Positions 1-64,000 of a DNA stretch of 64,000 nt are shown here, piece by piece; positions within the stretch are counted from its first letter, which is position 1, and every line of letters starts with the position of its first letter. The notes below the pieces were generated by a model. The model did no database searches. It was not told the DNA's origin and saw nothing but the letters and a program-made list of their open reading frames with translations. The stretch is taken from assembly GCF_026672275.1 (NCBI RefSeq), contig NZ_JANQCD010000010.1:62001-126000 (forward strand), in the 5' to 3' direction. Origin of the DNA: Marinifilum sp. D737 (GTDB taxonomy: Bacteria; Bacteroidota; Bacteroidia; Bacteroidales; Marinifilaceae). The translations under genes and the position numbers were made by a program.

Positions 1-1215
1 ACTTGCAAACTCATTGTTTTCTTCAGAACTAAAATCAATAACCTGCCATTTGCTTCGGTCAAAATTTTCTTTATCACCAAACTCTATAATTGGCTCATCA
101 TTTTTAAAAGTAAACGAATAGGAAAACTTAGATATCTCACCATTAACATGATTAAATAATAATCGTAACACATATGGTGTATTCCCCTTTTGATGGAATT
201 CACTTATAGGCATACTCACCTCAAAAGAATTATCGTTACCTACTGGCAAAGCCCAACTAACTGCGTCATAATCGGCATTATCAGTCGCAGGATCACAATA
301 AAAACAAACGTAATTAACATCCTTATCCGTATTAAAAGTTCCGGATAATTTGAGCTTACCATCTTCATAAGATGCTAAAATGCTGCCAACAGTAAGAGTT
401 GCAGAAGTATAAAATGAATTCTCAAAATCACTAACAACCTGACAGTTATTAAGAATAGCACAACTAGCTTCTGTTAAAAATGTGGGTGTTTTTCCATAAG
501 TATAATTCCCGGAACCCATTAGAGAAGTTCCCTTGGAGCTAAGACTAGCCTCTGATACCTTCTCTTTGTTATGAGGAAGATTAAGGCCATGCCCAAGCTC
601 ATGCAATAAACCTCCAATATACTTCGTAGCATCATTTCCTCTTTTGCTATCCTCTCCAAAAAACTGGACATCCATCTCTGTATAGTCTAAGGCAAAGCAG
701 TAACGTCCCCAACCATAAAAGGGAACATCTGGATTGTCATGATCTTCAACAGGAGTAAGTATAAGCGTATGATCACTACTTTTTTCATCTGGATTGGCCT
801 CAAAATATTCATCAACCTCTTCAATTACTTTTGCTCCTCCACCCTCGTAAGGATAGTTTGCAGTTGCGTATTTACCTTGTATATAAATAACTTTCACACG
901 TTCCTTTTCCTGATCAACCAACATATTAAATGTCTTATCACCAAAACCGTATTCTTTCATATACTTTCTGTAAAACGCTTGACCGTGTAATAGAATTTCA
1001 CTTAAACGACGATGAGAATCTTTTCTTTCTTTTACATCGGTAGGAAGAAAATACACAACGTTCAGATTGTATTTAGCAGAAGAGCTATAATTAAAAGTTT
1101 CCTCTTCAGGTAATGGCTCTTCAATTGGAGAAGTCTCATCTTTCGAACATCCTAAAAAAAGAATTAGCAGGAAGAGAAAATAAAAGATGGTTTTTAATGG
1201 GTAGAATGTTTTCAT
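1..1215 (-). CDS. Metzincin-like zinc metalloprotease lipoprotein (3' end outside window)
   Basis: The reading frame opens at the ATG at 1215 and is still open at base 1, giving 405 residues without a stop. A short hydrophobic N-terminus ends in a lipobox (LFLGC), so it is a lipoprotein, probably surface exposed. The zinc site HELGHGLNLPH (His205, Glu206, His209, His215) matches the HExxHxxGxxH metzincin pattern with Asn in place of Gly, and a Met-turn-like SLMGS lies at about residue 233. The last residues visible (KWQVIDFSSEE) resemble the stretch that opens the F5/8-type module of the upstream DUF3472-type protein, so a similar C-terminal binding module probably follows outside the window. 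It is the last visible gene of the SusCD locus, 62 bases behind its neighbour. A protease here suggests a glycoprotein target. Exact peptidase family is not determined. Confidence 0.85.
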   Translation of the reverse strand, partial: MKTFYPLKTIFYFLFLLILFLGCSKDETSPIEEPLPEEETFNYSSSAKYNLNVVYFLPTDVKERKDSHRRLSEILLHGQAFYRKYMKEYGFGDKTFNMLVDQEKERVKVIYIQGKYATANYPYEGGGAKVIEEVDEYFEANPDEKSSDHTLILTPVEDHDNPDVPFYGWGRYCFALDYTEMDVQFFGEDSKRGNDATKYIGGLLHELGHGLNLPHNKEKVSEASLSSKGTSLMGSGNYTYGKTPTFLTEASCAILNNCQVVSDFENSFYTSATLTVGSILASYEDGKLKLSGTFNTDKDVNYVCFYCDPATDNADYDAVSWALPVGNDNSFEVSMPISEFHQKGNTPYVLRLLFNHVNGEISKFSYSFTFKNDEPIIEFGDKENFDRSKWQVIDFSSEENNEFAS

Positions 1216-1277
1216 TATTTATTAGCACGTTAAAATTAATTTTCATTAGAATCTACTAGTGAACATTCATTTCACAC

Positions 1278-3107
1278 TTAGTCTAATGTATAGGTCGCAA
1301 TTTCTGCCATAGCAGCATTATTAGTTCCATCATGCGATACTTTAGCTATAAACTTAAAATATCGAAAAGATTTTGCTGTGCTCAGTTCGATGAGTTGCTG
1401 ACTGGTATTCTTTTGCAGAACAAAATCGCCCAAGCTCTCCCAGTTAGTATTGTCAACACTAATTTGGATTTCCAAATCCTGAACTGTTCTGGAAAGATTT
1501 TGCCTTTGAGAGAAACTAAAACCATTTACAGTATTAGATTGTCCCATATCAACAGTAATGTGATGCGGAGCTGTTGCAGAACAACCTCCAGACCAGCAAG
1601 AATGCCAGTAAGTGTCTACATCTCCATCAAGCACATCTGCAGCCCGGCCAGTTTCTCCTTCTCCTCCTTGGTCTTCCTGAGTACTATAATCTATCACAGA
1701 CCAGCCAGTTCTATCAATTAATGTTTGCGTTTTAATTTCAGGAACTTCTAATTTCGAAAAGTCAATAGCAGGTGCTGTTCCGTTAGCTGTTCTCGAAAAA
1801 GAGGTATTAGGTGTTTCATTATCACTGAAAAAGCCACAATTTCTAAGGAAAAAATGATCCCCTTCTTTTCCTCCATCATAATCTAACCTTACCCCCTGAC
1901 TTCCAGTATTATCGGTTGTAAATGTAGCATTAGTCATTTCAGTCCAGCTTCCCTGCGTATCATAAACCCATTGGTTGGTATAAGTTACTTGTCTGATTTC
2001 ATCACCCATTTTGGTATCGAAATTCTCTAAAAACGAATGCAATCTTGTAAGGTGTTCACCGGTAGGAAAAGGTCTTCTAAAACTGGCAATCAATTTCCAG
2101 TCGCCAATTTCAGGCGCAAAGAAATAAGCTGTATAATCAATTGAATTGTCTGCATTGGATTCTCCTTTCAATAAAAACTTATAGGTTGTACCAGGTTTCC
2201 AATCATAAACCCAATAACTCTGAGCTCCCGATCCCTCATTCCCAAACTCACCAACAGTGACACCTTTTCCATAACCAAGAGGTTCTACTGTATATTCTGC
2301 AGGAATCTGATTTGGATCTTGGGTATCGTATGCACTCCATACCGAAAACAGAATACGTCTTTCGGTTTCTGAATTGACTTGCATACCAAAATAACCGGAT
2401 GAAAAACCATTGGCCATAAAATATGAACCGATTGGATCTTTTCCTACAGGTACGGTCAACTCATTGTAAAACCATGTAATGTTTTTATTGGCTGGTTCTT
2501 CATAGTTTAAGTGAACAGAAGGTCCCCTTCTTCCCCAATAAAACCATTCTGAATCCACAAAAGTAATCTCATCTTTCCAAGACGAATCACCCAATAGAAT
2601 ATCAGAAATATCACCAAAAGTTCCAGTTTCATTGGTAACACCTTCCAACTCTACAAAATGATAACCAATTTCATCAATTTTAAAAGAGCCAACATAGTGT
2701 TTTTTATTACTGCTTGATGCTGAAAAATCCACTTGTTTTGTTTCATCTCCAAGCGTTACTTTTAGTGTTGTTGCTCCTGCAAATTTAGCAAGAACACCAA
2801 GTTCAATATCTCCTTTTTCTTTTGCGTAAAAATAGGTTCTAATCTTATCGCTTGAATTCGTCCAATTCTTAATACCTCCTGATACAACAACATTTTCTGT
2901 AGTTTTTGGTTTATCAACAACCCAACTATTGCCTTCACAAGGCACTGATACAATTAACTTAGTAGTTGGATCCTCAGGAGGAGTTTCTGGTTCTTCTTTT
3001 TCCTCAACTACATCAATTTCATCTGATGAGCAAGATGGTGCCATTAAGAAGGCCATGAGAAGAAAAAGTAGAGTCGCTATTTGTTTAGTTTTAATCAAAG
3101 TTCTCAT
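1278..3107 (-). CDS. DUF3472/DUF5077-type lipoprotein with C-terminal F5/8 (discoidin) domain
   Basis: This 609-residue protein starts with a signal peptide and lipobox (APSC). Residues about 50-180 look like DUF5077 (beta-sandwich). Residues about 190-440 resemble DUF3472, with the phrases GSYFMANGFSSGYFGMQ and ILFSVW. Residues about 470-609 are an F5/8 type C carbohydrate-binding-like domain with the block DGDVDTYWHSCW. It lies between SusD and the metalloprotease in a minus-strand polysaccharide utilisation locus, so it is expected on the cell surface, binding or modifying the same glycan as SusD. The enzymatic role of DUF3472 is unknown to me. The family assignments rest on pattern memory and not on a profile search; the F5/8 call is firmer because a very similar block recurs in the lipoprotein at 8073-8987. 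Confidence 0.8.
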   Translation of the reverse strand: MRTLIKTKQIATLLFLLMAFLMAPSCSSDEIDVVEEKEEPETPPEDPTTKLIVSVPCEGNSWVVDKPKTTENVVVSGGIKNWTNSSDKIRTYFYAKEKGDIELGVLAKFAGATTLKVTLGDETKQVDFSASSSNKKHYVGSFKIDEIGYHFVELEGVTNETGTFGDISDILLGDSSWKDEITFVDSEWFYWGRRGPSVHLNYEEPANKNITWFYNELTVPVGKDPIGSYFMANGFSSGYFGMQVNSETERRILFSVWSAYDTQDPNQIPAEYTVEPLGYGKGVTVGEFGNEGSGAQSYWVYDWKPGTTYKFLLKGESNADNSIDYTAYFFAPEIGDWKLIASFRRPFPTGEHLTRLHSFLENFDTKMGDEIRQVTYTNQWVYDTQGSWTEMTNATFTTDNTGSQGVRLDYDGGKEGDHFFLRNCGFFSDNETPNTSFSRTANGTAPAIDFSKLEVPEIKTQTLIDRTGWSVIDYSTQEDQGGEGETGRAADVLDGDVDTYWHSCWSGGCSATAPHHITVDMGQSNTVNGFSFSQRQNLSRTVQDLEIQISVDNTNWESLGDFVLQKNTSQQLIELSTAKSFRYFKFIAKVSHDGTNNAAMAEIATYTLD

Positions 3108-3221
3108 TATTTTGATAATTATATGAATTTCAAAACCTATAAAATGCCTCGGTCAAGTCACTAGGTATCTAAAGAAGTTTACTACACAAACAAAACAGTT
3201 ACCGTCTTAGGACATTAATAC

Positions 3222-3264
3222 ATTCTTCACGTTCAGGCTATTACTAAGCCTGAACGTGAAGAAT
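3222..3264 (-). promoter_or_regulatory. Perfect 18-bp stem-loop just after susD
   Basis: Left arm 3222-3239 and right arm 3247-3264 are exact reverse complements with a 7-base loop. The stem begins about 10 bases after the SusD stop codon. On the transcribed minus strand no T-run follows, so it is not a standard intrinsic terminator; on the plus strand TTTTT follows. A transcript-processing or 3'-end-stabilising role that keeps SusCD message above the distal genes is inferred. Confidence 0.7.
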
Positions 3265-3274
3265 TTTTACTGAA

Positions 3275-4936
3275 TTAAGGGTTTTGCACCAAATTTGGCT
3301 GCGCCAAAATCTGAGCTTCCGGAATAAAATCAACAACACGAGGACTTGTTGCCGGAACAGTTAATAAAGGATTTGCACCTCTATCATGTGTTCCCGGATA
3401 TCTACGATCCAATGTTAAACCATTTCTGAAAATATCATAACGACGATGAGCTTCATAAGCAAGTTCTAATCGACGCTCCTCAAGTACAACTTCCAATAAG
3501 GTTTTCCCAGTTGGAACATCACTATAAGTATCAATATTTGCACGTTCTCTAATAACATTTACATCTTCTAACGCACCTGATGTATTTCCAGTTTTGGCAC
3601 GAGCTTCAGCACGATTCAAATACATCTCTGCCAAACGTGAAATTACTGGGGAGAACAATTGTGGTTGACCTTCCTGATTTGAACATTTTATCACAAAATA
3701 TTTAGGATACCCTTGTCTTACAGGCATTTTCTTAGTTAACCTCACATAAGTCTTTCCACTAATATTTTCACCTTCTGTAATAAAATACTTAGTATTTCCA
3801 TTTACTATTTCAGCCGAAACAGTTTTTGTACCATTGTAATCATATTCCCAAGTGCCACCATTATTTGTAACGGCATACATTTGAAACATTTTAGAACCAA
3901 CCGGTGATGATTTATCGTAAGAGTAAGTAATCTCATATTCGTCACCATCTTCATATTGAGGATCAATAAATTTATGTCTTCTATCCGAAGGATTTTGATC
4001 CAATAAATTTCTATATGACTCAGAAGCATACATTTCACCCCAACCTACACCGTCAATTGTAGCATACATACCACCAAAAGCATACCAACCATAATCATCT
4101 TCATCTTTTAATGCTCTACACGCAAATATAATCTCAGAATTCTTTTCTGGCACCATAGTTGGGAAGGTTTCATAATCAGAACCAGTTAATAAAGAAAAGT
4201 TCTTTGAATCAATTACTTTGGTTGCATATTCTTCTGCTTTTACATTATCTTCCATATATAAATATACTCTCGATAATAAAGCATTGGCAGCTTGTTCTGA
4301 TGCATAAATATTATATTCTGCATCAATTCTTTTAAATTCGCTCATTAAAGTTGCTGCACTTGTTAAATCACTCAAAATTTGATCATAAACCTCCTTAACT
4401 GTTGCACGAGGAGGTAAATTATCTGCATCAGGCTCAGCATCTAAAATAATTGGCACACCCAAATTTTGGCTTGGATTTTGAGCATAAGGTCGGCCCCAGA
4501 TATTTACTAAATTAAAATAAAAGAAAGCTCGTAAATAATACATTTCACCAATAACGTGATTCAAACGAGGCGTACCTCTTTCTGCTTTATCGATTACTTT
4601 ATTTGCATTTACAATACCTTTATAGCACCCAGACCACAAACTATTCAGGTGACCATTGGTTGGTGTATGTTGATAATTGTACATATAGAATAAATGATCA
4701 GTTGTTGACCCACTTAATGCAATATTGTCACCTCCAAATTCGCCATGGAAATGGTAAGGACGCATAAATTCATTTTTTTTCAATAGTGCATATGTACCTA
4801 AAGCTGCAGCTTCGATACCTAATTCATCCGCAAATACTTTATCATCTGACAAGTCCTGAAATGGTTCTCTTTCGATATCACAAGAGCTTATAGAAAGCGC
4901 TAATAGAATCGCAATAAAAGAATATATATTTTTCAT
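3275..4936 (-). CDS. susD: SusD/RagB family outer-membrane glycan-binding lipoprotein
   Basis: This 553-residue protein has a lipobox ending at Cys19 (SISSC). It shows the SusD features: an N-terminal segment beginning DIEREPFQDLSDD, a TPR-like first half (MYYLRAFFYFNLVNIWG), and the C-terminal RagB/SusD part with YLNRAEARAKTG, DVNVIRERA and LEERRLELAYEAHRRYD. Family members sit on the outer leaflet as the lid of the SusC channel and bind oligosaccharide. It follows susC by 34 bases, the usual order, so the two form one import complex. The ligand cannot be read from sequence; the surrounding F5/8 proteins and the amino-sugar locus make an N-acetylhexosamine-bearing glycan plausible. Confidence 0.97.
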   Translation of the reverse strand: MKNIYSFIAILLALSISSCDIEREPFQDLSDDKVFADELGIEAAALGTYALLKKNEFMRPYHFHGEFGGDNIALSGSTTDHLFYMYNYQHTPTNGHLNSLWSGCYKGIVNANKVIDKAERGTPRLNHVIGEMYYLRAFFYFNLVNIWGRPYAQNPSQNLGVPIILDAEPDADNLPPRATVKEVYDQILSDLTSAATLMSEFKRIDAEYNIYASEQAANALLSRVYLYMEDNVKAEEYATKVIDSKNFSLLTGSDYETFPTMVPEKNSEIIFACRALKDEDDYGWYAFGGMYATIDGVGWGEMYASESYRNLLDQNPSDRRHKFIDPQYEDGDEYEITYSYDKSSPVGSKMFQMYAVTNNGGTWEYDYNGTKTVSAEIVNGNTKYFITEGENISGKTYVRLTKKMPVRQGYPKYFVIKCSNQEGQPQLFSPVISRLAEMYLNRAEARAKTGNTSGALEDVNVIRERANIDTYSDVPTGKTLLEVVLEERRLELAYEAHRRYDIFRNGLTLDRRYPGTHDRGANPLLTVPATSPRVVDFIPEAQILAQPNLVQNP

Positions 4937-4970
4937 TTTTATCTTTTTATATATTAATAATTTTCACCTA

Positions 4971-7900
4971 TTAAAAGCCAACTTTTACACCTAGCATAAT
5001 TTTCTTTGACATAGGGTATAAAGCACCATGAGTGTTATCATGACCTGTAGCTCCAATTTCAGGATCCATACCTGACCAATCTGTTAGTGTAATCAAATTA
5101 TCACCACTTACAAAAACTGAAGCATTAGAAAGCTTAAGTAGGCTTAATACATTTTTAGGAAGGTTGTATGCCAAGGTTACATTCCGTAAACGGATATAAC
5201 TAGCATCTTCTAAATAGCGTGATGAATTTTTATTGGCATTAACCCCACCATTAAATGATTTTGGATGAGTCGCAACATCTCCTGGCTTTTCCCAACGATT
5301 CCAACCATCATGCAAATTCATGCTATTAAAAGAGGCATAAGAACCATCACTGTCAAACAATTCTCTGTTACTGTTGTATCTATGAATCCCCTCAACAAAA
5401 CTAATGTTTGCCGATAAAGTGAAATTATCGAAAGTAAATTTATTAAGGATTCCTCCGGTATAAGTTGGAGTACCTTTGGTTCCGGTAAACTGCAATGTAG
5501 CTTCAGTATAGTCAGAAGTTAAACCAACTGTTTTGGTACCATCTTCGTTTTCTGTAACCTTTTCCCAAAGAGGTTCACCATTGGCTGGATTTGCACCATA
5601 CCATATACGTTGATATTGCGCATCCATATCATAACCTTTTTCGATTCTGGTATTACCACGTGTATATGCTTTATCGTCGTATATTTCCTCAACTCTATTT
5701 TTATTGTAGGCAAGATTCAAAGTCATATCCCACTTAAATCTGGAAGTTTTAATAATTTCAGGAGAAACTGACAGCTCATATCCTTTATTGGTAACTCGTC
5801 CAACATTCATCCATATGCCGTTATATCCAGTTAAAGCAGGAAGCGGAACATAAGTTAACAAGTTATCACTATTCTTATAATACAAGTCTAAGTTAATGCT
5901 AATACGATCGAATAATCTTGTATTAATCGCTGTATTGTAGCTGGTTACTTTTTCCCAACTAATATCAGGATTCCCTTTTTGATAAGGTGTAGCAGCACTA
6001 CTTCCATTATACTGATCTACAAAAGCATAGTAGCCAAGATATTGAAATCCTCCTGGTGCATTACCTACCTGCCCCATACTGGCAGACCATTTTAATGTGT
6101 TTAACCATTCTACCCCTTGCAGGAATTCTTCGCTATGTGCATTCCAACCCAAACTAGCTGACCAGAAATTACCATATTGTTTGTTAGGACCGAAACTACT
6201 TGAACCTTGTCTGCTAAATGAAGCGGTAGCCAAGTAACGATCATCATAGGCATATTGTAAATTCACAAGCATACTCTGTTTGGCACTTTCCCATTTTCTT
6301 CCACCTACACTAGCCGCTTCAGCTGTAGTATTAAGTGCAGTAAGACCTGCAGCAATACCCTTACCTTTAGCGTTGGCGTCGTCTGAATGATAATCCGTAT
6401 ATTCCCAAGCTACAAACGCATTTAATACATGCAGACCAATAGTCTTATTAAAACGAAGCATTTGGTTGGTGAAACGAGTACGGCTAAAACTATAACTTTC
6501 ATATAAAGTTCCCTTATCTGCTTGTCCACTTATAGAACGAGGATCTGTATACCATTCAGAGTGTCCGTTATTAATGGCAATGTTATTCATGGAAGAAAAA
6601 GTCAACCAATCATTAATTTTATAATCAAAGCCAATATTTGCGCGAAGATTGTTGCTGCGCGAATTTCCATAATTGTATTGCAAATCATATAGGTAGTTGT
6701 TTTCATCTCTACCATACCAAACTTTATCATTTGCACTTAAATATTCTTTTCCACTATCCACTCTTGGATCTAAAACAGAGCCATCAGGCAAGTAAGCTTC
6801 ATCCCATGGCATGTAAGTAAACATAGCATAAGTAGAATGTTGCTGGTTATCTGTTGTTTTATAATCACCAGATAAGTTTAGCTTTATCTTAAGGCGATCT
6901 GTTGCATTAATATCAAGGTTTGCAATAGCCGAATAGCGTTCGTATTCGTAGCCTTTTAAAGCTCCTGTTTCATTATAATAGGTACCAGACAAATAAGCCA
7001 TAATCTTTTCATTACCACCAGAATAATTCACATTGTACTCTTGTGCCTTTCCTGTTTGGGTAGCAATATCCATCCAATCCGTATCAGTATTTAATACATC
7101 CTCAGTTACATCAGGGTTCCAAGTTTTTTGATAATCATATAATTCCTGAGAATTCATCACGGAGAAATTTCCGGTATTAAATGTCGTAAATCCGTAAGTG
7201 GCATTTACATTTATATTGGACTCACCTTTTTTCGCTCTCTTGGTTTGCAATAGAATTACACCATTAGCTGCAAGAGATCCGTACAAAGCTGTTGCTGAAG
7301 CATCCTTCAATATAGTCATACTCTCTATATCTGCAGGACTAAATCCAGGGTCAGAATTACCCATTATAATGCCATCAACTACCCACAGAGGAGCGGTTGT
7401 TCCCGACAAAGAGCCTTTTCCACGAATTGTAATCTCTGTACTCGCGCCAGGTCTACCACTACGAGACGATGCGTTTACACCAGCAACTTTTCCTTGAAGC
7501 ATAGAACTTACATTCGATACAAAAACATCTTTTAGGTCATCACTATCCAATGCTACTGCTGAACCTGTTAAGTTTGATTTTTTTGTTGTACCGTATGCCA
7601 CAACCATAACCTCATCCAAATCACTTGTGGAAGTATTTAAATTAACATTAATTGTAGATCTGCCATTCACTGGTACTTCCACTGATTCATAACCAATAAA
7701 TGAAAAAATCAAAACAGCATTATCTTGATCTATTTTCAATGTATAATCACCATCGAGGTTAGTTGAAGCTCCTTGGCTTGTCCCTTTAACAATGATACTA
7801 ACTCCCGGTAAGGATTCCTTAGTCTCTGCATCTAATACTTTCCCTCTTACTTCCAAAGACTGAGCACTAGCAATAGCTGTAAAAAACAGCATACAAATAA

Positions 7901-7994
7901 ACAAGCCTATCGTTTTTTGAATGCCCGCAGTATTGCTCCTTATTCTATTTTTTATATTATTTCGATAAAAATCGATTTGTTGCAAATATTTCAT
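4971..7994 (-). CDS. susC: SusC/RagA family TonB-dependent outer-membrane transporter
   Basis: This 1007-residue protein carries a somewhat long N-terminus before the signal peptide core (FICMLFFTAIASAQS). A carboxypeptidase-D-regulatory-like domain follows at about residues 46-135 (VRGKVLDAETKESLPGVSI), then the TonB plug at about 140-260 with the SusC signature phrases APLWVVDGI, ADIESMTILKDASATALYGS and AANGVILLQT. The rest is a beta-barrel ending in a terminal Phe. There is no STN domain, so anti-sigma signalling through this receptor is unlikely; regulation should come from the hybrid two-component protein encoded opposite. It imports the oligosaccharide captured by SusD into the periplasm using TonB energy. 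Many short antisense reading frames inside it are shadows. Confidence 0.97.
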   Translation of the reverse strand: MKYLQQIDFYRNNIKNRIRSNTAGIQKTIGLFICMLFFTAIASAQSLEVRGKVLDAETKESLPGVSIIVKGTSQGASTNLDGDYTLKIDQDNAVLIFSFIGYESVEVPVNGRSTINVNLNTSTSDLDEVMVVAYGTTKKSNLTGSAVALDSDDLKDVFVSNVSSMLQGKVAGVNASSRSGRPGASTEITIRGKGSLSGTTAPLWVVDGIIMGNSDPGFSPADIESMTILKDASATALYGSLAANGVILLQTKRAKKGESNINVNATYGFTTFNTGNFSVMNSQELYDYQKTWNPDVTEDVLNTDTDWMDIATQTGKAQEYNVNYSGGNEKIMAYLSGTYYNETGALKGYEYERYSAIANLDINATDRLKIKLNLSGDYKTTDNQQHSTYAMFTYMPWDEAYLPDGSVLDPRVDSGKEYLSANDKVWYGRDENNYLYDLQYNYGNSRSNNLRANIGFDYKINDWLTFSSMNNIAINNGHSEWYTDPRSISGQADKGTLYESYSFSRTRFTNQMLRFNKTIGLHVLNAFVAWEYTDYHSDDANAKGKGIAAGLTALNTTAEAASVGGRKWESAKQSMLVNLQYAYDDRYLATASFSRQGSSSFGPNKQYGNFWSASLGWNAHSEEFLQGVEWLNTLKWSASMGQVGNAPGGFQYLGYYAFVDQYNGSSAATPYQKGNPDISWEKVTSYNTAINTRLFDRISINLDLYYKNSDNLLTYVPLPALTGYNGIWMNVGRVTNKGYELSVSPEIIKTSRFKWDMTLNLAYNKNRVEEIYDDKAYTRGNTRIEKGYDMDAQYQRIWYGANPANGEPLWEKVTENEDGTKTVGLTSDYTEATLQFTGTKGTPTYTGGILNKFTFDNFTLSANISFVEGIHRYNSNRELFDSDGSYASFNSMNLHDGWNRWEKPGDVATHPKSFNGGVNANKNSSRYLEDASYIRLRNVTLAYNLPKNVLSLLKLSNASVFVSGDNLITLTDWSGMDPEIGATGHDNTHGALYPMSKKIMLGVKVGF

Positions 7995-8072
7995 AATTAT
8001 TATCTTAAAATCTTTATTAGATAATTAAACTATTATCCGTGTTGTTCTCACTTGTTCTAAATCAACTTCCTA

Positions 8073-8987
8073 TTAATAAGGTAGCATTCCGTCTTCAAAA
8101 ACTTTTAACACAGCCATACAAGTAGAGTTTTGGCCAGGTGTTTTTGTATCCAGAATTCGAATCCTAAAATATTTTGAAGAGTAATTCTTATCCAATGAAA
8201 CTTTATTAATTTCAGGATTTAGCTTAACATCATCTAATCTTTCAGAAGACCAAACAGTGGTAAAATCAGTTCCATTTGTACTTGTTTGCACATCGAATTG
8301 TGCTGGATTATTACCTCTTGCATACTTGTCTCTTGTTGCAAACTCAAATCCTCCGATATTTTTAGCCTCAGTAAACGTAATTTGAATATGATGAGGAAGA
8401 GGTTCTACACCACTTGACCAAGCTGAATGCCAGTAAGTATCCAAACTGCCATCAACAAGAGATTCTTTAGGACCTTCTGATCCTTCCTGTGTATATGTTT
8501 CAATCATATCCACTGTAAGAGGATGATAAATTTTCCCAGCTTTAGAAGTGAAAGAAATAGTTTCTCCATAAGCGGTACCAGCTTCGTTAGATGCATAGGC
8601 TCTGGCTTTATAATCCGTTTTAATAGACAAGCCCTTTAGAGTAATTGAATAATCCCAATCTGCCTCTAAAATACCATCTTTGGTAAATTCACCAGCTGCT
8701 GTAAAATTGTCTTCTACAGTTGGCTCAGTATCTCCAGCAACCCAACAAATTCCCATAGCAAGAATTTTTGATCCTCCGTTTGATGTAACTATTCCGCTCA
8801 CAACAGCATCCTCTCCTGTTATATCAGAAACTTCTCCTGTTTTTGTCTCAGGCAAACTTGCTGTTTCATCTTTGTCACAGCCAGTAAAAGCAATTGCAAC
8901 CACCACAAATAATAAAAATGAAATCCGGTCGAGATTCACTTTTAAAAATTTCCGATAATTACTTCTTTCATGTTTTGTTGTTTTCAT
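8073..8987 (-). CDS. Surface lipoprotein with Ig/FN3-like and F5/8 type C domains
   Basis: This 304-residue protein has an extended basic N-terminus, a hydrophobic segment and a lipobox ending at Cys37 (AFTGC). Residues about 45-150 resemble a bacterial Ig/FN3-like sandwich (GLSIKTDYKARAYASNEAGTAYGE). Residues about 155-304 form an F5/8 type C domain with the block DGSLDTYWHSAW and PHHIQITF, closely matching the C-terminus of the DUF3472-type protein downstream. No catalytic motif is visible. It is the first gene of the minus-strand locus, placed ahead of susC, and lies opposite the hybrid two-component gene. A role as surface glycan-binding protein is inferred. Confidence 0.85.
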   Translation of the reverse strand: MKTTKHERSNYRKFLKVNLDRISFLLFVVVAIAFTGCDKDETASLPETKTGEVSDITGEDAVVSGIVTSNGGSKILAMGICWVAGDTEPTVEDNFTAAGEFTKDGILEADWDYSITLKGLSIKTDYKARAYASNEAGTAYGETISFTSKAGKIYHPLTVDMIETYTQEGSEGPKESLVDGSLDTYWHSAWSSGVEPLPHHIQITFTEAKNIGGFEFATRDKYARGNNPAQFDVQTSTNGTDFTTVWSSERLDDVKLNPEINKVSLDKNYSSKYFRIRILDTKTPGQNSTCMAVLKVFEDGMLPY

Positions 8988-9545
8988 AAAATATTAGGTT
9001 TTTTGGTTATATAAATGGCTCTCGCCTATTTTATTTTTAAACGATTCAAGCCTTAATTTTTCTTTGATTAGTTAGTAATCGGATTATTCGTTCGCTTAAT
9101 GTCTTTAGCTAATAATTATGCTTCCAACATTGAATCAACCCAAATTTGAAAAATGCTAACTTGATTCTTGGGTAAATATTCTGCGATAAGGTGGAGATTT
9201 TAAAAAGCTGGCTATTTGCTAATTTTTTTCATCCTTGACTTTAAGTAGTAATAGATAGAAAAGATTACTATTTAAAGGCCATACAGAAGCATTGGAGAAA
9301 TCCTTAATCAAGAAACAGAAGGTTAATATTTCCCCTCGACAATGTTTTAGTAGATATTTTAAGCAATAGTGAGGGATTTTTCGGCATTTGCCTATTATTT
9401 AAGCATTTGAATTATCAAGGGTTTTATTTTTGATGTACATTGTAATACTTTTTTAAAGTCTGTAAAAAAAGTGTGTAATATAGTTTGACAGGCTTTACTA
9501 GGATACGTATTTTTGATAATTCCTGAAGAACGAGAAAGATTGACT
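8988..9545. other. Divergent intergenic region between glycan locus and its regulator
   Basis: A 558-base AT-rich stretch with no convincing reading frame. It must hold the promoter and operator of the minus-strand SusCD locus and the promoter of the plus-strand hybrid regulator; only the latter shows a recognisable pattern. I see no tRNA or strong terminator in it. Confidence 0.7.
9484..9515 (+). promoter_or_regulatory. Bacteroidota housekeeping promoter of the hybrid two-component gene
   Basis: TTTG at 9484-9487, a 20-base spacer and TATTTTTG at 9508-9515 match the Bacteroidota -33/-7 consensus TTTG-N19/20-TAnnTTTG. Transcription would start near 9522, about 24 bases before the ATG at 9546. 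The box overlaps a TTG codon at 9513 that could be mistaken for the start. Confidence 0.6.
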
Positions 9546-12500
9546 ATGTGCCGAATCAATAAATACAATTCTATTAGTTTAGTATTGGTGTTATTCCTAA
9601 CATCCATCGCATCATTTGCTAACGAAACTACCAACTTTATTCATCTGCAAGCAAAGTACAATGGACAACAAACCAATGCCACCAATGTAGTTGAAGATTC
9701 AAAAGGCTATCTTTATATTGAATCATATGATGGCCTTTTAAAATATGATGGCTACGATTTCAAGCTGATTCCTCAATCTAAAATATTTAGTAAAAAAGCT
9801 CATTCAAGCTCTCTGTTTAAATTGTTAAAGCAGAAAAACCAGAACATTTGGGCCGTGTCTCGAAAGGGAGATATCTCAAAATTATTGCCATCAGGTAAAT
9901 TTCAAGATTATGCTTCAACAGTGCATAATCCCAGCGAAGATTTTCAGTTGGAATCAACAAATATTGGAGATACAATTGTTTGGATGGGATCAAAAAATGG
10001 AATGGTGATTGGTCAATCCACCAGAACCAAAAAGGTAATCCAATTCAACATTCAATCCAACGAGAATATCACCTCCATTTCTCAGGATAACAGAAATAAT
10101 GTGTGGTTTGGCACAAACAAAGGAAGAATATTTAAAGGCAATATTAAAACCAGAGATTTGCAGGAAATCAAAGGACCTTTTAACAATCCTTTTAATACCA
10201 TTGTACTTAGTACCGATAACTACAATAACCTATGGATTGGTACGGAATTATATGGTTTCTTTCATTACGACACCAAGACGAAAAGATATGAAGACTACAA
10301 AGAAAAAGACCTGAAACTTAATTTTGTTCCTTCCAATATGATTATTCGTATTTTTAAGGATAGCAATGGCTTTATTTGGATGGGGACCGATGGTGGAGGA
10401 CTTTATAAAATTAACCCAAAAAGCAAACAGGTTAAGCGCTATACACAGCAAAAAACCAACCCTTTCTCCTTACAAAGCAAAACGGTAATTGGAGTTGGTG
10501 AAACCAATAACAAAGACATTTGGGTGTTTACCAATTACGGCAATATAAATATCATTCCTACAGAATCGAATACGGTTGGTTATCATTGTGGTAGTGTAGA
10601 TGGATCGCCAACCAGAATTTTATCGGTACTAAAAACCAAAGATGGTAATTTATGGTTAGGAACAGATGGAGAAGGCTTAAGTAAAATTAATACACAGGGA
10701 GACCCCACTTACCAATACATTGCAAATACGAATTCATCTCATGGAATTCCAGGAAACTACATCCAAGCCATTGCAGAAGATCAAAATGGTAATTTATGGA
10801 TAGGAACTTATTTAAATGGTCTGGCTTTTTTTAATAAAAACACCAATCAATTTATCCGAATAAAAACTGCGAACCAATATGGTCAAGTTGGAACCGATGT
10901 TCGCTCCATTTACATCGATAAAAAAAATAGAGTTTGGATAGGTAGTAACATCGGAATCTTTGTTTTTAATGACAAACAAAAACAAATCGCTTATTTCCAG
11001 CATAACAACCAGGATTTACAAGGAAGTATTGCCGAATTCTTTATTGAAGACGAAACCGGACAATTCTGGATAGGAATGTTTAATGGTGGCATTTGTTTAA
11101 TGGATGAGTCATCTAGTCTGCAAGACTCCAGATTCATTACTTATAAATTATCACCATCAAACAATATAGCTGAAAGCAGTGTATTCCATGGTATAGCCAA
11201 TCAAAATGGATTCTTGTACCTGATTAATGGTTACTCCAAATTGGTGCAGTTCGATATACACAAAAAAGAAGTGGTTCCTCTTAAAGATTTCTCTTCTGAT
11301 CAAATACATGGCTGCGTTGCAATTATCTCAAGCGACAAGCATAACATTTGGCTTTCTAAGAACAACGGAATTTCTCACCTTGATTTACAATCGAGCGAAG
11401 AATATTTTTACACCTGGAAAAATGGCATTATTAAAGGTAAATTCCTTACAGGAAGTGCTTTTCAAGATTCTGACGGAATCATTTACTTTGGGGGAATCGA
11501 GGGGGTCAACTACTTTAACCCCAACAGCATGCAGACGCAAAAAAAAGACCTAAATCTGTATATCAATCATATAGAGATTGTGAACCGACATGCTGATGAA
11601 ATTATTCCTGAACAAGTTGCCAATGGAATAGAGCAAACCAAAACATTGCAACTTAATCACAATCAAACTTCATTCTCGTTTCAATTTTCGGTGATTAATG
11701 ATCACCTTGGCCCTAACTATTCTTATACTTATCGTCTAAAGGGATTTAACGACAATTGGATCACCACAAGGGAAAACAGAGTAGCCACTTACACTAATAT
11801 TCCTTATGGAGACTATACCTTTGAAGTAAAAGCCGGCACAAAACCCAACGACTGGAACATTGCTGCTAAATCAATCGATATTAAAATTCTTCCTCCTCTC
11901 TGGAAAAGGTGGTGGGCCTATACAATTTATGCTTTTCTTCTTTTTGTAATTAGTTTTTTCATTATCCGATACTACATTATGTGGGTAGGCCTAAAACAAA
12001 AGCTATTGTTGGAAGAGATTCAAAATGAAAAGAACAAGGAACTTTATGCAATGAAAATGAATTTCTTTGCAAAGATGTCGCACGAAATTCAAACCCCTTT
12101 AACTCTCATACTGTCTCCTATTGATAATATGATTGAGCGAGCAGAAGGAAATCTATTACTATCGCAACGTTTACAAGTGATTAAAAACAATGCAACCCGA
12201 CTTTCCAGAATTGCAATGGAACTAATGACCATTCGAAACAAGGAAATGGGAAAACTAAAGATTCGTGCAAGTGAAAACAATGTGGTAAATCATTTGAATA
12301 AAGTTGCACTATCCTTTATGGAACAGGCCCGTTTTAAACAAATTGATTTAAGCCTGGAATGCGAATCAAAGAATATCATGCTATGGTACGATCATCAAAA
12401 ACTGGAACACATTATTTATAATCTTCTGACCAATGCTTTTAAGTTCACACCACGCGATGGAAAAATCACACTAGCAATTAAAGAAGAAACGAATGCCAAT

Positions 12501-13625
12501 AAAATATTCCTAAAAGTTATCGATACCGGCATTGGAATTCCACAGCATGATTTAGAGAATATTTTTAACCTGTTCTATCAATCAAAAGATGGAAAAAGAG
12601 TAGGAGGAACAGGAATTGGTTTGGCACTTACCAAAGAACTAATTCTTCTGCACAAAGGTGAGATAAAGGTTGAATCTGAAATTAACAAAGGAACCACATT
12701 TACCATAGCTTTGCCAATGGGAAAAGAACATTTCAGCAGTGATGAAATCATTATACAAGATATTGTAGAAACTAAAATTGAAAATACAAGCAGTATTCTT
12801 GCTACAAATACTGAGCATACCGAAACCATTACTGATGAGAACAAAAGGACATTGCTTATTGTTGAAGACAATTTTGAAATGTTAATGTTCTTAGAGGATA
12901 GTTTTAAAGCTCATTATAATGTAATTACTGCTCAAAATGGACAGGAGGCATTAGACAAGGCAACTACTCTTAAAATTGACATTATTCTTAGTGATGTAAT
13001 GATGCCAATTATGGATGGTGTTACGCTTTGCAAACATTTAAAAGAAAAAAGAAGTACCCGACATATCCCAATTATTTTGCTTACAACTAAAAATGCAACC
13101 GCATCGAAATTGGAAGGATTACAATTTGGTGCCATAGAATACCTTAACAAGCCTTTTAATGTAAAAGAGCTTTTGCTTAAAGTGAATAACATTTTGGAAG
13201 CTCAACTAAGATTAATTGAGCAATACAGAGCCGAAATATTAACTGAAAGTAAGGAAATTGAAGTTAAATCACCTGATGAGAAATTTATAGAATCCGTAAT
13301 CGTGGAAATGGAACGAAACTTCGATAATCCAGATTTTCGTCTTGAAGATTTGGCCGAACCCTTAAACATGAGTTACTCTAATATTTACAGGAAATTTCAG
13401 TCACTTACCGATAAAACTTTGGTTGACTTCATGCGAACTTTCCGATTAAAAAAGGCAATTCCTTTGCTTGTAAAACACAACTTTACCATTTCCGAAATTG
13501 CATTTCAGATTGGCTTTAACGATCCCAAATATTTTTCGAAGTGCTTTAAAAAAGAGTATGGTTTAACTCCAAAGCAATACAAGCAACAAAATAATTCAAC
13601 AACCGACAATATCATTGAAAATTAG
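9546..13625 (+). CDS. Hybrid two-component system regulator (HTCS: beta-propeller sensor, kinase, receiver, AraC DNA-binding)
   Basis: From the ATG at 9546 the protein has 1359 residues. A signal peptide (ending SIASFA) leads to a periplasmic sensor made of two-component-regulator propeller repeats (NLWIGT, NVWFGTN, WMGTDGGG recur), then a Y_Y_Y domain near residue 720 and a membrane helix at about 789-813. The cytoplasmic part has a HisKA box SHEIQTPLT with His846, an HATPase domain (NLLTNAFKFTP, GTGIGLALTKEL), a receiver with Asp1150 in SDVMMPIMDG, and a C-terminal AraC-type helix-turn-helix. Such proteins bind an imported oligosaccharide directly and activate a nearby SusCD locus; this one faces it at 8987. 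The ATG is preferred over an in-frame TTG at 9513 because that TTG lies in the -7 box and the ATG gives a clean signal peptide. Confidence 0.97.
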   Translation: MCRINKYNSISLVLVLFLTSIASFANETTNFIHLQAKYNGQQTNATNVVEDSKGYLYIESYDGLLKYDGYDFKLIPQSKIFSKKAHSSSLFKLLKQKNQNIWAVSRKGDISKLLPSGKFQDYASTVHNPSEDFQLESTNIGDTIVWMGSKNGMVIGQSTRTKKVIQFNIQSNENITSISQDNRNNVWFGTNKGRIFKGNIKTRDLQEIKGPFNNPFNTIVLSTDNYNNLWIGTELYGFFHYDTKTKRYEDYKEKDLKLNFVPSNMIIRIFKDSNGFIWMGTDGGGLYKINPKSKQVKRYTQQKTNPFSLQSKTVIGVGETNNKDIWVFTNYGNINIIPTESNTVGYHCGSVDGSPTRILSVLKTKDGNLWLGTDGEGLSKINTQGDPTYQYIANTNSSHGIPGNYIQAIAEDQNGNLWIGTYLNGLAFFNKNTNQFIRIKTANQYGQVGTDVRSIYIDKKNRVWIGSNIGIFVFNDKQKQIAYFQHNNQDLQGSIAEFFIEDETGQFWIGMFNGGICLMDESSSLQDSRFITYKLSPSNNIAESSVFHGIANQNGFLYLINGYSKLVQFDIHKKEVVPLKDFSSDQIHGCVAIISSDKHNIWLSKNNGISHLDLQSSEEYFYTWKNGIIKGKFLTGSAFQDSDGIIYFGGIEGVNYFNPNSMQTQKKDLNLYINHIEIVNRHADEIIPEQVANGIEQTKTLQLNHNQTSFSFQFSVINDHLGPNYSYTYRLKGFNDNWITTRENRVATYTNIPYGDYTFEVKAGTKPNDWNIAAKSIDIKILPPLWKRWWAYTIYAFLLFVISFFIIRYYIMWVGLKQKLLLEEIQNEKNKELYAMKMNFFAKMSHEIQTPLTLILSPIDNMIERAEGNLLLSQRLQVIKNNATRLSRIAMELMTIRNKEMGKLKIRASENNVVNHLNKVALSFMEQARFKQIDLSLECESKNIMLWYDHQKLEHIIYNLLTNAFKFTPRDGKITLAIKEETNANKIFLKVIDTGIGIPQHDLENIFNLFYQSKDGKRVGGTGIGLALTKELILLHKGEIKVESEINKGTTFTIALPMGKEHFSSDEIIIQDIVETKIENTSSILATNTEHTETITDENKRTLLIVEDNFEMLMFLEDSFKAHYNVITAQNGQEALDKATTLKIDIILSDVMMPIMDGVTLCKHLKEKRSTRHIPIILLTTKNATASKLEGLQFGAIEYLNKPFNVKELLLKVNNILEAQLRLIEQYRAEILTESKEIEVKSPDEKFIESVIVEMERNFDNPDFRLEDLAEPLNMSYSNIYRKFQSLTDKTLVDFMRTFRLKKAIPLLVKHNFTISEIAFQIGFNDPKYFSKCFKKEYGLTPKQYKQQNNSTTDNIIEN

Positions 13626-13627
13626 CA

Positions 13628-15022
13628 ATGACCATATTAAAAAAACACAAATTCCCTTTATTTATTCTGGCAGTATTTCTTTTTGCGTTTGCATTTACGG
13701 CAAGTTTAAAAGGAATAGATCAGTACACATCAACCGATGAGTATTGTGTTTCCTGTCATGTTCATACCCATGCCGATAACAGTTGGAAACAAGCAAGTCA
13801 TTACAATAACAAAAGCGGTGTAGTGGTGCACTGTGTTGACTGTCATCTTCCTCCAAAAGATCATATGAATTATTGGCCTCAGAAGATCAAAGCTGCATCT
13901 AAAGATTTGTATTCTTTTTACTTTACCGACCACTCAAAAATCGATTGGGAAGAAAAATCGAAAGTAAAACATGCCAAGAAATTCACTTACAATGAATCCT
14001 GTATCAACTGTCATGACAACTTGTTTCCTCTTCATCTTTCGAAAAAGGGTGATAAGGCGCATTTATATTACAAGAACAACAAAGACAAACTGGATTGTAT
14101 CAACTGCCATTTAGATGTTGGACATGGTGGCGAAAAAATGCACAAAGCCAACAAAGCATTCTTGCAAAAAGATAAAATAGCAGAGGCATTTAAAGTGGCA
14201 ACAATCATTACCAAGTTTGAAGATTTTACAGAACAAATCCCTGGTACAGATGTAGCATTTGAAATGATTGCCATTCCCAAATCAGACAGGATTGCGACTT
14301 TCTTTATGGGGAAAATTGAGGTATCGTGGAATGAGTACAAAACATTCCTTGAGGAAACAGAATCGGAAGGAAGGCTTACTGAAAGTAATGCAGATGTTGA
14401 TGCCATTAGCGGTGCAACTCCTCCTTTTGGCGATCCATCGCAAGGCTGGGGAATGGGACAAAGGCCCGCCATTACCATGACATGGCATGCTGCTAACACC
14501 TATTGCAAATGGCTTTCGCAAAAAACCGGCAAAACTTATCGCTTGCCAACAAAACAAGAGTGGATTCATGCCTGCAAAGCCAATAGCAATGAAGATTTTT
14601 TCTTTGGAGGCAAGATAAAAGACTATAAGGAACGCAAGTTTCCTGTGAACCTATTCCGATCTCCCGATGAAAAAATCAATGAATATGTAATTTGGTCCGG
14701 GAACAGCAATGAGAAAACATCTTTGCCAAATCAGGTAAAACCTAACCCTTTTGGACTAGTCAACATGCTTGGCAACGTAAAAGAATTTTGTTCTGATGAG
14801 ATCAATATCAATGGCAAAACAGAACATGTTATCATGGGTGGATCATTCAATAGCAAAGCAGAAGATCTACCATATAATAAAATCGATCACACACAGCATG
14901 AGGCCTGGATGATAACAGATCCACAAATTCCGAAAAGCATATGGTGGTATTCAGATTGTACCGATGTTGGATTCAGAGTAGTTTGTGAATTTCCTAATAA
15001 ACAAAGCAAGAGTCATGAATAA
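13628..15022 (+). CDS. Tetraheme NapC/NirT-like cytochrome fused to SUMF1-like domain
   Basis: This 464-residue protein starts two bases after the regulator's stop codon. One N-terminal membrane helix (residues about 9-27) anchors a multiheme part with four CxxCH sites: 40-44, 69-73, 125-129 and 157-161, as in NapC/NirT/NrfH quinol dehydrogenases. From about residue 205 to the end there is a formylglycine-generating-enzyme/SUMF1-like fold (FFMGKIEVSWNEYKTF, TWHAANTYCKWLSQKTGKTYRLPTKQEWIHAC, GLVNMLGNVKEFC, GGSF, DVGFRVV). The cysteine pair that binds copper in true FGE after the GGS motif is absent, so sulfatase maturation is unlikely. It overlaps the Gfo/Idh/MocA gene by 8 bases. Inferred role: passing electrons between the quinone pool and a periplasmic redox partner, with the SUMF1-like part as binding or docking module. 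Confidence 0.9.
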   Translation: MTILKKHKFPLFILAVFLFAFAFTASLKGIDQYTSTDEYCVSCHVHTHADNSWKQASHYNNKSGVVVHCVDCHLPPKDHMNYWPQKIKAASKDLYSFYFTDHSKIDWEEKSKVKHAKKFTYNESCINCHDNLFPLHLSKKGDKAHLYYKNNKDKLDCINCHLDVGHGGEKMHKANKAFLQKDKIAEAFKVATIITKFEDFTEQIPGTDVAFEMIAIPKSDRIATFFMGKIEVSWNEYKTFLEETESEGRLTESNADVDAISGATPPFGDPSQGWGMGQRPAITMTWHAANTYCKWLSQKTGKTYRLPTKQEWIHACKANSNEDFFFGGKIKDYKERKFPVNLFRSPDEKINEYVIWSGNSNEKTSLPNQVKPNPFGLVNMLGNVKEFCSDEININGKTEHVIMGGSFNSKAEDLPYNKIDHTQHEAWMITDPQIPKSIWWYSDCTDVGFRVVCEFPNKQSKSHE

Positions 15023-16361
15023 ATCATACGAACAAAGTCGCAGAAAATTTATCCGTAATGCAGCAGCTGCAGGTATAATTGGTGCTGTTGGTTTTAATAG
15101 TCTTTTCACCTCTTGCAATGGAGGCAAGCCAAGGGAGTATGATTTTCCTCCTATGCTACCAACAGCTCCTGACGGTCCGCTTTTAAAAGCCGGAGTGGTT
15201 GGTTGTGGATATCGTGGAACCGGCGCTGCCATTAATTTCTTAAATGCAGGTCCAAACCTGGAAATTGCAGCCTTGGCAGATGTTTTTCAGGATCGTGTTG
15301 ATGCTTGCAGAAAGCAAATAAAAGAAAAGAAGGGTGTTGAAGTGTCGCCTGACCAATGCTTTGTTGGCATAAATTCTTTCGAAAAACTGATGGAATGTGA
15401 TTTGGATATCGTGATTTTGGCAACTCCGCCTCACTTCAGGCCGCAACATTTCGAGGCTTGTGTTAAGGCACAAAAACATGTTTTCATGGAAAAGCCTATC
15501 GCCGTTGATCCGGTTGGCGTGCGATCGGTAATGGTTTCGGCAGAGAAAGCAAAAATGCTTGGATTATCGGTAATAACTGGTACCATAAAGCGTCATCAGC
15601 AAGACTATATCGAAACCTTTAAGCAGGTAAATAATGGTGCAATTGGAGAGATTGTATCGGCAAATAGTTACTACAATGTTGGGAAACTTTGGCATCGCAA
15701 CCCAAGAGCTGATTGGTCAGAACTCGAAAATATGATTCGCAATTGGGTAAACTGGTGCTGGCTTTCGGGCGATCACATTGTAGAACAGCATGTTCACAAC
15801 CTGGATACCGTAAATTGGTTTGTTGGCAAACATCCTGAAAAAGCCCTTGGTTTTGGAGCCCGCCATCAACGAATAACGGGCGATCAGTACGACATGTTTA
15901 GTGTGGATTTTGTTTACGATAAGGACATACATTATCACAGCATGTGCCGTCAAATTAACGATTGCTCCAATTCGGTTTCCGACAGAATTCAGGGCACCAA
16001 GGGATATACCAATTGCGAGAATAGCATTTTTGATTTAGATGGAAGCATTAAATGGACATTCGATTATCCAAAGAAAGGAACAGGCAAAAACATCAGCCGA
16101 TTGCAAACCAATCCTTTCGATCAGGAGCATATCGATTTGGTAACTTCTATTCGAACCAACCAGGCAATTAACGAAGCATTTCAAATTGCAGAATCTACCC
16201 TAACAGGAATCATGGGTAGAATTTCGGCCTATACAGGCAAAGAGGTTACCTGGGATGAGATGATGAATTCTGATTTGTATTTGGGCCCAAAAACCTACAC
16301 GATTGGCTCGGTAGATATCCCAAAAGAAGTTCCTAAACCGGGAAAGGCTCCTGCTATTTAA
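15015..16361 (+). CDS. Exported Gfo/Idh/MocA family oxidoreductase
   Basis: The 448-residue protein starts at the ATG at 15015, which overlaps the stop of the cytochrome gene (ATGAATAA); an upstream in-frame GTG at 14985 would add ten residues before the signal sequence. The N-terminus has a twin-arginine-like motif (SRRKFIRN) followed by a hydrophobic stretch and a lipobox (FTSC), so it is predicted to be exported folded and lipidated. The Rossmann motif GVVGCGYRGTG (about residues 55-65), the EKP motif (VFMEKPIAVDP) and the downstream HIVEQHVHNLD region are those of NAD(P)-dependent sugar dehydrogenases or oxidoreductases with tightly bound cofactor. Translational coupling to a membrane cytochrome suggests sugar oxidation or reduction in the periplasm. 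Substrate unknown. Confidence 0.93.
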   Translation: MNKSYEQSRRKFIRNAAAAGIIGAVGFNSLFTSCNGGKPREYDFPPMLPTAPDGPLLKAGVVGCGYRGTGAAINFLNAGPNLEIAALADVFQDRVDACRKQIKEKKGVEVSPDQCFVGINSFEKLMECDLDIVILATPPHFRPQHFEACVKAQKHVFMEKPIAVDPVGVRSVMVSAEKAKMLGLSVITGTIKRHQQDYIETFKQVNNGAIGEIVSANSYYNVGKLWHRNPRADWSELENMIRNWVNWCWLSGDHIVEQHVHNLDTVNWFVGKHPEKALGFGARHQRITGDQYDMFSVDFVYDKDIHYHSMCRQINDCSNSVSDRIQGTKGYTNCENSIFDLDGSIKWTFDYPKKGTGKNISRLQTNPFDQEHIDLVTSIRTNQAINEAFQIAESTLTGIMGRISAYTGKEVTWDEMMNSDLYLGPKTYTIGSVDIPKEVPKPGKAPAI

Positions 16362-16381
16362 CTCGAATTAGCAAAGGACAT

Positions 16382-16426
16382 AAAAAACGTGCTTACGAAA
16401 ATAAAAAACGTAAGCACGTTTTTTTT
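16382..16426. terminator. Strong intrinsic terminator after Gfo/Idh/MocA gene
   Basis: Stem 16382-16397 pairs with 16409-16424 (core CGTGCTTACG/CGTAAGCACG) followed by a T-run to 16426. The A-run on the other side makes it usable from both strands. Confidence 0.9.
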
Positions 16427-16751
16427 ATTCTAAAATCACATCTAAATCCTAAACAAAATAGGTAACTCCCTTGAATTTGTAACTCACAAATTTAGAGTTC
16501 AGATTTTTTATCATACTAAACCTAAGAATTGAAAATTCTAAACTCCATAATCCCTGATTAAAAATCAGGGATAGCCTTACAAATATTAATGTAATCTTGC
16601 TCCTGTATATTTGTAATTCACTGTTTTTGAACTTTGGATTTTTAATCCAGGAATATTGAATAAATCACAGGCAGCAAGTTTTACACAAAAAAACCCAAAG
16701 GTCAGATTGAGCATCCTCACTTTGGGTTTAAAAATCATATTTTAAAACAAA
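16427..16751. other. Convergent intergenic spacer with hairpins
   Basis: About 325 bases between two convergent transcripts. Besides the two terminators at its ends it contains a perfect 10-bp hairpin at 16550-16572 (loop AAA). I see no gene. Confidence 0.6.
16691..16729 (-). terminator. Intrinsic terminator of the GH20 transcript
   Basis: Stem 16691-16700 pairs with 16720-16729 (AAACCCAAAG/CTTTGGGTTT); on the minus strand a run of seven T follows. It lies 22 bases after the GH20 stop. Confidence 0.85.
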
Positions 16752-18338
16752 CTATTCTTTCATCTCCGCTTGTTTCTCTTCGGCCCAAGGCACCAATTTC
16801 GATTGATAGTAATTGATCTCCTGAAACTCGAATCTTGTTTTTTGTTTTCCCAATCGAACTTTGTATTCATCCCAGGAATTGTTTTGATCAGGTGACCAAC
16901 CCAATTCAGCATAGCCCAATAAACGAGGGAAAGTTAGATATTCAATGTCATCCATCGTTTCGATGGTTTCGGCCCAAAGAGGAGCTTCTATACCGATAAT
17001 ATCCTCTTTATCGATTCCTTCCACATTTCCTTCTAAAGTCCAATTGTAAGCTTTATCCACCTCAAGGTATCCTGCCCAATGCAATCCTAGTGGCGAGATT
17101 GAGTCATACTGCATATCCATATACGCACGAGTTGCTGGCGACATTAGTATTTTAACGTCCTGTTCAACGGCTTTTAAAGCGTTCTTAGGCTTGGTTTGCC
17201 AGAATTGTGCAACAGCACTTTTATCAAGCTCAGCAGCGGCAATATCTGCCCAACCCATTACTTTTTTATTGTGAGCAAGTACAATCTTTTGTACTCTCTC
17301 GATAAACTTGATGTAATCTTTCTTCTTGGTTGCATGTGATTCATCACCTCCAATATGGATGTACTCACCAGGAGTTAAAGCAGCCAATTCACGAATTACA
17401 TCATCAATAAATTTGTAAGTAATTTCTTTATTGGTTGCCAAAGTACTAAAACCAACACGAGTTCCGGTATATGCTTTGCGAGCCTTTCCGTCAGCATTTA
17501 GTTCTGCATACGAAGCCAAAGCAGCATTGGTATGTCCAGGCATGTCAATTTCAGGTACAATGGTAATAAATCGATCAGCTGCATACTGCACAATCTCTTT
17601 GTATTGCTCTTGCGTATAGAAACCACCTTCGCCTCCACCTACTTCTGTTTTTCCACCAATTTCGGTAAGCTTAGGCCATGATTTAATTTCCAATCTCCAG
17701 CCCTGATCATCTGTCAAATGCAGGTGTAAAACATTCATTTTATAAGCTGCCAGGTAATCGATGTATTGCTTCACTTCATCAACATCAAAAAAATGACGAA
17801 CCACATCCAACATGGCACCACGATATCCATATTGTGGATAATCTTCGATGTTTCCGCTTGCAATTAACCAAGGGCCTTCTTGTTTCTTTTTAGATTCAAT
17901 TTTAGCAGGCAACAATTGACGTATGGTCTGAATTCCTCTATACAATCCTTCTGCTTTATAGGCTTGTAAAGAAATTTTACGAGGATCAATTGTCAAATTG
18001 TATCCTTCTTTGCCTAGCTTTTCAAATTTGTCATCAAGCATTAAGGATATGCCTCGGCTGCCCAGTGGCGTTTTTAATTCTTTAATTTTGGGTTGAAATC
18101 CTGTTGCAGGTGCAATCAGTTCCACCAAATGATTTGCAATTTTCTTAGCTTCCTCATTTCCTGTTTGGATATGAATTTGAGTATGCTTGTTCCACTCAAA
18201 AGAGCTTCCTGTTGCTTCCAATTTTACAGGTTTCGGAATCAGATTTTCTTTCGCTAAATCCATTGGAACCGGCTCTTTACAAGATGTGAATACTAAAGCA
18301 ATAAAAAGTACAAATAGTAAAGGTTTTAGTTTAGTCAT
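16752..18338 (-). CDS. GH20 beta-N-acetylhexosaminidase lipoprotein
   Basis: This 528-residue protein has a signal peptide with lipobox (VFTSC, Cys20). A GH20b-like N-terminal domain covers about residues 25-160, and the GH20 catalytic barrel about 170-500. The barrel shows GYRGAMLDVVRHF, HLHLTDDQGWR, the substrate-assisted catalytic pair Asp332-Glu333 in HIGGDES, and later Trp-rich subsite motifs (GWADIAA, APLWAETI). It removes terminal beta-linked GlcNAc or GalNAc from glycans. It sits 35 bases downstream of a ROK sugar kinase and closes the amino-sugar locus. The lipobox places it in the periplasm or on the outer membrane. Confidence 0.96.
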   Translation of the reverse strand: MTKLKPLLFVLFIALVFTSCKEPVPMDLAKENLIPKPVKLEATGSSFEWNKHTQIHIQTGNEEAKKIANHLVELIAPATGFQPKIKELKTPLGSRGISLMLDDKFEKLGKEGYNLTIDPRKISLQAYKAEGLYRGIQTIRQLLPAKIESKKKQEGPWLIASGNIEDYPQYGYRGAMLDVVRHFFDVDEVKQYIDYLAAYKMNVLHLHLTDDQGWRLEIKSWPKLTEIGGKTEVGGGEGGFYTQEQYKEIVQYAADRFITIVPEIDMPGHTNAALASYAELNADGKARKAYTGTRVGFSTLATNKEITYKFIDDVIRELAALTPGEYIHIGGDESHATKKKDYIKFIERVQKIVLAHNKKVMGWADIAAAELDKSAVAQFWQTKPKNALKAVEQDVKILMSPATRAYMDMQYDSISPLGLHWAGYLEVDKAYNWTLEGNVEGIDKEDIIGIEAPLWAETIETMDDIEYLTFPRLLGYAELGWSPDQNNSWDEYKVRLGKQKTRFEFQEINYYQSKLVPWAEEKQAEMKE

Positions 18339-18373
18339 CGTTGTGTATTTTGATTGTTTTTTGTTGATTCAAA

Positions 18374-19336
18374 TCATGATACGATCTTCTCATCGTTCCA
18401 AATTAAGGCTGCCGCTCCCAATATTGCAGCATCATCGCCCAATTGAGAAGGCAACAACTTCACCTTGTCCTTGTATAGGAACAACATATTCTCATCCATA
18501 GCTTCTTTCACCGGATCGAATAGCAAGTCACCTGCCTTAGCAAGTCCTCCAAACAAGAAAATAGCCTCTGGAGCTGTTACTGATGCCACATTGGCCAAAG
18601 CTTCCCCAAGCATTTTTCCAGTGTATTTAAATGTTTCCAATGCTACAGAATCACCCTCACTAGCCGCTTCAGCAACCATTTTTGCATTCAGGTTATTAAA
18701 AGGAATATCACGCAAAGTACTTTCCCCTAAATGCTTTGCCAATAATTTGTATACAGATCTTTTTACACCTGTTGCTGATACGTAAGTTTCCAAACATCCT
18801 TTTCTACCACAAGCACAATCTCTACCTCCCGGGCGAACAATGATATGTCCTACTTCTCCAGCGAAACCTTCATATCCATATAGTAAATCGCCATTAACAA
18901 CAATTCCACTACCTAATCCTGTTCCCAAAGTAATCACCATGAAATCAGACATATTTTTGGCGCCACCAAAAATTCTTTCTCCTAATGCAGCAGCATTGGC
19001 ATCATTGGTAACTTTTACCGGAACATTTAATTTCTCATTTACCATTTTAGCAATTGGCAGTGTACCTTTCCATCTTAGGTTAGCAGCATTCTCGATTGTT
19101 CCGGTTCTATAACTACCATTCGGAGCCCCAATTCCAACACCAACAATACGCACTTCCGTTTCGGTATTCTCAAGCGAAGAGTTTATCTCCGCAATCAAAT
19201 CCTCAATATAATCCTCAAAGTGCTCTTTTGTTTGGGTCGGAATATTTCCCTCAGCTATAGTATTCCCTTTAGAGTCAATACATCCAAATACTGTATTTGT
19301 CCCACCAATGTCGATTCCAATTGCTATTTCTGTCAT
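18374..19336 (-). CDS. ROK family sugar kinase (glucokinase / N-acetylglucosamine kinase type)
   Basis: From the ATG at 19336 the protein has 320 residues; the in-frame TTG at 19372 would add twelve residues ahead of the ATP-binding start and is not favoured. It shows the ROK pattern: phosphate-binding IGIDIGGTNT near the N-terminus, GTGLGSGIVVNG, the active-site/zinc segment EVGHI followed by CACGRKGC, and a C-terminal FGGLAKAGD. No helix-turn-helix is present, so it is an enzyme and not a repressor. Position between a NagB-type deaminase and a GH20 hexosaminidase argues for phosphorylation of GlcNAc or glucose at C6. Sequence alone does not separate NagK from glucokinase. Confidence 0.9.
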   Translation of the reverse strand: MTEIAIGIDIGGTNTVFGCIDSKGNTIAEGNIPTQTKEHFEDYIEDLIAEINSSLENTETEVRIVGVGIGAPNGSYRTGTIENAANLRWKGTLPIAKMVNEKLNVPVKVTNDANAAALGERIFGGAKNMSDFMVITLGTGLGSGIVVNGDLLYGYEGFAGEVGHIIVRPGGRDCACGRKGCLETYVSATGVKRSVYKLLAKHLGESTLRDIPFNNLNAKMVAEAASEGDSVALETFKYTGKMLGEALANVASVTAPEAIFLFGGLAKAGDLLFDPVKEAMDENMLFLYKDKVKLLPSQLGDDAAILGAAALIWNDEKIVS

Positions 19337-19658
19337 TGTGTTATTTATATTTTCTTTCGGCCAATGGGCCAATTAATTATTCCAGGCAAAGAACTCCAAA
19401 AGTTGAAGGAATATGAAAGTCTGGCTGCTCTAAATTTGTTTCACCCAAGGAATCCACTTAAAACCTGCTTCAATATTTTCGTCTGGTAAATTTGTGCAAA
19501 ATCCACGATACAATCCAGTTTCGATTCAATTTTCTTTTCCCCAAAAACATCTTTCAATGAATAAGAACCTATTAACCTAAGTTAGATATTGGCTCCTAAT
19601 AAAAAAAAATGGACCGAAGGGCCTAAACCCTCCGATCCTATGGTATTTGTGTGTGGTA
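19337..19658. other. Intergenic region with terminator and kinase promoter
   Basis: A 322-base stretch separating the nagB-like gene from the kinase on the minus strand. It holds the nagB-like terminator at 19611-19638 and presumably the promoter of the kinase/GH20 pair. No gene is supported; the plus-strand frame across it starts inside the kinase gene. Confidence 0.6.
19611..19638 (-). terminator. Intrinsic terminator of the nagB-like transcript
   Basis: Eleven-base stem (19611-19621 with 19628-19638, with G-U pairs) followed on the minus strand by ATTTTTTTTT. It splits the amino-sugar locus into two transcription units. Confidence 0.85.
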
Positions 19659-21986
19659 CTAAAACGGATTTTCTTCTACAGCTTTTTCCAAATCTTTAGC
19701 CATCGTAACAAACTCCTCGGCGGTCATTTCTTTCATGTAAACCAATCCGTGAGTTGCTCTTACCAATGGGTGATCATTTTCGTAGAAGAAGTTTTTACCC
19801 AACAAGAGTTGAATTTGCTTTAATTGCTGTACCCAAACTTTTTGAGTCAGCTCATTAAACTTGCCATCGTACTCATAACTTGGGAATGATGCATTTACCT
19901 GACTCATGTAACATTCGGTAAATGAATTCTCCAATACATCAAGAGAGTTTAAGGATACTGGCACAATATAATCTGCATCTGCCGGATGATACTTGAACCA
20001 AACATTTCTGTATCCAATAATTCTTAATTTAGAAAGATCCTCTTCTTCTCCCCACTCCTTAACAGCTCCTGCAATTGCTTGCAATACTTTGTAGTGAGTA
20101 TCAGGACCACTTCCTTCCGGATCCATAGCCAAACTGATGGTAGTTGGCTTGTATTTTCTAAATTCTTCCAAAACCGGAAGCATATCTCTGTTCTTTTCAG
20201 GAAGTTCAGTAAAAATATCTCCCTTATAGAAACCTAAACGCAAGTGGTGAACATTGTTTACCGGAACCCCGAAGTGTCCCCATACCAATTCTTCTTCGAA
20301 CTCACGAACCATACCCTTCATTTTCTGAACTTCTGGTGAATTCTTTCCACCATCGTAAGAACTTTCCAGCTCGCCAATTACACTTGCAATTACTTTATTT
20401 AAATGGAACTTATCCTGTACTTTCCAAATTCCTACGATCGATCTGATCACACGGTGACACAAACCTCTACGTTTGCCATTCTCGTTACGCTCAGCAACTG
20501 AGTTCAAGAAGTGAGAAACGTCTTTGTCCCATTTCTTATCATATCCTACCTCAAAGAAATCAGGATATTCCAACATTTGAACTTCATCATTTGAAATAAA
20601 GTTCTGACACTCTTTTAAAACGCCAATGATAAATCCATTGGTAACTGCAGTAAAACCAGAAGTCAAAACCGAAAAGTGAATTTCGTTGCTAGCAGAACGT
20701 ACCTGACGGTTAATGTAAGGCATAATACCTAATGCGATATCATCATGATGCGGACCTGTATGATAAACCACCTCATCATTATCAGCTTTCATTCCTTTTT
20801 CAAGCTTATTTTGGATTGCATCGATAACCAACTGTACCGTATCCTCACTTAAATTAGGTATTTGACTGGTATATGGATCAGCTTTTAAATCTTCAAGCGT
20901 TAGGTGATGTCCATATTTATTAAGTTTCTGACACAAATCGATTACTGCTTTCTCAGTTTTTGTTTGTGTCCACTCACCCTCTTTGTAGTATTGATTTACA
21001 GAATCGGCAAGCTTACATGCAGCTCCGGTTGTCAGGTAAAAACGACCATTTTTCTGACGTTGAAGTACAGAAGCAGGATAAACAGCATCAGGCTTACTTT
21101 CCAATGAACCTTTTACAATATCTGCCTTAGCTTCACCAGCTGCAAAAATAATTGAAACAGCATCTTTATCGTGAGTAATTGTATCCAAACCAATGGTAAT
21201 CACCAATCGGTTTCTCGATACTTCGATTCCTCCCAAATCACCAGCAGCAACAGCTTGTGTTTCGAAGTTGGTTTTGGTTAATCGTGTAGTTGAATAGTGA
21301 TCCGAACCACGCGTATTAAATGCAATGTGACCATCAGGACCAATTCCTCCCAGGAAGAAACCAATTCCACCTTTTTCACGAATCTTCTGCTCGTATTGTG
21401 TACACCAATTGTCAATCATGAAGATTGAATCTTGCTGCATTTTCTCTACTTCACTTGTTGCTTCACGGTAACGAAGCGACAAATCGATATTGTAATCCGG
21501 GAATACCTCAAGGAATGATTTATTATCAACCAAAGGAATTTCCTCTGAATTAATTAACAAAGCATTCTCTTCCTTCAATCCAAATCCTTCGATATAATAT
21601 TTCATCACATAGTTGTAAAAACTATTGTGCTGACGAGGATCAATCGGGTAAAACTCATCGATTTGAACAAATTGTAATCCACTCAAATCAGGCTTAGCCA
21701 TTTCGCCTAACCCGTATTGAGAACGAATTTCAATTCCTTTCTCATTGTCCCAGTTTTCCAACAAAAACTGCGTGTATTTGATAAAATATTCAGGAGTTTT
21801 ACCCGTAGGCAAACTAATTACTCCATTAGGGTTTTGCTCCGCCCATTCTAAAAAGCGCAGCGAGGTCATCAATCCTAATTTTGGGAAATTATCAACCGTA
21901 ACATATGGAATTTGGGCTGTCATTTCCTGCATTCCTGATAATTCATAGAATGCTTGCTCTACTCTTGATTCAAATCTTTTTTCCAT
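19659..21986 (-). CDS. nagB: Glucosamine-6-phosphate deaminase-like protein fused to LmbE/PIG-L-like domain
   Basis: This 775-residue protein has an N-terminal NagB/RpiA-type domain at about residues 25-340 with SLPTGKTPEYF, the active-site segment GGIGPDGHIAFNTRG and the family's VVDNF/QIDEFYP motifs. A second domain at about 400-700 begins YHTGPHHDDIALG, which matches the metal-binding start of LmbE/PIG-L N-deacetylases (usually PHPDD/PHHDD). NagB converts glucosamine 6-phosphate to fructose 6-phosphate and ammonia; the LmbE-like part could supply the preceding N-deacetylation. No separate nagA is seen nearby, which fits that idea. Such two-domain proteins are known in Bacteroidota. Third gene after the transporter in the same transcript direction. 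Confidence 0.92.
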   Translation of the reverse strand: MEKRFESRVEQAFYELSGMQEMTAQIPYVTVDNFPKLGLMTSLRFLEWAEQNPNGVISLPTGKTPEYFIKYTQFLLENWDNEKGIEIRSQYGLGEMAKPDLSGLQFVQIDEFYPIDPRQHNSFYNYVMKYYIEGFGLKEENALLINSEEIPLVDNKSFLEVFPDYNIDLSLRYREATSEVEKMQQDSIFMIDNWCTQYEQKIREKGGIGFFLGGIGPDGHIAFNTRGSDHYSTTRLTKTNFETQAVAAGDLGGIEVSRNRLVITIGLDTITHDKDAVSIIFAAGEAKADIVKGSLESKPDAVYPASVLQRQKNGRFYLTTGAACKLADSVNQYYKEGEWTQTKTEKAVIDLCQKLNKYGHHLTLEDLKADPYTSQIPNLSEDTVQLVIDAIQNKLEKGMKADNDEVVYHTGPHHDDIALGIMPYINRQVRSASNEIHFSVLTSGFTAVTNGFIIGVLKECQNFISNDEVQMLEYPDFFEVGYDKKWDKDVSHFLNSVAERNENGKRRGLCHRVIRSIVGIWKVQDKFHLNKVIASVIGELESSYDGGKNSPEVQKMKGMVREFEEELVWGHFGVPVNNVHHLRLGFYKGDIFTELPEKNRDMLPVLEEFRKYKPTTISLAMDPEGSGPDTHYKVLQAIAGAVKEWGEEEDLSKLRIIGYRNVWFKYHPADADYIVPVSLNSLDVLENSFTECYMSQVNASFPSYEYDGKFNELTQKVWVQQLKQIQLLLGKNFFYENDHPLVRATHGLVYMKEMTAEEFVTMAKDLEKAVEENPF

Positions 21987-22077
21987 TTCTCTCTAATAAA
22001 TCTTTTTCGGCTGAATCTCCACCACACAAGGAGAAAACGGCTTGTTATCTATGAGTTAGCTATTATTACACACAATT

Positions 22078-23181
22078 TTAGGCAGACAATTCCTGACAAT
22101 ACTGATTCACCACCTGGTTCATCTCTTCAAACTGTTCTTCCATGCTTGTAAGCAACTTATACTGAGCATGAGTTCGAATTAGATTGTGTTCCGGTGATTT
22201 CACTTTGTAATAATTGTCTCCATCTATATAATCCATAAGGAATCTTAACACCTGTTCGTAAGTAATGTACTTGGCCGAGAAAGCAAGGTATTCCAACTCT
22301 TTTTCCGTTAGGAATGAAATTGTTTCTCCCAAATAACCTTTTGTATAAGCTGTGAAAATTTCCATATCCATGCTTACATTATCAAGGTTCTCATCATCCT
22401 CCAAACCAGTGTTTGTATATGATCTCATTGCATCACCATAATCATTCAATACTGTACTATTCAAAACAGTATCCAAATCGATAACGCATAAATCATTTCC
22501 ATCCTGATCGAAAAGAATGTTGTTGATTTTAGTATCGTTGTGAGTTACACGGGTAGGAATGGTTCCATTTTCAACCAACTCCCAAAACTTCAACATCTCC
22601 TCACGACGCGACTCAACCCATTCAATTTCCTTCTGTAAATCTTTTTTTCTACCTACAGGATCATTCGCCAATACTTCATCCCATTGCTTAAAACGGAATC
22701 TGATATTGTGAAATCCTGGAAGAATATCAACCAAAGGTTCTTTCATATCGGCCAACATCGCCTGGAATTTTCCAATTCCTTTTCCTCCTGCAAATGCCAA
22801 TTCTGGACTATCAGCAGCTTCATAGGTAATATTGTCCTTAATGAACATGCATATCGTCCAATAGTCATTATTCTCATCTGCAAAATAAGGAAGCCCTTCT
22901 TCAGTAACATTAATCGTCATAGCTTCGCGACTAGTATCTCCACCTGCAGCTTTAATTTTTGCTTTCAGATGAGCCGTTACTTTTTGAATATTCCCCATCA
23001 TTCCGGGAACATCCTTAAAAATGTTGGTATTCTTTCTTTGTAGTATATAATTTGGTGATTCTTCTCCCTCTGTAGTAATCAGAAAAGTATCATTAATAAA
23101 TCCTTCACCTAATGGCTTAATATCCTCGATCTTTCCTTCCAATACGAATTTCGAAGCAACATCAAACAATTTATCCTTCAT
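22078..23181 (-). CDS. Aminoglycoside-phosphotransferase-fold sugar kinase, NahK-like
   Basis: This 367-residue cytosolic protein has the APH/choline-kinase fold. A glycine-rich loop (IKPLGEGFINDTFLI) is near the N-terminus, the catalytic loop VTHNDTKINNILF holds the Asp and Asn, and the metal-binding segment is CVIDLDTV followed by YGDAMR. HNDTK is characteristic of N-acetylhexosamine 1-kinases, which make GlcNAc-1-P or GalNAc-1-P without going through the 6-phosphate. It lies 47 bases after the sugar permease, and a nucleotidyltransferase that could use its product is encoded two genes upstream. Substrate is inferred from context. Confidence 0.85.
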   Translation of the reverse strand: MKDKLFDVASKFVLEGKIEDIKPLGEGFINDTFLITTEGEESPNYILQRKNTNIFKDVPGMMGNIQKVTAHLKAKIKAAGGDTSREAMTINVTEEGLPYFADENNDYWTICMFIKDNITYEAADSPELAFAGGKGIGKFQAMLADMKEPLVDILPGFHNIRFRFKQWDEVLANDPVGRKKDLQKEIEWVESRREEMLKFWELVENGTIPTRVTHNDTKINNILFDQDGNDLCVIDLDTVLNSTVLNDYGDAMRSYTNTGLEDDENLDNVSMDMEIFTAYTKGYLGETISFLTEKELEYLAFSAKYITYEQVLRFLMDYIDGDNYYKVKSPEHNLIRTHAQYKLLTSMEEQFEEMNQVVNQYCQELSA

Positions 23182-23227
23182 AATTTATCTTTAAATGGTG
23201 TATTTTAATACAACACCTATTTTCAAT

Positions 23228-24451
23228 TTATTTCGTTCTTACTTTATGTCCTTTTATCCCGTAGTATAAAATGTATAGGAAACATGGCACACAAATCCAA
23301 TATGCATTTTGTCCTCCTACAGCATCTTTCACGAATCCATAAAGAGTAGGAATAATAGCACCACCAACAATTGCAATTACCATTAAAGATGATCCTGCTT
23401 TAGTAAACTTACCCAAGTCGGTCATAGCTAAAGGCCAAAGAGCAGGCCACATCAACGAACATCCCAATGCCATAAATACAATGAAGAAAATAGACCATTC
23501 TGCAGGAACTAACACAACCATTAGAGATCCAAACAAAGCAGCAATCGCACAAATTTTAAGTGCAGCAGCCTGACTAAGATATTTAGGGATAAAGATGATA
23601 CCACAGATATAACCAATCACCATTCCTACCGGAGCAATCCACGCATAATATTCAGGATTTGCTAAACCCAAACTCTCTGCATAATCAACCAAGGTTCCAA
23701 GAGATACTGTTTCAACTCCTACATACAGGAACAAAGCAAATACTCCTAAAAGCAAGTGTGGAAACTGCCATACTGATGTTTTATTCGCAGCATATGGACA
23801 TTCTTCAGCAGAATCTTCATCTTCTCCGGCAGCTTTAACCTCAGGAAGTTTAGCTACCAAGGCCAATACACCCAATAAAATGAAAATCGCAATAATGATA
23901 TAGAAAGGAACATTAATATCGGTAAGAGCAACATCCTTTACTTCTTTACCAATTACCAATGCCAGGAATAAAGGAGCAATAGGCCAAGCCAATTTATTGG
24001 CAACCCCCATATAACTCATTCTTTTTGCAGCACTTTCCATTGGGCCCAAAATGGTGATGTACGGATTTACAGATGCCTGTAAGAAAGTATTTCCCATTCC
24101 ACTAATAAATGAAGCTACCAAAAACAATGGAAGACTTTCCATTTGTGCAGATGGAATAAACAAATAGAATCCAAGAGCAAACATCAAAAACGACAATGCC
24201 ATTGTTTTCTTATATCCGATTTTCCCAATTACCAATGATGCTGGATAACCAAATATTAAGAATGCAGAAAAAGTTGCTGCAATAACCAAATATGATTCTG
24301 CAGATGAGATTCCTAATGTTTTATTCAATAAAGGAACGATATAACTATTAATTCCTAAGGCAAAACCAATTGCAAAAAACATCACCCCAACCACAATCAG
24401 TGGGATCATGAATTTCTTTGTTCCAGAGTCTGTTGTTTGTGTACTCACCAT
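23228..24451 (-). CDS. MFS sugar permease of the fucose/glucose/galactose:H+ symporter type
   Basis: This 407-residue protein has about twelve membrane helices. The first helix begins IPLIVVGVMFFAIGFALGINSYIVPLL, and the FHS-family phrases FLIFGYPASLVIGKIGYKKT and ASVNPYITILGP follow, close to FucP/NagP-type permeases. Charged loop residues lie between helices 6 and 7 (GEDEDSAEE), as in the family. It sits between the nucleotidyltransferase and the NahK-like kinase in one direction, so it most likely imports a monosaccharide such as GlcNAc by proton symport. Confidence 0.92.
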   Translation of the reverse strand: MVSTQTTDSGTKKFMIPLIVVGVMFFAIGFALGINSYIVPLLNKTLGISSAESYLVIAATFSAFLIFGYPASLVIGKIGYKKTMALSFLMFALGFYLFIPSAQMESLPLFLVASFISGMGNTFLQASVNPYITILGPMESAAKRMSYMGVANKLAWPIAPLFLALVIGKEVKDVALTDINVPFYIIIAIFILLGVLALVAKLPEVKAAGEDEDSAEECPYAANKTSVWQFPHLLLGVFALFLYVGVETVSLGTLVDYAESLGLANPEYYAWIAPVGMVIGYICGIIFIPKYLSQAAALKICAIAALFGSLMVVLVPAEWSIFFIVFMALGCSLMWPALWPLAMTDLGKFTKAGSSLMVIAIVGGAIIPTLYGFVKDAVGGQNAYWICVPCFLYILYYGIKGHKVRTK

Positions 24452-24554
24452 AACAATAAATTTATTTTCAATTAATGATTTTCTATAATTTAGCGCTTAT
24501 GGTTTCTCTCCAACTAGTTATATCTCACATCGCAGAAACCATGTACTTACAATA

Positions 24555-25454
24555 CTATTCCCAAAGTTTTGAAGGATAAACACCTTTCTCAATCAACTTA
24601 TTAATTGCATTCTGTGCCTTTTCCTTGTCTTCTTTATAAGTCACTCCAAACCATTGAGCATTCGACTTCAATACTTTAATCTGAGTATCTCCTTCTTCAA
24701 TAATTTCAGCTACTACCGAAGGAATAAAGAATTCAGACTTCAACTGATCACCTTTCTCTTGAAGGAAAGTTTTAAACTGACTATCCAAATGATCGAAAAG
24801 CTTAGGAGTAAATCCCCAGAAATTCATAGATACAGTTGCATCTGCAGGAAGTGGATACCATTTCTCATCTTCCAGATAAGCAATATTTTCCGGTAGCTTC
24901 TCGATATGTGTTCTTTCTACTACAGTTTCCAAATGATCGTTTTCATTGGTAGCACAAACTCCTCTTGATACCGAACCATTCTCAGAAATTGTATTCGCCA
25001 ATTGATAACCAACCATGCAGTTTTCCTGATCACTAATTGAATTTCTCAAGTAATCGGCAATGGTTTGAAAAGCTTCCACTCCATAATAATCATCGGCATT
25101 GATTACAGCAAAAGGTTCTTTAATACAATCCTTTGCCATTAAAATAGCATGCCCGGTTCCCCATGGCTTTTCTCTTTCAGGATTATAGCTTGCTCCTTCC
25201 GGAACTTTGAATAATTCCTGATTCACGTAATCCACATCAATCTTACCAGCTAGCTTTGCATTGAATAATTCCTTAAATTCTTTTTCGAAACTCTCGCGAA
25301 TTACGAATACAATTTTTCCAAATCCTGCCTTTATTGCATCGTGAATAGAATAATCTATAATGGTCTCATTTGATGGTCCAATCGGATCCATCTGTTTCAA
25401 TCCGCCATATCGACTTCCCATTCCTGCTGCTAATACTAATAATGTTGGTTTCAT
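24555..25454 (-). CDS. Sugar-1-phosphate nucleotidyltransferase-like protein
   Basis: This 299-residue protein starts with the nucleotidyltransferase signature LAAGMGSRYGGLKQMDP, followed by a metal-binding NADDYYG motif at about residues 118-124 and the substrate region KPWGTGHAIL. The C-terminal part is short and lacks the left-handed beta-helix of GlmU. The family couples a sugar 1-phosphate to NTP, or transfers a nucleotide to a related phosphate. Here the NahK-like kinase in the same operon would supply the sugar 1-phosphate. It is the first gene of the metabolic transcript, after the ROK regulator. Confidence 0.85.
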   Translation of the reverse strand: MKPTLLVLAAGMGSRYGGLKQMDPIGPSNETIIDYSIHDAIKAGFGKIVFVIRESFEKEFKELFNAKLAGKIDVDYVNQELFKVPEGASYNPEREKPWGTGHAILMAKDCIKEPFAVINADDYYGVEAFQTIADYLRNSISDQENCMVGYQLANTISENGSVSRGVCATNENDHLETVVERTHIEKLPENIAYLEDEKWYPLPADATVSMNFWGFTPKLFDHLDSQFKTFLQEKGDQLKSEFFIPSVVAEIIEEGDTQIKVLKSNAQWFGVTYKEDKEKAQNAINKLIEKGVYPSKLWE

Positions 25455-25596
25455 GAGTTTTTTCTTTTGTATCGATTATCACACGAAACTTCAAGTAATT
25501 TTAATTGGTAAGCTATCCGTATAGCTACTATTAAAACTTACAAGTTCGTTCCATCTGTATTTTTTATATTTATTCTTAAGTCATTGATAAAAAGAA

Positions 25597-25665
25597 ATTG
25601 ATTCCCGCAGAACACTACTACTACAATTGAATATTAAACCAAAGTTTAACCATGCGGGAATCAAT
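25597..25665 (-). terminator. Long-armed terminator-like inverted repeat after ROK regulator
   Basis: A 13-base arm 25597-25609 is the exact reverse complement of 25653-25665; the 43-base loop holds a second small stem (TTAAAC-TTTG-GTTTAA on the minus strand). A T-rich tail follows on the minus strand. It ends 11 bases from the regulator's stop and precedes the nucleotidyltransferase operon, so it may double as a regulatory element. Confidence 0.6.
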
Positions 25666-25675
25666 AATTTCTCTA

Positions 25676-26902
25676 TTAATCTAAACTTAAAACACTTCTC
25701 ATCACATTTGCCATTGTTCCCATTAATGCTGAATCATCCAGCAAATCGGAACAAACCAATTCTGTTTCAGAACTAATTCTACTCATGGCATATTTATTCA
25801 TCGACATGGTAACCGGATCAATCACAAACTTCCCGGCATGTGCAATTTTTCCTCCAATAATTACCATTTCCGGATTCAACAAGTGAATCAGAGTAACCAG
25901 TCCTTTTCCCAAATACTCACACATTTGGTTCAACTGATCTATTGCAAACTGATCTCCCTGCAATATGGCTTCCACCACAGCTCTTAGATCAATTTTTTTA
26001 TTTTCTTTTTTGTAATTCGCTAAAAGTGTAGGCTGCCCCTTATCAACAGCTTCTCTGATATTTTTTACCAATATCTTTCCTGAAGTTAAAGTCTCAAGGC
26101 ATCCAATTTTGCCACAATAACAAAGCTTGCCTTCCGGATCAATTAAAATATGACCAAACTCCCCTGCAAAACCGTTTTTACCAGAATGAAGTTCACCATT
26201 CAAAATCATTCCAAGACCAATACCATTACTTAAATTTAAGCACAGTACATTTTCCTTGTCAATTGCTTTACCAAACGCTTTCTCTCCCAAGGCCATAGTT
26301 CGGGCATCATTGTCTAGCAACACATTTATGCCTAGCCTATCTCCTAAAACACGAGCCAAACCATTTTCAGCTACCGAAAGATGTGTATGGCTTAATCCTT
26401 GCTTGGCATCAACCAAACCTGGAATTGAAATTCCCACAGCTAGAAATTTTTCTCTTGATATTCCCAATTGGGAAATCATTGACTCAATCTTATCTACCAA
26501 AGAATTTAAGTAATCTTCACTATTCTCCAGATCAAAATACTTTATCTCTTCCCTAAATATTTGTTTGTTCGATAAATCAAACACAGCCAAATTCAAAGTA
26601 TGCAAATTGATATCTACACCAATTACATATTGATATTCGGAGTTTAGACAAAATAAATTTGGACGACGACCTCCTATTGATTCTCCAACACCTTTATCCA
26701 ACAACATTCCATAGCTCATTAAATCATCTACCAATGATGCTACCAATGGTTGACTTATTTTAACAGCTTTAACAATTTCGGCAATTGATGCGGCACCATT
26801 ATAATATAGGTGACGAACAATTTTACGATACTGTTCCTGTTTTCTTTTTACAGAATTAGCTACCCCTTGCAGGTTCTTTTCATATAGAAATTGTGGTCTC
26901 AA
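25676..26902 (-). CDS. ROK family transcriptional regulator (NagC/XylR type)
   Basis: This 408-residue protein has an N-terminal winged helix-turn-helix (about residues 25-85: IVRHLYYNGAASIAEIVKAVKISQPLVASLVDDL) followed by a ROK sugar-sensing domain with GVDINLHT, LLDNDARTMALGE, GEFGHI and the zinc motif CYCGKIGCLE. The start is the TTG at 26902: no ATG lies upstream in frame before a stop, the next ATG is inside the DNA-binding domain, and AGAAGGA sits a few bases upstream as ribosome-binding site. It probably senses an amino sugar or its phosphate and controls the operon behind it (25454 down to 16752). Confidence 0.92.
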   Translation of the reverse strand: MRPQFLYEKNLQGVANSVKRKQEQYRKIVRHLYYNGAASIAEIVKAVKISQPLVASLVDDLMSYGMLLDKGVGESIGGRRPNLFCLNSEYQYVIGVDINLHTLNLAVFDLSNKQIFREEIKYFDLENSEDYLNSLVDKIESMISQLGISREKFLAVGISIPGLVDAKQGLSHTHLSVAENGLARVLGDRLGINVLLDNDARTMALGEKAFGKAIDKENVLCLNLSNGIGLGMILNGELHSGKNGFAGEFGHILIDPEGKLCYCGKIGCLETLTSGKILVKNIREAVDKGQPTLLANYKKENKKIDLRAVVEAILQGDQFAIDQLNQMCEYLGKGLVTLIHLLNPEMVIIGGKIAHAGKFVIDPVTMSMNKYAMSRISSETELVCSDLLDDSALMGTMANVMRSVLSLD

Positions 26903-27063
26903 ACGTTTTCCTTCTATTATTGATTTGTAATCTGAGGGTAAAATTACAATTTATTTTTACAAACAAACAACTCTTTTATAATTTTTTTTAAAAGTATTCA
27001 TTTTTGATTCTAATACTCTCAAAAAATCCAGGGAAATAAACGATTAGGGATATAAAAAAGAAA

Positions 27064-27085
27064 AAGGGCCTTAAAAAGGACCCTT
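27064..27085 (-). terminator. Terminator-like bulged hairpin
   Basis: Arms AAGGGCC (27064-27070) and GGACCCTT (27078-27085) pair with one bulged base; on the minus strand a T-rich run follows. No annotated minus-strand gene ends here, so it would terminate a short transcript starting between it and 27306. Confidence 0.5.
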
Positions 27086-27306
27086 AATCAAAGAAAACCA
27101 ATTAATTATGCTATTAAAACCAAAATCCCGGGACACCACTCCCAATTTTTGGGAAACCATTATAAATGATTTCGCATAGGTAATTACAAGCTGCGGGCCA
27201 AAAACCCCTTTACCCTGTATATGTGACACTTAAGAAAATATCTATTAAATTCCTCACAGCAAAAGTGTCCGATAGCATCACATCTAATGTTCGCAAACGA
27301 ACAAAA

Positions 27307-27329
27307 AAAGAGGACTAATTGTCCTCTTT
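27307..27329 (-). terminator. Intrinsic terminator of the DUF4097 gene
   Basis: Nine-base perfect stem AAAGAGGAC/GTCCTCTTT with a 5-base loop and T-run on the minus strand, seven bases after the stop codon. Confidence 0.85.
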
Positions 27330-27336
27330 AAATACT

Positions 27337-28317
27337 TTAATAATAAGATTGATCTCCCGAGCTACTCTTTCCATGTATCCAAATCTCCCCATTTCTCAAA
27401 TAAAGCTTCTTGTCTGCTTTTCTATTACCAGCTCTTAAATTTCCCGACGATGCCAACAAATCAAAACTCAATTGGTCAGGATCATTTCTTAACTTCAAAT
27501 CAATATTACCTGAAGTAGTATAAAAGAATGCTTCTCCAACCAATAACAAATTATTCCCTTCAATATCGCCGGAACTAGCAGTTAAATGCAGGTACACTTT
27601 TGAGTTATCAATCTCCATACTACCTGAGCTCGATACATTCTTTAATCTTCCAATAAGATTATCAATTTCAATATCTCCCGAAGTAGTTCTCGAAGAAATA
27701 TCTCCTTCAATGTATTTAAACTCCAAGTCTCCTGAAGAAGCCTGCGTTGAGATATTCCCAATTACCTCCTTAATTTCCTGGTCACCCGAAGTAGACTTCA
27801 TGTCCAAATTACCGATGTGATTTTTTACGGAAATTTCACCAGAAGAAGTCTCCAATTCTAAATCGCCTTTTATATTTTGCATACCAATATCTCCCGAACT
27901 AGCATGTATGGAAGTGTATTTAGCAACAAGGCCTTCACAATAAACATCGCCCGATGAATTTTTTACCTGCACTTTAATATCAGCCGGAACCTTAAACTGC
28001 AATTTAGATTCAATTCTTCCACTAAATGAAAATGGTGAATCAATCCAAACCATCAGTTTATCTCCAGATACATCATATTTTATCTCAAACTTCTTATTTC
28101 TGAATGATGACCCTTTAATTTCACCATCGAACTTTACATCTCTCCTATCACTACCTATAATTTCGACATCACAAAAAGAACCTTTTACCTCAAGTTTATC
28201 AATACCATCGAACACCTTGTGTTCTTCTGCATATATGGTTTGTGAGAATAAATTCACCGAAGAAAGCAGGGCTAAACCCAATACCACCAATTGCATAAAT
28301 CTAATTTTTGTTTTCAT
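27337..28317 (-). CDS. DUF4097-type secreted beta-repeat protein
   Basis: This 326-residue protein has a Sec signal peptide (ending VNLFSQ) and no membrane anchor. Residues about 105-326 contain eleven SSGD-like turns (SSGDV, SSGDI, SSGEI, TSGDQ, SSGDL, TSGDI, SSGSM, SSGDI, TSGNI, SSGNL, SSGDQ) spaced about 20 residues apart, as in a DUF4097/DUF2807 beta-helix with one turn per rung. Family members are putative adhesins often tied to ECF sigma factors or stress regulators. Upstream (28367-28393) there is a TGTAAC-N17-CGTC promoter shared with the sigma factor at 45122-45697, so it is probably part of that regulon. Molecular function unknown. Confidence 0.9.
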   Translation of the reverse strand: MKTKIRFMQLVVLGLALLSSVNLFSQTIYAEEHKVFDGIDKLEVKGSFCDVEIIGSDRRDVKFDGEIKGSSFRNKKFEIKYDVSGDKLMVWIDSPFSFSGRIESKLQFKVPADIKVQVKNSSGDVYCEGLVAKYTSIHASSGDIGMQNIKGDLELETSSGEISVKNHIGNLDMKSTSGDQEIKEVIGNISTQASSGDLEFKYIEGDISSRTTSGDIEIDNLIGRLKNVSSSGSMEIDNSKVYLHLTASSGDIEGNNLLLVGEAFFYTTSGNIDLKLRNDPDQLSFDLLASSGNLRAGNRKADKKLYLRNGEIWIHGKSSSGDQSYY

Positions 28318-28366
28318 TTCTTATATATTTTTTAGGATGAATGCGTAAATTCAAATACTATATTAT

Positions 28367-28393
28367 GACGCTTATGAAGCAAACTTAGTTACA
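28367..28393 (-). promoter_or_regulatory. ECF-sigma-type promoter of the DUF4097 gene
   Basis: On the minus strand TGTAAC (28393-28388), 17-base spacer, CGTCATAA (from 28370). It has the same spacing and boxes as the two promoters at 45935-45961 and 46071-46097. Confidence 0.7.
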
Positions 28394-28453
28394 GTCAATG
28401 GCTATGACTTGTAAAATCAATTTCACTATTTAGAATCTTTATAAATTAATTAC

Positions 28454-28461
28454 TATATTTG
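28454..28461 (+). promoter_or_regulatory. Bacteroidota -7 box before the ferredoxin reductase gene
   Basis: TATATTTG fits TAnnTTTG; TTTAG lies about 20 bases upstream as a weak -33 element. The start of transcription would leave a short leader before the ATG at 28481. Confidence 0.55.
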
Positions 28462-28480
28462 CCCTCTCAAAATGTAACAT

Positions 28481-29152
28481 ATGAATTCAAATACAGATCA
28501 AAAGAACAAACTTCACACTACTAGTATTCTTGAAAACAATGAAATATCGCCAGGCGTTTATGTATTAAAATTCAAGAAAATTAAAGATTTTAAAGCAGGA
28601 CAATACCTTGGTTTGACAACCGATTTAAGCGTAACTCCCAGGTTATACACCATTGCAAGTGGCATTCAGGATGATGAAGTAAACATCCTGTATAACCTGA
28701 AAGATGATGGATGGCTTACCCCAAGACTAAGTGAGATAAAACCTGGAACAGAACTATTTGTTACTGATCCCGATGGTGATTTTATTGATGACTCATCTCC
28801 TGCATGGTGGATTGCATCAGGAACAGGAATTGCCCCCTTTTCATCTATGTTCCGATCAGGATTAAAAGAAAACAAAACACTTATTCATGGTGGCAGACAT
28901 TCTCATTCATTCTACTTTGAAAATGAATTCCTACCAGAAATGGGTGAAAATTATATTCGCTGTTGCTCACAAGAATCTGGTGATGGTTTGTATAGTGGAA
29001 GATTAACCCGATATTTGCAGGATATTCCAGAGCTCCCAAAAAAATGTAGATTCTTTTTATGTGGTAGCCCTGAAATGGTAGTTGAAGTTCGCGATTTGCT
29101 AATCAACCGAGGAGTTGAATACAATAAAATTGTGGCTGAGATCTACTTTTAA
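28481..29152 (+). CDS. Ferredoxin--NADP reductase-like flavoprotein
   Basis: This 223-residue cytosolic protein has an FAD-binding barrel with RLYTIASG (the RxYT/S motif that holds FAD) and an NAD(P)-binding half with SGTGIAPFSSMF and a C-terminal CGSPEMV, ending in an aromatic residue (IYF) as in bacterial FPR-type reductases. It moves electrons between NADPH and ferredoxin or flavodoxin. It is followed 18 bases later by rlmN; a radical-SAM enzyme needs such reduction, so the pair makes functional sense, though this link is inferred. Confidence 0.9.
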   Translation: MNSNTDQKNKLHTTSILENNEISPGVYVLKFKKIKDFKAGQYLGLTTDLSVTPRLYTIASGIQDDEVNILYNLKDDGWLTPRLSEIKPGTELFVTDPDGDFIDDSSPAWWIASGTGIAPFSSMFRSGLKENKTLIHGGRHSHSFYFENEFLPEMGENYIRCCSQESGDGLYSGRLTRYLQDIPELPKKCRFFLCGSPEMVVEVRDLLINRGVEYNKIVAEIYF

Positions 29153-29170
29153 TCTGATTAATACTGAAGA

Positions 29171-30214
29171 ATGGGGAAAGAGATTCTATTAGGAAAAAGT
29201 TTGAATGAATTAACTCAAGTAGTTAAAGATTTGGGGCTGCCAAAGTTTACTGCCAAACAAATTGCCGATTGGTTGTACAAAAAAGATGTAACGGAAATCG
29301 ATCAGATGACCAACTTATCTTTAAAGGCAAGAACTGCCTTAAAGGAAAAGTACGACTTTGGTACAACTGCATCAACCAAAGTACAAGAGTCGGTTGATGG
29401 CACAAAAAAATACCTTTACCCAACCAACCACGAGAATAAATTTATTGAAACGGCTTATATTCCGGATAACGACAGAAACACTTTATGTGTATCATCGCAG
29501 GTTGGATGTAAAATGGGATGTTTGTTTTGCATGACAGGTAAACAAGGATTCCAAGGACAATTGTCGAGTGGTGAAATCATTAATCAAATTCGAAGCCTAC
29601 CAGAAAGAGAGAAGCTTACCAATATCGTATACATGGGCATGGGCGAACCTCTTGATAATGTTCCTGAAGTTCTAAAGTCTCTTGAAATATTAACATCGGA
29701 TTACGGCATGGCGATGAGCCCAAGAAGAATTACCGTATCCACCATTGGTATCATTCCAGGAATGGTTGAGTTTCTGGATAATAGCGAATGTCATCTTGCA
29801 GTTAGTTTGCACTCTCCCTTCGACGATGAGAGAAAGAAATTAATGCCAGTACAAAATGTTTACCCCATTAAGGATGTACTAAAAATCATTAAGGAATTCG
29901 ATTTTGGCAGACAAAGAAGAGTTTCATTCGAGTACATCATGTTCAAGGGGATTAACGATACTGCGCAACATGTAAAGGAACTTTGTAGAATTTTGGATGG
30001 TATCAAATGCCGAATCAACTTGATTCGCTTCCATCCTATTCCAAACACTCCTTTGGATGGATCCGATGATCAAACCATTGAATTTTTCAAAGATCAATTG
30101 AATAAAAAGGGAATTACAACTACAATTCGTAGATCAAGAGGTTTGGACATTTTCGCAGCCTGCGGTTTATTATCAACCAAAGAATTGGTAAAGCAACAAG
30201 AGAAAGATTTTTAA
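29171..30214 (+). CDS. rlmN: Dual-specificity 23S rRNA/tRNA adenine-C2 methyltransferase RlmN
   Basis: This 347-residue radical-SAM enzyme methylates A2503 of 23S rRNA (and A37 of some tRNAs in the family). The iron-sulfur motif CKMGCLFC with following MTGKQGFQG, the YMGMGEPLDN motif, SPRRITVSTIG and HLAVSLHS are all diagnostic. Near the C-terminus GLDIFAACGLLS contains the second catalytic cysteine. Full length with no visible damage. It shares a transcript with the reductase in front and ends at a bidirectional terminator. Confidence 0.97.
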   Translation: MGKEILLGKSLNELTQVVKDLGLPKFTAKQIADWLYKKDVTEIDQMTNLSLKARTALKEKYDFGTTASTKVQESVDGTKKYLYPTNHENKFIETAYIPDNDRNTLCVSSQVGCKMGCLFCMTGKQGFQGQLSSGEIINQIRSLPEREKLTNIVYMGMGEPLDNVPEVLKSLEILTSDYGMAMSPRRITVSTIGIIPGMVEFLDNSECHLAVSLHSPFDDERKKLMPVQNVYPIKDVLKIIKEFDFGRQRRVSFEYIMFKGINDTAQHVKELCRILDGIKCRINLIRFHPIPNTPLDGSDDQTIEFFKDQLNKKGITTTIRRSRGLDIFAACGLLSTKELVKQQEKDF

Positions 30215-30234
30215 AACCTCAGAATATATAAAAC

Positions 30235-30266
30235 AAAAAATCCTGCCAATTGGCAGGATTTTTTTT
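30235..30266. terminator. Bidirectional terminator between rlmN and lacI-type gene
   Basis: The palindrome TCCTGCCAATTGGCAGGA at 30241-30258 is flanked by A6 on the left and T-run on the right, serving both convergent genes. Confidence 0.9.
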
Positions 30267-30284
30267 TATATCATTTACTGTATT

Positions 30285-31304
30285 TTATCTCTCACTGGAT
30301 GTTCTTACCAACAAGTCAGCATGAACTACAACTTCTTTCACATCCTTAGCTCCTGGCTTATCTTCCATTTGGTCAAACAAAAGCTTTGCAGCCTCTCGCC
30401 CAACTTGCTTAGGATTTTGATCCATAGTCGACATAGATGGCTCCATATAACGTGAACGACGGCTATTTGAAAATCCTACAACAGCAACTTCTTCCGGAAT
30501 CTTAAGACCCAATTCTTTTGCCGCAGTCATTGCTCCAATTGCCAATTCATCGTTAATTGCAAAGAAAGCATCTGGTCGGTTCGAACGCTTTAAAAGCTCC
30601 AATGAAGCATTCTTGGCATCTTCAACTGTAAAATCACATCTTGAAATCAAAGTTTCATCTATTTCCATGCCCTTCTCTTTCAAAGCCTTTTTGTAACCTC
30701 TCATACGGTTTCTACCAAAAAGCATATATTCGGGACCTGTTAAAAATGCAATTCTCTTGGCTCCCCCTTCAATAAGGTGAGTTACTGCTGCATGAGCTGC
30801 TGCAGCATCATCGGCCACAACTTTTGAAACCTCAAGTTCCTTTGATGTTCTATCGAAAAGCACCATCGGCACGCCCATATCCTGAATTTTATGAATATGA
30901 TCGTATGTATTTGTCGCACGTGATAAAGAAAGGATAATTCCATCCATTCTCATATTTAGAAATCCGTTTACGTTCTTCTCTTCTTTTTCCATTTTTTCAT
31001 TCGAAGAACTCACGAATACCTGGTATCCAAATTCGTCAGCAACCTGTTCAATTCCTTTTACAACCGATGCGTAAAAAGAACTTACAATCTGTGGCACAAC
31101 AACCCCAATAGTATTCGACTTTTGAGTTTTTAAAGCAACAGCCAATGGATTTGGTTGGTACTTCAACTCTTTAGCCAATTTCTGAACAGCCTCTCTTGTT
31201 TGCAAACTGATTTCAGGATTGTTTTTTAAAGCTCGGGATACAGTTGAAACAGAAATGTTTAATTTTTCTGCAATGTCCTTAATGGTTACAGGTTTATTTG
31301 CCAT
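30285..31304 (-). CDS. LacI family transcriptional regulator
   Basis: This 339-residue protein has a LacI helix-turn-helix at its start (VTIKDIAEKLNISVSTVSRALKNNPEIS), a hinge helix (PNPLAVALKTQKS) and a periplasmic-binding-protein-like sensing domain from about residue 62 (TIGVVVPQIVSSFYASVVKGIE) to the end. It likely responds to a sugar. It stands alone, with an aldehyde dehydrogenase gene 396 bases upstream on the same strand. A 17-base inverted repeat at 31345-31361 in its leader suggests autoregulation. Confidence 0.94.
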   Translation of the reverse strand: MANKPVTIKDIAEKLNISVSTVSRALKNNPEISLQTREAVQKLAKELKYQPNPLAVALKTQKSNTIGVVVPQIVSSFYASVVKGIEQVADEFGYQVFVSSSNEKMEKEEKNVNGFLNMRMDGIILSLSRATNTYDHIHKIQDMGVPMVLFDRTSKELEVSKVVADDAAAAHAAVTHLIEGGAKRIAFLTGPEYMLFGRNRMRGYKKALKEKGMEIDETLISRCDFTVEDAKNASLELLKRSNRPDAFFAINDELAIGAMTAAKELGLKIPEEVAVVGFSNSRRSRYMEPSMSTMDQNPKQVGREAAKLLFDQMEDKPGAKDVKEVVVHADLLVRTSSER

Positions 31305-31344
31305 AGTACAAATTTTAATCTTATTTCAATAAATCAGATAAGGT

Positions 31345-31361
31345 GTCATTAATATAATGAC
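31345..31361 (-). promoter_or_regulatory. Operator-like inverted repeat in the LacI-type leader
   Basis: GTCATTA-ATA-TAATGAC is a perfect 7-3-7 inverted repeat 40 bases upstream of the start codon and just downstream of the predicted transcription start, a position from which a repressor could block elongation. Confidence 0.5.
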
Positions 31362-31386
31362 TTTTATCAGTTTATCCAATAACACA

Positions 31387-31394
31387 CAAAGATA
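31387..31394 (-). promoter_or_regulatory. -7 box of the LacI-type gene
   Basis: TATCTTTG on the minus strand fits TAnnTTTG. I see no convincing -33 TTTG at the usual distance, so this is weaker than the promoter at 9484-9515. Confidence 0.45.
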
Positions 31395-31700
31395 GTATAA
31401 TTTAATTAGGAGATGTATTTGCTTACGCACTTTTTCACCCAATTTACCTAGGTGTTTTCACTCATTACTCAACATATAATGATGGATTAACACTAATTTA
31501 ACCTTAGAATTCATTTTCTCCAAAACATACAATAATCTTAGTTCTCAGAGATTACTTTTAAATTATCAAACTCGGAATAGTACATGTTATGATGAAAGAT
31601 ACCATCATAATATTCTCCATAAACTATTACTAACTGGTAGGAAAATTGATTAACGCATTAAATCTTTAAATAATTTCAAAATGCGATTTAACCCACACTC

Positions 31701-33092
31701 CTAAATCTTACTTGATTTGATTACCATCAATTTTTCTCTTGTCATTTCGTGCATTGAATAAGGAATTCCACCAACCCCAATTCCTGAAGCATCTCTTCCT
31801 CCAAATGGCATCCAATCCACACGAAAAGCAGTATGATCATTAACGGTTACCGTTGCAGCATTGAACTGATTTACCGCATTCAAAGCTTTATCGATATCAG
31901 AGGTAAATACTGCCGACTGAAATGCCAATGGCAATGAATTCGACAAATCAATTGCCTCTTGCATGTCATTATAGCTGTAAACACAAATTACAGGTCCGAA
32001 CACCTCCAATTTCGATACTTTAGAAGTTTGACAAGCATTCAGCAACACCGTTGGTTCATAGCAAGTATCGGAAATCTTATTCCCTCCGCATAACAATTTG
32101 GCTCCATCAGCTACTGCCTCTTTTACCCACTGGTCAACACGGTCAACCTCGTAAGTTTCGATTAGTGGTCCTACTTCTGTTTGAGGATCCAAAGGATCTC
32201 CCACTTTCAAGTTTTTAGCAATATTAACCAATTGATCGCAGAACTGATCTACAACTCTTTCCTGAACAAAAACGCGCTGTACCGACACACAAACCTGGCC
32301 TGCATGATAAAATCCACCTTTGGCCAAAGCTGGAATCGCCTCCTCCATATTGGCATCCGATTCTACAATAACAGGTGCCGATCCTCCATGCTCCAAGGCA
32401 CATCGTGTTCCTGCAGCCAATTTCGAACGCAAGCTCCAACCCACCTCTGCAGAACCAATAAAAGACAGATAATTCACTCGCTCATCCTTCACCAAATTTT
32501 CTGCATTGTTTCTGTCGCAAACCACTACCTCGGCCCAATCAGCTGGCAAACCTGCTTCCTTCATCATGTTCACCAATTCGATTGCCGACATTGGTGTACT
32601 TGTGGCAGGTTTAATTAACACAGGACAACCTACTGCAAAAGCCGGAATTACCTGGTGAACCGCAAGATTCAACGGATGATTAAATGCACTAATACTCAAA
32701 ACCACACCAATGGGTTCGCGCATGGTAAATCCCCAACGGTTTATCGATGCCGCAGTAGTTCCCATAGGGATCTGCTCACCTTTCATTTGCCCAATATGCT
32801 CTATTGCAAGCTGCACTCCATTTATAGCTCGCAAAATCTCAACCTTGCTATCCTGATATGGCTTACCTCCCTCGGCAGCGGCTATTTTGGTCAATTCCTC
32901 TACTCGCGTTTGCATAATGGCCTTGGTTTTCTCCAAAATCGCAATACGTTCATAAGGTTTTAACCATCTCGATTTATCCTGAAAAAGAGCGTATGCATTT
33001 GCTATTTTCTCTTCCACCTCTTGACTGTTGAGCAAAGGAATCTCCTTGATCAAACTGCCATCAAATGGTGAATTTACTTTTATTGTGTTCAT
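31701..33092 (-). CDS. NAD(P)-dependent aldehyde dehydrogenase
   Basis: This 463-residue protein is a full ALDH-fold enzyme. The N-terminal cofactor half has INRWGFTMREPIGVVLSISAFNHPLNL and KPATSTPMSA, the catalytic general base lies in LEHGGSAPVIV and the nucleophilic Cys in FYHAGQVCVSVQRV. The C-terminal bridging segment reads VNDHTAFRVDWMPFGGRDASGIG. It resembles the group of ALDHs that act on glyceraldehyde-phosphate, lactaldehyde or phosphonoacetaldehyde; the substrate cannot be fixed from sequence. It is monocistronic and divergent from an XRE-type repressor gene, 157 bases apart. Confidence 0.94.
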   Translation of the reverse strand: MNTIKVNSPFDGSLIKEIPLLNSQEVEEKIANAYALFQDKSRWLKPYERIAILEKTKAIMQTRVEELTKIAAAEGGKPYQDSKVEILRAINGVQLAIEHIGQMKGEQIPMGTTAASINRWGFTMREPIGVVLSISAFNHPLNLAVHQVIPAFAVGCPVLIKPATSTPMSAIELVNMMKEAGLPADWAEVVVCDRNNAENLVKDERVNYLSFIGSAEVGWSLRSKLAAGTRCALEHGGSAPVIVESDANMEEAIPALAKGGFYHAGQVCVSVQRVFVQERVVDQFCDQLVNIAKNLKVGDPLDPQTEVGPLIETYEVDRVDQWVKEAVADGAKLLCGGNKISDTCYEPTVLLNACQTSKVSKLEVFGPVICVYSYNDMQEAIDLSNSLPLAFQSAVFTSDIDKALNAVNQFNAATVTVNDHTAFRVDWMPFGGRDASGIGVGGIPYSMHEMTREKLMVIKSSKI

Positions 33093-33211
33093 AGTGTGTG
33101 TTTAAATTTTTGCCTACACAAAATACAAGTTTTTGTCCTGATTAAAGCTCATCATATCAATTTTTAAATGCTTTAATGCCATAAAATCGCTGTAGGAAAG
33201 CTTCAAAGCAC

Positions 33212-33219
33212 TACTTTTG
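33212..33219 (+). promoter_or_regulatory. -7 box of the XRE-S24 gene
   Basis: TACTTTTG fits TAnnTTTG and sits 31 bases before the ATG at 33250. It overlaps a TTG codon at 33217 that could be taken as a start, which supports the downstream ATG. Confidence 0.45.
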
Positions 33220-33249
33220 CTGTTCTCAAAATTTACACACAGAAATTTC

Positions 33250-33945
33250 ATGAAAAATCTAAATAAGAACCTTAAACATTTACGAATTAGAAAAAGACTA
33301 TCGCAAAGCAGACTTTCTGCTCGCATAGGAATTGGAGCCTCATCAATCAGCTCTTACGAACAAAGAAGAAGTACTCCCAAAATATCTACACTTTTAAAAT
33401 ACTCCGATTACTTCAACCGCAATCTTGATGAGTTGGTGAAATCGGATATTGAGCAAGCAGAGAAGGAAAAGAAGCAAGACACAAAAGGAGAAAACCTGAG
33501 AATTCTTCCCATTTTGGTGGATGAGAAGAACGACGAAATGATTTCCCTGGTTCCTGTTAAAGCTGCAGCCGGATATTTAAATGGCTACTCGGATGCTGAG
33601 TTCATTAGCGAGCTGCCAAACTTTAGAATGCCATTTGCCGAATTATCGGAAAACAAAACCTACCGTGCATTCCAAATTGAAGGAGAAAGTATGCTGCCAG
33701 TACCTGCAGGGTCGTACATTATTTGCGAGTATTTGCAAGATTGGGAATTGATTAAGGACAACACCAGCCATATTGTGGTGACTACCGATGATGGTATTGT
33801 GTACAAACGCGTGGTGAAAGATTTCGACAACAATCAACTGTTATTGAACTCTGATAACAAAGAATACCTATCCTTCGAAGTAAGCCTGAATCAAGTGGTA
33901 GAGGTATGGAAGGCATTGGGATTTGTGAGCTTTCAGTTGCCATAG
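33250..33945 (+). CDS. XRE-family repressor with S24/LexA-like C-terminal domain
   Basis: From the ATG at 33250 the protein has 231 residues. Residues about 1-65 are an XRE helix-turn-helix (LKHLRIRKRLSQSRLSARIGIGASSISSYEQRR). Residues about 100-231 are an S24 peptidase-like domain with the nucleophile Ser in EGESMLPV and the general-base Lys in VYKRVV. The linker has VKAAAGY, compatible with the Ala-Gly self-cleavage site of LexA/CI repressors. No phage genes are nearby, so it is more likely a host stress regulator than a prophage repressor. Targets unknown; the divergent aldehyde dehydrogenase gene is one candidate. Confidence 0.9.
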   Translation: MKNLNKNLKHLRIRKRLSQSRLSARIGIGASSISSYEQRRSTPKISTLLKYSDYFNRNLDELVKSDIEQAEKEKKQDTKGENLRILPILVDEKNDEMISLVPVKAAAGYLNGYSDAEFISELPNFRMPFAELSENKTYRAFQIEGESMLPVPAGSYIICEYLQDWELIKDNTSHIVVTTDDGIVYKRVVKDFDNNQLLLNSDNKEYLSFEVSLNQVVEVWKALGFVSFQLP

Positions 33946-33959
33946 TTTCTCGCAAACAT

Positions 33960-34053
33960 ATTTAACCACAAAGAGCACAAAGTAACACTAAGGAATGCTT
34001 TGTGTTACTTCGTGATTTCCTTCATTTACCTTTGTGGTAAAACTATTTACGAT
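33960..34053. repeat. Long imperfect inverted repeat with AACCACAAAG ends
   Basis: Outer arms AACCACAAAG near 33963 and CTTTGTGGT near 34032; inner arms CACAAAGTAACAC and GTGTTACTTCGTG pair with one mismatch. Related AACCACAAAG/CACAAAG strings recur near 35133 and 55450. Confidence 0.6.
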
Positions 34054-34161
34054 ATGTGTTTTTTTAAATGATAAATAGGATAAACTACAAACACAAAGGT
34101 GGTTCAAATCGTTTTTTTACCTACATTTGTTCGATTTTATTCATTCTAAATAAGAATAACA

Positions 34162-35118
34162 ATGAACTCAATTGCTTCTGCAAGTAATTACAAGGGCGTG
34201 CTTTACGCTATGGTCACTGCATTTTTATGGGGTTTTCTTCCCATTTTCCTTAAAGTGGCCCTTAAGGATATCGATCCCATCAGCATTGTATGGTTCCGAT
34301 TCTCTTTTGCCTTTTTGGTCTTGTTCATCTACTACCTGGTAACCGACCGAAAGCAGTTGAACATCATCAAACGCCCGCCTCTTTTGCTCATTATTGCAGC
34401 AATTGGCTTGGGCGTAAACTATATTGGTTTCTTAAAAGGATTGAATTATACCAGTCCGAGCAATGCACAAATTATTATACAAAGTGGCCCCATTATGCTG
34501 GCGCTGGCAGGAGTTCTATTCTTTAAAGAAAAACTGAACCTAAAACAGATGGTCGGTTTCGGAATTGCCGGCCTTGGTTTGTTCCTGTTCTATCGCACCC
34601 AATTGCAAACTTTCATTCACGATACCGATGCTTTTAACCTTGGCTTTTTCTGGGTTGAGCTGGCTGCCGTAACATGGGTACTGTATGCCGTTTTGCAGAA
34701 GAAACTGGTGCAGCAACATCCTGCACAGGTGCTGAATATGGTACTGTATGGTATTCCGGCTTTGATTTATACGCCTATGGCCGATTTTTCTGCTTTCCAG
34801 GGATTGGATTTTAAAACCTGGGCCATTGTGGTATTTCTTGGTATCAACACCTTGGTTGCTTACGGATCTATCGCCCTTGCATTTAAGTATACCGAGGCCT
34901 ACAAGGTTAGCATTATTGTAACGCTTAATCCAATTATTACCCTCATCACCATGTCGGTTCTTACCTATTTGCAGGTAAGTTGGATACAGCCCGAAAGCAT
35001 GACGCTTTACTCGCTAATTGGTGCAGTATTGGTAATTGGTGGTGCAGTAACTGCGGTGTTTTTCTCGAAAGCGAAGAAGGAAAAAGCGCTTGCTGTACAA
35101 AAAGAGGTGGCGAAGTAA
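34162..35118 (+). CDS. EamA/DMT family permease
   Basis: This 318-residue membrane protein has ten predicted helices in two EamA repeats (about residues 10-145 and 158-300). The first repeat begins GVLYAMVTAFLWGFLPIFLKVAL with the typical WF near helix 2 (IVWFRFSFAF), and the second has FFWVELAAVTWVLYAVLQKK. The family exports or imports small metabolites; the substrate is unknown. A -7-like TACATTTG lies at 34122-34129. Monocistronic. Confidence 0.93.
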   Translation: MNSIASASNYKGVLYAMVTAFLWGFLPIFLKVALKDIDPISIVWFRFSFAFLVLFIYYLVTDRKQLNIIKRPPLLLIIAAIGLGVNYIGFLKGLNYTSPSNAQIIIQSGPIMLALAGVLFFKEKLNLKQMVGFGIAGLGLFLFYRTQLQTFIHDTDAFNLGFFWVELAAVTWVLYAVLQKKLVQQHPAQVLNMVLYGIPALIYTPMADFSAFQGLDFKTWAIVVFLGINTLVAYGSIALAFKYTEAYKVSIIVTLNPIITLITMSVLTYLQVSWIQPESMTLYSLIGAVLVIGGAVTAVFFSKAKKEKALAVQKEVAK

Positions 35119-35452
35119 GGGTAAAAAGTTAAACCACTAAGGTGTTTCACAAAGGACACAAAGAGATTCACCTCATCCTATTCTTCTTCCCGATTCTCGG
35201 GATTAGAAGGAAACACCTATAATGATAATCACGCCACGAAGTGGCAGTTTAACACAGCCTCAGGCATCGCCTGAGGTTAAAGATAAAGTCTTCAGAGTTA
35301 CTTTTTTTGTGCAGACTGACCTCACCCCAACCCTCTCCTCAAGGAGAGGGAGCTAGCCGCTGCTGAATTCTTGGAATCTGGTCTGTTTGTTGTTTTCCTT
35401 CTCCTCAAAGAGAAGGTCCCGACAGGGGATGAGGAATACAATTGAATCCTAT
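35119..35452. repeat. Cluster of short inverted repeats
   Basis: A 334-base gap with no gene but at least four hairpins in a row: CCCGA-TTCT-CGGG-ATTAGAAG near 35190, GCCACGAAGTGGC near 35232, CCTCAGGCATCGCCTGAGG near 35260 and CCCTCTCCTCAAGGAGAGGG near 35330. It ends with a relative of the last (CCTTCTCCTCAAAGAGAAGG). Parts recur near 36455 (TCCCGACAGGG) and 43434 (CCCGAAATTCGGGATTAGAAG-like). Confidence 0.65.
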
Positions 35453-36331
35453 TTAAACATGATCCCGAGGCTCAATATGAATGGTAGCCGCAAATCCATA
35501 TTTTCTTTTGATTTCCTTCTCGATTTCAGTGGAAATATCGTGCCCGGTTTTTATGGACATATCGTGTGGCAGCTTGATATGGAAGGTAACCTCGGTATGG
35601 TCGCCATAAGAGTGGACGTGAAAATGATGCGGATCGATGGCATGTGGATAGATCTCCTCGCAAGTTTTCTTCAAGTCGTCCAGTAATTTCTGATCGGGGC
35701 TTTCTCCCAATATGGAATGAATGGAATCCCTGATAATTTCGTAGGCTGCATAGCCAATCATAAAGGCAACAATCATCCCCAGTGCACCATCAATCCACCA
35801 AAAATATTTCCCAACAAAAATACCGGCCAAAATCACAAATGATGATATGGCATCGCTACGATGGTGCCAGCCATCGGCCTTTAGCACTTTCGAATTGGTT
35901 TTGCGAGCACCGTAAAAGGCAAACTGCGCAAGGGCTTCCTTCACCACAACGGAAATAATCATTACCACAATGGCAATGGTTCCAAACTGCGACGATTCAC
36001 CATCTCTTAAGGTATGATAGGATTCTAATACAAAATCGAAAGCCACCAACAGCAATAGAATCCCAATGATAAAGGCACTAATTAAATCGGCCCTGCCGTG
36101 TCCGAAAGGATGATCATCGTCGGCAGGTTTTTTAGAAATTTTCGCCCCTATTAATACAATAACAGAGCTTAAACTATCAGACAAGGTATGCCAGGCATCC
36201 GCAATAATGGCAATGGATCCTGTAAGCAATCCGGCCCAATATTTTAAAATAAAGAGTACAATATTTCCTGCAATGGATAGCCAACCTTCTGTTTCGGCCC
36301 AATTCGATTTATTTAACTCAAATTTTTTCAT
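35453..36331 (-). CDS. Cation diffusion facilitator (CDF) metal transporter
   Basis: This 292-residue protein has about six membrane helices and a cytosolic C-terminal domain. The metal site residues are visible as IIADAWHTLSDSLSS (helix 2; His and Asp) and KADGWHHRSDAISS (helix 5; His and Asp), the His/Asp-rich pattern of zinc or iron CDF exporters. A conserved DHPFGHGRADL loop follows helix 2. The C-terminal part (HAIDPHHFHVHSYGDHTEVTFHI) is the His-rich metal-sensing dimer domain. It expels divalent cations by proton antiport. It ends inside the repeat-rich region. Confidence 0.94.
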   Translation of the reverse strand: MKKFELNKSNWAETEGWLSIAGNIVLFILKYWAGLLTGSIAIIADAWHTLSDSLSSVIVLIGAKISKKPADDDHPFGHGRADLISAFIIGILLLLVAFDFVLESYHTLRDGESSQFGTIAIVVMIISVVVKEALAQFAFYGARKTNSKVLKADGWHHRSDAISSFVILAGIFVGKYFWWIDGALGMIVAFMIGYAAYEIIRDSIHSILGESPDQKLLDDLKKTCEEIYPHAIDPHHFHVHSYGDHTEVTFHIKLPHDMSIKTGHDISTEIEKEIKRKYGFAATIHIEPRDHV

Positions 36332-36409
36332 ACGATCTGATAGTCAAAGTATCTAAAGTAATAATTTTATACCATTTCAAGTTGATTTTTTCCTTTTAGG
36401 GAACCGTAG

Positions 36410-36529
36410 CGGAGCGAAGCTCGTGAACACAATTGAAAATTGAGTTTAATGTGAACAAAATCCCGACAGGGAAAAGGGTGAAATAATCAATCTCCCGATG
36501 ATTTTCAACATTAAATACCAATCGGTATT
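36410..36529. repeat. Intergenic repeats incl. AATACC-AATC-GGTATT hairpin
   Basis: GGAGCGAAGCTCG-type dyad near 36413 and TCCCGACAGGG near 36462 resemble the cluster at 35119-35452. The 6-bp hairpin 36514-36529 overlaps the stop codon of the metallophosphatase gene on the minus strand. Confidence 0.5.
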
Positions 36530-37460
36530 AGACTAAATTCCCCTCTACTCTCATTAATTGTGAATTTGCCAATTTGCTTTGCTTTTTCTTATCGATATAA
36601 AAATCGATTCTTCCCAAGGCAATTCCGGCCCAACCAACCTGGTTGATAATTACCTCTTCCCCATCCAGGTTGTTCACTCGTTCTGGTTTCTCCAATAAGG
36701 TATGTGAGTGACCGCCTAAAATCACATCAACACCACGTGTATGCTTGGCAAATTCCATATCGCAATCTTCACCAATATTGCTGGTATGTCCCATGTGCGA
36801 AAGACAAACTACCAAATCGCAATTGTTCTCGTCTTTCAGGATTCGAACCATATCCTTAGCTACATCCACCGGATCGATATAGGTAATGGTTTCGCGGTTT
36901 TGAGGTTCTACATAAGCAGTAAGATCAACACCAAGACCAAAAACACCAATCTTAAGTTCTCCCTTTTCGAAAATCTGATAAGGAGGAATTTTGCCTTCCA
37001 AATCGGTACCGCTAAAATCGTAATTGGCATTTAGCAAAGGAAAATTACGGTTCTTTATCTGCGAAGTAATCCCCTTAATACCATTGTCGAACTCGTGGTT
37101 TCCAATATTACCGGCATCGTAACCAATTTTCGACATCAATTTGTATTCTGCCTCTCCTTTAAAGAAGTTAAAATATGGCGTTCCCTGATAAACATCACCA
37201 CAATCCAATAGCAAGACATGCTCCTCTTCTCTTCTTACCTTTTTCACCAAAGCATTTAGTCGGGCAAAACCTCCCAATCCACCATATTTTGGATCTTTTT
37301 TTGGAAATGGTTCAATGCGCGAATGCAAATCATTTGTATGCAATAAGGTAATTTTATGCTTGCTGTTCGAAGCTGCAAAAAGTGATTTGGTAAACAATCC
37401 ACTGCTTATAAATGCCCCGGTTAAACCCAATTTTGTAATAAATTCTCTTCTATTCCACAT
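36528..37460 (-). CDS. 5'-nucleotidase, metallophosphatase half (UshA N-terminal-like), Tat signal
   Basis: From the ATG at 37460 the protein has 310 residues. That start follows GGGAGG by six to seven bases and is preferred over an ATG five codons upstream (37475) that itself overlaps this Shine-Dalgarno. The N-terminus NRREFITKLG with a hydrophobic stretch is a Tat signal. The calcineurin-like metal-site motifs follow: LLHTNDLHS, DCGDVYQG, GNIGNHEFDNG, SHMGH and LGGHSHT. The nucleotide-binding C-terminal domain of UshA is missing here and is encoded by the upstream gene instead, which overlaps it by 11 bases. The two would together make a periplasmic nucleotidase. Confidence 0.92.
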   Translation of the reverse strand: MWNRREFITKLGLTGAFISSGLFTKSLFAASNSKHKITLLHTNDLHSRIEPFPKKDPKYGGLGGFARLNALVKKVRREEEHVLLLDCGDVYQGTPYFNFFKGEAEYKLMSKIGYDAGNIGNHEFDNGIKGITSQIKNRNFPLLNANYDFSGTDLEGKIPPYQIFEKGELKIGVFGLGVDLTAYVEPQNRETITYIDPVDVAKDMVRILKDENNCDLVVCLSHMGHTSNIGEDCDMEFAKHTRGVDVILGGHSHTLLEKPERVNNLDGEEVIINQVGWAGIALGRIDFYIDKKKQSKLANSQLMRVEGNLV

Positions 37461-38232
37461 TGTAAATCCTCCCATCTAGTTTAGCCGATACTTTTTCTCC
37501 TTTTTTGTGCTTCTCGCTCATGTGTTTAATGATTTCCGAACGCAACAATCGGTGCATATGTCGAAATGTTTTGCGCTTTTCGAAGGCAGTAAATCCGCCA
37601 CCACCATTAACCAGGTAGTCAACACTCATTACATGATATATTTTCGTAGGCTCAACTGGCATTCCATCCACAAGAATGTTTATCGCTTTTCTGTCTTTAA
37701 TGCCCATTTTCGCTCCACTTATGCCTTCGCCACCAAAGTAAGCAACGCGTTGAAACAATTCTATTAGCTGTTTTCCTTCCATTCCAACAATCACCAACTT
37801 GTTCTTAAAAGGCAACATCTCGTATACCCTTCCGGTAGATATTTCTCCCTTCGATAATGAGGTTCTAATTCCTCCCATATTCAACAAAGCCACATCAACC
37901 CCATGCTTTAATTGCTTCTCTTTGCAAAAATCGTTACCAATTTCGAACATGGCATCGACAAGGTAGTTGGATAATAAACCTTCTGGTTTACCCGTTACCA
38001 TATCCATTTCGGCCACCGAAATAATGGTATTCATTTCCCCATCCAACTGGTGTTTATACAGATTGATCAGGTTGGTTAAGCTGGTATCCTTTGCTGATAT
38101 CTGATCCAGATCAGCATTAATAGTGTAATGTGATTCTACCTTATCGGTAGTTTGCTTCGAACTGCCCGCACAGGAACTTAAGCCTGCAGCAATCAAAACA
38201 ATAAAGAGTGATTTGATTAAATTTCTTCTCAT
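37450..38232 (-). CDS. 5'-nucleotidase C-terminal domain lipoprotein (UshA C-terminal-like)
   Basis: From the ATG at 38232 the protein has 260 residues with a lipobox (LSSC); an upstream GTG at 38250 is less likely because it would only add six residues before the signal peptide. It contains the substrate-specificity domain of 5'-nucleotidases: GLLSNYLVDAM, ALLNMGGIRTSLSKGEI, MLPFKNKLVIVGMEGKQL and a YHVMSVDYLVNGGGGF aromatic-loop motif. No metal-binding half is present. It is translated just ahead of the metallophosphatase gene, so the usual two-domain enzyme is split and reversed in order. Confidence 0.92.
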   Translation of the reverse strand: MRRNLIKSLFIVLIAAGLSSCAGSSKQTTDKVESHYTINADLDQISAKDTSLTNLINLYKHQLDGEMNTIISVAEMDMVTGKPEGLLSNYLVDAMFEIGNDFCKEKQLKHGVDVALLNMGGIRTSLSKGEISTGRVYEMLPFKNKLVIVGMEGKQLIELFQRVAYFGGEGISGAKMGIKDRKAINILVDGMPVEPTKIYHVMSVDYLVNGGGGFTAFEKRKTFRHMHRLLRSEIIKHMSEKHKKGEKVSAKLDGRIYNVE

Positions 38233-38474
38233 GTTAAAAATAAAATACACTTTAGTCTTTTATTGACCGGTAAAATTATAAATATTCAATTATCATCTGC
38301 AAATAATCGACAATATCAGTTCACATTTAATACTACAATTGGCATAATACTCTCTTTACATGATATCATGCAAGAATGGTATTAAACATCAATCAGAATA
38401 AATATTCTCTGATACATTTATAAAATGGTTTATTGTGGTATGATTTTCAATAAAAATCAATTGAATTGACCCGA

Positions 38475-39539
38475 TTAAAAATCAATTGTAAGCTGCATAG
38501 GTTCCGATTCGTCAATTCTGTTCGAAACAGATAATCCGATTAGACGAATGCTTGTTTTCAGCTGTTCCTGATCCAAGAGCTCTTCTGCAAGTTTTTGAAT
38601 CATTTCTTCACCTTCAAGTACCGGCAAAAGCGTTCTGCTTCTTGTTTCCTGCTCGAAGTTACTATATTTTAGTTTTAAAGTTAAGGTTCTGCCCCTAAAT
38701 CCACTTTTTTCCAATCTTCGAACCAACGATTCAGTCGTTTTCTTCAGGTCTTTTTTAATCTCCTGTGTATCGATTAAATCATTTCGATAGGTATGTTCGG
38801 TTCCAACCGATTTCCTGATTCGATTTGGGTTTACAGGTCTGTCATCAATCCCCCTGGCAATATTGTAATAATAGGCTCCATTCTTTCCAAACAATCTGCT
38901 CAAATCCAAAAGACTTCTCTCTTTTAAATCTTTTCCCCTAAAAATACCAATTTTGTGCATTTTATCAGCTGTAACCTTACCAACTCCATAAAATTTGTCA
39001 ATTTGCAAATCGTTGATAAAACTCTCGATATCCTTGGGTGGAATCACAAACAATCCATCGGGCTTGTTTACATCCGAAGCAATTTTAGCCAGAAATTTAT
39101 TTACCGATATTCCCGCTGAAGCGGTCAAATCAGTCTCCTCTTTAATACGTGCTTTTATCTCCTGGGCAATTAATGTAGCCGAAGGCAGATTCTTCTTGTT
39201 GTGGGTAACATCCAAAAACGCCTCATCGATAGAAAGCGGTTCAACCAAATCGGTATACTCATAAAAAATGCTCATAATTTGATTGGACACCTCCTTGTAA
39301 CGATCATGACGCCCACGAACAAAAATCAAGTGTGGACAGCGCTTTTTTGCAATTTTTGAAGGCATAGCAGAGCGCACTCCAAACTTCCGTGCTTCGTAAC
39401 TTGCAGCTGCAACAACTCCCCTATCTCCATCACCTCCAACAGCTATGGGTTTATTGCGCAATTCAGGATTATCCCTTTGCTCCACCGAAGCAAAAAAGGC
39501 ATCCATATCAATGTGAATTATCTTTCGAATCTCGTCCAT
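38475..39539 (-). CDS. dinB: DNA polymerase IV
   Basis: From the ATG at 39539 the protein has 354 residues; an in-frame TTG at 39575 would add twelve residues before the conserved start. Y-family polymerase motifs are all present: IIHIDMDAFFASVEQ with the first catalytic Asp, SYEARKFGVRSAMP, and SIDEAFLDVT with the Asp-Glu pair. The helix-hairpin-helix region follows (FYGVGKVTADKMHKIGI), then the little finger domain. There is no beta-clamp-like tail clearly visible beyond LTIDF at the end. It performs error-prone lesion bypass; no LexA box was recognised upstream. Confidence 0.95.
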   Translation of the reverse strand: MDEIRKIIHIDMDAFFASVEQRDNPELRNKPIAVGGDGDRGVVAAASYEARKFGVRSAMPSKIAKKRCPHLIFVRGRHDRYKEVSNQIMSIFYEYTDLVEPLSIDEAFLDVTHNKKNLPSATLIAQEIKARIKEETDLTASAGISVNKFLAKIASDVNKPDGLFVIPPKDIESFINDLQIDKFYGVGKVTADKMHKIGIFRGKDLKERSLLDLSRLFGKNGAYYYNIARGIDDRPVNPNRIRKSVGTEHTYRNDLIDTQEIKKDLKKTTESLVRRLEKSGFRGRTLTLKLKYSNFEQETRSRTLLPVLEGEEMIQKLAEELLDQEQLKTSIRLIGLSVSNRIDESEPMQLTIDF

Positions 39540-39646
39540 ATTTCCTCTGCAAATATTTGAATAATCATGAGGCAATCAAAAAATAATCGCTGTCATTTTT
39601 GTAATTTTACGTCCAATTTCAAATTATACAAGCAAGTCAACAGAAA

Positions 39647-41158
39647 GTGAATAAAATCAAAGATCTTACTTCAGGAAATATCTTTACACAAATTGTAAAA
39701 TTGGCAATTCCAATTATTGCTACTTCGTTTGTGCAAATGGCCTATAACATGACGGATATGGCCTGGCTGGGGCATGTTGGAAAGGAAACGGTTAGTGCAG
39801 TTGGAATGGCTCTATACCTGGTTTGGTTTGGTACATCCTTAATGTATATTACCAAAATTGGAGCCGAAGTTGGTATCTCACAATCCATTGGCAGAAAAAA
39901 CATGGATGATGCCAGATCTTTTGTGAAGAATGCTTTTAGTTTGTCATTGCTGTTGTCAACTGCATTTGCTGCCATTGTATGGATTTTTGCCCATCCAATT
40001 ATCAGCACCTTCAATATCGAAAGTGATTTTGTAAATCAAACTGCAGTTGACTACCTAAGATTTGTTGCTTTTGGTATGCCATTTACCTTCTCAAATATTA
40101 GCATCTCGGGAATTTACAATGGAATTGGGAACACCCGAACACCTTTCATTGTCAATACAATTGGATTGATCATGAACATCATTCTCGATCCGATTTTGAT
40201 ATTTGGCTGGGGCGATATTCCCGCTATGGGAGCCAAAGGAGCCGCCATTGCAACAGTTGGTTCTCAGTTCACAGTGTTTATAATATTCATTTACAACCTG
40301 TACATCAGGCAAAATCCATTATCCGTTAAAAACTACATTGGCAAATTGCAGCATCAATACTTGCAACCGATATTTAAAGTTGGAGGGCCTGTGGCACTAC
40401 AGTCGGTTTGTTTTGCATTTCTAGCCATGATTCTTGCAAGAGTTCTAAACAATATTGCAGAAGGAAATGAAGTCCCATTTGCAGTTCAATCCATAGGAGC
40501 ACAAATTGAAGCCCTTTCCTGGATGACAGCTTTGGGTTTCTCAACAGCTCTTGGAACTTTTACCGGTCAGAACTATGGAGCGGGCAAATGGGATCGCATT
40601 CAAAAAGGATTTTTCATTACCCTTGCCATTGCAGGTTTTATAGGATTAATTAGTACTGCATTATTCTTGTTTTTGGGTGAACCAATTTTTGGATTGTTCA
40701 TGAAAGAAAGTGAGCAAGGGGTTGTTCAGTTGGGTATTGTCTACCTCATCATCCTGAGTTTTTCTCAGGTATTCATGAGCATTGAAATTACAGCTACAGG
40801 AGCATTCAATGGAGTGGGTCGAGCAATTCCTCCAGCTATTGTGGGGATTATTGGTAATGTACTTCGCATTCCTTTTGCATTTCTGTTTAGTTATACTTTA
40901 TTAGATTTATTGCCATTGTTTCAGGGCTGGATATCCTCTGAATATGTACAGGTAACCGGCGTATGGTGGGGCGTGACATTGTCAAGTATTTTAAAGGGAA
41001 GTATTCTCTTTTTCTGGTTTTTGATATTGCTTCACAAGCATCCTGAAAATGATTATCCATTACCATTTCAAAAGTTCTGGATTCGGCTTTTACCAAGCAG
41101 ATTGCGCCAAACATCAATTGTAATTAACCCGTTAAAAGATGAAAAATTAAACGGATGA
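39647..41158 (+). CDS. MATE family multidrug/cation efflux pump
   Basis: This 503-residue protein has twelve predicted helices and two MATE repeats. The first repeat starts GNIFTQIVKLAIPIIATSFVQMAYNMTDMAWLGHVG, a textbook MATE opening, and the second starts near FKVGGPVALQSVCFAFLAMILAR. The start is a GTG at 39647; the next ATG lies within helix 1, so GTG is needed. It exports drugs or organic cations using Na+ or H+. The stop overlaps the start of mnmD (ATGA), so they are co-translated. Confidence 0.93.
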   Translation: MNKIKDLTSGNIFTQIVKLAIPIIATSFVQMAYNMTDMAWLGHVGKETVSAVGMALYLVWFGTSLMYITKIGAEVGISQSIGRKNMDDARSFVKNAFSLSLLLSTAFAAIVWIFAHPIISTFNIESDFVNQTAVDYLRFVAFGMPFTFSNISISGIYNGIGNTRTPFIVNTIGLIMNIILDPILIFGWGDIPAMGAKGAAIATVGSQFTVFIIFIYNLYIRQNPLSVKNYIGKLQHQYLQPIFKVGGPVALQSVCFAFLAMILARVLNNIAEGNEVPFAVQSIGAQIEALSWMTALGFSTALGTFTGQNYGAGKWDRIQKGFFITLAIAGFIGLISTALFLFLGEPIFGLFMKESEQGVVQLGIVYLIILSFSQVFMSIEITATGAFNGVGRAIPPAIVGIIGNVLRIPFAFLFSYTLLDLLPLFQGWISSEYVQVTGVWWGVTLSSILKGSILFFWFLILLHKHPENDYPLPFQKFWIRLLPSRLRQTSIVINPLKDEKLNG

Positions 41159-41859
41159 AAAAATTAAAAAGGGAGCTTAAAGTAACTGAGGATGGTTCTC
41201 ATACATTCTATATGCCCGATTTGGATGAGCATTATCACTCTACCCATGGGGCCAGGCAGGAATCGATGCATATTTTCCTGAACGCAGGATTTCATTTCTC
41301 ACAGCAGGATCCATTACACATTCTGGAAATTGGTTTTGGAACGGGATTAAATTGTTTTTTAACGGTAAAGGAAGCAGAAAAGCTTAATAGAAAGGTAATT
41401 TACCATTCCATAGAACTTTATCCCCTGGAAAAAGAATTGGTTCAGGATCTGAATTATGCTGATCCATCTGATGAAGCATCTTGCGAAATGTTTCAAAGGC
41501 TGCATTCCTGCGAGTGGAATACAGATGTTCAAATCAATGAAAACTTTACATTGCGCAAATTGCAAGGAGATTTAATTGAATACATGTTTTCATCAAAATA
41601 TGATTTGGTATACTTCGATGCCTTTGCACCTGATGTGCAACCGGACCTATGGAGCCAGGATATTTTTGAAAAAATCTATCATGCAGCCAATTCAGAAGCC
41701 ATACTAACTACCTATTGTACCAAGGGAATTGTAAAAAGAGCCTTACGTGCTGCCGGTTTTCAGGTAAAACGACTTCCCGGACCTCCAGGTAAAAGACAAA
41801 TGCTTCGTGCCACCCGCATTGATGATTTTGAATCAGCAAAAGCAAACGAACAACTGTAA
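41155..41859 (+). CDS. mnmD: tRNA 5-methylaminomethyl-2-thiouridine methyltransferase MnmD
   Basis: This 234-residue SAM-dependent methyltransferase completes mnm5s2U34 in tRNA. Typical motifs are GSHTFYMPDLDEHYHSTHGARQE at the N-terminus, the SAM loop LEIGFGTGLN, the acidic YFDAFAPDVQPDLW active-site segment, and the C-terminal TYCTKGIVKRALRAAGF and PGPPGKRQMLRA. It lacks the FAD-dependent MnmC1 half, as usual outside Proteobacteria. Coupled by a 4-base overlap to the MATE gene; no functional link is evident. Confidence 0.93.
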   Translation: MKKLKRELKVTEDGSHTFYMPDLDEHYHSTHGARQESMHIFLNAGFHFSQQDPLHILEIGFGTGLNCFLTVKEAEKLNRKVIYHSIELYPLEKELVQDLNYADPSDEASCEMFQRLHSCEWNTDVQINENFTLRKLQGDLIEYMFSSKYDLVYFDAFAPDVQPDLWSQDIFEKIYHAANSEAILTTYCTKGIVKRALRAAGFQVKRLPGPPGKRQMLRATRIDDFESAKANEQL

Positions 41860-41975
41860 AAAAAACTTAAATTCATGTGCAGTTTCGCATATGTGAAGGA
41901 AAAGCCTTACCTTAGTCGATCTTTATGATCACATTAATCATAAATCAAAAAGAAAATAACAAATAATTATATAAA

Positions 41976-42578
41976 ATGAAGTACACAGAAGAACAAGATA
42001 AGGTATCTTATTGCCTTGGATTAAGCATCGCAAGCAACCTAATTACATCAGGAGTAAAAACCATTAGCACTGAGCCATTCATGGAAGCACTTGATGCTGC
42101 GTTCAATGGTAAAATGCCAGAACTTTCTCCAGAAGAAGCAAACCAAATCCTTCAAGAATTCTTTACCAAAGTTCAAGAAGAGCAAGCTGGTGCAGCAATC
42201 GAAGCTGGAAAAAAATTCTTAGCTGAAAATGCTAAAAAAGAAGGTGTAACTGCTCTTGAAAGTGGTCTTCAGTATGAAATCATTACAGAAGGTAATGGTG
42301 ATTTACCAAAAGGTACTGATAGCGTAAAATGTCACTACCATGGTACTTTGATTGATGGAACAGTTTTCGATAGCTCTGTTAACAGAGGTGAGCCTGCTAC
42401 ATTCCCAGTGAATGGTGTGATTGCAGGATGGGTTGAAGCTCTTCAATTAATGCCTGTTGGATCGAAATGGAAATTATATGTTCCTTCTGATTTGGCTTAC
42501 GGTGCTCAAGGTGCTGGTAACTTAATCGGTCCTCACACAACTCTTATTTTTGAAGTTGAGTTGTTAGAAATCGTATAA
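41976..42578 (+). CDS. Cytosolic FKBP-type peptidyl-prolyl isomerase
   Basis: This 200-residue protein has no signal peptide. Residues about 1-80 form a Mip/FkpA-like helical dimerisation domain (KVSYCLGLSIASNLITSG) and residues about 90-200 the FKBP domain with VKCHYHGTLIDGTVFDSS, IAGWVEALQLMPVGSKW and a C-terminal TLIFEVELLEI. It speeds prolyl isomerisation. The following gene encodes a lipoprotein paralogue 24 bases on, giving one cytosolic and one exported copy. Confidence 0.94.
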   Translation: MKYTEEQDKVSYCLGLSIASNLITSGVKTISTEPFMEALDAAFNGKMPELSPEEANQILQEFFTKVQEEQAGAAIEAGKKFLAENAKKEGVTALESGLQYEIITEGNGDLPKGTDSVKCHYHGTLIDGTVFDSSVNRGEPATFPVNGVIAGWVEALQLMPVGSKWKLYVPSDLAYGAQGAGNLIGPHTTLIFEVELLEIV

Positions 42579-42602
42579 TAATAAACCAAAATAGAACGCA
42601 AA

Positions 42603-43307
42603 ATGAAACTAAAAGCATTGTCTCTTGCACTTGGATTAGGTGCTATGACCCTTGTTTCTTGTAACCAAAATGGGAACAAGGATGTTGCCTTAAATAATCA
42701 AATTGATTCTGTTAGTTACGCTATTGGTATTAACTTCGGAACAAACCTTAAGAAGAGCAATATCACTGAATTTAACGAAGCAGCTATTCTTGCTGGTATT
42801 TATGATGTGATTGATGAAGATTCTTTGAAAATTGAATTGCGTGAAAGCGGATCTGTAATCAACACTTACATGAGAGATCTTCAGGCAAAAGTTGGTGAAG
42901 AAAATATCGCTAAAGGTGAAAAATTCTTATCTGAGAATGCTAAAAAAGAAGGTGTAGTAACTACAGCTAGCGGCTTACAATACCGAGTAATTTCAGAAGG
43001 AACTGGTGAAAAACCAGCTGCTACTGATCAGGTAAAAGTTCACTACCGTGGAACAACTATCGACGGTAAAGAGTTTGATTCTTCTTACAAAACCAACAAG
43101 CCTGCTACTTTTGCTGCAAACCGCGTAATTAAAGGTTGGACTGAAGCACTTCAGTTAATGCCTGTTGGTTCTAAGTACGAATTGTTCATTCCTGCTAAAT
43201 TGGCTTATGGTCCTCGTGGTGCAGGTGGAGCTATTGGTCCAAACGAAACTTTGATTTTCGAAGTTGAACTTTTGGAAATTGTAACACCAGCAGAACCTAA
43301 AAAATAA
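42603..43307 (+). CDS. FKBP-type peptidyl-prolyl isomerase lipoprotein
   Basis: This 234-residue protein starts with a signal peptide and lipobox (LVSC), a helical dimerisation domain at about 30-115 (VSYAIGINFGTNLKKS) and an FKBP domain at about 120-230 (VKVHYRGTTIDGKEFDSS, IKGWTEALQLMPVGSKY, LIFEVELLEIV). It is a periplasmic or surface folding factor. The strong similarity to the preceding gene points to tandem duplication followed by relocation of one product. A GNRA-looped terminator ends the transcript. Confidence 0.94.
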   Translation: MKLKALSLALGLGAMTLVSCNQNGNKDVALNNQIDSVSYAIGINFGTNLKKSNITEFNEAAILAGIYDVIDEDSLKIELRESGSVINTYMRDLQAKVGEENIAKGEKFLSENAKKEGVVTTASGLQYRVISEGTGEKPAATDQVKVHYRGTTIDGKEFDSSYKTNKPATFAANRVIKGWTEALQLMPVGSKYELFIPAKLAYGPRGAGGAIGPNETLIFEVELLEIVTPAEPKK

Positions 43308-43692
43308 TTGACCTGTAGTTTCAGGACAATATATTAAAAACAGAGCCCCTTTTGATGAAAATCGAAAGGGGTTTTTTGGCTCTTATACCATTTAAATATT
43401 AAAGTGTGCAGGTATAATACCAACACATTTTCAATCCCGAAATTCGGGATTAGAAGTGAAACGCTCTAAAGACGTATTTTGAATGGTAATTGGCATCAAC
43501 TATTTCTAAAAAAACTTGACTTACATTTCCACTTACGGATTCATATCTCAGGTTGACAATTTTTTAAGCCCATATCTTTTTTTTAGATTTGCATACTTTT
43601 GCAACTACCAAGACGATGTTGTAAATTTAAAATCTTGTTTTCACCTTTTGAAAACTAATAAAACTGTATAATAACCAATAAAATAAATAGTC
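43308..43692. other. Intergenic region with terminator and repeat relics
   Basis: A 385-base gap. It contains the FKBP terminator, a TTATACC/GGTATAA inverted repeat (43383-43389 and 43411-43417), a CCCGAAATTCGGG hairpin near 43438 and -7-like boxes (TAGATTTG at 43584, TACTTTTG at 43594) ahead of the cyclophilin gene. No gene is supported. Confidence 0.6.
43346..43377 (+). terminator. Intrinsic terminator of the FKBP operon
   Basis: Eleven-base stem 43346-43356 with 43361-43371 (one G-U), loop GAAA, then T6. Confidence 0.9.
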
Positions 43693-44127
43693 ATGTACGC
43701 TGAAATTCATACCGAAAAAGGAGTGATGAAAGTAGAATTCTACGAGAAAGACGCTCCAAAAACTGTTGAAAATTTTGTAAACCTATCGGAATCCGGATTT
43801 TACGACGGACTAAATTTCCACCGTGTAATTCCTAGCTTTGTTATTCAAGGTGGTTGCCCTGATGGAACTGGTGCTGGCGGACCAGGTTATTCAATCGACT
43901 GTGAGTTGGATGGAGACAACCAATATCACGACAGAGGAGTTCTTTCTATGGCACACGCTGGTAGAAACACAGGTGGATCGCAATTTTTCATTTGCCACAA
44001 CCGTGACAACACTTCTCACTTAGACAGAAACCATACTTGTTTTGGTAAAGTTGTTGAAGGTCTTGATGTGATTGATGACATCCGTGCTGGCGACAAAATC
44101 GAAAAAGTTGTAATCATTAAAGAGTAA
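43693..44127 (+). CDS. Cyclophilin-type peptidyl-prolyl isomerase
   Basis: This 144-residue protein is a compact cytosolic cyclophilin. It shows VEFYEKDAPKTVENFVNL, the catalytic segment FHRVIPSFVIQGG with the essential Arg, LSMAHAGRNTGGSQFFI and the DRNHTCFGKVVEGLDV tail. No signal peptide is present. It precedes a DUF3127 gene by 24 bases and is likely co-transcribed with it. Confidence 0.95.
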   Translation: MYAEIHTEKGVMKVEFYEKDAPKTVENFVNLSESGFYDGLNFHRVIPSFVIQGGCPDGTGAGGPGYSIDCELDGDNQYHDRGVLSMAHAGRNTGGSQFFICHNRDNTSHLDRNHTCFGKVVEGLDVIDDIRAGDKIEKVVIIKE

Positions 44128-44151
44128 TTCCTAAAAGATAATTAGATACAG

Positions 44152-44523
44152 ATGAATTTTGAAATCAACGGAAAAGTAATCGTTAAAGATGACACTCAAC
44201 AAATTAGCGATCGCTTTAAAAAAAGAGAGTTTGTAATTGAAGTAGAAAATGAAAGAAATTCAGAATGGAACGATTTCATTAAATTCCAATTAACTCAAGA
44301 CAGATGTGACCTTTTGGAACCAATTTCTTTGAATGAAGAAATTAAAGTTTCTTTTAACATTCGCGGTCGCAAATGGGAAAAAGATGGAAGAGTAAACTAC
44401 TTCTCTAATTTGGAAGCTTGGAGAATTGAGAAAGTACAAGCTGAAGCAGCAATTCCTGAAATGCCGGAATTTACTGCAGATGATGTACCACCTGCTCCAG
44501 AAGAAGACGATCTTCCTTTTTAA
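44152..44523 (+). CDS. DUF3127 domain protein
   Basis: This 123-residue protein is an OB-like small domain typical of Bacteroidota (residues about 1-90: INGKVIVKDDTQQISDRFKKREFVIE, NIRGRKWEKDGRVNYFSNLEAWRIE) with an acidic C-terminal tail that ends in DDLPF. The tail resembles the acidic tip of single-stranded DNA-binding proteins, whose terminal phenylalanine binds partners. A nucleic-acid-related role is inferred only from this resemblance; the family's function is not known to me. Confidence 0.88.
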   Translation: MNFEINGKVIVKDDTQQISDRFKKREFVIEVENERNSEWNDFIKFQLTQDRCDLLEPISLNEEIKVSFNIRGRKWEKDGRVNYFSNLEAWRIEKVQAEAAIPEMPEFTADDVPPAPEEDDLPF

Positions 44524-44536
44524 TTAAAAATATACG

Positions 44537-44564
44537 AACCCATTCCAATCGGAATGGGTTTTTT
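44537..44564 (+). terminator. Intrinsic terminator after the DUF3127 gene
   Basis: Ten-base perfect stem AACCCATTCC/GGAATGGGTT (44537-44546, 44551-44560) with loop AATC and a T-run. Confidence 0.9.
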
Positions 44565-44675
44565 AATTGCTGGTGTTGAATAATTTTGCGCATAAAAAAA
44601 CTGCCCTTCGCATGAAGAGCAGCTTATCGTCAAAAAAATTATTGAAAATCCGGTTGGCACCGGCTGTGTTTGAAC

Positions 44676-45101
44676 TTATCTAAAGTGAATATATTTATTC
44701 ATAATTTTATCAAAGGCTGCCAAAGAAGCCATGGCAACTACTACAATGTAAACAATTACAGGAACCTTCGACAAGCTAACAAAAACTCCATTCAACAATT
44801 GATTAATTGGCGTTAAAAATAATTTATCCAGTTGTGTAAAAAATGGATGCTCCAAATCACTAACCAAGGTTCTTACATCGGTTCCCAGTAATATTATTGC
44901 CAATACTACTATTAAGCCAATAATTCCTAACCATTGCTTTCTTGATCTTGTTTGTTTTACTTCAATTGGCTTTGCCAACCAATCTTGCATCACATCATCC
45001 ATTACCTTGTTGGTAAACCCCTCTGATGGTTCTTCCAACTCCACATCCTTCATTAATTTTTTAATGAATTCGTCTTTATAGATATCTTCTTGCTTGTTCA
45101 T
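44676..45101 (-). CDS. Two-helix membrane protein next to ECF sigma factor (putative anti-sigma)
   Basis: This 141-residue protein begins with a cytosolic segment of about 58 residues (EDIYKDEFIKKLMKDVELEEPSEGFTNKVMDD). Two membrane helices follow at about 59-74 and 112-130 and a short tail (KIMNKYIHFR). It starts 20 bases after the sigma factor's stop in the same operon. No zinc-binding anti-sigma (HxxxCxxC) motif is present. Its place and topology suggest it binds and restrains the sigma factor at the membrane; this is inference. No other family recognised. Confidence 0.8.
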   Translation of the reverse strand: MNKQEDIYKDEFIKKLMKDVELEEPSEGFTNKVMDDVMQDWLAKPIEVKQTRSRKQWLGIIGLIVVLAIILLGTDVRTLVSDLEHPFFTQLDKLFLTPINQLLNGVFVSLSKVPVIVYIVVVAMASLAAFDKIMNKYIHFR

Positions 45102-45121
45102 GGTTTTCTTGTTTCAAAGAT

Positions 45122-45697
45122 CTATAATATTGTTTTTAGCTCTCCGTGTAAAATTGTTTCCAATTGGGAATACAATTTTTTTCTCGCACGATGCAGCTTT
45201 ACTTTCACGTTTGACTGGCTTAATCCGGTAACTTCACAAACTTCTTCTACCGAATTTTCTTCCAGATAAAATAGAGTTAATAATGTCCTGTCTTCAGCAT
45301 TCATCTGTTGCAAAGCCTTCGTTAGGTACTTTTTCCTTTCATCTGAACGAAGTTCTTGCAATGCCGATTGAGTCGATTTAATATTTACAGATGCTGAATA
45401 ATCTTCATCAATCGAGCTTACATCAAGCTTTTTTTTTCTCAATCTAGATATTGCTGTATTGTAGATGATTCTATACACCCAAGTTGAAAATTTGGCATCT
45501 CCTTTATAGGTATCCAATGCTTGATAAGCCTTTAGGAAAGCATCTTGAGCAACCTCTTCGGCATCTTCTCTACTTCCCATTAACTGCAAAGCCACATTAA
45601 AAGCCATTTTCTTGTATTTATCAACAAGAACAGCATATGCACCAGGATCACCTTCCTTTATTTTCGCAATATAATAGCTATCTCTTTTTAATGCCAT
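45122..45697 (-). CDS. ECF-type RNA polymerase sigma factor
   Basis: This 191-residue protein has sigma region 2 (about residues 20-95: FNVALQLMGSREDAEEVAQDAFLKAYQAL, FSTWVYRIIYNTAISRLRKK) and region 4 (about 130-185: LTLFYLEENSVEEVCEVTGLSQSNVKVKLHRARKKL), joined by a short linker and lacking regions 1 and 3. The likely membrane anti-sigma follows. A promoter TGTAAC-N17-CGTC lies upstream on its own strand at 45935-45961, and copies stand before the divergent DUF6249 gene and the DUF4097 gene at 28317, so it probably controls itself and those genes. The trigger is likely an envelope stress. Confidence 0.95.
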   Translation of the reverse strand: MALKRDSYYIAKIKEGDPGAYAVLVDKYKKMAFNVALQLMGSREDAEEVAQDAFLKAYQALDTYKGDAKFSTWVYRIIYNTAISRLRKKKLDVSSIDEDYSASVNIKSTQSALQELRSDERKKYLTKALQQMNAEDRTLLTLFYLEENSVEEVCEVTGLSQSNVKVKLHRARKKLYSQLETILHGELKTIL

Positions 45698-45934
45698 ATT
45701 AAATCAAACTTTCAACTCTCAACAAAATCTCATCAATTAAAAAGACAGTTCTTTGTCGAAAAATGTTGCTTCAAAATCAAAATTTAAACTTTTTATACCG
45801 ATTATTAATTCGTAAAAGCTATTTGTTCCTAATACCTAACTCATTATATATCGGCATTTCAATTTAATATTTCTCTGTTTCGCATTAAGCTCACAGCGAA
45901 AGTTAAATGGTTTAATTGAATCATCTGTAACTTA

Positions 45935-45961
45935 GACGCACAAGTATTCGGTTCGGTTACA
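45935..45961 (-). promoter_or_regulatory. ECF promoter of the sigma factor operon
   Basis: On the minus strand TGTAAC (45961-45956), 17-base spacer, CGTC (45938-45935). The box and the following CGA are shared with the promoter at 46071. Confidence 0.75.
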
Positions 45962-46070
45962 GACTAGAGAAAATAAGTTCAATATTTCTTTTTTCACACT
46001 CAACACATGCAAGTTAAACTAATGATTTTCATCCAAATAATTTATCACGTTAAAACTTTCTTAAAATATT

Positions 46071-46097
46071 TTGTAACCGATTTAAAAAAGGTGGCGT
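46071..46097 (+). promoter_or_regulatory. ECF promoter of the DUF6249 gene
   Basis: TGTAAC (46071-46076), 17-base spacer, CGTC (46094-46097) followed by ATAA, as in the DUF4097 promoter. Confidence 0.75.
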
Positions 46098-46182
46098 CAT
46101 AAAGTTGAAAGCAAAAATCAATAAGCGATTTTAGTTTATAAATAATGAATTAATTAAAAGTTTAACCTTTAAATCACATATT

Positions 46183-46518
46183 ATGGATCTTACAGGATTA
46201 GTTGCAGTATTAGGTTTTTTTGGAGTAATTCCATTAATTATTTTCTTAGTACACCGACACAGAGAACGCAAAGCTTTAATCGAAAAAGGAATGGATATAA
46301 GCTTGTTGCAAGGAGAAAAAAAGTGTAGTACACTTGAAAGTTTAAAGTATGGTATTGTACTAATAGGACTTGCAGCTGGAATTTTAATTGGAAATATTCT
46401 AGATGCATTCACAAGATTAAACGAAGAAGTTTCTTACTTTTCAATGATCTTCTTATTTGGTGGATTGGCTCTGTTAATTTTTTACAGCATAGCTAAAAAG
46501 CAACAAGAAACTGAATAG
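46183..46518 (+). CDS. Small membrane protein, DUF6249-like
   Basis: This 111-residue protein has three hydrophobic segments (about residues 4-22, 55-73 and 84-103). A basic stretch after the first (HRHRERKALIEKGMDISLL) matches the DUF6249 pattern in Bacteroidota, often near ECF sigma factors. It faces the sigma operon and is preceded by an ECF-type promoter. Its job is unknown; a part in envelope stress response is inferred from regulation only. Confidence 0.85.
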   Translation: MDLTGLVAVLGFFGVIPLIIFLVHRHRERKALIEKGMDISLLQGEKKCSTLESLKYGIVLIGLAAGILIGNILDAFTRLNEEVSYFSMIFLFGGLALLIFYSIAKKQQETE

Positions 46519-46540
46519 TTTGAAATAATTTACCCCAAAC

Positions 46541-46575
46541 AAAAAAATGCGCCTCAATTCGAAGCGCATTTTTTT
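46541..46575. terminator. Bidirectional terminator after the DUF6249 gene
   Basis: A7-ATGCGC (46541-46552) pairs with GCGCAT-T6+ (46564 on); convergent with the M64 peptidase gene. Confidence 0.85.
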
Positions 46576-46621
46576 ATATGTTTTTACGTAAGTTAGAATC
46601 TTATCTGTCGTAATTCTAAAA

Positions 46622-47905
46622 TTATTTCCCAATATGGAATAGAATCACCTTTTCGGCTGCTCTTTCACAAACAGGACAAAAGTGCTTCTCATTGTTCGAT
46701 TTCATTTTACAATCCTGAACTGGCGAATAAATTCCCTTAGACATATAGCCTCCTCCTTCATACACTCCCAATGTTTTTTCATATTCAGGTGTTCGTGGTG
46801 TTGGCACAGGTGTTGATTCATCCAACATATCTTTCCATTTCGAGTTAAAATCAACCATAGTTGTGATGTTTGGTTCCCATGGCTCAACCTCCAGGTTGTA
46901 AAAGCCATCGTAAGCAACCTTTGAGTTGTAATACTCATCTCCCAAGCCAACAAATCCATGTCCAAATTCATGGCTTGATACTTCATAGCTTAACTGGTGA
47001 TCAGCCGAGCAACTTGAATAATAATTGTAGAAGCCACCTCCTCCATAACGATCGGTATTAATCAACACAAAAATTTGATCGTAAGGTACATTTGCACTAA
47101 TATCATGTAGTACTTTAATATCAAAAGTCGTTAAGTATCGAGGTACATCGAAGGTATAAAATGTAGTATTTACCGCTGTATTCTTATAAATATTCTCTCC
47201 CGGAACATCAGTTCCTGATTCTTCCGATGCAGATTCCAAGGCATAAATATTGAAGTTTTCTGCATACTTATCAAAGGGAGGAACATCCAATAGGTAACCT
47301 GCAACTCTTTTTGCATCAGCCCTAAATTTTTCCATTTCTTCAAGAGTATACCCTTCAGCAATAAAAGCGATATCCACGCTTTTATCAGGACTTCCCTTCC
47401 CCATAAGCTTTGTATAAGGAACTGCCACTGGCTTTTCTCTGCCAATAAAATAATTCTTAGGATCAATGGTATACTCCCAAATTTGCTCCATGCTACCGTC
47501 CCACTTTCTTGACTCCAACACAAAACGAGCAATATTTTTAGGATATGGCATCACATTCACCTGGTAAAATGCTTTTTTTAATTCCTTTGCTTCATCAGTA
47601 GTTTGCCATTCCTGGAAAAGAGAATTAAAGCCTTTAGAATAAATCAACTCTCCTGATTCAGCATCATACAATTTGAATCTAAACGTTCCATATCCAAACT
47701 TGTCTATCAAATTTACGGTACTTCCTCCCCAATGAGGTTCCTCTTTTAACTCCTTTAAAAATACCGTTTGAGAATTTGCATCACCCCCCATCAAATAATC
47801 AATTCGAAGGGTTTTATTTTCGAAGTATTTTTCAAATTTATTTTGTGCATTGCAAAAAGTACTTAATGCAATAAACATCAGAACTAGTAATGGTTTTAGG
47901 TTCAT
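46622..47905 (-). CDS. Secreted M64 family (IgA-peptidase-like) metallopeptidase
   Basis: This 427-residue protein has a Sec signal peptide (ending TFCNAQ). Residues about 23-145 form the M64 N-terminal beta domain and residues about 165-427 the catalytic domain with VDIAFIAEGYT at its start. The zinc motif HEFGHGFVGLGDEY has His312, Glu313 and His316, with a downstream acidic pair (Asp323-Glu324). It is predicted to be periplasmic or secreted. The family was named from an IgA-cleaving enzyme of Clostridium; the substrate here is unknown. Confidence 0.94.
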   Translation of the reverse strand: MNLKPLLVLMFIALSTFCNAQNKFEKYFENKTLRIDYLMGGDANSQTVFLKELKEEPHWGGSTVNLIDKFGYGTFRFKLYDAESGELIYSKGFNSLFQEWQTTDEAKELKKAFYQVNVMPYPKNIARFVLESRKWDGSMEQIWEYTIDPKNYFIGREKPVAVPYTKLMGKGSPDKSVDIAFIAEGYTLEEMEKFRADAKRVAGYLLDVPPFDKYAENFNIYALESASEESGTDVPGENIYKNTAVNTTFYTFDVPRYLTTFDIKVLHDISANVPYDQIFVLINTDRYGGGGFYNYYSSCSADHQLSYEVSSHEFGHGFVGLGDEYYNSKVAYDGFYNLEVEPWEPNITTMVDFNSKWKDMLDESTPVPTPRTPEYEKTLGVYEGGGYMSKGIYSPVQDCKMKSNNEKHFCPVCERAAEKVILFHIGK

Positions 47906-48066
47906 TTTATGATTGTTTAAGTTGAAGTGATAAAAATACGAATAATTAACAGATGGGTATAAGTCATCAATTACAAGATTTTTAATAATAAAAGATTCAC
48001 ATTTTTCTTTTCCTCATCGAAATAGATATCTTAGATTTTTAATTCACACACAAATTTAATTCGACC

Positions 48067-49305
48067 ATGAAAGAACTATTAGGCGTTCAATTAAAGAACT
48101 GGCTAATTAACGAAGGTATTTCAGAATATTGGGCTGCTCTACTACAATCAGTCATTGCAGCAGTTGTTGTAATTCTTATAGCTTGGTTATCTGATTATAT
48201 TGCCAAAAAGATCTTAATTGCATTTATCACCAGGGTTGTAAGAAAAACCAAAACACACTGGGACGATATCTTACTAGAACGCAAAGTTTTTAATAAGATC
48301 TCACATTTTGCACCAGCAATAATTATCTATTCTAGTGCAAGTTTAATCGATCATCAATTATGGAGTAATATCATTGAAAATGGAGCATATGTTTATATGG
48401 TTGTTCTTGCAATTATGCTTCTGGATACTTTTCTAAGTGCCAGTAATGATATTTACAACACAATGCCGGTTAGTAAAACACGACCGATTAAGGGATATAT
48501 CCAAATTGTAAAAATTTTCTTTTATGCATTGGGAATCATCGCAATAATCGCTGTTTTATTCGATAGAAATCCGTTAACAATTATTGCCGGAATGGGAGCA
48601 TTTGCGGCGGTTATCCTGTTGATTTTTAAAGATACGATCTTAGGTTTCGTAGCTTCCATTCAACTATCGGCCAATAAAATGGTGAATATTGGCGATTGGA
48701 TTACGATGCCTTCTAAAGGAGCCGATGGAACTGTAATTGATATCAGCTTAAATACGGTAAAAGTTCAAAACTGGGATAAAACAATCAGTACAATTCCAAC
48801 ATATGCCTTGGTTTCCGAATCATTTAACAACTGGAAAGGAATGGAAGAATCGGGAGGTAGAAGAATTAAAAGGCATTTAAATATCGATGTTAAATCCATT
48901 CACTTTCTTTCCGAAGAAGACATCAATAAATTTGAACAAATCAATTTGATTCAGGATTATATGAAAGAAAAGAAAGAAGAAATTCAATCATCTAATCCCG
49001 AAGGGGAGATTCCTGTAAACCAAAGAAGACTTACAAATGTTGGAACATTCCGGAAATATATTGAAGCATATCTTCAAAATCACCCTAAGATTCATAAAGA
49101 TATGACTTTCCTTGTGCGTCAGTTGCAGCCGTCTGAAAAGGGTTTACCAATTGAGATATATGTATTTTCTAACGATCAGGCCTGGGCAAACTATGAAGCC
49201 ATTCAGGCAGATATTTTCGATCATATTTTTGCGATTGTACCTGAATTCAATTTAAAAGTCTTCCAGAATCCTACTGGTGATGATTTTCAAAAATTAATGA
49301 ACTAA
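48067..49305 (+). CDS. MscS-type mechanosensitive channel
   Basis: This 412-residue protein has about five membrane helices (residues about 20-185) followed by the MscS pore and beta-domain: GAFAAVILLIFKDTILGFVASIQLSANKMVNIGDWITMP, then DGTVIDISLNTVKVQNWDKTISTIPTYALVSESFNNWKGM. The C-terminal alpha/beta part extends to about residue 400. This is the larger YbdG-like form. It releases solutes under hypo-osmotic shock. The downstream SemiSWEET-like gene begins six bases after its stop. Confidence 0.93.
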   Translation: MKELLGVQLKNWLINEGISEYWAALLQSVIAAVVVILIAWLSDYIAKKILIAFITRVVRKTKTHWDDILLERKVFNKISHFAPAIIIYSSASLIDHQLWSNIIENGAYVYMVVLAIMLLDTFLSASNDIYNTMPVSKTRPIKGYIQIVKIFFYALGIIAIIAVLFDRNPLTIIAGMGAFAAVILLIFKDTILGFVASIQLSANKMVNIGDWITMPSKGADGTVIDISLNTVKVQNWDKTISTIPTYALVSESFNNWKGMEESGGRRIKRHLNIDVKSIHFLSEEDINKFEQINLIQDYMKEKKEEIQSSNPEGEIPVNQRRLTNVGTFRKYIEAYLQNHPKIHKDMTFLVRQLQPSEKGLPIEIYVFSNDQAWANYEAIQADIFDHIFAIVPEFNLKVFQNPTGDDFQKLMN

Positions 49306-49311
49306 TTATAA

Positions 49312-49605
49312 ATGAAGAGTATCTTAAAAAAGCTCGATTTTTTCGAGTCCTTGGGCTGGTTTGGTAATATCATCCTCAGCATTGGAGTGATTCCGCAAGT
49401 TGTTCAAACCTGGAAAACACATGATGTTGATAGTTTTAACTGGCCCTTTTTGCTGATGTGGGCTTTTGGCGTGCTGTTTACTTTTATCTATATTGTGAAC
49501 GGTGATTTAAAAGCAGATAAAAGACAATATCCACTTTGGTTAAACTATATGGTTAACATTGTGGCAACTTTTTACCTCTGCTATGCCAAACTGATTTATT
49601 CTTAA
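49312..49605 (+). CDS. SemiSWEET-like PQ-loop membrane protein
   Basis: This 97-residue protein has three membrane helices and the PQ-loop phrase GVIPQVVQTWKTHDVDSFNWPFLLMW, which is the SemiSWEET pattern (PQ followed by KT and a serine-rich turn). Single three-helix proteins of this type dimerise and pass sugars or similar small solutes. Genetic neighbours (MscS, chalcone-isomerase-like) do not indicate the substrate. Confidence 0.82.
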   Translation: MKSILKKLDFFESLGWFGNIILSIGVIPQVVQTWKTHDVDSFNWPFLLMWAFGVLFTFIYIVNGDLKADKRQYPLWLNYMVNIVATFYLCYAKLIYS

Positions 49606-49619
49606 AACCCCAAATTGAT

Positions 49620-50174
49620 ATGAAGAAATTATTTACCCTTTTACTTATACTTAGCTGTTTTGGCTCATTTGCACAAACAAAAGTAGGCGGAGTTGAATTG
49701 CCATCGGAAATAATGGTAAAAGAAACAAAATTGAACTTGCATGGAGCTGGCACCAGAGTTAAACTTTGGATGGATATGTATGCAATGGGATTGTATTTGG
49801 AAAATAAAACCAGTGATGCATCGCAAATCATTAATGCTGACAAAAGCATGGGCATTCGCCTTGAAATTATTTCTGGCTTAATTACTGCTGAAAAAATGGA
49901 GAAAGCCACAAGAGATGGATTTAAAAATTCAACCCAAAACAACACCAAACCAATTGAGTCCAGAATAAATGATTTCCTCTCTGTTTTTTTAAGTGGTGTG
50001 GAGAAGAAAGATATCTTTGAGTTTGTTTACAATCCTTCTGAAGGAAGCTTGATTTACAAAAATGGAGAACTTAAAAAGGTAATTGATGGATTGGATTTTA
50101 AAAAGGCACTTTTTGGCATTTGGCTTTGCAATAAACCTGCTGATAAAAATTTAAAAGAAGATCTACTTAAATAG
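49620..50174 (+). CDS. Secreted chalcone isomerase-like protein
   Basis: This 184-residue protein has a Sec signal peptide (SCFGSFAQ) and then a chalcone-isomerase-like fold at about residues 22-184 (VGGVELPSEIMVKETKLNLHGAGTRVKLWMDMYAMGLYLE, GIRLEIISGLITAEKM, FLSVFLSGVEKKDIFEF, KALFGIWLCNKP). Bacterial members of this family generally lack flavonoid substrates; lipid or fatty-acid binding has been suggested for related folds. It starts 14 bases after the SemiSWEET-like gene and a terminator follows. Confidence 0.9.
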   Translation: MKKLFTLLLILSCFGSFAQTKVGGVELPSEIMVKETKLNLHGAGTRVKLWMDMYAMGLYLENKTSDASQIINADKSMGIRLEIISGLITAEKMEKATRDGFKNSTQNNTKPIESRINDFLSVFLSGVEKKDIFEFVYNPSEGSLIYKNGELKKVIDGLDFKKALFGIWLCNKPADKNLKEDLLK

Positions 50175-50192
50175 AATCAGAAAAGAATAGTA

Positions 50193-50223
50193 AAGGAGTG
50201 ATTTTTAGATCACTCCTTTTTTT
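50193..50223 (+). terminator. Intrinsic terminator after the chalcone isomerase-like gene
   Basis: Eleven-base perfect stem AAAGGAGTGAT/ATCACTCCTTT with loop TTTTAG, followed by T. Confidence 0.9.
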
Positions 50224-50313
50224 ATTGTATCAAATTTGAAATTGCTTTCTAAATAAAAGTTTAGCAGATGCAGTTCAAAAAAAAACTTTATCTTAGCACC
50301 CACACCAAACTTA

Positions 50314-50329
50314 TTATCCCTAGGGATAA
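50314..50329. promoter_or_regulatory. 16-bp perfect palindrome upstream of FabH-like gene
   Basis: TTATCCCTAGGGATAA reads the same on both strands, about 97 bases before the start codon. It has no T-run, so an operator is more likely than a terminator. Factor unknown. Confidence 0.45.
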
Positions 50330-50425
50330 ATACTTTTATTACAAATCTTTCGGACTTTAGGAATCTGTTTCTTGAGGAGATATTTTGCACCCCTAATTTT
50401 GTGTGCATTTTGTGAAACAAAAACA

Positions 50426-51517
50426 ATGACAATGAGTACCAAGAGATTTTCTAAAATTGTAGGTTCAGGTAGTTATCTGCCAAGTATCGAAGTTAAAAAT
50501 TCACACTTTTTGAACCATGATTTTTTTGAACCCAACGGACAAAAAATTGAAACTCCAAACGAGGAAATAATTGAAAAATTCCGTGAAATTACAGGAATTG
50601 AGGAAAGAAAGTATGCAACTGATGAGCAGCAAGCATCCGATTTGGCATATTTGGCTGCAAAAGATGCACTAGACTCTTCGAATATCGATAAAGAAAGCAT
50701 TGACTATATTTTGGTTGCGCACAATTATGGTGATATAAAACCAAATTCAACCTTAACCAGTCAACTTCCATGTTTGGCTGCAAAAGTGAAAAACCTTTTG
50801 CAAATTGAAAATCCAAAATGTATTGCTTACGATATCCTGTTTGGATGTCCAGGTTGGGTCCAGTTGATGATTCAAGCCAACTATTACATCAAATCGGGAG
50901 ATGCCAACAGAGTCTTGGTTATTGGTGCAGAAACACTATCACGTGTTTGTGATCCACATGACAGAGATAGCATGATTTATTCGGATGGAGCTGGCGCTAC
51001 CATATTGGAAGCTTGTGAATCGGAAGAAGAAACTGGAATTCTATCGCATGCAATGAGAACCGACACCAAAGACCAGGCATATTTTTTAAGAACTGACATT
51101 TCGGACAATGCAGATTTTGAAGGAAACAGCAACAGTCATTTCATTAAAATGTATGGTCGTAAAATATACGAATACGCAATTACCAACGTTCCTGGAGTTG
51201 TAAAGGAAAGTATCGATAAAGCAGGTTTGGATATCAAAGACATTAAGAAAATCCTGATACACCAGGCAAACGAAAAAATGGACGAAGCCATTGGAAAAAG
51301 ACTATTTAGGCTGTACAAAGAAAGAGAAGTACCTGAAGATATCATGCCAATTATTCTTCAAAAAATGGGCAACAATTCTGTAGCTACCGTTCCTGTTCTT
51401 TACGATCAAATTGCAAAAGGAACTCTAAATGGTCACAGTTTAAATCCTGGCGACTATGTTGTTTTTGCATCTGTTGGTGCGGGAATGAACATTAACTCTT
51501 TTGTATATAAAGTGTAA
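50426..51517 (+). CDS. Beta-ketoacyl-ACP synthase III (FabH-like)
   Basis: From the ATG at 50426 the protein has 363 residues; a second ATG two codons on and an upstream in-frame TTG (50372) are alternatives. Thiolase-fold catalytic triad: Cys in AYDILFGCPGWVQLM, His in ILIHQANEKMDEAIG and Asn in MGNNSVATVPVL. Other FabH landmarks are VIGAETLSRVCDP and the C-terminal GAGMNINSFVY. It condenses an acyl-CoA with malonyl-ACP. It is longer than E. coli FabH and stands alone, outside a fatty-acid gene cluster, so a specialised role (lipid or secondary metabolite) is possible. Confidence 0.9.
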   Translation: MTMSTKRFSKIVGSGSYLPSIEVKNSHFLNHDFFEPNGQKIETPNEEIIEKFREITGIEERKYATDEQQASDLAYLAAKDALDSSNIDKESIDYILVAHNYGDIKPNSTLTSQLPCLAAKVKNLLQIENPKCIAYDILFGCPGWVQLMIQANYYIKSGDANRVLVIGAETLSRVCDPHDRDSMIYSDGAGATILEACESEEETGILSHAMRTDTKDQAYFLRTDISDNADFEGNSNSHFIKMYGRKIYEYAITNVPGVVKESIDKAGLDIKDIKKILIHQANEKMDEAIGKRLFRLYKEREVPEDIMPIILQKMGNNSVATVPVLYDQIAKGTLNGHSLNPGDYVVFASVGAGMNINSFVYKV

Positions 51518-51710
51518 ATAGAACTTGAAATGTTAAAATTTTAATCTTTTTAATAAAGATTTATCCAAATGTGTTGGATTCAAAAATAATTTTTCTAAAT
51601 TAGCAGGGCTGAATCTGATAGAGGCTAGAAAATAAAAGGGATTGAGGAGAATAAGATATTATCAGATTTGATTTTGGAATTGCATTCTAACCCTAAAATT
51701 ACTATACAAT

Positions 51711-51749
51711 ATTACCCGAATTAACACTTGTTGGTTCGGGTAATTTTTT
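51711..51749 (+). terminator. Intrinsic terminator, distal to FabH-like gene
   Basis: Ten-base perfect stem ATTACCCGAA/TTCGGGTAAT (51711-51720, 51735-51744) followed by T5. Confidence 0.9.
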
Positions 51750-51831
51750 GCTCTTTTTTAAATTGTGATTTAAAATGCATAAACATATAATTAATCAATT
51801 TAAGGTTTAAGTGCCGAGAAAGAATCCAAAT

Positions 51832-51839
51832 TAGATTTG
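51832..51839 (+). promoter_or_regulatory. -7 box of the reductive-dehalogenase-like gene
   Basis: TAGATTTG fits TAnnTTTG, 53 bases before the ATG at 51893; the -33 element is only a weak TTTAAG. Confidence 0.4.
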
Positions 51840-51892
51840 CAAAATGGATTCCCTAAAAAAATCCTTTATCTTTCGGTTCTAAGCCTAATCAA

Positions 51893-53275
51893 ATGAACCT
51901 AATTTACCAAATTTCACTTCTTACCTGTCTGATTTTTTCAATTATTCTGTTGGCAGGTTTACTGTACGCATCCATTGTTTTTTATCAGGAAAAAGAAAAA
52001 AGGGCTGGTTTCAGAGCCATTTTACTTGCTTTACTCCTACCTCCTATTTACCTGATAACATGGCATTACAACTGGGAAATTGTAGCTCTCATTCTTACAG
52101 CCGATCTTTTGATTACCGGAATCCTGTTTCTTATTCCTTTTGGCAATAAGAAAAACATTACCGATGATTTTCCACAAGCACAGATTGACGAAAGAGATAT
52201 CATGTTTTCACGAAACGAATTAAAAGAAAACACAGATAGGTTCAATGAATATTATTCCAAAAACCCAGACAAATTAAAACTGGATAATGAGTTTAGAAAA
52301 GAACCCGGATTAACTGCTGATAAATCCATTTTCTTTAATGAATTGGCATACAAAGCTGCCAATGCCAGCTTTTTTACGGTAGATCAATTTCATCAAGCTG
52401 TAGATGGTAATATCAATCCAAAAAAATCAGATATTTCAAAAGACGAATTAAGTCATTTTATAAAGGATTGGAGCAAAAAGCTTGGAGTTTTAAATGTAGG
52501 AATTGCTGAATTGAAAGATTATCATTTCTATTCGCATAAAGGTAGAGGTGAAGAATATGGTGATCCTATCGAGAGTTATCATTCACATGCCATTGCCTTT
52601 ACTGTTGAAATGAGTCAGGAAATGGTGGCCGCAGCACCACAATCCTCCATTGTAATGGAATCGGCACAACAGTATTTAGAAGCTGGACGAATTGCTGTTC
52701 AATTGGCACAATTCTTAAGAAGCATGGGATTTTCAGCCAGAGCTCATATCGATGGGAATTACCAAATTGTTTGCCCTTTGGTTGCTCGCGACGCAGGTTT
52801 AGGAGAAATTGGAAGAATGGGATTACTAATGACTCCAAAAGAAGGACCGCGAGTAAGATTGGGAGTGGTTACCACAGAATTTGAATTGAATACTGACGAA
52901 AGAAGCAAAGACAATTCGATGCTTGATTTCTGCTTACAATGTAAAAAATGCGCCGAGGTTTGTCCGAGCAAATCCATATCATTCGACGATCCAAAACTTG
53001 TAAATGGAATAAAAAGGTGGCAAATTAATTCAGAATCTTGCTTTACCTATTGGTGCAAAGCGGGTACAGATTGTGGCCGATGCATGGCCTGTTGTCCATA
53101 CTCGCATCCCAATAATTTACTGCACAACTTTATTCGTTTTGGAATTAAAAATTCTGCTCTATTCAGAATCTTGGCTGTTCATTTGGATGATTTCTTTTAT
53201 GGAAGGAAACCAAAATCGGCAGATCTTCCGAACTGGATTCCTAACAGCAAAAAGGCGCAGAAATATATTTCCTGA
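51893..53275 (+). CDS. Membrane-anchored reductive-dehalogenase-like 4Fe-4S protein
   Basis: This 460-residue protein has three N-terminal membrane helices (about residues 4-29, 41-57 and 62-83) and no Tat motif. The body (about 140-345) resembles the corrinoid-binding domain of reductive dehalogenases/epoxyqueuosine reductase (EYGDPIESYHSHAIAFTVEMSQEM, LGEIGRMGLLMTPKEGPRVRLGVVTTE). Two ferredoxin motifs follow: CLQCKKCAEVCP (Cys347, 350, 353, 357) and a second Cys-rich segment ending CGRCMACCP. Typical respiratory RdhA has a Tat signal and a separate anchor protein RdhB; none is encoded here, so the anchor seems to be built in. The active site would face the cytosol or periplasm depending on topology, which I cannot settle. 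Substrate unknown. Confidence 0.85.
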   Translation: MNLIYQISLLTCLIFSIILLAGLLYASIVFYQEKEKRAGFRAILLALLLPPIYLITWHYNWEIVALILTADLLITGILFLIPFGNKKNITDDFPQAQIDERDIMFSRNELKENTDRFNEYYSKNPDKLKLDNEFRKEPGLTADKSIFFNELAYKAANASFFTVDQFHQAVDGNINPKKSDISKDELSHFIKDWSKKLGVLNVGIAELKDYHFYSHKGRGEEYGDPIESYHSHAIAFTVEMSQEMVAAAPQSSIVMESAQQYLEAGRIAVQLAQFLRSMGFSARAHIDGNYQIVCPLVARDAGLGEIGRMGLLMTPKEGPRVRLGVVTTEFELNTDERSKDNSMLDFCLQCKKCAEVCPSKSISFDDPKLVNGIKRWQINSESCFTYWCKAGTDCGRCMACCPYSHPNNLLHNFIRFGIKNSALFRILAVHLDDFFYGRKPKSADLPNWIPNSKKAQKYIS

Positions 53276-53311
53276 TTAGAAACGTATTATTTCACATTTG
53301 TCCATAAAAAA

Positions 53312-53336
53312 AACGCAGAAAGCTTCTTTCTGCGTT
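53312..53336 (-). terminator. Intrinsic terminator of rlmB transcript
   Basis: Eleven-base stem AACGCAGAAAG/CTTTCTGCGTT with loop CTT; on the minus strand eight T follow. Confidence 0.9.
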
Positions 53337-53359
53337 GCAATATTTTTAGTCTTTACAGA

Positions 53360-54100
53360 TTATTTTCTCTGTCGAACGGCTTCGTATACCATTAAGGATG
53401 CAGCTACCGAAACATTCAGCGATTCAATCTGACCCAAGATTGGTACTTTTACCTTTTCATCAGCCAAACGAAGCAATGCCTCATCGATACCGGTATCCTC
53501 CGATCCCATAATAATTGCCGTTGCCAAAGTTAAATCTGCATCGGTATAATAGTTTTCAGCCTTCTCAGTTGAAGCTACAATTCGAATTCCTTCCTTTTTA
53601 AGATTTCGCACTAGAGTTTTTAGATTCTGTACACGACAAACCGGAATTTGATACAATGCTCCGGCTGAAGTTTTAATTGAATCAGGTGTAATTTTAGCCG
53701 AATTCTTAAATGGGATAATTATCGCATCAACCCCAGCACACTCTGCAGATCGAGCAATGGCACCAAAATTTCTAACATCGGTAATCTGGTCCAAGATTAA
53801 GATCAAAGGAGTTCTACCTTCAGCCATAATTTGTGGCACAACATCTTCAACATCCTGGTAAGCAATAGGTACAATTAAAGTAACAACACCTTGGTTGTTT
53901 TTCTGGTTAAGTGAATTGATTTTTTCAGCAGGAACAAATTGATATTCGATTGATTCATCACGAATTAAATCGAATAGATCTTGGTACAAACGACCAGTTA
54001 ATCCTTTACGAATTAATACTTTTTCAATTTCTTTACCACTTTTAATCGCTTCCATTGTTGCTCTAATACCGAACAACATTTCCTGTTTCTGTTTAGCCAT
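53360..54100 (-). CDS. rlmB: 23S rRNA guanosine-2251 2'-O-methyltransferase (TrmH/SpoU family)
   Basis: This 246-residue protein has an N-terminal L30e-like substrate-binding domain (about 1-75: FGIRATMEAIKSGKEIEKVLI) and the SPOUT knot domain with motif 1 LDQITDVRNFGAIARSAECAG, motif 2 IIMGSEDTGI and motif 3 VPILGQIESLNVSVAASLMVYEAVRQ. These mark RlmB, which methylates G2251 of 23S rRNA. It begins four bases after the stop of the DUF418 gene on the same strand and is probably co-transcribed. Confidence 0.93.
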   Translation of the reverse strand: MAKQKQEMLFGIRATMEAIKSGKEIEKVLIRKGLTGRLYQDLFDLIRDESIEYQFVPAEKINSLNQKNNQGVVTLIVPIAYQDVEDVVPQIMAEGRTPLILILDQITDVRNFGAIARSAECAGVDAIIIPFKNSAKITPDSIKTSAGALYQIPVCRVQNLKTLVRNLKKEGIRIVASTEKAENYYTDADLTLATAIIMGSEDTGIDEALLRLADEKVKVPILGQIESLNVSVAASLMVYEAVRQRK

Positions 54101-54104
54101 CTAT

Positions 54105-55349
54105 CTAATTCCTTGATTTTACATTTAATGCAAGTTGTGGTTTTTCCTTATAGGTTAGGTATCGCCACAACCATTCCAATGGTCCCATCCTGTAATACTT
54201 CAACCAAATATAAGATGAAGTTATTTGAAAAATCCAGATGCCAAGCATCCAAAATAGCAACTCAAACCTGCTGAACTCACCGAACAATCCAAATCCGTAA
54301 CTATAAAAAATGATGGAACAAATTACGGATTGGCAAAGGTAGTTTGTAAAAGCCAATCGACCAACTGCTTCGAAAGCTTTCGTTAAAAATTTCAACAGAT
54401 TTAATTGATACACCAAAATGATTAAGCCAATGTAGCCTAGAGAAGTAAAAATGCTGGAAAAATAATTGTACTGATATCCATATTTGAAATAATGTACTAC
54501 TTCCCATCTATTTTGAGCCATTTCCTGAACGCCATAATTGGAAATTAATGCACCAATTCCTATCCCCAAAACTGCCATTCCAGCATAAAACAGTTTGGAT
54601 TTTTTTGCTGATAAAATTCCTTGATTTAAAAGCACCATCCCTAGCAACATCATTCCTGTAGTTCGCCATACAGAAAGCATAAAGAAGCCACCTACCTGAT
54701 AGTTCATGTTTAACTGAACCCTTTTCACAAAGATATCGAACCATGAGCCATGTTGATATAAGTTTATTTCAGCGGATAATGACTCAGCAGAAGGTAAAAA
54801 TTCAGCCATTGACTCTTCCATCATTTTTTCTGGCATGGTATCAAACATACTTCCAATTGCATAAAAGAAAAGCATAGGAACCAGGTAAAGCAATACAGCG
54901 AAAACCAACTTCCAAACATCCTTCATTTTACGAAGCAGCACAGCAATTAAACCAATAATTGCGTAGGCAACCAGAATATCGCCAAACCAAATTAAATAAG
55001 CGTGAATCATCCCAAAAAGTAGAAGCCACATCATTCTTCTGATGTGAATTTTTGAGCCATCAATCCCTTTATCTGCCAAACGATTCACAAATAATAGAAT
55101 TCCTGCACCAAACAGAATGGAGAAAATACTCATGAACTTTAGCTCGGCAAAAACATGAACCAGCCAATAAGAAAAACTTTCCAATTCACTCATTTCTCCC
55201 AACACCAAAGGATTGGCAAATGATGCATTTGGCAAAGCAAAAAGCTGAATATTAATAAATAGAATGCCCAATAGTGCGAAGCCTCGCAAAATATCGAGGG
55301 AATGGATTCTTTCCTTTAGAGTAGTTGGAGCAGCATGTGTGGTTTGCAT
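54105..55349 (-). CDS. DUF418 multi-helix membrane protein
   Basis: This 414-residue protein has about ten hydrophobic segments. It opens with the family phrase RIHSLDILRGFALLGILFINI, and the C-terminal DUF418 region contains EAVGRLAFTNYLCQSVI and MGPLEWLWRYLTY. These proteins resemble YeiB-type acyltransferase-like membrane proteins. Function and substrate are unknown. It heads the small operon with rlmB. Confidence 0.9.
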   Translation of the reverse strand: MQTTHAAPTTLKERIHSLDILRGFALLGILFINIQLFALPNASFANPLVLGEMSELESFSYWLVHVFAELKFMSIFSILFGAGILLFVNRLADKGIDGSKIHIRRMMWLLLFGMIHAYLIWFGDILVAYAIIGLIAVLLRKMKDVWKLVFAVLLYLVPMLFFYAIGSMFDTMPEKMMEESMAEFLPSAESLSAEINLYQHGSWFDIFVKRVQLNMNYQVGGFFMLSVWRTTGMMLLGMVLLNQGILSAKKSKLFYAGMAVLGIGIGALISNYGVQEMAQNRWEVVHYFKYGYQYNYFSSIFTSLGYIGLIILVYQLNLLKFLTKAFEAVGRLAFTNYLCQSVICSIIFYSYGFGLFGEFSRFELLFWMLGIWIFQITSSYIWLKYYRMGPLEWLWRYLTYKEKPQLALNVKSRN

Positions 55350-55435
55350 TTTTTTCTTTCTAAGATAAGAAGATTAAAGAAATAAAATATTTCACGTAAA
55401 GGGCTCAGAGGTTTTTATTTTAAGAGACCGCAAAG

Positions 55436-55505
55436 ATTTCCTACACAAAAACTTTAACCACAAAGACACACTAAGATAATGCACAAAGTCCACAAAGCAA
55501 TATTC
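55436..55505. repeat. AACCACAAAG/CACAAAG repeat relic
   Basis: Contains AACCACAAAGACACACTAAG and GCACAAAGTCCACAAAG, related to the sequences at 33960-34053 and around 35133. Confidence 0.5.
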
Positions 55506-55566
55506 ACTTTTAATTTAAGACCTGTAGTCAACCTATTTTCAGGCAATGACTCCTTTATCCTTTAAA

Positions 55567-57507
55567 CTACTCTCCTCTTTCAGCAATCAATTCCTCTAAT
55601 TGTTCATTGTATTCTTCCCAGGCCATCATTTCATTCTCAAGATCTTTCTTGGCATCCTCATATTTGGTAAAAAGAGATTGATCTTGCATTTTCTCTGGAT
55701 TTGAAAGCAAATCTTCCATTTCTGAAATTTGCTCTTCATACTTGGCTATGTTTTCCTCAGCCTTGGAAACATTGCGTTCCATTTTGGTGATTTTCTTACT
55801 TAACTCTTTTCTTTCCAGGTAGTTCAACTTATTTTCAGAAGGAGCTTCTTCAACTTTCTCCTGAACAATCGCTTTTTTCACTTCTAACTCCTGAAGAGTT
55901 TCCATTCGCTTAGCTCTTAAGAAGTCATAAATCCCTCCCAAGTGTTCTTTTATTCTTTTGTTGCCAAATTCATAAACTTTCGATGCCAAACCATCCAGGA
56001 ATTCACGGTCGTGAGAAACAACAATAACAGTTCCTTCAAATTGCGACAAGGCCTCTTTCAACACATCTTTCGATTTCATATCCAAATGGTTGGTAGGCTC
56101 ATCGAGCACCAATAAATTCACCGGTTCTAAAAGCAAGCGAATCATAGCCAATCGAGATCTTTCTCCTCCCGAAAGTACTTTAACCTTTTTGTCTACATCT
56201 TCGCCACGGAACATGAAAGCTCCAAGAATATCCCTGATTTTGGTTCGTACATCGCCAACGGCAACGTCATCAATGGTATCAAAAACCGTTTTGTTTTCAT
56301 CCAGAAGTTGAGCCTGGTTCTGAGCAAAATATCCGATTTTTACATTGTGACCAATCTTACAGATTCCAGTATGCTCTAACTCTCCCATTAAAACTTTTAC
56401 AAGAGTTGATTTACCTTCCCCATTCTTTCCTACAAAAGCAAGCTTCTCTCCTCTTTCAATTACAAACTCCAGTTCACTTAAAACCAAATGATCGCCATAA
56501 GCTTTACTCAAGTTCTTGGCTTCGCAAACCAAATCACCAGAACGAGGTGCAGGAGGAAATTTCAAGTTCAATTTTGACATATCTTCCTCATCAACCTCAA
56601 TTCTATCGAGTTTTTCAAGTTGTTTGATTCTTGACTGAACCTGAACAGCCTTCGTTGCCTTATACCTAAATCTTTCAATAAAATCCTCGGTATCCTTAAT
56701 CATCTTTTGCTGATTGATGTAGGCTTTCATCTGCTGTTCTCTGCGCTCGGCATGCAAAACAACATATTCAGAATAAGGAACTTTATAGTCGTATATTTTC
56801 CCAACCGAAATCTCTACTGTTCTATTGGTGATATTATCCAAAAATGCACGGTCGTGCGATACCAACACCACAGCTCCGGGATACACCTTCAAAAAATCTT
56901 CTAACCATTGAATTGACTCAATATCCAAATGGTTGGTAGGCTCATCCAAAAGAAAAACATCCGGACGACGCAAAAGAATCTTAGCCAATTCGATACGCAT
57001 TCTCCAACCACCGCTAAATTCGTTGGTCTGACGAGTGAAATCGCTACGTAAAAAACCAAGGCCCAATAAGGTTTTCTCAGCCTCAGCATCAACATTTTCA
57101 CCACCCATCATGTGGTAACGATCATTTTTATCGCTCAAGCGATTAATCAGCTTCATGTAATCCTCCGATTCATAATCGGTACGCTCAGCAATTTCAGCAT
57201 TAATTTTTGCAATCTCTTTTTCAAGGCCCAATACCTCTTCAAAAGCAGTAAGAGCTTCCTCCATTACTGTTCTGCCATCAAAGTGGTTCATTTGCTGTGG
57301 CAAGTAACCTATCTTAATCTCAGAAGGAATGGAGACATTGCCTTTTGTGGCTCCCTGTAATCCCGCAAAAATCTTAAGCAAAGTTGATTTTCCTGCTCCA
57401 TTTTTTCCAACAAGGCCAATTCTGTCTCGCGAATTCACAAGAAAACTTACCTCTTTGAAAAGAGTAAAACCACCAAATTCAACTGTAAGATTATTTATAG
57501 AGATCAT
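55567..57507 (-). CDS. ABC-F family ATPase with C-terminal coiled coil
   Basis: From the ATG at 57507 the protein has 646 residues; a TTG at 57537 would add ten residues before the conserved MISINNLTVEFGG. Two ABC domains are present (about residues 5-240 and 315-530), each with Walker A (GKNGAGKST, GKNGEGKST), signature (FSGGWRMR, LSGGERSR) and Walker B DEPTNHLD, joined by a linker (YSEYVVLHAERREQQ). No membrane helices. A charged coiled coil (about 560-640) ends the protein. The family acts on ribosomes as translation factors or antibiotic-protection proteins; the Uup/YheS-like layout fits a housekeeping role. Confidence 0.94.
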   Translation of the reverse strand: MISINNLTVEFGGFTLFKEVSFLVNSRDRIGLVGKNGAGKSTLLKIFAGLQGATKGNVSIPSEIKIGYLPQQMNHFDGRTVMEEALTAFEEVLGLEKEIAKINAEIAERTDYESEDYMKLINRLSDKNDRYHMMGGENVDAEAEKTLLGLGFLRSDFTRQTNEFSGGWRMRIELAKILLRRPDVFLLDEPTNHLDIESIQWLEDFLKVYPGAVVLVSHDRAFLDNITNRTVEISVGKIYDYKVPYSEYVVLHAERREQQMKAYINQQKMIKDTEDFIERFRYKATKAVQVQSRIKQLEKLDRIEVDEEDMSKLNLKFPPAPRSGDLVCEAKNLSKAYGDHLVLSELEFVIERGEKLAFVGKNGEGKSTLVKVLMGELEHTGICKIGHNVKIGYFAQNQAQLLDENKTVFDTIDDVAVGDVRTKIRDILGAFMFRGEDVDKKVKVLSGGERSRLAMIRLLLEPVNLLVLDEPTNHLDMKSKDVLKEALSQFEGTVIVVSHDREFLDGLASKVYEFGNKRIKEHLGGIYDFLRAKRMETLQELEVKKAIVQEKVEEAPSENKLNYLERKELSKKITKMERNVSKAEENIAKYEEQISEMEDLLSNPEKMQDQSLFTKYEDAKKDLENEMMAWEEYNEQLEELIAERGE

Positions 57508-57620
57508 ATTAATTCCGTTTTTAAGATGTGGCGACAAAAATAATGAAGAATGAGCAATTAATAATTAGTAATGAATAATTAAATCATCCATCACAAAATA
57601 TAAATTGCTCTTCAGAAATA

Positions 57621-58370
57621 CTAATTCGATAACTGCGCACTGTTCACTGATGACTGTTCACTGATAACTGCCTTCTTCAACATTTCTGACTGAATGATAT
57701 TCTCTTTCACCTCAGTCATTACGATATTTTCAGCTTCAGCAAAAGAAATATCATAAACACGATTTACTTTTGCATACTCTTCAGGGAAACGAGCCAACAA
57801 TTTGTCATACAATCGGTCAAGATCTTGCTTTTTAGGATTAAAAAACTCCATTTTCAATTCGAATCTTCGAATCAAAGCCTCATCAATCATATCAATTTGA
57901 TTGGTTGCTGCAATCATTACTGAATTCTTTGGCAAATGATCCATCATCTGAATCATACCATTCACAACACGTTTCATCTCACTACTATCGGTGTTGTCAT
58001 AGTTTCGTTCTTTTCCCAAAGAATCAAACTCATCGAAAAACAAAACGGCCTCTTGTGTTTCAATCATTTTAAAAGCAGAAGCAATATTTCTTGAAGTCTC
58101 TCCTAGTTTCGAAGAAATAATGTTTCCAAGATTTATTGTTTTGATTTTCTTATTCAACTTATTGGCAATTGCCTTTGCTGTCATGGTTTTACCACATCCC
58201 GATTTTCCGTATAACAATATCTTATTGACAACCGGTAATCCATACTTTGTAAGAATTTCAACATGTTCGTATTCTCTTAAAAACTGAGAAATCTGTGAAA
58301 AAAGTTGTTCGTCAAAAACAACGTCATTCATGTCAACTTTTCCGTTGTTGGGTATAAACAGATGATTCAT
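57621..58370 (-). CDS. Single-domain AAA ATPase
   Basis: This 249-residue protein has one AAA module: Walker A GKSGCGKTMTAKAIA (about residues 53-67), Walker B LFFDEFDSLG, sensor 1 AATNQIDMID and the arginine finger region EALIRRFELKMEF, close to the FtsH/ATPase-26 branch. No protease or membrane part is attached. Its last 17 codons run through a heptamer repeat (57632-57673), so the tail SEQSSVNSAQLSN looks added by repeat insertion or readthrough. It is divergent from a SpoIIAA-like gene; no protease partner gene is adjacent, so its clients are unknown. Confidence 0.9.
   Translation of the reverse strand: MNHLFIPNNGKVDMNDVVFDEQLFSQISQFLREYEHVEILTKYGLPVVNKILLYGKSGCGKTMTAKAIANKLNKKIKTINLGNIISSKLGETSRNIASAFKMIETQEAVLFFDEFDSLGKERNYDNTDSSEMKRVVNGMIQMMDHLPKNSVMIAATNQIDMIDEALIRRFELKMEFFNPKKQDLDRLYDKLLARFPEEYAKVNRVYDISFAEAENIVMTEVKENIIQSEMLKKAVISEQSSVNSAQLSN
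57632..57673. repeat. Tandem heptamer repeat (ACTGNNN)
   Basis: Six heptamers in register: ACTGCGC, ACTGTTC, ACTGATG, ACTGTTC, ACTGATA, ACTGCCT. They overlap the 3' end of the AAA ATPase gene. Confidence 0.85.
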
Positions 58371-58456
58371 GCTTAAATATTGTGTTTGCTGTGTTTTGTT
58401 GTTGTTTATTTAATGTTGCAAACTTAGTATTTTATCCTTAATCATAAGCAAAGTCA

Positions 58457-58487
58457 TTTTGAGAGTTTAATAAAAGAATTACATTTG
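58457..58487 (+). promoter_or_regulatory. Bacteroidota promoter of the SpoIIAA-like gene
   Basis: TTTTG (58457-58461), 18-base spacer, TACATTTG (58480-58487). It overlaps an in-frame TTG at 58485, which supports the downstream ATG at 58548. Confidence 0.6.
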
Positions 58488-58547
58488 CGAACTATTTTTC
58501 ATCAACGAACTCTGTATGAGTACAAATGGAATTCCATCAGAAAGAAA

Positions 58548-58988
58548 ATGAGCTGTATTAGATATTCATATTTGAAAAAAGAAAAGCAATTGGTTATTGC
58601 TTGTAATGTTAAGAAGGTTGATCAAAAAAATTTAGTTTCGGAGTTTAAATCTATATTCGAAAACTTAAAGCTTGATTCTCCGGTTGATATTTTAATTGAT
58701 ATTAAAAATCTTAACCTGGAAGCATCCGTAGAAGACAATGAACTATACACCAATTTTTTTCTAAAAGAAAAAATAAATGCCAAAAAGATTGCCGTTTTGA
58801 CTAATACCCCTTCGCAGGTTGTACAAAGCATGCTTCTTATCGAGGGTGTTAAACATTTGGGCATTGCGATTAAAGTTTTTAATTATGAAGAAGCGGCTTT
58901 AGATTGGATCAATTCGAATTGTCAAAACAAAAAAACATTACAAATCCATCAAACATTATCTAAGCTATCACATAATAAAGCATCATAA
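58548..58988 (+). CDS. SpoIIAA-like (STAS-fold) protein
   Basis: From the ATG at 58548, preceded by AGAAAGAAA, the protein has 146 residues. Alternating beta and alpha segments with PVDILIDIKNLNLEA, a KIAVLTNTPSQVVQS core and the closing FNYEEAALDWINSN match the SpoIIAA-like/STAS fold found in many Bacteroidota small proteins. No signal peptide or metal motif. It diverges from the AAA ATPase gene (177 bases between starts). Function unknown. Confidence 0.8.
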   Translation: MSCIRYSYLKKEKQLVIACNVKKVDQKNLVSEFKSIFENLKLDSPVDILIDIKNLNLEASVEDNELYTNFFLKEKINAKKIAVLTNTPSQVVQSMLLIEGVKHLGIAIKVFNYEEAALDWINSNCQNKKTLQIHQTLSKLSHNKAS

Positions 58989-59025
58989 AAAAAAGGAGAA
59001 CTTAAAATGGTTCTCCTCTTATTTT
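58986..59025. terminator. Bidirectional terminator
   Basis: AGGAGAAC (58994-59001) pairs with GTTCTCCT (59010-59017); A-run on the left and T-rich on the right serve the convergent SpoIIAA-like and GHL10-type genes. Confidence 0.85.
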
Positions 59026-59027
59026 TA

Positions 59028-60143
59028 CTACTCTTTCGAATAATCTTTATAAATCGCCTTTTCGAATTCTATCCAGTGTTCCTTTGTCATCCTATCAGGT
59101 GTGAACAAACAAATTCCTGTAGCACCATTCACCATCGATTCACGAATTGCTTCTCCAATTTCTCCTGGCAGTAGGCCATGATTCTCAGGATCTGCTTCTT
59201 TTGTTTTTGAATCTGGACTTGGACAAATAAACAAACCACTGTAAACCGGCCTTTCTCCATTTAAACTTTCAACAGACTCCTTACACATTTTGCCAATCCA
59301 TTCGGTTCCCTCCAAATAGAAATCATTATAATTCATTGGTAAGAAGGCATCCAAATTCCACTGATTCCATTCCTGGCGAACCATTTTAACCGCATGTGAA
59401 TTTGGCCCGGGAAATACCGCTGCCGTAATGTCTTTACCTTGGGCATGCACATCTTCAACCAAACGATTAACAATTTTTGTGATCAGATCCTGACGAAACT
59501 TTTTCCACTCTAGCAAATCTCTTGCCTTAGCCTGATCAGTAATTTCGATTCCTGTTTTTTCCATAAAATCAGCCTTACACTTATCGCAATAGCAATAATC
59601 AAAATCCGGATATTCCTTATCCATTACCAAGCCATACTTATCCCACAATCCTTTTGCAAGAATTACATCCGGGAAACGAATATAATCCAAATGTACTCCA
59701 TCAACCTCTGGCAATCGAGCAATAGTTACATATAAGTTTGAAAGATATTTGTATACCTCTTCCTTATTCGGACACAAAAAGGTGTAATGATCGACATAGG
59801 CTGGTTTATCGTAAGCCGATTCTCCATTTCCATTTACGGCATACAACTCTTTCGGAATATTTTTATCTCTACCTTGAACCATTGTTGGTATCCAAGTATG
59901 AAATTCCAGACCAACCTTTTTGGCAATCTTTCCCACACGTTGATATACGGCAGGATCATGACCTCCATTATACATCAAAGCATCAATACCTTTTTCTTTT
60001 AAATCAGTAAATTTTTGTAAAAGTTGTGCGTCGGTTTCTTCACCCGGACCTCCAAGCCATGCAAAGCATGGAACTTTTGTTGACTGTTGTGTACCGCAAG
60101 ACACCAACAACAACAAACTGATAACAGCAAGTAGCTTGTTCAT
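59028..60143 (-). CDS. GHL10/DUF187-type glycosyl hydrolase-like lipoprotein
   Basis: This 371-residue protein has a lipobox (LLVSC) and a TIM-barrel-like body. Landmarks are ALMYNGGHDPAVYQRVGKIAKKVGLEFHTWIP, the strand motif VDGVHLDYIRFP, a cysteine pair YCYCDKCKADF, and FLPMNYNDFY, which resemble the GHL10 (glycosyl-hydrolase-like, YngK-type) family. A carbohydrate-active role on the cell surface or in the periplasm is plausible, but the family's catalytic activity is not established to my knowledge. It stands alone and is not part of the SusCD locus. Confidence 0.85.
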   Translation of the reverse strand: MNKLLAVISLLLLVSCGTQQSTKVPCFAWLGGPGEETDAQLLQKFTDLKEKGIDALMYNGGHDPAVYQRVGKIAKKVGLEFHTWIPTMVQGRDKNIPKELYAVNGNGESAYDKPAYVDHYTFLCPNKEEVYKYLSNLYVTIARLPEVDGVHLDYIRFPDVILAKGLWDKYGLVMDKEYPDFDYCYCDKCKADFMEKTGIEITDQAKARDLLEWKKFRQDLITKIVNRLVEDVHAQGKDITAAVFPGPNSHAVKMVRQEWNQWNLDAFLPMNYNDFYLEGTEWIGKMCKESVESLNGERPVYSGLFICPSPDSKTKEADPENHGLLPGEIGEAIRESMVNGATGICLFTPDRMTKEHWIEFEKAIYKDYSKE

Positions 60144-60240
60144 AGTTAAATTATAAATAAGATTTGTGGCTTTGGAATACTTGCTAAAGATAACAAATTA
60201 AAGGAAGAAGTATTTAGATAGGATATCAGGAAATGTAATA

Positions 60241-60281
60241 CGACTTTTTGACTATTCGACTTTTTGACTATTCGACTTTTT
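60241..60281. repeat. Tandem 16-base direct repeat
   Basis: Unit CGACTTTTTGACTATT occurs at 60241-60256 and 60257-60272 with a partial third copy to 60281, directly before the TATCTTTG -7-like box at 60283-60290 of rlmD. Confidence 0.85.
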
Positions 60282-60315
60282 ATATCTTTGTGCCCAAATT
60301 AAAAATATAAGACAA

Positions 60316-61725
60316 GTGGGAAGAAAAAGAAACAGAAAACCCCTTCTTCAAAACATTAGAATTGAGAAGTTAGCCGCCGAAGGAAAGGCCATCGCAAAAG
60401 TGGATGAAAAAGTATTGTTTGTTACAAACGTAATTCCGGGCGATGTAGTGGATGTACAGGTTACCAAAAAACGCAAAAGTTATATGGAAGGTAATCCTGT
60501 TTTCTTTCACGAACATTCTCCATTAAAAAAAGATGCCTTTTGTGAACACTTTGGTGTTTGTGGTGGATGTAAGTGGCAAAATTTGCCATACGAAGAACAG
60601 TTAAAGTTCAAGCAACAGGAAGTAATCGACAATTTGGAAAGAATTGGTAAAGTTGAATTGCCAGAGGTTAATGAAATCTTAGCTTCAGCCAAAACAGAAT
60701 TCTATCGTAACAAATTGGAGTATACCTTCTCAAGCAAGAGATATTTAACCAACGAGGAAATTGCCAGCGGTAAAGATTTAAACCGCACTCCTGCAGTTGG
60801 TTTTCATGTTCCCCGATTGTTCGATAAGGTTGTTGACATCAACAAATGTCACCTGCAACCAGAACCATCGAATGCCATTAGAATGGCCATTAAGGAATTT
60901 GCTTTTGCCAATGATTTAAGCTTCTTCGATATCCGTAATCACGAAGGGTTCTTAAGAACATTAATCATTAGAACTGCGTCTACAGGTGAGAATATGGTAA
61001 TTGTTACTTTCTACCACGAAGATGTGGAAAAGAGAGAGGCATTACTAAATCATTTGGTTGAAAAATTCCCTGAAATCACATCTTTAATGTATGTGATCAA
61101 CGAAAAAGCGAATGATACGATTACCGATCAGGAGGTAGTATTGTTTAAAGGACGAGATCATATCTTCGAGCAAATGGAAGATTTGAAGTTTAAAATTGGT
61201 CCAAAATCCTTCTACCAAACCAATTCCGATCAAGCATACGAATTGTACTGCAAAACACGCGAATTTGCTGAACTAACAGGCGACGAAGTGGTTTACGATT
61301 TGTACACTGGAACTGGAACCATTGCGAATTTTGTAGCCAAACAAGCCAAACAGGTAATTGGTATTGAATATGTGCCCGAAGCCATTGAAGATGCTAAGGT
61401 AAACTCTGAAATCAATGGAATCAACAATACAAAATTCTTTGCTGGCGACATGAAAAATGTGTTGACCAAAGAATTTATCGAACTTCATGGTCAACCTGAT
61501 ACCATGATTGTTGATCCACCACGTGCCGGTATGCATGTTGATGTTGTGGAAACCATTCTACACGCAGCACCAAAACGCATTGTTTATGTAAGCTGTAACT
61601 CGGCGACTCAAGCTCGTGATTTAGCACTAATGGACGAAGCCTACAAAGTAACTAAAGTACAAGCTGTAGACATGTTCCCACACACACATCATGTGGAGAA
61701 TATTGTACAGTTGGAGAAACGTTAA
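60316..61725 (+). CDS. rlmD: 23S rRNA (uracil-C5) methyltransferase RlmD/RumA
   Basis: This 469-residue protein begins at a GTG (60316); no ATG lies upstream in frame. Residues about 10-70 are a TRAM domain (RIEKLAAEGKAIAKVDEKVLFV). The Fe-S cysteines are in FCEHFGVCGGCKWQ. The methyltransferase domain has YDLYTGTGTIANFVA (SAM loop), DPPRAGMHVDVV and the catalytic Cys in VYVSCNSATQARDLALM. These identify the m5U rRNA methyltransferase acting on U1939 (RlmD) or its close relatives; subtype is less certain than the activity. A near-perfect terminator follows. Confidence 0.92.
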   Translation: MGRKRNRKPLLQNIRIEKLAAEGKAIAKVDEKVLFVTNVIPGDVVDVQVTKKRKSYMEGNPVFFHEHSPLKKDAFCEHFGVCGGCKWQNLPYEEQLKFKQQEVIDNLERIGKVELPEVNEILASAKTEFYRNKLEYTFSSKRYLTNEEIASGKDLNRTPAVGFHVPRLFDKVVDINKCHLQPEPSNAIRMAIKEFAFANDLSFFDIRNHEGFLRTLIIRTASTGENMVIVTFYHEDVEKREALLNHLVEKFPEITSLMYVINEKANDTITDQEVVLFKGRDHIFEQMEDLKFKIGPKSFYQTNSDQAYELYCKTREFAELTGDEVVYDLYTGTGTIANFVAKQAKQVIGIEYVPEAIEDAKVNSEINGINNTKFFAGDMKNVLTKEFIELHGQPDTMIVDPPRAGMHVDVVETILHAAPKRIVYVSCNSATQARDLALMDEAYKVTKVQAVDMFPHTHHVENIVQLEKR

Positions 61726-61740
61726 GTTCTTTCATCCATA

Positions 61741-61787
61741 AAATATAAAAAGCTCGCAAAGCATATCTTTGCGAGCTTTTTATATTT
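61741..61787. terminator. Near-perfect 21-bp bidirectional terminator
   Basis: Arms 61741-61761 and 61767-61787 are exact reverse complements with loop CATAT; A/T-rich ends give T-runs on both strands. The stop codon of the sensor kinase gene lies at its right edge. Confidence 0.9.
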
Positions 61788-64000
61788 TAAATCGAACTCA
61801 GGTTAATACTTTTCGGAATCGTAAAACTAAATTTTGAACCTCGCTCAACAGCCGATTCTACCCACAATTCACCTCCCAATAACTCAACAATATCTTTCGA
61901 AATGGATAGTCCAAGTCCTATTCCTCCATGTTGTCTGGTAAGGTGATTTTCGATCTGTCTGAAACGGCTAAAAATAATCCTCTGATGCTCCGGAGATATT
62001 CCAATTCCTGTATCCTGCACATAAAAAAGAACACTATCTTTTAAACTTTCACAGCCAATAACTATCTCTCCTTCTTTGGTAAATTTAATGGCATTGCGAA
62101 TCAAATTATTTAAAACCTGTAACAGTTTACCTTTATCAGTATGTATTTCAAAATTTGGATTAAACATATAATCCAATTTCACACTTAATTTCTTTTTTTC
62201 AGCCTCAACAGTATGAAGATTTTTTAGGCCCAATAAAAATGGATCCAGAGAAACAGGATCTACATTTATTTGTAATTTCTTTGCCTCCAACAATGAGGCA
62301 TCCATTATATCATTCATAATACTCATTAGCTGATTTCCACAATCTTTTATTATGGAAGCATATTGTTTTCGCTCTTCATCTGTTAAATTTACATCGCCAA
62401 TAAAATCGGTAAAACCGAGCAAACCATTTAGTGGGGTTCTAACTTCATGACTCAAGTTTGCAAGAAATGCCGTTTTAAGCCTGTCATTTTCTTCCGCTTT
62501 AAGCAGGGCGTGTGTTAATTTAGCTTCAATTTGTTTTTTTTCGGTAATATCCAATCCAACTTTTAGGTATCCGATGATACTATTTTCATCGTCAACCACA
62601 GGTGAAATGGAAGCCGACTCCCAATAATAACTAGAATCTTTACGCTTGTTGTAAAATTCTCCTTTCCACTTTTCACCTGACGATATGGTCTGCCACAAAT
62701 CTTTGTAAACAATAGCTGATTGTTTGCCTGATTTTAAAATCCTTGGATTTTCTCCTATCAGCTCTTCAAGGCCGTAGCCTGTCAGCTTGCAGAATATCGG
62801 ATTTACATATTCTATTTCTCCCTTAGTATTCGTAATTACTATTGATGCCGGACTTTGTTCCACCGCATTTGATAGTTTAGTCAGCTTAAGCAAATTTATA
62901 TTTCTCTCGGTCACATCCCGTATTACAGAGTGTAAGAGTTCTATCCCATCAACCATTACAACACCTGATGAAATTTCAACATCTTTAATTTCTCCCGATG
63001 CAATGCGATGCTTCGCTTTAAATATTGTTTTTGAGTTCGTCTTGGCTTTCTCGATATTATCCCAAACCGTAACTTCTCCTGCAATATTTAAATCCCAAAT
63101 TTTAAGATTTAAGAGTTCTCTTTTAGAATAGCCATAAAACTCACAGGCACTTTCGTTCACATCTTTTATCAACCCATTTTCAGGCGATACAAGCATCATT
63201 ACAGATGAACTACCGTAAAAAATATTCTTGTATCTATTCTCCGCCTCACTTAACTTCTCCTTTAATTTAACCTTATCGGTTAAATCTACCGCCGAAACTG
63301 CAAATTCCTTATCACTTAAGGGAAATGAATCTACATAAATGAACTTCCCAATATCCGAATGATAAGAGTAAAAATTGGTATTCTTAAAATCATTAGTCAC
63401 CGAATTGAAATAATCAATCCACTCAGGTTCTGTATTTGGAAACAATTCCAACAAAGTCTTACCAATCGCTTTGTCTTTTGAAATTTCTATTATTTCTTCA
63501 TTTGCGGGATTCATATCCTTGCAGAGTAAATCCACCAATTCTCCTACTTCATTCCTAATTGGTTCAAGAATCGCTATGGCAGAATTTGAAGCAGAAAAAA
63601 GTGTCTTGTACTTCAATTCACTTTTCAACAATTGTTCTACAAGTTTCTGATTTTCTATTTTATACTCTTCTAAAAAGAACTTATTCATTTCTTCCTGATA
63701 CATTGCTTTTAAATCAGACTCGATAATCTTTCGGAATTCTACCAGGGAGCATTTTATACCTGAATCGAACTTTATTTCCTCCTCATTTACAACGTATAAA
63801 ACCCCAAATAAATCTCCATTCGAAAATTTAAGAGGGTATCCCCAAAAAAAGAGGTTGTTATAATTGTTAAGTGCTAAATCATCAGAACAAATTTCATTTT
63901 TTACTGCTAATACTTTTTCATGATCTAAATATTCTTGAATCTCTAATATTAATGCTTTGTCGCACGTATCACTTTTTAATAAAAGCTGAGTATTTGATTC
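61787..64000 (-). CDS. GAF/multi-PAS sensor histidine kinase (5' end outside window)
   Basis: The frame is open from the stop at 61787 to the window end at 64000, giving 737 residues; an internal ATG at 63703 is probably not the start because the open frame upstream encodes a GAF-like end (FFWGYPLKFSNGDLFGVLYVVNEE). Three PAS domains follow (ELKYKTLFSASNSAIAIL, RYKNIFYGSSSVMMLV, LSNAVEQSPASIVIT with GEIEYVNPIFCKLTGY). Next is the HisKA box NLSHEVRTPLNGL with the phosphoacceptor His, and the HATPase domain (NLIRNAIKFT, DTGIGISPEHQ, GGIGLGLSISKDIVELLGG). No membrane helix or receiver is visible in the part seen, so it is a soluble sensor whose response regulator is encoded elsewhere. Confidence 0.92.
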   Translation of the reverse strand, partial: ESNTQLLLKSDTCDKALILEIQEYLDHEKVLAVKNEICSDDLALNNYNNLFFWGYPLKFSNGDLFGVLYVVNEEEIKFDSGIKCSLVEFRKIIESDLKAMYQEEMNKFFLEEYKIENQKLVEQLLKSELKYKTLFSASNSAIAILEPIRNEVGELVDLLCKDMNPANEEIIEISKDKAIGKTLLELFPNTEPEWIDYFNSVTNDFKNTNFYSYHSDIGKFIYVDSFPLSDKEFAVSAVDLTDKVKLKEKLSEAENRYKNIFYGSSSVMMLVSPENGLIKDVNESACEFYGYSKRELLNLKIWDLNIAGEVTVWDNIEKAKTNSKTIFKAKHRIASGEIKDVEISSGVVMVDGIELLHSVIRDVTERNINLLKLTKLSNAVEQSPASIVITNTKGEIEYVNPIFCKLTGYGLEELIGENPRILKSGKQSAIVYKDLWQTISSGEKWKGEFYNKRKDSSYYWESASISPVVDDENSIIGYLKVGLDITEKKQIEAKLTHALLKAEENDRLKTAFLANLSHEVRTPLNGLLGFTDFIGDVNLTDEERKQYASIIKDCGNQLMSIMNDIMDASLLEAKKLQINVDPVSLDPFLLGLKNLHTVEAEKKKLSVKLDYMFNPNFEIHTDKGKLLQVLNNLIRNAIKFTKEGEIVIGCESLKDSVLFYVQDTGIGISPEHQRIIFSRFRQIENHLTRQHGGIGLGLSISKDIVELLGGELWVESAVERGSKFSFTIPKSINLSSI

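Follow-up and report, generated by a model that had tools for sequence, protein, structure and literature searches.

The tetraheme cytochrome-SUMF1 fusion and the lipid-anchored Gfo/Idh/MocA oxidoreductase (Gfo) of Marinifilum sp. D737 co-occur so consistently across the genomes of their order that, judged from sequence, they probably form one respiratory module for periplasmic sugar chemistry. In the best reading, to which we assign an even chance, the two proteins constitute a quinone-linked sugar oxidoreductase, a single module on the periplasmic side of the inner membrane. Extracytoplasmic Gfo/Idh/MocA enzymes that keep NAD(H) trapped need a way to shed electrons or to obtain them, and characterised ones such as DgpA are described as cycling by way of a second sugar (PMC11239390). 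The cytochrome described here, conserved and co-occurring with Gfo, suggests a concrete and testable answer that extends to the gut species Parabacteroides distasonis, in which the fusion is annotated 'SUMF1/EgtB/PvdO family nonheme iron enzyme', a label that hides its four heme motifs. Our literature searches for the cytochrome-SUMF1 fusion or its Gfo pair found no paper that names either in its listing. The features discussed below lie in the window, the whole stretch of 64,000 nucleotides that was analysed, and are collected in Table 1.

Table 1. Features of the fusion-Gfo locus, in positions of the window
Feature	Position	Strand	Basis
Hybrid two-component regulator (Reg_prop, HisKA, HATPase, Response_reg, AraC HTH)	9513..13625	+	Pfam
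Tetraheme cytochrome-SUMF1 fusion gene, 464 aa	13628..15022	+	ORF and Pfam; 80 related loci
N-terminal membrane helix of the fusion, residues 8-34	13649..13729	+	AlphaFold model; hydrophobic sequence
Heme motif 1, CVSCH, residues 40-44, then invariant His46	13745..13759	+	81/81 aligned fusions
Heme motif 2, CVDCH, residues 69-73	13832..13846	+	81/81 aligned fusions
Putative quinol-site pair, Lys86 and Asp93	13883..13906	+	Aligned with Lys82 and Asp89 of NrfH 2j7a
Heme motif 3, CINCH, residues 125-129	14000..14014	+	81/81 aligned fusions
Heme motif 4, CINCH, residues 157-161	14096..14110	+	81/81 aligned fusions
SUMF1/FGE-like domain, about residues 200-455	14225..14992	+	Pfam, alignment; without two segments common to most other fusions
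8-base overlap ATGAATAA of fusion and Gfo genes	15015..15022	+	Gfo ATG at 15015, fusion TAA at 15020-15022
Gfo/Idh/MocA oxidoreductase, Tat lipoprotein, 448 aa	15015..16361	+	Pfam 2e-15, signals
Twin-arginine motif SRRKF (within SRRKFIRN)	15036..15050	+	RR in 70/70 rows
Lipobox FTSC ending in Cys34	15105..15116	+	Cys in 70/70 rows
Hairpin then T run, likely terminator after the Gfo gene	16388..16426	+	Read directly from sequence

The original prediction, made from the letters of this DNA, described four CxxCH sites behind one helix, a SUMF1-like domain, and an overlapping gene for an oxidoreductase with SRRKFIRN and a lipobox, and each of these elements was recovered at the expected place. The cytochrome part matches Cytochrom_NNT over residues 11-167 (2e-27; 96.5 bits against a gathering score of 24.1), and the rear part matches FGE-sulfatase over residues 217-393 (2.1e-24; 87 bits against 23.3). 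With its single N-terminal helix and four invariant CxxCH motifs, the protein is of the NapC/NrfH type and resembles NrfH, NapC and CymA, from which it differs by the additional C-terminal SUMF1 domain and by a Gfo enzyme as partner in place of NrfA. Lys86 is kept in 80 of 81 aligned fusions and Asp93 in all 81; their counterparts in NrfH 2j7a form what we take to be its quinol site. Four further histidines are invariant (46, 58, 145 and 166), one per heme, and His46 stands where NrfH 2j7a has Met49. The fusion is not NrfH proper, as it scores 80.2 bits against an NCBIfam equivalog cut-off of 134.2 and has no NrfA neighbour, and a role as the genome's nitrite-reductase partner is ruled out by a separate NrfH-NrfA pair at another place. 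Two cytochrome c assembly proteins are encoded in the same genome, so that the hemes can be attached. The AlphaFold model of the fusion is moderate (mean pLDDT 77.8, pTM 0.61), and its placement of the domains was left unused. Compared with a related Marinifilum (L034), dN/dS is about 0.05 for the cytochrome part, 0.12 for the SUMF1 part and 0.04 for Gfo; against two more distant relatives the silent sites are partly saturated. Recurrence in 81 aligned proteins, invariant heme motifs and the low dN/dS against L034 together place the fusion far from chance. A PHROGs scan gave two general matches only.

For the partner enzyme, 69 of the 80 loci (>420 aa, >300 bits) were aligned with the D737 Gfo to give 70 rows. 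The invariance of the twin arginines and of the lipobox cysteine in these rows makes a predicted location outside the cytoplasm well supported, in agreement with the periplasmic placement first proposed; the lipobox -3 residue is Phe in D737 and Leu in most rows. The GxGxxG motif, the EKP lysine (Lys160) and a catalytic-type His261 are each kept in 70/70 rows, and the model of Gfo finds fold matches in 1h6d, 5a02 and 6z3c. These elements are shared with glucose-fructose oxidoreductase, aldose-aldose oxidoreductase, DgpA, RgNanOx and the BT_2158 family, whereas a Tat lipoprotein with a dedicated cytochrome partner sets the present Gfo apart from such bound-NAD or periplasmic enzymes. It reaches 25 bits against the cut-off of 750 for the BT_2158 glycoside 3-dehydrogenase equivalog of NCBIfam, and lies far under every NCBIfam cut-off among its matches.

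A lack of conserved pairing in other genomes had been named beforehand as grounds for refuting the proposal, and the pairing proved to be widespread. Heme-motif patterns yielded 377 relatives; the best 80, which come from named genomes and define the scope here, are all four-heme fusions, and Gfo lies directly downstream in 73 of them. Among 393 genomes of the order, 51 carry the fusion, 52 the Gfo clade and 51 both, with none having the fusion only and one having Gfo only, in counts that ignore kinship. Limits of 1e-40 for the fusion and 1e-150 for Gfo were chosen by us, and since scoring covered the top 3 or 4 candidates of each genome, copy numbers are lower bounds and absences rest on those candidates. 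Weak partial fusion matches (G546, G555, G765) were excluded from the 51, which include one genome (G759) with the rear part of the fusion only, at a contig start. Fusion and Gfo were counted as adjacent when they share a strand and are separated by -60 to 400 bases, which holds at 54 of 59 fusion places. No Gfo lies downstream at five of the 80 loci, which have 378 to 1878 bases of room, and in one of these genomes (L094) none was found anywhere. With 73/80 loci and 51 genomes having both, the pairing is not an accident of one genome.

Copies of Gfo apart from a fusion were examined at 20 of 29 places, and all 20 are Tat lipoproteins, a sequence pattern that suggests one hub for several oxidoreductases and fits a one-to-many arrangement. 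The mechanism that we propose would proceed as follows. Gfo would be exported folded, with NAD(H) bound, and would convert a hydroxyl of a sugar or glycoside by oxidation into a keto group; the tetraheme domain would re-oxidise the bound NADH and pass the electrons to the menaquinone pool, and SUMF1 would serve as a docking and aligning piece. One hub could thereby serve several lipoprotein Gfo enzymes per cell. DgpA, a Gfo relative, is reported to retain near-equimolar NAD(H) and to need a 3-oxo sugar for its reset (PMC11239390), and this need is the problem that a quinone link would solve, freeing Gfo from a keto-sugar co-substrate. That the Gfo reaction and the quinone pool exchange electrons, whichever way these flow, over a link from bound NAD(H) to heme that we infer, is a proposition we hold at about even strength. 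The link is weakened by the sequence of the fusion-Gfo pair, which shows neither a flavin nor any other converter from two-electron to one-electron steps. Transfer from NADH to heme without such a converter is chemically poor, and SUMF1 is not known to have an electron-transfer role. Flow in the oxidative direction is a tentative claim, somewhat short of even, and is not the default, since proteins of the NapC/NrfH type usually pass electrons on to reductases. On the supporting side, CymA, a member of this cytochrome family, oxidises quinol in Shewanella and has been put forward as a quinone reductase in Sideroxydans (PMC6295460). In its most specific form, a new hub in which one menaquinone-linked tetraheme-SUMF1 protein re-oxidises, flavin-free, the nicotinamide trapped in many Tat-anchored Gfo lipoproteins, the proposal is rather unlikely. 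If such a hub existed, Bacteroidales could oxidise periplasmic glycans straight into the quinone pool.

The SUMF1 domain, to which the original prediction gave no role, could instead be the actual redox enzyme, oxidising or reducing a substrate and exchanging electrons with the fused hemes, while Gfo would act on that sugar in a redox-neutral step of its own by means of its bound NAD. The hemes are covalently joined to SUMF1 and not to Gfo, and the best structural match of the model is PvdO, named dihydropyoverdine dehydrogenase in NCBIfam. A signature, DPQxPxSxWW, is invariant in 63 fused and 22 unfused rows, and specific to the fused forms are a 17-residue insert, Cys388 (58/63) and Cys453 (60/63), both cysteines being found in 0/22 unfused rows. 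However, one or both of them are missing in 7 of the 63 fused rows, the alignment contains no conserved metal-ligand set and no well-conserved histidine within the domain, and the D737 domain is shorter by about 38 residues through two segments lost in its group. Unfused SUMF1 also occurs beside Gfo without hemes. We regard an enzymatic SUMF1 as unlikely. The cysteine columns kept in at least 75% of fusion rows are 293, 388 and 453. Formylglycine-generating enzyme has two copper-binding cysteines in its active site; between GGS and W427 the fusion alignment has no conserved cysteine, so a sulfatase-activating FGE is ruled out, and the partner gene is not a sulfatase. The fusion thus shares the fold and sequence profile of the SUMF1/FGE/PvdO family, but lacks these catalytic residues and is joined to hemes. 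EgtB/OvoA sulfoxide synthases carry a DinB-type domain with iron histidines before their FGE-like domain, whereas the fusion has no Pfam match to DinB and a cytochrome in that place.

The SUMF1 domain is also related to PorK/GldK, from the ring of type 9 secretion, and to a variable protein of Treponema, which would suit a protein pair with no electron link at all, SUMF1 being an adaptor or lectin-like sugar binder and the cytochrome serving another periplasmic acceptor or only anchoring and regulating the complex. Some fusions do lack an adjoining Gfo, but the near-perfect constraint on the heme motifs and on the quinol-site Lys/Asp, and the genome-by-genome tracking of Gfo by the fusion, make this improbable.

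The same machine could run backwards, with menaquinol driving electrons through the cytochrome to the periplasm as in NrfH/NapC and Gfo reducing a keto sugar or keto glycoside. This agrees with the retained quinol-site residues and with the description of NapC/NrfH proteins as quinol dehydrogenases (PMC12285233). Its difficulty is that menaquinol has little reducing power towards NAD, which would need to be bypassed or to have its potential strongly shifted. Gene neighbours also recall oxidative glycoside breakdown. Where a second gene after the fusion is readable on the same strand (49 loci), it belongs to one second-Gfo cluster in 31 cases and to a xylose-isomerase-like TIM-barrel cluster in nine; three members of the former that were tested have the BT_2158 glycoside 3-dehydrogenase family as best match, with scores of 159-503 bits where the cut-off is 750. 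ThuA-DUF6807 is found in the flanks of 20/80 loci. Reduction by menaquinol is accordingly quite improbable.

The proposed quinone-linked module may be compared with systems that lack its cytochrome or use another catalyst. The catalytic subunit of LacABC-type lactose 3-dehydrogenase is cytochrome-linked and belongs to a family other than that of Gfo (FAD, GMC-type). The likeness lies in the sugar route, a putative periplasmic 3-keto path beside DUF1080 hydrolases in the account of PMC9007349. A further comparison is with the homologous SUMF1 and Gfo genes found in the same order in 22 of 27 unfused loci of other Bacteroidota, which were the best-scoring loci of the genome search and so a non-random sample. 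Read by eye, the Gfo N-termini of these pairs have the Tat motif in 21/22 and a lipobox in 0/22; in L028 and L031 a Cys directly follows RRxF, but it forms no lipobox. Around the 16 unfused pairs that have wide flanking sequence, none of the neighbouring proteins carries two or more CxxCH motifs, and SUMF1-Gfo can therefore apparently work without an adjacent multiheme protein. In a Gfo tree that included 63 of 97 fused pairs after removal of near-copies, the fused-clade rows occupy one side of one branch, so that the lipobox and the fusion may go back to a single shared event and not to many. The tree is rooted at its midpoint and joins long branches to one another (L119_F to L142_U, and 21 further cases), so the split of fused from unfused Gfo is no rooted history.

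Two local features of the original prediction did not extend beyond the vicinity of D737. Translational coupling had been read from the gene overlap, which is present here; the median gap in 54 adjacent fusion-Gfo pairs of the order is 46.5 bases, so the overlap is rejected as a general trait and the coupling that it implies is not conserved. Likewise, the placement behind a regulator stands for this group, but among the 80 loci the hybrid regulator stands immediately upstream of the fusion at just 10, every one of them from Marinifilum or Labilibaculum. Both traits, the overlap and the regulator next door, belong to the Marinifilum group alone, and what carries over of the overall reading is the pairing, the extracytoplasmic Gfo and the NrfH quinol-site residues. 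A search of plasmid records returned a single entry that covers most of the query, from Parabacteroides distasonis.

The tetraheme cytochrome-SUMF1 fusion and the Gfo/Idh/MocA oxidoreductase (Gfo) constitute a real, conserved two-protein module whose parts are known ones. What the original prediction said of the two gene sequences holds throughout: the membrane helix, the four CxxCH sites, the SUMF1 domain, the 8 bases common to the end of the fusion gene and the start of the Gfo gene, and the Tat motif and lipobox of the oxidoreductase. No listing from the literature searched, which comprised open-licence papers, names the module, so a description may exist elsewhere.

Features of the module in the window
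Feature	Position	Strand	Source
Fusion gene, 464 residues: N-terminal helix, four CxxCH, SUMF1/FGE-like domain	13628-15022	+	window sequence
Gfo/Idh/MocA gene, 448 residues, twin-arginine motif and lipobox	15015-16361	+	window sequence
Cys388 and Cys453, among the rows compared only in fused SUMF1	gene 13628-15019		alignment

Named genomes were scanned with an alignment of three fusions, and the best 80 of 377 relatives were kept. Each of these joins a cytochrome to SUMF1 and carries exactly four CxxCH sites. By record title they are mostly Bacteroidales/Bacteroidota (Marinifilum, Labilibaculum, Ancylomarina, Prolixibacteraceae, Marinilabiliaceae, Tannerella and many MAGs); a Melioribacteraceae record (Ignavibacteriota) and one from KSB1 fall outside this group. 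The window's fusion shares 98% identity with its M. flexuosum counterpart. The gene pairing on which the original prediction relied is borne out in these genomes, as Gfo lies directly downstream at 73 of the best 80 loci, recognized through the next reading frame at 72 and through tblastn at L083. Contig ends truncate three of the 73 genes (L061, L076, L083), and a fourth, from Marinifilum fragile (L033:9388-10728), is broken into three tblastn pieces, reflecting sequencing error or decay. Where Gfo is not adjacent, the contig ends at most 200 bases away (L052, L106) or within about 380 bases, a stretch holding no Gfo match (L064, L107). At L094, L108 and L109, no Gfo match was found in at least 1.3 kb after the fusion; the remainder of two of these genomes holds Gfo copies of this kind, and none was found in that of L094. 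All three are Prevotellaceae MAGs, with a short-chain dehydrogenase gene (L094, L108) or an APH-like gene (L109) directly upstream of the fusion.

Among 393 genomes of the order, the fusion occurs in 51 (leaving out three weak partial matches and including the cut G759), Gfo at 1e-150 or better in 52, and both in 51, kinship ignored; a single genome, G552, has Gfo without the fusion. The two genes are adjacent on the same strand at 54 of 59 fusion places, with a median gap of 46.5 bases. The fusion-bearing genomes carry 21 different family labels, and within the family to which the window belongs the same searches found neither gene in four further genomes.

Gfo copies also lie apart from fusions, at 29 of 83 Gfo places in the 393 genomes (copy numbers are lower bounds). 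Each of the 20 non-adjacent copies examined (L192-L211) is a Tat lipoprotein (19 by pattern, one by translation), and 19 of them reside in fusion-bearing genomes. These data fit, as a correlation, one cytochrome that would serve several oxidoreductases. In Shewanella, several reductions are served by one cytochrome, CymA (PMC6295460). Two genomes, G432 and G709, have at least three extra Gfo lipoproteins away from any fusion.

The lipobox sets the fused partners apart. The twin arginines and lipobox cysteine are invariant in 70 aligned Gfo partners. In other Bacteroidota, Gfo is the next gene after an unfused SUMF1 at 22 of 27 loci, and N-termini read by eye showed RR in 21 of these 22 and a lipobox in none. 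In a tree, a single branch (support 100/99) separates 63 fused-clade Gfo rows from 22 others; the root is arbitrary, and the tool warned of long branches meeting. Given this split, a single switch may have joined SUMF1 to a membrane cytochrome and made its Gfo partner membrane-bound too. Unfused pairs of other Bacteroidota include L142-L161. Where such pairs have wide flanks (16 pairs), one CxxCH is the most that any neighbouring protein carries; a one-CxxCH protein lies directly upstream at L153 and L156, and further off at L151 and L159.

In the cytochrome part, all 81 fusion rows keep the four CxxCH sites and, for each heme, one more histidine (His46, His58, His145, His166). Asp93 is likewise invariant, and Lys86 is lysine in 80 of the 81. 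On alignment with NrfH (2j7a_C), Lys86 corresponds to Lys82 and Asp93 to Asp89, the menaquinol site of NrfH, and His46 takes the place of Met49, a heme-1 ligand of that protein. The Marinifilum genome also encodes a separate NrfH-NrfA pair and two cytochrome c assembly proteins.

All 70 Gfo rows share the GxGxxG motif, the EKP lysine (160) and a catalytic-type histidine (261); residue 257 is either Glu (39 rows) or Asp (31 rows). The window's Gfo reaches no NCBIfam model's cut-off, and its structural model (mean pLDDT 85.4) matches YjhC, inositol dehydrogenases, RgNanOx, aldose-aldose oxidoreductase and glucose-fructose oxidoreductase. The Gfo enzyme DgpA carries nearly equimolar NAD(H), follows a ping-pong cycle in which a 3-oxo sugar is required to reset NADH, and is inhibited by added NAD (PMC11239390). 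Since the periplasm offers a Gfo no pool of NAD, the enzyme depends there on a co-substrate or on some other path for electrons, and the fusion seems to provide one. Electrons would pass from sugar to NAD bound in Gfo, then to the hemes and menaquinone; the bound cofactor, the NADH-to-heme transfer, the direction and the substrate are all four what we infer.

The weak step of this path is NADH to heme without a flavin. Either SUMF1 would have a further role in that step, or the electrons would belong to SUMF1's own chemistry, a less probable reading in which the domain itself is a redox enzyme that exchanges electrons with its fused hemes. By profile and fold, the SUMF1 part matches FGE, PvdO and PorK/GldK, and the aligned fusion rows show no equivalent of the copper-binding cysteines of FGE. 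Cysteine is kept in at least 75% of fusion rows at columns 293, 388 and 453; residue 388 is Cys in 58 of 63 fused versus 0 of 22 unfused rows, and residue 453 in 60 of 63 versus 0 of 22. The latter two possibly form a disulfide or redox site. A 17-residue insert (residues 327-343) is specific to fused rows, and the DPQxPxSxWW signature is common to fused and unfused ones. The window copy and four other Marinifilum/Labilibaculum rows among the 63 fused lack the GGxFxMGS segment, a second Labilibaculum copy (L055) not being among them; the window fusion is without about 22 and 16 residues relative to two other fusions. Despite the missing segment, its SUMF1 part (14225-14992) is under purifying selection.

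The neighbouring genes bear on the substrate. The convergent window neighbours (16752-21986) encode a GH20 hexosaminidase, a ROK kinase and a protein that resembles glucosamine isomerase only weakly, scoring below the cut-off, which makes an amino sugar a plausible substrate there by gene context. Near the fusion in the best 80 of 377 loci, relatives of the GH20 gene occur at 4, of the ROK kinase gene at 5 and of the glucosamine-isomerase-like gene at 5; a ThuA-DUF6807 protein flanks 20. The second gene after the fusion is readable on the same strand in 49 of these 80 loci; it belongs to a single cluster of second Gfo genes at 31 of them and to a xylose-isomerase-like TIM-barrel cluster at 9. 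Three second Gfo proteins tested best matched the BT_2158 glycoside 3-dehydrogenase family, at 159, 174 and 503 bits versus a cut-off of 750. In Parabacteroides distasonis (L212:8866-12795), a fusion with four CxxCH sites is followed by a Gfo with Tat motif and lipobox and by a sugar isomerase/epimerase, the last also with RR and a lipobox-like Cys. That record is labelled plasmid 45, and the only annotation given to its fusion is that of a nonheme iron enzyme.
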